Positions 1-20,467 of a stretch of 20,467 nucleotides of DNA are shown piece by piece. A model generated the notes under the pieces. The model made no database searches, was not told where the DNA came from, and worked only from the letters and a program-made list of their open reading frames with translations. Where the stretch lies: positions 1 through 20,467 of IMG/VR virus record IMGVR_UViG_3300009370_000211; one strand, written 5' to 3'. This stretch comes from a virus. Both the position numbers and the translations under genes were made by a program. Numbering within the stretch: position 1 is the first letter of the stretch; each line of letters starts with the position of its first letter.

Positions 1-888
1 CAGGTTGAAGGTTATGCAACCAACGGATCGTCTACCACTGTTATAGGTGAAGCTACTAAGACTGGCACACTGACAGTAGATAATAAGACAGCAACCATTA
101 CATTTAGCACTGCACATGGGTACTCAGCAGACGATGCTATTAATGTTAGTGGGGGTGGCCCTACTCAGTTTAATGGGTCATTTAATATTACTGTTCCCTC
201 AACTACCACTCTGACCTATCAGGTCAATACGGCTGGTACTATAACTGACGGAAGTGTTTCCGTCTTCCGTATAGGGCCAAACTTTACAATCCCATCTACA
301 ATTGCAGAGATAGTTTCCATCAGCCTAGATGGAAGGGAACTTAATATCTTCACAGAATCAGAACTTAATGCGGCGGCCTCATCTAAGGGGAACAGGCATT
401 TTATGCTTGAGTCCTCAATGGGCTTCCATCCAAACGCATTCTCCTCTATAGTAACATCCACAGATAATATACCTAGGTGGCGAGATCAGACTGGCCCAAT
501 AGAAGCGGCAGTATTCAATAACAGGACATCCACCACTTTTAGAATTTTTCCATTACCAAAGGCAGATAAGGATTTATATGTAGATAAGGATGCTACAACA
601 AAAGTATTTCATTCTCTTAAGATACGTGGTGTTCCAAAGGATAATACATTAGCAAGTGATACCACAGAGCCAAAGGTAAATGTATACTGGCATGAGGGAC
701 TCGTATGGGGTACCCTAGAGAGGGCATATCTCAAGGAATCACAACAGAGAAACGCAGAGAAGTCAGGATTTTACAGACAGAAGTTCATGGAGACTGTAAC
801 ACAAGCAAATACAATGGAGGGTATGACATCAGGCGCACTCTCAGAAGGACGTAACCAATCAGGCTTTGTAGTAAATAGAAGCCTCTAA
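1..888 (+). CDS. Head-tail adaptor-like protein, 5' end missing
   Basis: The frame is open from base 1, so the N-terminus lies outside the window; 295 residues are visible. The C-terminal part (about residues 205-295) has a WHEGLVWGTLERAYLKES helix followed by a Q/N/E-rich helix. This resembles the 'YHDALvdyALyrAyxKDxE' end of phage adaptor proteins of the DUF6682 / gp6-like type, which sit under the portal ring and join it to the tail. The middle (DNIPRWRDQTGPIEAAVF, then a 'FRIFPLP' strand) also fits that family. The visible N-terminal 94 residues hold a beta-rich domain that is not usual for adaptors and recurs in the gene at 1243. The stop overlaps the next start (TAATG). The function is inferred from remembered family patterns. 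Confidence 0.6.
   Translation, partial: QVEGYATNGSSTTVIGEATKTGTLTVDNKTATITFSTAHGYSADDAINVSGGGPTQFNGSFNITVPSTTTLTYQVNTAGTITDGSVSVFRIGPNFTIPSTIAEIVSISLDGRELNIFTESELNAAASSKGNRHFMLESSMGFHPNAFSSIVTSTDNIPRWRDQTGPIEAAVFNNRTSTTFRIFPLPKADKDLYVDKDATTKVFHSLKIRGVPKDNTLASDTTEPKVNVYWHEGLVWGTLERAYLKESQQRNAEKSGFYRQKFMETVTQANTMEGMTSGALSEGRNQSGFVVNRSL
61..282 (+). repeat. HGY-type beta domain, copy A (inside adaptor-like gene)
   Basis: This is a protein-level repeat of about 75 residues. It has TGTLTVDNKTATITF, AHGYSADDAINVSG, then QFNGSFNITV and AGTITDGSVSVFRI. The copy at 1459-1692 matches in the same order: TGTIAVDA, EHGYNAGEFINISG, EYNGVFEV and GDTITDNSVSFYQI. The DNA of the two copies is strongly diverged. 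It is probably an immunoglobulin-like surface decoration. Confidence 0.7.
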
Positions 889-1010
889 TGCCTTTTGTAT
901 CAGATAAACAGAGAAAATATATGTATGCAAATAAACCAAAAGTAGCTAAAAAATTAGCAAAAAAGAAACACAATAAGAAAGGTCTCTTGGGTTCAAGAGG
1001 GTTGTACTAA
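888..1010 (+). CDS. Tiny basic phage protein (40 aa)
   Basis: The protein is 40 residues, starting MPFVSDKQRKYMYANKPK and continuing with a run of lysines. It is a small family commonly seen among virion genes of marine and other phages, with the core 'DKQRxYMxANKPxVAKK', and has no assigned function that I know of. The start is inside TAATG, overlapping the upstream stop by one base, and the stop overlaps the next start the same way, so it is probably made by translational coupling. About a third of its residues are Lys or Arg, so nucleic-acid contact is possible. Its end (KKGLLGSRGLY) resembles the end of the next protein (KKGFLELRGLA). Confidence 0.75.
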   Translation: MPFVSDKQRKYMYANKPKVAKKLAKKKHNKKGLLGSRGLY

Positions 1011-1246
1011 TGATCTCGATGCTACACCAATCAGGGAGAGTAGGGCATGGTAGGCCAGAGCACTCAGGGACAAGTGGTGTAAAAAACAGGTTAATAAAGT
1101 CTGGGGCGACTTTTGGTGGCGGTGGAAAACTTGGTTCAAAAACCATGAAGGCAGAAAGTGTAGAGGCTCCAAAGAAGAAGAAAGAAGAAATAGTAAAGAA
1201 AAAGAAGAAGAAGAAAGGATTTTTAGAATTACGAGGTTTAGCATGA
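1010..1246 (+). CDS. Small lysine-rich protein of unknown function
   Basis: The protein is 78 residues. The N-terminal half is Gly-rich and neutral (SGRVGHGRPEHSGTSGVKNR, then a GGGGKLG stretch). The C-terminal third is charged: a KKKKEE block, a seven-lysine run and the end GFLELRGLA. I do not recognise a family. It starts in TAATG shared with the upstream stop and ends in ATGA shared with the next start, so it sits inside a coupled chain of virion genes. A start nine bases downstream (1019) is also possible. The poly-lysine tail suggests an electrostatic partner such as packaged DNA, which is inference only. Confidence 0.7.
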   Translation: MISMLHQSGRVGHGRPEHSGTSGVKNRLIKSGATFGGGGKLGSKTMKAESVEAPKKKKEEIVKKKKKKKGFLELRGLA

Positions 1247-1833
1247 GCGCAGGCGTATATAACATTGAGATAGAACAGGGCGGTGACTATGCACTGGCGG
1301 TAACCTATAAGGACTCCGCAGGGCTGGTATTTGACCTGTCATCCGGCTATACAGCGCAGATGAATATTAAGGAGTCATATCTTGACGAGACCCCTATAGA
1401 TAGTTTGACTACAACCTCTGGAGAGATTACACTAAGTAATGGCATAGGAACAACAGTAACTGGTACAATAGCAGTAGATGCCAGCCAGTCTGTAGTAACA
1501 GTAACGATCAGCAGTGGTGAGCACGGCTACAATGCAGGAGAATTTATCAATATCTCAGGTGCGGCACCACAGGAATACAACGGCGTATTTGAAGTAATAT
1601 CCACACCAACGGCAGGAACCTTCACATACAACGCAATAGCAGGAGACACAATCACTGATAACTCTGTGTCGTTCTATCAGATTGCGGCAAACATAGAGAT
1701 AGAAATAGGACACGGTACTACAGCGGCCTATGACTTCAGTCAGGCATTTTACGATTTACAATTAGATCAGACAACAACCACTACCAAGGTACTCAGGGGT
1801 AAGGTCAACCTAGTAAGAGAGCTTAATAGCTAA
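1243..1833 (+). CDS. Small virion / baseplate-type protein with inserted beta domain
   Basis: The protein is 196 residues. The ends match a widespread phage family. The N-terminus is YNIEIEQGGDYALAVTYKDS, followed by a DLSSGYTAQMNIKES strand. The C-terminus is AFYDLQLD, then a threonine run and KVLRGKVNLVREL. In most homologues I can recall ('YDITIEQGATFxLTLTWKDxxG' to 'YDLELTDSxGxVxRLLEGxV'), these halves are close together. Here about 78 residues (73-150) of the HGY-type beta domain are inserted between them. The family is usually encoded beside tail fibres or baseplates and its exact role is unknown to me. It overlaps both neighbours (ATGA at the start, TAATG at the end). Confidence 0.65.
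   Translation: MSAGVYNIEIEQGGDYALAVTYKDSAGLVFDLSSGYTAQMNIKESYLDETPIDSLTTTSGEITLSNGIGTTVTGTIAVDASQSVVTVTISSGEHGYNAGEFINISGAAPQEYNGVFEVISTPTAGTFTYNAIAGDTITDNSVSFYQIAANIEIEIGHGTTAAYDFSQAFYDLQLDQTTTTTKVLRGKVNLVRELNS
1459..1692 (+). repeat. HGY-type beta domain, copy B
   Basis: This is the second copy of the domain described at 61-282 and covers residues 73-150 of the host gene. Shared positions include the TGT start, the HGY turn, the IN(V/I)SG strand, the (F/Y)NG turn, and the TITD.SVS strand near the end. The flanking gene family normally reads straight through this point. Confidence 0.7.
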
Positions 1834-4418
1834 TGGCGGCAAATCAAGTAACAGTATCTACTCCCGGCCCGGCTGGTGCAGTTGGTCTGACCTATGAGGG
1901 GGTCTGGACAGTAGATGATGTCTATCAGGTACGTGACTGTGTCCGTTACACAGACGGTAACCTATACTTCTGTAATGTCCAGCACACAGCGGCCTCTGGT
2001 AATAATCCCCTAGTTAATACCACATACTGGACGCTCTTCATCAACGCAGACGATGCATTCCAGTGGGCAACCAAGGCCAAGCACACACAGATAACAGACT
2101 CACTTGGTAACACTGGCTACAGCGCACTCCATCAGGCAGGGAAGGCTCAGGACTGGGCATCACTCACAACAGATGCAGTAACCAATGACGCTAATGCTTC
2201 AGATGTAGGATACAGTGCAAAGGCATGGGCAATAGGCGGAACAGAAGTTACTACCACCGCATCACGTGGAGCGGCAAAGGAGTGGGCAACTTCAACTGGT
2301 GGAGCGGTAGATACCAGTGAGTTCAGTGCAAAGGCATACGCAATTGGTGGTACAGGAGTAACCACATCCTCTGGCAAGGGAGCCGCTAAGGAATGGGCAA
2401 CAACTACAGGAGGACTGGTTGACACGGCAGAATACTCTGCAAAGGAATATGCACAAGGTTCAGTACTAGCGGCAGGAGGTTCAGCCAAGAATTGGGCGCA
2501 GTTAGCCACAACACCTACTTCTACAGCAACAGACGCTTCTGCTAAAGAGTGGGCAGTCGGTGTTTCAACACATAAGAATGAGGGTTCTGCAAAGGAGTGG
2601 GCTATATATACTGCAGGAGATGTTAGAGGTGCGGCTTCAGGCAGTATGTCTGCTAAGGAGTGGGCAGTAGGTACACAGGGTAGAGGTGTAGCAGGCGAAG
2701 GTTCTTCAAAAGACTGGGCAACTAGAACAGGAGCCGCAGTAGATGATGCTGATTTTTCAGCTAAGGAATTTGCTATAGGAACTACAGCATCTACAGGCGG
2801 TAGCGCAAAAGACTATGCTACTTATGTAGGTGGCGGTGTAAGAGGAGCAACCTCAGACCATTCAGCTAAAGCGTGGGCTGTAGGTGGCACAGGCGTAACT
2901 GACACTGCAAGTAAGGGAGCCTCTAAGGAGTGGGCCATTGAGACCAGTGGTAACGTAGATGGGACATCATTCTCAGCTAAGGAATACGCTCAAGGAACTC
3001 AAGCATCCACTGGTGGTAGCGCAAAGGATTACGCACAGAAAGTAGATGGTGGAGTAAGCGGAGCCACATCCGATCACTCTGCCAAAGCGTGGGCCGTTGG
3101 AGGAACAGGAGTTACAACTACATCTGCTAAAGGTGCGGCAAAAGAATGGGCCACTACCACAGGCGGCGCAGTAGATACCTCAGAGTTTTCATCCAAGGAA
3201 TACGCAATAGGAACAACAGCCTCAACTGGCGGATCAGCTAAGGATTGGGCTGTTTATACGTCAGGAGATGTACGTGGTGGATCATCTGGCGATATGTCAG
3301 CAAAAGAGTGGGCGGTTGGAGTACAAGGCAGAGGCGTAGCTGGTGAAGGTTCAGCAAAGGATTGGGCCACACGTGCAGAAGACAGTACAGTAGACAACTC
3401 AGGATATTCAGCCCTGCACCATGCGGCTAAGGCGGCGGCCTCAGCAACAGCGGCGGCGGCTAGTGAGACAGCGGCTAATGCATCTATGGATGCGGCAAGC
3501 GTAATATATGATGCATTTAATGATAAGTACTTAGGTGAGATGGCGGATAGTGCATCTCAAGGTACTAATCCTACCACTAACGGTACATGGGCCAAGAACT
3601 CTTCATCTATTACAGTATCCAGCGCAAGTAACATAAAAGTAGGGCAAGTCGTAACAGGTACAGGGATACCTACATCTCCTAAGCCGAATGTTATATCTAT
3701 TAATGGAACGACAGTAGTTATATCAGATAACATGGCGGCGGCAGGATCGAGTGTATCACTGACCTTTACAGGCTACGGCATATATGGTGACTTCAACGGT
3801 ACAAAGGATGGGCCTGCATTAAACAATGATGGTGATGCATTAACTGATGGTGTTAAGTATTTCAACACTACAGATGATGTTATGTTGGTATACGATGCAA
3901 CAACCTCAGCTTGGAAGAGGATGCAACCAACAACCACGGAACAGGGTCACATAAATACTGTTTCAGGGATTGCGGCAAATGTAACTACAGTTGCAGGAAT
4001 CAGCGCAAACGTAACCACAGTAGCTGGTATCTCAGCCAATGTAACTACAGTAGCTGGAATATCAGCTAACGTAACTACGGTGGCAGGGATATCCGCTAAT
4101 GTCACTACAGTCGCAGGAATCAGTGCTAATGTAACCACAGTCGCAGGCGTTCATGCAAACGTAACTACAGTCGCAACCAACATTGCAGATGTAAATAACT
4201 TTGCGGCTTTATACCAGATAGACGACTTCTCTCCGTCTGCACCTTCAACTGACGGTAGTGGTGCTAGTCTATCAGAAGGTGATTTAGCATACGACAGTAC
4301 AGCAAACAGGTTAAAGTTTTACAATGGTTCCTCATGGGAACTTAACGGATTAACTCTAACAGAAACCCAAACAGAGGCAAATAACTCAGCCGTGGCAATG
4401 GCTATTGCGCTCGGATGA
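1833..4418 (+). CDS. Large repeat tail fibre
   Basis: The protein is 861 residues. Domains in order are: a short collagen-like PGPAGAVG; a chitin-binding-like motif at 20-69 (YEGVWTVDDVYQVRDCVRYT ... YFC...H...W); an array at 75-515 of about 23 SAKEWA-type units of 15-21 residues; an Ala-rich coiled coil (530-556); a GTGI-type beta domain (586-648); a 'GVKYFNTTDDVMLVYD...W' motif (about 673-694); a decapeptide array (715-784); and a second 'GDLAYDSTANRLKFYNGSSW' motif near 815. This modular, repeat-rich build is typical of phage fibres or fibre-like spacers, and the N-terminal module could bind glycans. It starts in TAATG coupled to the upstream gene. There is no chaperone directly after it. 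Confidence 0.75.
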   Translation: MAANQVTVSTPGPAGAVGLTYEGVWTVDDVYQVRDCVRYTDGNLYFCNVQHTAASGNNPLVNTTYWTLFINADDAFQWATKAKHTQITDSLGNTGYSALHQAGKAQDWASLTTDAVTNDANASDVGYSAKAWAIGGTEVTTTASRGAAKEWATSTGGAVDTSEFSAKAYAIGGTGVTTSSGKGAAKEWATTTGGLVDTAEYSAKEYAQGSVLAAGGSAKNWAQLATTPTSTATDASAKEWAVGVSTHKNEGSAKEWAIYTAGDVRGAASGSMSAKEWAVGTQGRGVAGEGSSKDWATRTGAAVDDADFSAKEFAIGTTASTGGSAKDYATYVGGGVRGATSDHSAKAWAVGGTGVTDTASKGASKEWAIETSGNVDGTSFSAKEYAQGTQASTGGSAKDYAQKVDGGVSGATSDHSAKAWAVGGTGVTTTSAKGAAKEWATTTGGAVDTSEFSSKEYAIGTTASTGGSAKDWAVYTSGDVRGGSSGDMSAKEWAVGVQGRGVAGEGSAKDWATRAEDSTVDNSGYSALHHAAKAAASATAAAASETAANASMDAASVIYDAFNDKYLGEMADSASQGTNPTTNGTWAKNSSSITVSSASNIKVGQVVTGTGIPTSPKPNVISINGTTVVISDNMAAAGSSVSLTFTGYGIYGDFNGTKDGPALNNDGDALTDGVKYFNTTDDVMLVYDATTSAWKRMQPTTTEQGHINTVSGIAANVTTVAGISANVTTVAGISANVTTVAGISANVTTVAGISANVTTVAGISANVTTVAGVHANVTTVATNIADVNNFAALYQIDDFSPSAPSTDGSGASLSEGDLAYDSTANRLKFYNGSSWELNGLTLTETQTEANNSAVAMAIALG
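2055..3377 (+). repeat. SAKEWA-type protein repeat array with higher-order period
   Basis: About 23 units begin with (S/A)AK(E/D/A)(W/Y/F)A and run 15-21 residues. Four consecutive unit types form a super-repeat of about 72 residues: SAKAWAVGGTGVT..., AKEWA..T.G.VD..F, SAKEYA.GT.ASTGG, SAKDYA...G.V.G. It appears twice in full (residues 344-415 and 416-488) and partly before. Amino acids are well kept while synonymous sites differ widely. Confidence 0.85.
3588..3776 (+). repeat. GTGI-type beta domain, copy A (in repeat fibre)
   Basis: Residues 586-648 of the fibre read ITVSSASNIKVGQVVTGTGI, a V-IS-INGTTVVI strand, then AAAGSSVSLTF. The nozzle-like gene contains a related stretch at 15211-15411 (ITMAAADV ... 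FIGTGIAADAVVESINYGTN, then ASGSSISVTV). Confidence 0.6.
3975..4184 (+). repeat. Seven-unit decapeptide array (ANVTTVAGIS)
   Basis: Exactly 30-base periods start at 3975, 4005, 4035, 4065, 4095, 4125 and 4155. Units 1-5 encode the identical decapeptide ANVTTVAGIS; unit 6 ends GVH and unit 7 ends TNI. No two of the five identical peptides share the same DNA. Similar NVTTVAGI runs are frequent in marine phage fibres, probably forming a regular trimeric rod. Confidence 0.9.
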
Positions 4419-4439
4419 TACTGATATTAAAGGATATTT

Positions 4440-4769
4440 ATGGCAAACACATTTAAGAATAGAACTCTCAGGGCAGTAGGAACATCACCAGTAGATGTTG
4501 GTGCAGTCGTTGCTGGTAGTACCGAGACTACACTAATAGGGATGACTCTGGCTAACATAACCTCTGGTGTTATATCGGTTACTGCAACCCTGAATGATGG
4601 AACGAACACGACCCACATAGTTAAGGACGCACCCATCCCGACTGGTGGTTCGCTAATTCTTTTGGGAGGGGATCAGAAGGTGGTGCTTATGACTGGAGAT
4701 AAGATTATTATAACGTCAAACACAGCATCATCTTGTGATGTGATAATGAGCTTTCTGGAGATTACATAA
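4440..4769 (+). CDS. Small conserved phage virion protein
   Basis: The protein is 109 residues, starting MANTFKNRTLRAVGTSPVDV. It is a single beta-sandwich-like protein with the signature GGDQKVVLMTGDKIIITS and ending MSFLEIT. I recognise this as a common small structural protein encoded beside tail fibres in marine myo- and podophages ('MANTFKN...GGDQKVVLxxGDxIxVTSS...LSxLEIT'). Its exact place in the virion is not known to me. An AAAGGA Shine-Dalgarno sits about 6 bases before the ATG. The stop is shared with the next start (TAATG), which couples it to the fibre gene at 4769. Confidence 0.75.
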   Translation: MANTFKNRTLRAVGTSPVDVGAVVAGSTETTLIGMTLANITSGVISVTATLNDGTNTTHIVKDAPIPTGGSLILLGGDQKVVLMTGDKIIITSNTASSCDVIMSFLEIT

Positions 4770-7561
4770 TGAGTTACTTAGGTCGTAAAGGAGCACCAGC
4801 AGGATTAACCAGTGCCGACATACCTGACGATAGTATAACGGCTTCTAAGATTGCATCAGGTGCAATTACTGCGGCAGATGTTGCGGCAGATATGGCAACA
4901 CAAACGGAACTGGATGCACTCGCATATCAGGGAGAGCCACACATAATCCCCGGTGTTCTGTATCCTGCGGTTGCTAATATAATGGTGGATGGTTCTACTG
5001 CATTATCTGCAAGCACAACTGGCCCGAATAGTTCTACTGTTGCTTCAAGTAAATATGGAACAGTGCAGTCAGACGGAAGGATGTACTACTACACAGACAT
5101 CAAGGGAAGTAAGCCGATAAAAGACCCAAGAATTGGTGCTCATTTTGGGAGTCAGAGGTATAAAACTAAATCATTACAACTTTTAGAACAGGAAACTGCA
5201 ACACATGGAGAGGATGTTTACAGTATTGATGGTCGAGAATGGATGAGAGCATATGGGCCATGGACAGTAGCAAATAATACATATGGTTGTGGTATAGCAG
5301 ATACAGGAACTTCTGCTCATTATTATTTAGAAGTAGTCGGTTATTTTTCAGATGTAAGTGGGTTAATCAATCAAACAGTAGACAGTACAGATAGAGGATA
5401 TGTTTACAAAATTGATAGTGGATCGTTTTCAGCAGAACAAACAACATATGAAGGTGGTGCTAATACTCCTCTTGGTGGTAGATATGTTGATGCTTCAAGT
5501 TTAATTTCTATTGTTACAGGACTAACATTAGGTATTCATACAATTACAATTAGATCAAATGCTACTGCAGATTATGTAGCTTGTAAAGGCATCGAACTAA
5601 TAGCCCAAGACACCACATCAACTGCAACTAAATCACAGATACAGATACCCTCACAGAATGTAGTTTCCTACGGAAAGAAGTTCACAGTCTCAGGCACACC
5701 ACATTATAATCCATTTGCAACTAAGGGTGATGGTTCAGCATCAACAATACCAAACAATACTACAGGAGATAGTGTTGCAACTGGTTGGGCAGGGTCTACT
5801 TCTGCATATTGGGATTCCTCATTAGATACTGCAACATCACTTGGACTTACAGCTTGGGAAGAAGGAGGAGCATTTTATAGACCAGTAAATGGTGGTAGAG
5901 TTATAAAATGGGTAGACTCAACTGGAACTATCAAGACTTCAGTAAACATGATGCCACCTTCTGCAAAAGCAATAGGTTCTCATAGTGGAGATGCAACACC
6001 TACTGGTGCAACTAATTGGTCAACTCAATATTTACCAATATTTTCTACAGGAGCAATAGACCATTCACAAGCAGAGGTTGCCAAGACCTTCCATTGGAGA
6101 GAGTTTGGAAATGGTGCAGCTAATGGAGGAACAGGAGCTACCAATTATGCAGATGCAAGTATGCTTAGTAGTACAGCAGATGATATTGCATACGTTATGG
6201 ATGATGGATTAACTGGTTTATCTGGTGATGATGTTAATGAAAATACTAGAGATATTGCAGTAGGTAATTCTGGTGATGGTTGGTTTATTACTTTTATTGG
6301 TACAGGACTAACATTCGATACTTCAGACAACTATTCTCCAATGACTTTTGGAACTTCTGATGATTATGACTTTATTATAGATGCAGTTACAGTTAAAGAA
6401 TGGACAAATGGAACGACAATGCAGAAAATTCAAAATGTTTGTCAAAATCTACCCTATGGAACTCATGTATTCCAAATGAAAACTAATGCTAATGCAAGTG
6501 CCCAATGGATGAGATTATTTGATGTAACCTTCCACCAACCCAAGAAACCACCAATCCCAGAGGATGCTGTAGTCATTGCAGACTATATGCTGATGGCAGA
6601 TTTTGTTGCTCAGTCAAGTGCTGGAATTGAATATATCAGTAAAGGTGTTAGGAGATGTAGTTCTTCCAGAGATCACTTTTATGATAATGGAAGTCCCTCT
6701 TTAGGACTTGATCCAGCTAATGCAAATGGAGGAATAAAAGTATCACAAAGTAGTTCTTCTACAACACTTGTAAGAAATATTGGTTTTGGTATAAATTTTG
6801 TCAGAAGTACATATGGACAAACGGCTCGGAGTCAAAGTTGGTATGTAAATGATACAGGGCATTCATCCGCAGATGCTAAAACAGGAGTAGGTAGTGCATG
6901 GGGGTCATTTGCTGATCTTGATGCTAATATAACTTTAGGAAATAACATACTAGATACTTATGGAGCTACTGCCGATACGAATAGTGTTATTCATAGTGCT
7001 ACGGATACCGCCTCCCCAATCCATACATCCTCACATTATCAGACCTTTGAAACGCCCTTCCTACATGAGTTGGTAGGAGGTGACAGAAACATGGAACAGA
7101 CTAATCTAGTGGTTACTCCAGATGGTAAGACATGGGATGAGGTTACAAGGGATACGAGTTATCTTTCTAGTGATATATGTATTACTACAACAACAGATAC
7201 TACTGCAACTTCTGCTTCAACTGTTCAAATTTTTGATGAATGGAGAGGAAAAGGATCAACTGAAAATAGAAGGAATTTCCAAAATAAAGATTTTGCCATA
7301 GCTTATGATCGAATGATTTGTTTAGTAGATGGAGATTATGAAATTCAAGCTCATACGTTAAGAAATGCAACTGTAGCTACTTGTCAAATTATGATAAATG
7401 GTGCTGTCCAAGTTAGTGGTCATGGGATTAGTGGTGGTGGAGATTATAACTCAGTTCAAACTTTATTTTATGTTAATTTACAACGAGGAGATTACATTCA
7501 ATGTAAAGGGGCTTGGTATAGTGCCTTCACCCATAATTTATTTCAAATTAGAAGGGTATAA
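4769..7561 (+). CDS. Large tail fibre / receptor-binding protein with C1q-like end
   Basis: The protein is 930 residues. The N-terminus begins MSYLGRKGAPAGLTSADIPD and passes into a typical fibre stalk start (DDSITASKIASGAITAADV). Two beta-sandwich segments look related to each other: one ends near residue 277 (LTLGIHTITIRSN...ACKGIELIAQ) and the other near 590 (LPYGTHVFQMKTN...LFDVTFHQ). The last 90 or so residues (FAIAYDRMICLVDGDYEIQA ... GDYIQCKGAWYSAF ... FQIRRV) resemble a C1q/TNF-type jelly roll, a frequent phage tip fold. Base composition is mosaic: AT-rich blocks alternate with stretches like the rest of the genome. It is followed at once (TAATG) by a tail assembly chaperone, which supports the fibre call. 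Confidence 0.7.
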   Translation: MSYLGRKGAPAGLTSADIPDDSITASKIASGAITAADVAADMATQTELDALAYQGEPHIIPGVLYPAVANIMVDGSTALSASTTGPNSSTVASSKYGTVQSDGRMYYYTDIKGSKPIKDPRIGAHFGSQRYKTKSLQLLEQETATHGEDVYSIDGREWMRAYGPWTVANNTYGCGIADTGTSAHYYLEVVGYFSDVSGLINQTVDSTDRGYVYKIDSGSFSAEQTTYEGGANTPLGGRYVDASSLISIVTGLTLGIHTITIRSNATADYVACKGIELIAQDTTSTATKSQIQIPSQNVVSYGKKFTVSGTPHYNPFATKGDGSASTIPNNTTGDSVATGWAGSTSAYWDSSLDTATSLGLTAWEEGGAFYRPVNGGRVIKWVDSTGTIKTSVNMMPPSAKAIGSHSGDATPTGATNWSTQYLPIFSTGAIDHSQAEVAKTFHWREFGNGAANGGTGATNYADASMLSSTADDIAYVMDDGLTGLSGDDVNENTRDIAVGNSGDGWFITFIGTGLTFDTSDNYSPMTFGTSDDYDFIIDAVTVKEWTNGTTMQKIQNVCQNLPYGTHVFQMKTNANASAQWMRLFDVTFHQPKKPPIPEDAVVIADYMLMADFVAQSSAGIEYISKGVRRCSSSRDHFYDNGSPSLGLDPANANGGIKVSQSSSSTTLVRNIGFGINFVRSTYGQTARSQSWYVNDTGHSSADAKTGVGSAWGSFADLDANITLGNNILDTYGATADTNSVIHSATDTASPIHTSSHYQTFETPFLHELVGGDRNMEQTNLVVTPDGKTWDEVTRDTSYLSSDICITTTTDTTATSASTVQIFDEWRGKGSTENRRNFQNKDFAIAYDRMICLVDGDYEIQAHTLRNATVATCQIMINGAVQVSGHGISGGGDYNSVQTLFYVNLQRGDYIQCKGAWYSAFTHNLFQIRRV

Positions 7562-8109
7562 TGTTTATATCACATAAATCAAACGTACTTCAAACATACC
7601 ACGAAACAGAGTGGCAATGCAGGAGACTTACTAAAGGCATGCCCAAACCTGAGTATTGGGAGTGGTTAGCCACCATTACTTCTGGTGATCCTCCTGTAGC
7701 AGATTACTCAGGTGAAACTGGATACACGATTGTTGAATGTACCGATGAAAATGTAGAGGAAAGACTTGCTCAGTTAAGTGATTACCAAGCAGAAGGAGTT
7801 TACAACATCAAGTATTATGCAAGCAAAAGAAATGCAGAAGAAATACTGGACATAGACGGAAAGAGCCACGATCCAAAGCAGTATGTTCAAAGCCACTTTG
7901 TAGGAGATGACTCAGCAAAGGATGCAAGGCTACTGGCAGACAAGTGGGCTAATGTAAGATTAGAGAGAAATAGAAAATTAGCAGAGACAGACTACTTAGC
8001 ACTCTCAGACAATACACTAGCAGACAATATGAAAACCTATAGGCAGGAATTAAGGGATGTACCATCACAAAGTGATCCAGACAATATCAACTGGCCCACT
8101 AAACCATAA
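7561..8109 (+). CDS. Tail fibre assembly chaperone-like protein
   Basis: The protein is 182 residues. The C-terminal 47 residues match the Phage_tail_APC pattern (Pfam PF16778, from memory): RNRKLAETDYLALSD, then YRQELRDVPSQ and a final NINWPTKP. In that family 'R..lLa.tDw...D......W..YRq.LRd.P.......WP..P' marks small proteins that help trimerise the preceding fibre. The first 90 residues carry many Trp and Tyr and are not recognised. It starts in TAATG shared with the fibre stop at 7561, so it is coupled to the fibre it probably serves. Confidence 0.75.
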   Translation: MFISHKSNVLQTYHETEWQCRRLTKGMPKPEYWEWLATITSGDPPVADYSGETGYTIVECTDENVEERLAQLSDYQAEGVYNIKYYASKRNAEEILDIDGKSHDPKQYVQSHFVGDDSAKDARLLADKWANVRLERNRKLAETDYLALSDNTLADNMKTYRQELRDVPSQSDPDNINWPTKP

Positions 8110-8114
8110 AGGAG
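8108..8114 (+). promoter_or_regulatory. Strong Shine-Dalgarno (AAAGGAG) of fibre stalk gene
   Basis: AAAGGAG begins at the TAA stop of the chaperone gene, 8 bases before the ATG at 8123. The following TATAAT is part of the leader and has no -35 partner. Near-identical leaders (AAGGAGTATAAA, AAAGGAGTAAAG) precede the genes at 10476 and 10936. Confidence 0.7.
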
Positions 8115-8122
8115 TATAATAT

Positions 8123-8734
8123 ATGAGTTATTTAGGCCAGTCTCCGGGCCAAGGAATGGCAGAATATTTCCTGTTCACAGCATCAGGAAGTGAGACCAGC
8201 GTAACTACGGCAGACGATGGAAGACCAGTCGCATATACTGTAGGTCAGGTTTCTGTTTACCTCAACGGAGTTAGGTTAGTTGAGGGTAGCGGCAAGGACT
8301 TTCAGGCCACCAACGGAAGCACAATAACTGGACTTTCTGCCCTGACAGCCAGTGACGTAGTAGAAGTAGTAGCCTTGTCCACATTCAGTCCGGCAGATGC
8401 AGTTAGTGCCGCCAATGGTGGTACGTTTGCTGGCAATGTAATCATGTCTGGAAACCTCACAGTTAATGGTACTACAACTACTATTGATACTACCAATCTG
8501 ATTGTTGAGGATAAAAACATTGAGATGGGGAAAGTTTCCTCACCTACAGATACAACAGCAGACGGAGGTGGCATTACCCTGAAGGGTACTACAGACAAGA
8601 CAATCCTCTGGGAGAATGATACGGATTCGTGGAACTTTAACCAGAATATTGAAACATCAACAACAACTAAGGTGAAACAAAAAGGAGCATTTATGCAAAG
8701 TTCAACTAACCAAGCATGGGTATTAGGAGGATAA
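8123..8734 (+). CDS. Fibre stalk protein
   Basis: The protein is 203 residues. It starts MSYLGQSPGQGMAEYFLFTA, sharing MSYLG with the fibre at 4769. The first 95 residues (VSVYLNGVRLVEGKDF-type strand, GLSALTASDVVEVVAL) match a common fibre N-terminal domain. Then come a stalk, GNLTVNGTTTTIDTTNLIVE, and KNIEMGKVSSPTD, a very common stalk motif in marine phage fibres. Homologues I can recall usually run on for hundreds of residues. This one ends soon after the stalk (SSTNQAWVLGG), and the next two genes encode tip-like domains. Its own strong ribosome binding site precedes it. Confidence 0.75.
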   Translation: MSYLGQSPGQGMAEYFLFTASGSETSVTTADDGRPVAYTVGQVSVYLNGVRLVEGSGKDFQATNGSTITGLSALTASDVVEVVALSTFSPADAVSAANGGTFAGNVIMSGNLTVNGTTTTIDTTNLIVEDKNIEMGKVSSPTDTTADGGGITLKGTTDKTILWENDTDSWNFNQNIETSTTTKVKQKGAFMQSSTNQAWVLGG

Positions 8735-8735
8735 T

Positions 8736-9131
8736 ATGGCTATACCAAGTGGATCGGGAACAGAGGTTCTTAGACGAAATTCTATTAATACACAAAGCAC
8801 TACTGTAACCAATATAGATTGGGCACAGGCTGTCCAGACTTCAGCTGGAAATTCATCGGGAACAACTGCAGTACCAGCAAATGTTATTATAACAGTTTTA
8901 ACTGTATTTTTTATTAATCGTAGTGGTGCAGACCGATGGATTGATATGGCGATTGATAGAGCAGTTAGTGCTAGTAAAATTAGATTGCTAGTTGAACATA
9001 CCATAGGAAATAAAGAGACATTTGTATGGAATGATAAATTCGTGCTACGAGAAAATGATGTATTACAATTTGATGCTAGTGGAGGTGATACAGATGTTCA
9101 CCTTAGCTATATTTGGCAAGACTGGACATAG
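8736..9131 (+). CDS. Virion tip-like beta protein
   Basis: The protein is 131 residues, starting MAIPSGSGTEVLRRNSINTQ. The rest is strand-rich and ends FVLRENDVLQFDASGGDTDV then HLSYIWQDWT. I recall related small proteins ('MAIPSGSGTEVLKR...ETFxWNDKxVLxxxDxLxF...YSYIxQDWT') beside fibres in marine phages, where they look like compact beta-sandwiches. AGGAGG lies in the last codons of the stalk gene, with one base between stop and start, so the two are translated together. It is AT-richer than the upstream stalk. The function is not established; a fibre tip or decoration is the best guess. Confidence 0.65.
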   Translation: MAIPSGSGTEVLRRNSINTQSTTVTNIDWAQAVQTSAGNSSGTTAVPANVIITVLTVFFINRSGADRWIDMAIDRAVSASKIRLLVEHTIGNKETFVWNDKFVLRENDVLQFDASGGDTDVHLSYIWQDWT

Positions 9132-9140
9132 GAGGATAAG

Positions 9141-9587
9141 ATGAGTGGAGTTGTCGGAGGAGCAGGATCAAAGTCAGGTGTTATCGGTGAGACTGAACTG
9201 GATTATGAGGAAGGAACTTGGGATGCCGCCAATGATGGAATAACTTTAATTGCGTCTGATGTAAGTGATGGCCCCCATTATACAAAAATTGGTAGAATGG
9301 TAACTGTTTATGGTTTTATTTCCACAAACCAAACATCTTCAGGTGATTTTCTAATCACAGGGTTACCCTATACCAATGCTGGGTCTGCTCAAGGGGCTGG
9401 TTCTATTTATATGAGAGATATGGGTACGGCTGTTGATAATGATGGTTATATCACTATTGCTATAGCCTCAGGAGCACAATTTTATGTTAGACGAGGTGGA
9501 AATACTGATTCAGGGAATAATGTTAGAAGTTATATGGATGCCGGTACAAATTTTTGGTTCACATTAACTTATGCAACTGTAGATTAA
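9141..9587 (+). CDS. Fibre tip protein (EEGTW-type domain)
   Basis: The protein is 148 residues. The segment ETELDYEEGTWDAANDGITL, followed by HYTKIGRMVTVYGFIS and a DFLITGLPYTN strand, matches a widespread C-terminal domain of phage fibres ('DYEEGTWTPxL...YTKIGxxVxVxxxIxxxxxxxGxxxITGLPF'). That domain normally sits at the end of a long fibre polypeptide. Here it is its own short gene with an AGGAGG leader, downstream of a stalk (8123) and a second tip-like gene (8736). It could be the receptor-contacting piece, assembled as a separate subunit. The end (FWFTLTYATVD) is a normal final strand. Confidence 0.75.
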   Translation: MSGVVGGAGSKSGVIGETELDYEEGTWDAANDGITLIASDVSDGPHYTKIGRMVTVYGFISTNQTSSGDFLITGLPYTNAGSAQGAGSIYMRDMGTAVDNDGYITIAIASGAQFYVRRGGNTDSGNNVRSYMDAGTNFWFTLTYATVD

Positions 9588-9592
9588 AGGAG
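9586..9592 (+). promoter_or_regulatory. Shine-Dalgarno that fixes the start of the 75-aa gene
   Basis: AAAGGAG lies 3 bases before the ATG at 9596 and overlaps the TAA of the previous gene. The frame is also open to an ATG at 9554, but that start would lie inside the tip gene, has no such leader and would add 14 unconserved residues. Confidence 0.7.
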
Positions 9593-9595
9593 AGT

Positions 9596-9823
9596 ATGAA
9601 TTTAAATAAAATAGAAGTTAAAACAGAATTTAAACATTTACAAATTAGAGAGATTACAGACTCAGGTGGATACTTTCGCAGAGTACTTACACCAGATATG
9701 ACTCTTGCAGAAGATGAACACCAAGAGATAAAAGACAAAGCAGAAGAACTTTGGACTGATGAAGTTAAGTCTGCATGGGCGACACACGTTGCAGAACAAG
9801 AAGCAAAACTAAATTCGGAGTAA
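9596..9823 (+). CDS. Small fibre-associated protein, possible chaperone
   Basis: The protein is 75 residues, starting MNLNKIEVKTEFKHLQIREI and continuing TDSGGYFRRVLTPDMTLAED, then an acidic helix (DKAEELWTDEVKSAWATHV). I recall this small family (IREVTxxGGYHRRVLxPG) as a frequent gene beside marine phage fibres. I know of no experimentally assigned function. Its place directly after a stalk and tip run mirrors that of the chaperone at 7561, so a folding or assembly role is plausible but inferred. The start was chosen for the AAAGGAG immediately upstream. Confidence 0.65.
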   Translation: MNLNKIEVKTEFKHLQIREITDSGGYFRRVLTPDMTLAEDEHQEIKDKAEELWTDEVKSAWATHVAEQEAKLNSE

Positions 9824-9826
9824 CAC

Positions 9827-10456
9827 ATGACAAAAGCTCGTATACTGGCAGATTACGTTGCAGGAGGCACAACTGCGGCTGAGTTTGATTATCTTGATGG
9901 ACTAACCAGTGCGGCTGTTGGTATTAATGATACGCAGACACTTACTAACAAGACTCTGACAAGTCCTACTATCGGCAATTTAAGTAATGTTACTGGTACT
10001 CTTCCTGTAGGAGTAACAGGAGGATCGGGATTGAATGCTGTTTCCGCAATTGATTGTGATGCAGATAGTTGGTTATATACTGCAAGTACAACTACTACTT
10101 ATTCTAGTGCAATATTTGATTTTGATATTCAAGAAAAACTAGGAAGTAATATAACTGAATCTGCTGGAACATTTACTATAGGAACTGCTGGTTGGTATTA
10201 TGTATATTGGAAAATTGTAGACCATAACGCTACATCGGTTGATACTTATTTAAGACTAAATGGTTCAAGCGTAACAGCATCACGTATGTATTCTGAATAT
10301 GCATCACAATCTATAGGTTATTTTGGTGAAATGATGGCAAGAGTTATAGAAATAGCGTCAACTAATACATTACAAATTTATGGTTCTGGAAGATTGTATG
10401 GTCAAGCCGCCCCACACCCCTTATGTTGGTTTGGTGGTTTTAGATTAGGAGTTTAA
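9827..10456 (+). CDS. Short tail fibre with C1q-like tip
   Basis: The protein is 209 residues. The N-terminal 70 have the standard fibre start: an EFDYLDGLTSA segment then NDTQTLTNKTLTSPTIGNLS, a motif found in very many phage fibres. From about residue 85 it is strand-rich (IFDFDIQEKL...ITESAGTFTIGTAGWYYVYW...IYGSGRL...WFGGFRLGV), resembling a C1q/TNF jelly roll. The 3' two thirds is AT-rich. GGAG sits 9 bases upstream of the ATG and the start is three bases past the previous stop. It is followed by another chaperone-like gene, making a third fibre unit in this region. Confidence 0.7.
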   Translation: MTKARILADYVAGGTTAAEFDYLDGLTSAAVGINDTQTLTNKTLTSPTIGNLSNVTGTLPVGVTGGSGLNAVSAIDCDADSWLYTASTTTTYSSAIFDFDIQEKLGSNITESAGTFTIGTAGWYYVYWKIVDHNATSVDTYLRLNGSSVTASRMYSEYASQSIGYFGEMMARVIEIASTNTLQIYGSGRLYGQAAPHPLCWFGGFRLGV

Positions 10457-10475
10457 TAAATATAAGGAGTATAAA

Positions 10476-10790
10476 ATGGGAATAAAATATGAACCTAATA
10501 AAGGTGATGTAATAATATCATTATTTGGAATGGATAGTTTTTATTCAGCAAATGATGATGGTACTGTTAAATGGAGAGATGGGCATACAACAACTCCTGA
10601 AGAAGCAACACAAATTAATACTGAATATGATCGGTTGTTAGCAGAATACGATGCACAGGAGTATGCCAGAAAAAGACAGGCAGAATTTCCCAGCATACAA
10701 GACTTAGTAGTGGCACTCTATGATACTGACGATAAGGCAGACATTGAAGCTAAGAGAGCCGCAGTTAAAGCAAAGTATCCGAAGCCATGA
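10476..10790 (+). CDS. Fibre-associated small protein, probable assembly chaperone
   Basis: The protein is 104 residues. The N-terminal half has a SFYSANDDGTVKWRDGHTTT segment, and a helix (PEEATQINTEYDRLLAEYDA) leads to YARKRQAEFPSIQDLVVALY and an end of VKAKYPKP. The 'Y..kRq.eYPsi.DqldalY' segment is common in small proteins encoded right after phage fibres (XkdW-like or tail assembly types, from memory), so a chaperone role for the fibre at 9827 is likely. It has a strong leader (AAGGAG). Its stop shares bases with the next start (ATGA), carrying translation into the lysis region. Confidence 0.6.
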   Translation: MGIKYEPNKGDVIISLFGMDSFYSANDDGTVKWRDGHTTTPEEATQINTEYDRLLAEYDAQEYARKRQAEFPSIQDLVVALYDTDDKADIEAKRAAVKAKYPKP

Positions 10791-10924
10791 AAAAGTGGAT
10801 AGATAGTTTAACAGGATGGCAGTGGTGGTTATATCAGATAGTAGGTGGTATAATGTTTTTTACAGTAGTAGAACTAATTGTTAATTTGGTAGGATATTCA
10901 GTCCTGCCGTGGCGATGGATTTAA
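10787..10924 (+). CDS. Small single-pass membrane protein (45 aa)
   Basis: The sequence begins MKKWIDSLTGWQWWLYQIVG, has a hydrophobic stretch from about residue 15 to 40 (GGIMFFTVVELIVNLVGYSV), and ends PWRWI. Two lysines at the N-terminus and aromatic residues at both interfaces fit a small inner-membrane protein with its N-terminus inside. It overlaps the chaperone stop by four bases (ATGA). Its position at the head of the lysis region makes a holin, antiholin or pinholin role possible, but no family is recognised. Confidence 0.65.
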   Translation: MKKWIDSLTGWQWWLYQIVGGIMFFTVVELIVNLVGYSVLPWRWI

Positions 10925-10935
10925 AAGGAGTAAAG

Positions 10936-11025
10936 ATGAAAGAGAGACAGTTAATGGAGGCTCTGATATCTTACGGAATGGAAACCCCCAAGATAACCAG
11001 AGCTTATGAAGGACAGATTAACTGA
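10936..11025 (+). CDS. Very small ORF with strong leader (29 aa)
   Basis: The protein starts MKERQLMEALISYGMETPKI and ends TRAYEGQIN. AAAAGGAG precedes the ATG by 6 bases, which is the main reason to believe it is translated. It is soluble, one helix by appearance, and has no known family. It lies between a membrane protein and the Tat-type lysin. It could be a regulatory leader peptide whose translation affects the hairpin that begins at its stop codon; this is speculative. Confidence 0.5.
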   Translation: MKERQLMEALISYGMETPKITRAYEGQIN

Positions 11026-11042
11026 TAAGGTCTTATCCTTAT
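11025..11042 (+). promoter_or_regulatory. Small hairpin before the TTG start of the lysin
   Basis: ATAAGG (11025-11030) pairs with CCTTAT (11037-11042) around a six-base loop. An overlapping GATAAG/CTTATC palindrome is an alternative fold. The only Shine-Dalgarno-like sequence for the TTG at 11044 (AAGG) is inside the stem. The stem is short and AT-rich, so it is weak. It may modulate initiation, or it may be chance. Confidence 0.25.
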
Positions 11043-11043
11043 T

Positions 11044-11514
11044 TTGCGTAGAAATTTTATTAAGACCTCTATCCTTGCAGGGATAGGTACGCTCTCTGAA
11101 GTAGCCCTTGCCCACTCAGTTTTAAAGTGGGAACCACTGCACAACCAAAAGGAATTGACCTGTAAGTGTGGGTGCGGTGAGAGCAACATGGATGAAGACT
11201 TCATGGAAAGACTTCAATTACTTAGGGCAGAATGGTATAATGAGAATACAAGAGTATTAAAAGTAAATTCGGGATTTAGGTGTAAGAATCATCCAATAGA
11301 GAGAAGGAAAAAAATTGTAGGGCCGCACACTAAAGGCAAGGCAGTGGACATCCTCATCTCAGGGAAAGATGCCACAAGGTTATTCAAGATGGCAAAGAAG
11401 TACATGAGTGGTATTGGCTACAACTTCAAGGGCAGAAGACGCTCACACTTTCTCCACGTGGATTCACTAACACCTGAAGAGGCAGAAAGACCAGCGGTAT
11501 GGAGTTACAGATAA
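11044..11514 (+). CDS. M15-family peptidase (endolysin) with probable Tat signal
   Basis: The protein is 156 residues and starts with TTG. Residues 1-23 (MRRNFIKTSILAGIGTLSEV-ALA) look like a twin-arginine signal: RRNFIK, a moderately hydrophobic core and an AxA cleavage site before H24. The mature part fits Peptidase_M15_3: TCKCGCGE (39-46), SGFRC (76-80), then PHTKGKAVDI with likely zinc ligands His95 and Asp102, and HFLHVD with the third ligand His138. Such enzymes cut peptide bonds in peptidoglycan stems. The next in-frame ATG (residue 49) would lose the conserved CGCG segment, so the TTG start is preferred; an in-frame stop lies at 11026. Export by the host would let it act without a holin. 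The 3' end overlaps the lipoprotein gene. Confidence 0.75.
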   Translation: MRRNFIKTSILAGIGTLSEVALAHSVLKWEPLHNQKELTCKCGCGESNMDEDFMERLQLLRAEWYNENTRVLKVNSGFRCKNHPIERRKKIVGPHTKGKAVDILISGKDATRLFKMAKKYMSGIGYNFKGRRRSHFLHVDSLTPEEAERPAVWSYR

Positions 11515-11849
11515 GAATATTGATTGTAGTATTAATGATACTACTTACTGGGTGCGTAACTGTACAACCAAAGGTAGAGAGAGTATACTCAAATAATTTT
11601 ACTACGCTAGAGATACGCTCATTCTGGACAATGTGTCAGCAGGCGTTTCTTCAGAAGAATCCGTATACTACTCCAAACATCTTGATTAGATACTGCGATT
11701 GCTACTCTGATCTGGTTAGAAGGACATACAAGGATGTGGCAGAACTTAATGCTAAAGCATCAAATGAAAATCTAACAAAAAAGTTAATAGTCGAGTGCAA
11801 CATGAAACTTCAGCAGGAACAGGCACTCGCTGATCCTGCATCAATATAA
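11499..11849 (+). CDS. Lipoprotein in lysis region
   Basis: The protein is 116 residues. The signal MELQIRILIVVLMILLTGC has a clear lipobox (L16-T17-G18-C19) with Val at +2, which favours outer-membrane sorting. The mature part has Cys residues in FWTMCQQAF, RYCDCYSDL and VECNM, enough for disulfides, and helical stretches. I do not recognise a named family. It overlaps the upstream lysin by 16 bases. Its place suggests an outer-membrane spanin-like partner, but it is long for a typical o-spanin and not Pro-rich. A superinfection-blocking or envelope-modifying lipoprotein is an alternative. Confidence 0.7.
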   Translation: MELQIRILIVVLMILLTGCVTVQPKVERVYSNNFTTLEIRSFWTMCQQAFLQKNPYTTPNILIRYCDCYSDLVRRTYKDVAELNAKASNENLTKKLIVECNMKLQQEQALADPASI

Positions 11850-11858
11850 AGGAGACAA

Positions 11859-12161
11859 ATGGCACAATTAGTAAAACCTGACGGCCCTCAAGTCGAGCAG
11901 GAATATGTTAAATACCAATTTAATTGGAGAGCACCCAGTGAAAAAGAGTGGCAAAAAATGGAAGTTGTTGGACACCGCTATTATGAAGAAAATAATAGAA
12001 TGGTTCTATTTAAAGAGAACGGTGGAATTTTTGAGATACCAAACTGGAACGAGCATTACTCTGATCTTGGAGAAGATTGGGCTAATAAAATCAAAGAAGC
12101 AGAAAAAGAATTAGCCAACCAAGAATCAGAGGAGCCTAATGCAAACACAAGACCTAATTGA
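11859..12161 (+). CDS. Unknown soluble protein (100 aa)
   Basis: The N-terminus is MAQLVKPDGPQVEQEYVKYQ. A Trp/Tyr-rich middle follows (FNWRAPSEKEWQKMEVVGHR, then IFEIPNWNEHYSDLGEDW) and a strongly acidic helical tail (KEAEKELANQESEEP). There are no signal or membrane segments. AAAGGAG stands 4 bases before the ATG, so it should be well expressed. Its end overlaps the next gene by 23 bases. No family is recognised. Confidence 0.65.
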   Translation: MAQLVKPDGPQVEQEYVKYQFNWRAPSEKEWQKMEVVGHRYYEENNRMVLFKENGGIFEIPNWNEHYSDLGEDWANKIKEAEKELANQESEEPNANTRPN

Positions 12162-12438
12162 CATAGTACAAAACCTAGGAGCACCAGTAGTATACAGCTT
12201 ATTAGCCTTGTGGTTTATTAAGTTCCAGTTCGTTAAAGCAGAAGATGCGGCTAACAGAGGCCGTGAAGAAAGGCAAAGACTTATAGATGATTTTACAAAA
12301 AGGGACGCAGAGAATGATAAACGTGCGTTTGAATTAGCTCAACATAGTAATGAAGCAATGAATAGAATGGCCTCAAGTTTGGAGGCAAATACAAAGTCGA
12401 TGGATAATTTAATTGCGACATTATCAATTAAACATTAA
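12139..12438 (+). CDS. Membrane-anchored coiled-coil protein, holin-like
   Basis: The protein is 99 residues. A single membrane segment at about 13-32 (LGAPVVYSLLALWFIKFQFV) is followed by a long charged helix rich in Arg, Glu and Asp (AANRGREERQRLIDDFTKRD onward). Positive charges crowd just after the membrane segment and the N-terminal flank is acidic, so the positive-inside rule puts the helix in the cytoplasm. That favours a BhlA/UviB-type holin-like protein over an inner spanin, whose coiled coil should be periplasmic. GAGGAG precedes the ATG within the upstream gene. The stop is shared with the next start (TAATG). Confidence 0.6.
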   Translation: MQTQDLIDIVQNLGAPVVYSLLALWFIKFQFVKAEDAANRGREERQRLIDDFTKRDAENDKRAFELAQHSNEAMNRMASSLEANTKSMDNLIATLSIKH

Positions 12439-12530
12439 TGCAGTTATTTTATAAACTGCTTTTATATTTACCATTAATATCTATTTCTGCTTTTTTAACT
12501 TACGTAACTTTAGATTTAATATTCGGGTAA
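12438..12530 (+). CDS. Tiny hydrophobic membrane peptide (30 aa)
   Basis: The sequence starts MQLFYKLLLYLPLISISAFL and ends TYVTLDLIFG. It is almost entirely hydrophobic, with one Lys near the N-terminus, so it is a one-helix membrane peptide. It begins in TAATG shared with the holin-like gene and ends two bases before the next holin candidate, so it sits inside a chain of membrane proteins. It is AT-rich and has no ribosome binding site of its own; coupling is needed. It may tune hole formation (antiholin-like), which is inference. Confidence 0.55.
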   Translation: MQLFYKLLLYLPLISISAFLTYVTLDLIFG

Positions 12531-12531
12531 C

Positions 12532-12828
12532 ATGACAGTAAATGAGAAGGTACAATTAGTTAGATTTTATGCAAGATTTGTTATTGCTGTAGTAGCAATG
12601 GCAATCTTCAGCTACATAGTACATATGATGCTGGTAGCCAGTGATGAAATGACTTCATCATCCAAGGACTTGCTAAATATTTTAATAGGGGCATTCATCC
12701 CTATCCTAGCAGGCATTGCTAAGTTTTATTTTGAATCAGGCGGTGATCTTCACCAAGAACCAGAAGATAAGTTACTGCCTCCACCCAGAACCAATGGAGA
12801 AGAAGATGAATCCAGCTTTACTAATTAA
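12532..12828 (+). CDS. Holin candidate with two membrane helices
   Basis: The protein is 98 residues. A basic N-terminus (K6, R11, R15) leads into helix 1 at about 16-36 (FVIAVVAMAIFSYIVHMMLV). A short acidic loop follows, then helix 2 at about 48-67 (LNILIGAFIPILAGIAKFYF) and a hydrophilic acidic tail. N-in/C-in with two helices is the class II holin topology. It lies in the lysis region upstream of an M15 lysin. Length and charge pattern are right for a holin. The family is not named here and the call rests on topology and context. Confidence 0.65.
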   Translation: MTVNEKVQLVRFYARFVIAVVAMAIFSYIVHMMLVASDEMTSSSKDLLNILIGAFIPILAGIAKFYFESGGDLHQEPEDKLLPPPRTNGEEDESSFTN

Positions 12829-12994
12829 TGTAATACAAAGTCTAGTAGTTGATAAAGCACAAGACCTAGCAGTAGAGCACGTGCAGAAGGCTATAGACGA
12901 TAATCTCAGCGACAACCAGAAGAAGCTACTGGATGCTGTAGTCGAGGAGATGCCAGATAATCCGTTCAAGTCTATGAAAGAATTATTTAGCTGA
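12806..12994 (+). CDS. Small helical protein between holin and lysin (62 aa)
   Basis: The protein starts MNPALLINVIQSLVVDKAQD and continues as amphipathic helix (LAVEHVQKAIDDNLSDNQKK) to NPFKSMKELFS. The first 15 residues are mildly hydrophobic. The start at 12806 is chosen because GGAG (12796-12799) sits 6 bases before it; earlier in-frame ATGs at 12716 and 12794 have no leader and lie deeper inside the holin gene. It overlaps the holin by 23 bases and its stop overlaps the next start (TGATG). I have the impression that similar small proteins occur in other marine phages but know no function. Confidence 0.65.
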   Translation: MNPALLINVIQSLVVDKAQDLAVEHVQKAIDDNLSDNQKKLLDAVVEEMPDNPFKSMKELFS

Positions 12995-13458
12995 TGCAGT
13001 TAAGTAAGAACTTTGCATTACGAGAACTAACCGCTAGTCAGACAGCTATAAGAAAGGGGATAGATAACAGCCCCAATCAAGAGCAACTGATTAACTTGGC
13101 TGTACTGACAGCAAAGATACTACAACCCTGCAGAGAGAAGTTTGGCCCTATTAATATTAATTCAGGGCTGAGGGTGTTAGCTTTGAACCGTGCAATAGGT
13201 TCAGGAGATAAGAGCCAGCACACTAAGGGAGAAGCGGCTGACTTTGAAACTAACTCAGTTAGTAACTATAAGTTGGCAGACTGGATAGAAGCAAATTTAG
13301 AATTTGACCAGTTAATCCTAGAGTATCCGGGTAAAGACCCTAGAGATGGATGGGTGCATTGCTCATACAATAGGCTAGGTAACAGAGGTCAGATACTGAC
13401 GGCAGTTAAGGAAAGGGGCAAGACAGTGTACAAGAAGGGGCTACGTCCTAATGGCTAA
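12994..13458 (+). CDS. M15-family peptidase (second endolysin)
   Basis: The protein is 154 residues with no signal peptide. The family pattern is complete: NFALRELTAS near the start, ININSGLRV (SGLR 57-60), N65, SQHTKGEAADFE with His76 and Asp83, then FDQLILEY, GWVHCSY with His122, and LGNRGQILTA. This is the usual cytoplasmic phage M15 peptidase (Peptidase_M15_3 type), which cleaves peptidoglycan peptides after a holin opens the membrane. It shares TGATG with the upstream gene and lies close behind the holin candidate, the normal holin-lysin order. It differs clearly from the lysin at 11044, so the two are not a recent duplication. Confidence 0.85.
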   Translation: MQLSKNFALRELTASQTAIRKGIDNSPNQEQLINLAVLTAKILQPCREKFGPININSGLRVLALNRAIGSGDKSQHTKGEAADFETNSVSNYKLADWIEANLEFDQLILEYPGKDPRDGWVHCSYNRLGNRGQILTAVKERGKTVYKKGLRPNG

Positions 13459-13534
13459 GAAGAAGGCTAAGACAGGTAATGGCAATCCTTATAGGGATAA
13501 GCGCAAACAAAAACAAAGAAATAGAGAAGCATGA
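13451..13534 (+). CDS. Tiny very basic peptide (27 aa)
   Basis: The sequence starts MAKKKAKTGNGNPYRDKRKQ and ends KQRNREA. Half the residues are Lys or Arg. It overlaps the lysin end by eight bases and shares ATGA with the collar fibre start, so it is positioned to be made by coupling and to pass ribosomes on to the next gene. Similar tiny basic ORFs with 'NPYR' occur near structural genes of marine phages as far as I recall; the role is unknown. Confidence 0.55.
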   Translation: MAKKKAKTGNGNPYRDKRKQKQRNREA

Positions 13535-14538
13535 GTACACTAAAAGTAAACGAACTACGACACCTCAGTAATTCAGGTACAGCAAACGTAGTGCTTGAAT
13601 CCAACGCAACTACAAACCTACAGGCTACCAGCACATTAGGATTAACAGTAAACGGCACACTCACTGTCTCAGGAGTAGCTACCTTCAACGGTAATATGGT
13701 CGTAGGTAATGCATCTACAGACACACTTACCTTAACCTCTACCGTTAGTGGCTCCGCAAACTACTCAGGGTTTACTGGTGAGATACGGATGTACGCAGGC
13801 AATGCGGCAGGAGATTCTCCTCCTGCAGGATGGTTGTACTGTAACGGTGATACAATAAATCAGACATCTGGTACCAGTCCAGATCATCATAACTCAGACG
13901 GCACAGGTAATGACTATCAACCACTCTACAACCTTCTCAAGGCATCCGCAGACTGGGGTAATACAGGTTCCTTAACATGGGGAACAAATAATGTAAAGGT
14001 TCCAGACTTCAGGTCAAGGTCTCCCATAGGCGTACACACAGGTGCATCTAGTAGTATTGCTTCGGGGCTGACATCACGCACACTGAGTGACACTGCAGGG
14101 ACAGAGACACACACAATGACTACGGCTGAGATGCCAACGCATAATCATACAGTTACTGCGGCTTCTGCAAACACAGGTATTACTATCAATAGCCATACTC
14201 ATAGTTATGCTCATACTCATACTGGAACTACAAATACTACAGGTAGTCATACTCATAATATTTCTGGAAGAACATCTACTATTTCCTATAACTCTTATGG
14301 TAAACAAACTTATGTAGAGTACGGGGCCGCCGCTCAAAATGATACTACAGATAGTGGTGGCAGTCACTCCCACACAACGTCTACCAATTCACAAAATACT
14401 ACTACTACAGGTGGGACTGTAGCTACTATTTCAGATTCTGGACATACTCATAGTATGACCTGTGCAAATACAGGTAGTGGAAATGCACACACTATCTTAT
14501 CTCCTGTAATTGCAGTACACTACATTATAAAAGTTTGA
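13531..14538 (+). CDS. Collar-domain tail fibre with His-rich metal-binding tip
   Basis: The protein is 335 residues. The N-terminus (MSTLKVNELRHLSNSGTANV, then LTVNGTLTVSGVATFNGN) is a fibre stalk. Residues 83-168 form a phage tail collar domain (PF07484 type): GEIRMYAG...PPAGWLYCNG...YQPLYNLL...VPDFRSRSPIGV. The C-terminal part is Ser/Thr/Asn-rich with six HxH pairs at 204/206, 222/224, 228/230, 240/242, 279/281 and 305/307. It ends GSGNAHTILSPVIAVHYIIKV, the usual end of this family. In T4 fibres, stacked HxH sites in a trimer bind iron; the same is likely here. It starts by ATGA overlap with the basic peptide. Confidence 0.8.
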   Translation: MSTLKVNELRHLSNSGTANVVLESNATTNLQATSTLGLTVNGTLTVSGVATFNGNMVVGNASTDTLTLTSTVSGSANYSGFTGEIRMYAGNAAGDSPPAGWLYCNGDTINQTSGTSPDHHNSDGTGNDYQPLYNLLKASADWGNTGSLTWGTNNVKVPDFRSRSPIGVHTGASSSIASGLTSRTLSDTAGTETHTMTTAEMPTHNHTVTAASANTGITINSHTHSYAHTHTGTTNTTGSHTHNISGRTSTISYNSYGKQTYVEYGAAAQNDTTDSGGSHSHTTSTNSQNTTTTGGTVATISDSGHTHSMTCANTGSGNAHTILSPVIAVHYIIKV

Positions 14539-14541
14539 TGA

Positions 14542-17500
14542 ATGGGATTAGAAAGACAAACAGACTTTACAGGGGGGCTGAACACAAGGATACCAGCACA
14601 CAAGTTGCCGGAGAACATGGTGCAGGCGGCAAAGAATGTAGACTTCTCACACGGAGATATACGCCCTGACACTGGTATAGGGGGAGATGGTGGAGGTCAG
14701 AAATTCTTCTATGAAAAAGGTGCATCATGGGTAGGCACTGACGTAGCTAATGCCTATGATATCCTCACAATAGATGCAGGCGTTACTACCATTGAAGCAA
14801 ACCCCACAACAAACCTAGGTAACCCCCTTACAATTCAAGATACAGGCACCTACCAAGTAGGCGTACAACTTACCTTCACAGTCAATGCCTCTACTGATGT
14901 AGTTACTACAAGCGCAAACCATAGCCTAGCTGTTAATGATACTGTAACACTTACTACTTCAGCAAGTGACCTCCCTGCAGGGTTAGCAGTAGATACCACA
15001 TACTATGTAAAAACAACTCCTGCCGCTAACACACTTACACTATCCGCAACAGAGGGCGGAGGTGTTATAGATATTACAGACACAGGATCAGGCACCCACA
15101 CACTCACTTCAGTAGCCTCAGTTATTGTCAACGATACAGAACTAAACCTAGGCTCCGTAAACTCATTCGTTGAATATAATGATGACCTGTACATGGGGCG
15201 CAACACGTTCCAGTTTGTAGCAACCACAGTTAATGCAGGGTCAACCATAACTATGGCGGCGGCAGATGTCGCAAAGATTTTAGTCTCCGATAGTTTCATA
15301 GGCACAGGCATTGCGGCAGATGCAGTTGTAGAAAGCATAAACTATGGTACAAACATAGTAACGATGAATAAGCCTAATACAGCATCAGGCTCCAGCATAT
15401 CTGTAACTGTTAATGCATCTCCTGCAAGAATTATAGATGGTATTCTTACCAAGATTTTTCCATTAGAAGTACCTAAGCCAGAGCCTCTTGATGTAACAGT
15501 ATCACAGGTAGCTGGAACCAATACAGAACGTGCTCTAGGACATTCCGTTAAGTTCCTGACTGAGAATTATCCTATTCCTATTCAGTACGGTATAGCTAGG
15601 TTTGATGATGCATCTGGTGCAGAGGGAGGGATATCAGACCTTTCACCTATAGCACAGTCTCAGGCAAACGTAGCATCTGACTCTACACATACCAGCGTCC
15701 CCTTAATGGTTAAATACAGGATAGAGAAGCAGGACGCTAACTCAGAACACTACGGTAAGTTTGCACTGTACCGTGTAGGCGGAACATCCGCAGTAATTAA
15801 GAAGGTACAAGATGTTTATCTCACATCACAATCTGATGGGTCTCCTCTATCTGTAACAGTAACAGGAGGCTCCATCGATCCATCCATTACTGTAACTGGC
15901 TTACCAACAGGCGCAGAGTGGAAGGTCAAGTGGTTTGGATATGGTGCATCAGGTGCACACAGAAAGTATCATTCAGGTGGAATTGATAGTATTACCATAG
16001 GAGGAACAGTTACAGGATATAGTAGCGCACCAACAGTAACAATGACTGCTCCACCTAGTCCGGGGAAAACAGCTACAGCCAAAGCAGTAATAACAGGCGA
16101 GTCTCTAACTAATATAATAATTACAGATAAAGGTAGTGGCTACACATCTCCACCTACTGTTACTATTTCTGGTAGTGCCACAGGGACAGCCGTAATAGAA
16201 TCAGTGTCTGCACAGGGTGAGACAACACTACTTACAACATCTAGTGCTATTGACTTATATGGATCAAATGCAGATCATGGAGTCGATTTACACTTTATGG
16301 TTAAGTTTACGTCAGAAGATGTAAGTGCAGTATCAGGCGCACCATACAGCGATGATACGAGGGAGTACCTATTTGCCAGTACTAATATACAAGGGACAAC
16401 CGTTACAGGTGACAATACTGCAGGCACTCATGCAGGGTGCGGCACGTTTATAGACTTCACACCACCACGTGCCCTGATAGAGATAGAACCTATACAAGAC
16501 CCCACAAAGATACCATACAACCTGAAGCACATGACTGAATTTAATAACTTCTTTATGGGGGCAGTGGATACTCGTCTCTATATCAGTAACTATGCAAAGC
16601 CTAATAACTTTGCTATAGACGGATACCTAGACTTTGATGGACAGATTACAGGTCTTGTATCACGTGGAGGTGAGGCAGTCGTGTTCACAGAATTTGGTGT
16701 GTATCGTGTATATGGTAATGCACATAATGAAATGAGAAAGGTACAGGTACCTACAGTGCATGGTGTACCAGAAGGTGGTCATAATGCGATAACTAAGATT
16801 AAGGATTCTGTTATCTACGTCTCACACTCTGGTATCTGTCTCTTTGACGGTAGGGCAGTTACAGTACTAACAGATGATCTTGTGGAAACCTTTGCTCCTC
16901 CTAGTAGTAACATCTCAGAGAATATAGGCGGTGTGGTAGATGACGTATACTATTTACTATCCAGCGGTAATGATGGATGGAAGGTGGATATGAGGCAGAG
17001 TCTTAAATTATGCAACTCAACCAGCAGGGCATCCAACTTCCACTATAGGGGAGTAAACAATAGATTGTACTCAGAGGCAGGATATGTAGGTGGATCAACT
17101 ACTGACAATAAATATTCATTTACAACAAGAGACTTTTCTGGTGGAAATATCAACGCAGAAAAGGCATACTATACTGTATATGTTACAGGATCAGACTTTT
17201 CTGGTACAGTAAATATATTATGTGATGCAATACAGGTTGACACATTTACTTTCTCAGCACCTATTGCTGAGTTTAACAGGGCACTTTCATTATCAATTGC
17301 AAGGGTAGCAAACAAGGCCAGCGTAGAGTTTGAGGACTGCACAGGTAAGATATCTTCTGTGTCAATTAAGTTTGATGAGTTGGCAGAACTGCAAAAAAAG
17401 AGATTTAATTCAGTAACATTAACGTACACAGGCACTCCTGATATCATTGTTAAGGTAGATGGGGTTGAAAAAATATCATCTGTTACTTTATCAAACCCGG

Positions 17501-17631
17501 GCACTGGTAATACAGGAACTGCCACACTGTTCTTCCCTGCAATGACAGAAGGATACTTACCTCACGTTATTGCAGATGAAACAGAGACAAGCAGGGTCTC
17601 TGGTTATGTCTTTGATGAGGAGGTTATCTAA
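14542..17631 (+). CDS. Nozzle-like tail protein with inserted beta domains
   Basis: The protein is 1029 residues. The N-terminus (TDFTGGLNTRIPAHKLPENM, then AAKNVDFSHGDIRPDTG) and core (about 655-785: HMTEFNNFFMGAVDTRLYIS, then YLDFDGQITGLVSRGGEAVV and SHSGICLFDGRAVTVL) match a family of phage tail hub or nozzle proteins like the P22 gp10 / T7 gp12 group, from memory and at low identity. Extra segments are a TTYYV-type beta domain (110-190), a GTGI-type domain (224-290), a GSGYTSPPTV-type domain (484-556), and two C-terminal beta modules (about 872-950 and 955-1020). The last resembles the protein at 17810. It begins three bases after the collar fibre stop and ends in TAATG. Confidence 0.6.
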   Translation: MGLERQTDFTGGLNTRIPAHKLPENMVQAAKNVDFSHGDIRPDTGIGGDGGGQKFFYEKGASWVGTDVANAYDILTIDAGVTTIEANPTTNLGNPLTIQDTGTYQVGVQLTFTVNASTDVVTTSANHSLAVNDTVTLTTSASDLPAGLAVDTTYYVKTTPAANTLTLSATEGGGVIDITDTGSGTHTLTSVASVIVNDTELNLGSVNSFVEYNDDLYMGRNTFQFVATTVNAGSTITMAAADVAKILVSDSFIGTGIAADAVVESINYGTNIVTMNKPNTASGSSISVTVNASPARIIDGILTKIFPLEVPKPEPLDVTVSQVAGTNTERALGHSVKFLTENYPIPIQYGIARFDDASGAEGGISDLSPIAQSQANVASDSTHTSVPLMVKYRIEKQDANSEHYGKFALYRVGGTSAVIKKVQDVYLTSQSDGSPLSVTVTGGSIDPSITVTGLPTGAEWKVKWFGYGASGAHRKYHSGGIDSITIGGTVTGYSSAPTVTMTAPPSPGKTATAKAVITGESLTNIIITDKGSGYTSPPTVTISGSATGTAVIESVSAQGETTLLTTSSAIDLYGSNADHGVDLHFMVKFTSEDVSAVSGAPYSDDTREYLFASTNIQGTTVTGDNTAGTHAGCGTFIDFTPPRALIEIEPIQDPTKIPYNLKHMTEFNNFFMGAVDTRLYISNYAKPNNFAIDGYLDFDGQITGLVSRGGEAVVFTEFGVYRVYGNAHNEMRKVQVPTVHGVPEGGHNAITKIKDSVIYVSHSGICLFDGRAVTVLTDDLVETFAPPSSNISENIGGVVDDVYYLLSSGNDGWKVDMRQSLKLCNSTSRASNFHYRGVNNRLYSEAGYVGGSTTDNKYSFTTRDFSGGNINAEKAYYTVYVTGSDFSGTVNILCDAIQVDTFTFSAPIAEFNRALSLSIARVANKASVEFEDCTGKISSVSIKFDELAELQKKRFNSVTLTYTGTPDIIVKVDGVEKISSVTLSNPGTGNTGTATLFFPAMTEGYLPHVIADETETSRVSGYVFDEEVI
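14869..15111 (+). repeat. TTYYV-type beta domain in nozzle protein
   Basis: Residues 110-190 read FTVNASTDVVTTSANHSLAV, then LPAGLAVDTTYYVKTTPAAN and LTLSATEGG. The pattern (HxL..GD.V.L, LP.GL...TYYV, .NTL.LS.T) is a common add-on domain of phage virion proteins, distantly like the HGY-type domains at the start of the window. Confidence 0.5.
15211..15411 (+). repeat. GTGI-type beta domain, copy B (in nozzle protein)
   Basis: Residues 224-290 contain STITMAAADV, FIGTGIAADAVVESINYGTN, and TASGSSISVTV. This parallels the domain at 3588-3776 in the repeat fibre, including GTGI, the ESIN/ISIN strand and the GSS(V/I)S(L/V)T end. Confidence 0.6.
15991..16209 (+). repeat. GxGY-type beta repeats in nozzle protein
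   Basis: Residues 484-556 carry two related strands, GGTVTGYSSAPTVTMTAPPS and KGSGYTSPPTVTISGSATGT. The 'GxGYxxxPTVTIxG' motif is frequent in phage virion proteins and here interrupts the nozzle-like core. Confidence 0.6.
17404..17613 (+). repeat. C-terminal beta module of nozzle protein
   Basis: Residues 955-1024 read FNSVTLTYTGTPDIIVKVDG, then ATLFFPAMTEGYLPHVIADE. It parallels residues 7-76 of the protein at 17810 (FQSVLLEYLSKPTIKVTIDG ... LPAGSHGYVAQMEAD) and later modules there. Confidence 0.65.
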
Positions 17632-17813
17632 TGGCAAAGACACCGCAGATGGGGGCAACTGAGGCGGATGTTTATTTTGATGTAGAGGATGAAGTAGTCA
17701 GGGATACCCTAAGACAGATATTTGATAACCTGAGAGACTTACGCAAGGAAAATATTGCCTTAGCCAAGAGGGTGGAAATACTAGAGAATGAGAAGGATAC
17801 GGACTTACTATGA
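17631..17813 (+). CDS. Coiled-coil microprotein (60 aa)
   Basis: The protein starts MAKTPQMGATEADVYFDVED. From about residue 22 it is a heptad helix, VRDTLRQIFDNLRDLRKENI then ALAKRVEILENEKD. It is probably a small trimeric or dimeric coiled coil. It starts in TAATG with a GGAGG just upstream inside the nozzle gene, and its end overlaps the next start by four bases. It separates two genes whose products share a beta module, so it may be part of the same tail-tip complex. No family is recognised. Confidence 0.65.
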   Translation: MAKTPQMGATEADVYFDVEDEVVRDTLRQIFDNLRDLRKENIALAKRVEILENEKDTDLL

Positions 17814-18613
17814 TAAAAGACAGGAAGGTATTCCAGTCAGTACTACTAGAGTACTTAAGCAAACCAACAATCAAGGTAACCATTGACGGTTCTCATGTTT
17901 TAACTGCGACAGGTAAGACACTACCTAACCACTCAGTACGGCAGACTAGACGAGTCTCACTTCCTGCGGGCTCACATGGTTATGTGGCACAGATGGAAGC
18001 AGATATTACAGATGTAACACGGCATCAGTTTGAGGGAGTATCAGAGGCACAGTATAGGGAGAATACTTTATTTCACTATTACGAGATCACGTTTCTTCAA
18101 GGGCTACAGATTAAGATGTTTATAGATGAGGTAGCAGTAAAGCCAAATGGTAATTTAGATAAGGTGGTTTCCTTGAAGCCTAGGTCTGGCAGGAAACAGG
18201 ACACAGTCAAGGTATACTTTCCTCCGCTCTCATACGGATATATACCGCACATTGAACAGGTCATATCATCTGCACAAAAGGGGCAGATACTGGCATCTAG
18301 GGCAGTGGCTCTGCCAGTTAAGTTTTATAAGGGACTCAAGAACCATGCAGAGTATCAGGCAACTTATCAAGGTAATGTTAAACTTGCTATCTATATGGAT
18401 GGTGAGGAGCTAATGAATGAGTGGTTACCAGAAATACAGATACCACAGGATGGCGGATACAAGACACACAAGGATTATTTACCAGCTAATTCTGCAGGAC
18501 AGGTACTACAGTGGGTGCAGACAGATGGCGATGGAGATATAGCATTATTTGAAACAGATCAGACTCTATTAGACATGGAGCAACCACAGCAACAAACACC
18601 ACAGGGACAGTAA
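17810..18613 (+). CDS. Tail protein of three beta modules related to nozzle C-terminus
   Basis: The protein is 267 residues. There are three modules at about 7-76, 87-166 and 175-251. Each has the order 'Y(x)n-[IV]K[VML].[IM]D[GE]', a polar middle, and a 'P....GY/GQ' turn before a last strand. Examples are IKVTIDGSHVLTATGK, IKMFIDEVAVKPNG and VKLAIYMDGEELMNE; PAGSHGYVAQ, PPLSYGYIPH and PANSAGQVLQ. The same module ends the nozzle-like protein (17404-17613). The C-terminus is Gln-rich and disordered (MEQPQQQTPQGQ). AAGGA lies upstream and it overlaps the coiled-coil gene by four bases. It is probably a tail structural protein stacked on the nozzle; the function is inferred. Confidence 0.6.
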   Translation: MIKDRKVFQSVLLEYLSKPTIKVTIDGSHVLTATGKTLPNHSVRQTRRVSLPAGSHGYVAQMEADITDVTRHQFEGVSEAQYRENTLFHYYEITFLQGLQIKMFIDEVAVKPNGNLDKVVSLKPRSGRKQDTVKVYFPPLSYGYIPHIEQVISSAQKGQILASRAVALPVKFYKGLKNHAEYQATYQGNVKLAIYMDGEELMNEWLPEIQIPQDGGYKTHKDYLPANSAGQVLQWVQTDGDGDIALFETDQTLLDMEQPQQQTPQGQ

Positions 18614-18614
18614 T

Positions 18615-20467
18615 ATGGCAATGATGAAAAGAGAACCCGGTTTAATGGGATTAGCAAAACAAAAAGCTAAAAGACAAGGGATGTATCAAGTTCCTAAACG
18701 ATACCAGCCACAGGGTGGTGAAGAAGAATATCCAGTATTTGCAACTCAAAAAGAAATAGATTTGATTAGGCAACAAACTGGAAGTAAAGGAACACCTACT
18801 CCTTTTGGGATAATGAGTCTCCAACCTCCCGGTGGTTTTAGTGGTGGTGCTAGAGAAGGTAAATATGGAGGAGGACGGACTGCGGCAGATGGTGGTCAGT
18901 TTGGTGATTCATATGGGCCGGGTAGAGATAGGAGGGAGGACGCAATTAGTCGTCCAAAACCAAAAGCAAAGAAGAAGGATAAGTACAAGATTGGTTATGA
19001 TAACAATAAAAGTCTATGGGAAAATATAAAGTCTATTAATATACCCGGATGGATAAAACAGGAGTGGGATAAATTAGATTTCAGTGGTAAGCCGTCTGGT
19101 AATTTAACAGATGCACAAAAAATGCAAGCAATCCAAAATAACCCAGATGCTCAACAACAGGTTATGGGTAGTCTAGGTGGCCCACAGGCGGCGGCGGCGG
19201 CGAAAGCATCAGCAAAAGAAGAAGCATATGAAAGAGATAGACAGGAGGATTATGAAAAAGGTCAGAGCCTGAGTAGACAAAGAGAAGAAGCAACCATAGG
19301 ACGTATGAAGGATGCCTCTGGTAAGTTTGAGGGAGAAGAAGGCTACGATCCAAAAACAGCAACAAGAGATATCACTGATTCTTTTGAAGGATATAAGCAA
19401 GAGACTAAAGAACTAACTAAAGGCTTTGGAGAAGATGTTAAAAAGCTAGGGGACTACCAAGGTAAGTTTGATACAATGGCAGGAGAGGCTAAAACCAGAG
19501 GTGATGAAGCTGAAACTGCATATACTGAAGCAGGAGAAACAGGTGCAGGAAAACTTGAGGGGGTAGGTGAAGAGGCTAGAGAAACCTTTGATGCAGGAGC
19601 AGAAGACGTAGGTACAGTCAAAGACCAGTTTGGTAAAGAAGGATTCCAAAAAGATATCAGAGGGATGTCTGAGCAGGCTTTAGACTCAGACTTAGGTCAA
19701 AGGGATGCAGAATTACTCAAGGGCCGTATGGAGGAGCAACGTATGGCAAGCACGAAGGGTAGTGAGGAAAAGCTACGGCGTGAACTGGCACAGTCTGGTG
19801 CATCTCCGTCAGAGATAGCCGCTAAGGTGGCACAGTTCCAGAGACAATCTGCGGCAGATCAGTCACAGGCAGGACGCTCTGAATCTCTCCAAGCAAATAT
19901 TCAAGGACGACAAATGGGCCAACAAAGTCTATCACAAGCCGCACAATTAAAGGGACAGGAAGCTGGTATGGCAGGCAAGCAGGCTGGACTGGCTGTACAA
20001 CAAGCACAACTAAAAGGTCAAGGATTAGCTATGGAGGGGCAAATGGCTCAGGCTGGTTCAGGCATGAGAATGCAGGGTATACAAGGTGGTGCCCAGTTAG
20101 GATTCCAAGGAGCAGATCAACAATCCTCAATGATGGGACAGGGTATAGGTGCAGTTCAAGCGGCTGGTGGTGCAAGACAACAACAGATGGGAGGTATTAG
20201 TGAACAAGCAGGCTACACGCAGTCACAGCTTGCTGATGTAGTAGCACAAGAAACTCAAGCATATCAGGAAGAACAGTCTCGTCTCACTAGATCGGCCCAA
20301 GGAACTCCAGATGATCCACGTTGGAGACCACCAGAAGCAACACCAGCAGTTGCACCAGCTACTGGTGATCTTCCACCCGGAACTACAGTTGCACCACCAC
20401 CACCCACAATGGTTGCAGGAGGCCCACCCGGTAGACCCGGTATGCAGGCTAGAACTGCAGGTGGAGG
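18615..20467 (+). CDS. Large Ala/Gln/Gly-rich coiled-coil virion protein, 3' end missing
   Basis: The frame is open from the ATG at 18615 to the window edge, 617 codons, with no stop. The N-terminus is basic (MAMMKREPGLMGLAKQKAKR), then Gly-rich linkers, a Trp-containing helix near 132-155 (SLWENIKSINIPGWIKQEWD), a five-alanine run (192-196, five GCG codons), and a long charged helical region to about residue 340. After that come Gln/Ala/Gly helices (KLRRELAQSGASPSEIAAKV; GKQAGLAVQQAQLKGQGLAM) and, from about 560, a Pro-rich segment. It is probably a virion protein that enters or spans the tail, such as an ejection protein or a tape-measure substitute; this is inference from composition and position after the nozzle genes. 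M3 or M4 could be the true start. Confidence 0.6.
   Translation, partial: MAMMKREPGLMGLAKQKAKRQGMYQVPKRYQPQGGEEEYPVFATQKEIDLIRQQTGSKGTPTPFGIMSLQPPGGFSGGAREGKYGGGRTAADGGQFGDSYGPGRDRREDAISRPKPKAKKKDKYKIGYDNNKSLWENIKSINIPGWIKQEWDKLDFSGKPSGNLTDAQKMQAIQNNPDAQQQVMGSLGGPQAAAAAKASAKEEAYERDRQEDYEKGQSLSRQREEATIGRMKDASGKFEGEEGYDPKTATRDITDSFEGYKQETKELTKGFGEDVKKLGDYQGKFDTMAGEAKTRGDEAETAYTEAGETGAGKLEGVGEEARETFDAGAEDVGTVKDQFGKEGFQKDIRGMSEQALDSDLGQRDAELLKGRMEEQRMASTKGSEEKLRRELAQSGASPSEIAAKVAQFQRQSAADQSQAGRSESLQANIQGRQMGQQSLSQAAQLKGQEAGMAGKQAGLAVQQAQLKGQGLAMEGQMAQAGSGMRMQGIQGGAQLGFQGADQQSSMMGQGIGAVQAAGGARQQQMGGISEQAGYTQSQLADVVAQETQAYQEEQSRLTRSAQGTPDDPRWRPPEATPAVAPATGDLPPGTTVAPPPPTMVAGGPPGRPGMQARTAGG

Follow-up and report, generated by a model that had tools for sequence, protein, structure and literature searches.

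Two exit routes from the cytoplasm are known for phage lysins: holins and the Sec pathway, the latter by means of signal or SAR sequences. The signal-bearing lysins that use the host translocon, such as P1 Lyz and the enzymes of phage 21 and Mu (gp22), are Sec exported and membrane tethered; these SAR endolysins are well documented, with basic residues preceding a weakly hydrophobic segment (PMC9239132). For phage Mu, hijacking of the Tat pathway has only been speculated upon, by way of a different protein in which the motif is reversed (PMC9239132). ChiX of Serratia marcescens, a LAS-type L-Ala-D-Glu endopeptidase, is reported to be naturally dependent on a holin yet functional when a Tat signal replaces that holin (PMC9527704, PMC5778951); in this engineered case, fusion of the endolysin to a Tat signal restored function without its holin (PMC9527704). 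Searches of open-access literature turned up no phage lysin that naturally carries a Tat signal. Tat signals are known on bacterial M15 enzymes, however. MepK (YcbK) of Escherichia coli, a periplasmic peptidoglycan L,D-endopeptidase of the M15_2/DUF882 type, carries a predicted twin-arginine (RR) signal, so the combination of an M15 fold and a Tat signal is not new to biology.

Here, we describe a phage gene in which this combination appears to occur. The window, i.e., the whole stretch of DNA that was analyzed, is an IMG/VR virus record of 20,467 bases. The gene and its two predicted segments are as follows:

11044-11514, plus strand: M15 peptidase ORF of 156 amino acids with a TTG start.
11044..11112, plus strand: predicted Tat signal peptide (residues 1-23, MRRNFIKTSILAGIGTLSEVALA) with predicted cleavage after Ala23, from motif, conservation, and position-specific scoring matrix (PSSM).
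11113..11511, plus strand: predicted mature M15 peptidase domain, from profiles, invariant residues, and weak LAS-peptidase fold matches.

The ORF, its N-terminus, and its assignment to M15 were all confirmed as given in a preliminary description of this DNA. The protein matches PF08291 (Peptidase_M15_3; E 3.7e-8, 33.9 bits versus a curated cutoff of 23.2), as do all seven aligned members of its group, and PHROG 894 (endolysin; E 5.7e-21). A zinc-site pattern of His-x6-Asp and a later HxD is present, with H95, D102, H138, and D140 invariant across relatives, and the SGxR motif (S76-G77-R79) is likewise invariant. An AlphaFold2 model of moderate confidence (mean pLDDT of 73) gave the LAS peptidases 1lbu and MepA as its best PDB matches and ChiX at rank 10, all of them weak (E 0.098 or worse). 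The gene is predicted to encode an M15 (LAS-type, zinc) peptidoglycan peptidase. The phage M15_3 endolysins of PHROG 894, from marine, Vibrio, and Pelagibacter phages, belong to the same catalytic family, but most of the viral relatives inspected begin 7 to 12 residues ahead of the FxC motif and lack a signal. The preliminary description had considered a Tat-exported M15 enzyme unusual, which is wrong for the family as a whole: E. coli MepK and the phage protein are detectably related in pairwise comparison (E 1e-6), and the NCBIfam MepK model NF053624 also reaches the phage protein, although at 25.1 bits (E 1.3e-5) the match falls below the 185-bit cutoff. MepK is a host housekeeping enzyme, whereas the phage protein has a CxCGC motif, a TTG or CTG start, and a place in a phage lysis cassette.

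Scans of viral contigs retrieved ten other distinct sequences carrying the N-terminal extension (L001 to L007, L027, which is identical to L028, L029, and L073). The extension, whose loss in homologues would have spoken against a signal, is retained by all ten, which are 53 to 98% identical. These relatives are close kin within one marine-type phage group, and the number of independent lineages is therefore small, at about six. Annotated phages were rejected as carriers: among the 60 matches listed of 149 records, two kinds extend N-terminally (Vibrio phage D184 and Proteus phage PM116), but the extension lies inside the preceding gene and the annotated M15 protein begins later. Scans of genome contigs for the M15 gene and for a 1,029-residue virion protein found neither in bacteria or prophages, and no plasmid match was obtained. 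Separately, two long relatives, L085 and the 61.6-kb L087, share a giant protein of ∼3,400 residues (4106-14278 in L085 and the matching part of L087). In L087, a tRNA-Tyr gene (4554-4638) overlaps the start of a serine-recombinase ORF (4596-5318), which is possibly an attachment site and a sign of a temperate relative.

The twin arginines at residues 2 and 3 are invariant in all 11 sequences, including where the Arg codons differ synonymously (CGT AGA, CGT AGG, or CGC CGG). Every one of the 11 N-termini matches the default TatP regular expression, RR.[FGAVML][LITMVF] (PMC1182353), and RRxF[IV] is kept throughout except in L029, where RRSLI still fits. The hydrophobic core drifts between lineages, while Ala23, at position -1, and Glu19, at position -5, are invariant, and Lys7 is present in most sequences. 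The preliminary description had asked whether homologues keep RR and AxA. The arginines and the alanine at -1 hold, but the -3 position is degenerate, being Ala, Ile, or Gln (the last in L004). In codons 2 to 23, dN/dS is 0.10 to 0.23 in most pairs, rising to 0.48 to 0.69 in two comparisons involving L027; these low ratios indicate that the signal segment is translated in the M15 frame.

The Tat-like N-terminus is also more than chance would give. When 534 dereplicated ORF N-termini of the viral contigs analyzed are screened, 15 match the TatP expression; if the core must also be uncharged and followed by an [AVSGTIL]xA site, only 9 remain, all of which belong to the gene group under study. 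With a PSSM built from 23 published predicted Tat signals of E. coli (PMC7549933), N-termini of the M15 gene occupy ranks 1 to 5 among 1,203 ORF N-termini from the same contigs, while those of L006 and L029 score low (5.0 to 5.5, under every E. coli positive). The motif RRNFIK is shared with E. coli HybA, from the same published list (PMC7549933). The distance from RR to the cleavage site is 20 residues, versus 19 to 30 in E. coli Tat signals, and the n-region consists of one residue only. The sole Pfam match of the N-terminus is PF10518 (TAT_signal), under its cutoff (E 0.058, 13.8 bits versus 22.7); the N-terminus of MepK has no PF10518 match either, and this model is therefore insensitive to such signals.

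An alternative, which we consider unlikely, is that the N-terminus is a Sec signal or a signal-anchor-release domain, that RR is merely a basic n-region, and that the enzyme is threaded unfolded through Sec. The existence of SAR endolysins of broadly this composition speaks for it, as does the core of L027, whose hydrophobicity of 2.66 lies slightly above the E. coli Tat range. By the 11-residue Kyte-Doolittle maximum, however, the cores of this gene group span 1.5 to 2.7, versus 1.4 to 2.3 for E. coli Tat signals, and the phage's own neighboring Sec-type proteins are far more hydrophobic (∼3.45). A SAR domain requires no RR, and the near-constancy of RRxF[IV] and the invariant alanine at -1 also speak against this alternative. 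SAR endolysins possess an uninterrupted, weakly hydrophobic N-terminal transmembrane domain. Here, the invariant Glu19 interrupts the segment, with Lys7 as an additional charge in most sequences, so that no transmembrane-length stretch is left, and a cleavage-type c-region follows. Taken together, the sequence evidence makes Tat targeting of the M15 protein likely, although the subthreshold PF10518 match, the low PSSM scores of L006 and L029, the Gln at -3 in L004, the invariant Glu at -5, and the one-residue n-region count against it.

A second, distant M15 group (L105/L141, L142, and L143) contains an RR stretch in frame before its domain, [YC]TRR[ET]FISG[LV]CA[ST]FLMGKYLTPNF, in an upstream region of ∼100 nucleotides. 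By eye, L141 and L143 differ at four places in this stretch, none of which changes a residue in the M15 frame, yet that frame has no start codon close by; an ATG overlaps the upstream stop in another frame, and the ATG of MGKYL comes after the motif. A dual start, a long overlapping n-region, or recoding is possible at these loci.

Initiation of the M15 gene is unusual in its own right:

11044..11046, plus strand: start codon TTG, directly 3' of a hairpin; ATT at 11041-11043 is an alternative start.

The TTG start that had been assigned from the window alone is found in 3 of the 11 sequences, but the other 8 have CTG at this position, and none has ATG or GTG. An in-frame TAA lies 15 nucleotides upstream of the TTG or CTG in all 11 sequences. 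A true start downstream of residue 24, which would remove the signal altogether, is contradicted by the lack of any conserved alternative start before the CxCGC region in the 11 sequences; isolated ATG or TTG codons occur in some lineages only, at 14, 17, 27, 31, 34, or 38. Translation must therefore begin at the TTG or CTG or at the preceding ATT. Initiation at AUU, giving Met-Leu-Arg-Arg and reducing the C/T variation to a synonymous change between leucine codons, is a possibility that we retain tentatively. The ATT is invariant and lies 10 nucleotides from the AAGG described below, and CTG starts are very rare; AUU starts are very rare as well, and a published reconstruction counted no more than a few origins of CUG or AUU starts among tens of thousands (PMC5622118). 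The invariance of ATT can also be ascribed to base pairing, as this codon lies inside the 3' arm of the hairpin.

The hairpin adjoins several translational signals:

10936..11025, plus strand: small upstream ORF of 29 amino acids (MKERQLM...GQIN), in frame with the M15 gene, with an AAGGAG Shine-Dalgarno sequence at 10925-10930, 5 nucleotides before its ATG.
11023..11028, plus strand: tandem in-frame stops TGA-TAA, overlapping the hairpin 5' arm (TAATAA in L003, L027, and L073; a single TAA in L029).
11024..11043, plus strand: conserved 7-bp RNA hairpin, GATAAGG-UCUUAU-CCUUAUU, of about -6 kcal/mol, in a single copy per contig.
11027..11030, plus strand: AAGG in the hairpin 5' arm, the only consistent Shine-Dalgarno-like sequence, 13 nucleotides ahead of the start codon and invariant in all relatives.

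The preliminary description had proposed a hairpin over the only Shine-Dalgarno sequence. This hairpin is real and conserved, although its stability is weak. Among seven sequences, all 13 compared positions of the arms are invariant, the ten bases upstream of the hairpin are all variable, and 20 of the 22 third codon positions of the signal vary; invariant positions number 13 of 13 in the arms versus 20 of 66 nucleotides in the signal (Fisher P = 2e-6). The first pair changes with the upstream stop, being G-U where this is TGA and A-U where it is TAA. In a shuffle test, the 23-nucleotide hairpin was more stable than expected (z = -2.7), whereas a 51-nucleotide fold was not (z = -0.25). The hairpin followed by NTGCG was found in 11 viral contigs, always preceding the M15 gene. 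The pattern without this start context occurs in 24 stretches, of which the 13 outside the known loci are unrelated; several of these are copies of a single repeated sequence and are not followed by an M15 gene. At 11028-11068 of the window, GGUCUUA and UAAGACC could pair into a longer alternative stem that would likewise span the start region; its 3' half is absent from the L005 and L027 types.

Function as an operator, an RNA-processing site, or a protein-binding site, with only incidental overlap of the ribosome-binding site, is improbable in our estimation. Two loop positions vary, but the conserved loop residues U, U, A, and U exceed what a plain hairpin needs, which speaks for such a function. 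The element nonetheless adjoins the start codon at a fixed distance and overlaps the upstream stop in every lineage. It has two G-C pairs only and no terminator-like U-tract, an Rfam search returned nothing relevant, and it occurs in a single copy per contig, which also led us to reject a recurrent promoter.

In 10 of the 11 loci, an upstream ORF of 15 to 32 codons, with an AAGGA-preceded ATG, ends at the hairpin; in L029, an unrelated 180-codon gene ends there instead. Each of the 11 upstream ORFs shares the frame of the M15 gene and has a stop that overlaps the conserved hairpin, so stop readthrough or ribosome bypassing could in principle yield a fusion protein. This is highly improbable: two consecutive stops are present in 10 of the 11 loci, fusion to the L029 gene would bury the RR motif, and variation at two loop positions alters the encoded residues, which means that the bridge between the two ORFs is not conserved as coding sequence. 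Instead, the sequence features of a coupled lysis gene are all present, namely, a nearby upstream stop, a ribosome-binding site in an inhibitory structure, and a weak start codon. The arrangement fits reviewed models of translation-coupled weak initiation, among them the lysis gene of MS2 and fr, whose hairpin-guarded start becomes active when the gene before it is translated (PMC12548453). In those RNA phages the coat-lysis spacing is negative, whereas here the start lies 15 nucleotides past the last in-frame stop of a mini-ORF. The hairpin and the non-AUG start look like deliberately weak, translation-coupled initiation, in which expression of the enzyme would be low.

Downstream, further genes follow:

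11499..11849, plus strand: small Sec-exported lipoprotein with four invariant Cys residues, overlapping the M15 gene by 16 nucleotides; fixed neighbor in all loci.
12139..12438, plus strand: small protein with one N-terminal transmembrane segment, a holin-like candidate from sequence, with only weak family matches.
12532..12828, plus strand: small protein with two transmembrane segments, a holin-like candidate from sequence, matching phrog_38564 (function unknown; E 2e-5).
12994..13458, plus strand: second M15 peptidase, signal-less, a canonical endolysin candidate (Pfam M15_3 E 1.4e-19; PHROG 894 E 3e-41).

At every locus, the lipoprotein gene begins 16 or 19 nucleotides before the M15 gene ends, and its product is exported, mostly as a lipoprotein. 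Profile searches gave no confident family for the four-Cys protein, and a PDB search with its helical model gave no significant match; it is a possible partner of the Tat-M15 enzyme. The second M15 peptidase is ∼53% identical to pelagiphage endolysins and was found in all contigs tested. The two M15 enzymes match each other only at E 0.02 in pairwise comparison and so do not represent a recent duplication. It had been proposed that the first enzyme is delivered without a holin. This is partly apt for that enzyme, but the cassette also holds the signal-less endolysin and at least two small membrane-protein genes, and the presence of the former means that lysis cannot rest on holin-free delivery alone.

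Conceivably, the predicted exported enzyme does not serve lysis but, jointly with the four-Cys lipoprotein, alters the wall of the infected host, for instance to prevent superinfection or to aid release. The canonical endolysin encoded alongside it, its greater resemblance to MepK than to that endolysin, and the fixed overlap with an exported lipoprotein gene are consistent with such a role; its position within the lysis cassette and the match of its domain to an endolysin family, PHROG 894, argue for lysis. We regard wall modification as possible without favoring it.

The explanation that we favor as a whole, with moderate confidence, is that of a Tat-exported, folded M15 lysin under low, coupled expression, accompanied by a second, bulk endolysin. 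Ribosomes finishing the upstream ORF would open the weak hairpin that holds both the stop of that ORF and the SD-like AAGG, and would then reinitiate inefficiently at a non-AUG codon, either UUG or CUG or perhaps the AUU in front of it, keeping the level of M15 enzyme low. The enzyme would be exported folded by the host Tat translocase and cleaved near residue 23. In this way, active wall hydrolase could enter the periplasm in small amounts ahead of the holin or without depending on it; the signal-less M15 would act as the bulk endolysin. A more specific proposal is that a phage lineage has evolved lysis by two enzymes, of which one, an M15 lysin, travels folded via Tat and has its timing and dose set not by a holin but by obligatory non-AUG (CUG, UUG, or AUU) reinitiation at a conserved hairpin; we offer this more doubtfully.

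If true, a natural Tat-exported lysin would constitute a third exit route besides holins and Sec. As a folded enzyme would reach the wall before the holin fires, its dose would have to be throttled, and a conserved hairpin with a non-AUG start is the sort of throttle to be expected for such a lysin. Gene callers that reject CTG miss or truncate genes of this kind, and more of them may therefore exist unseen.
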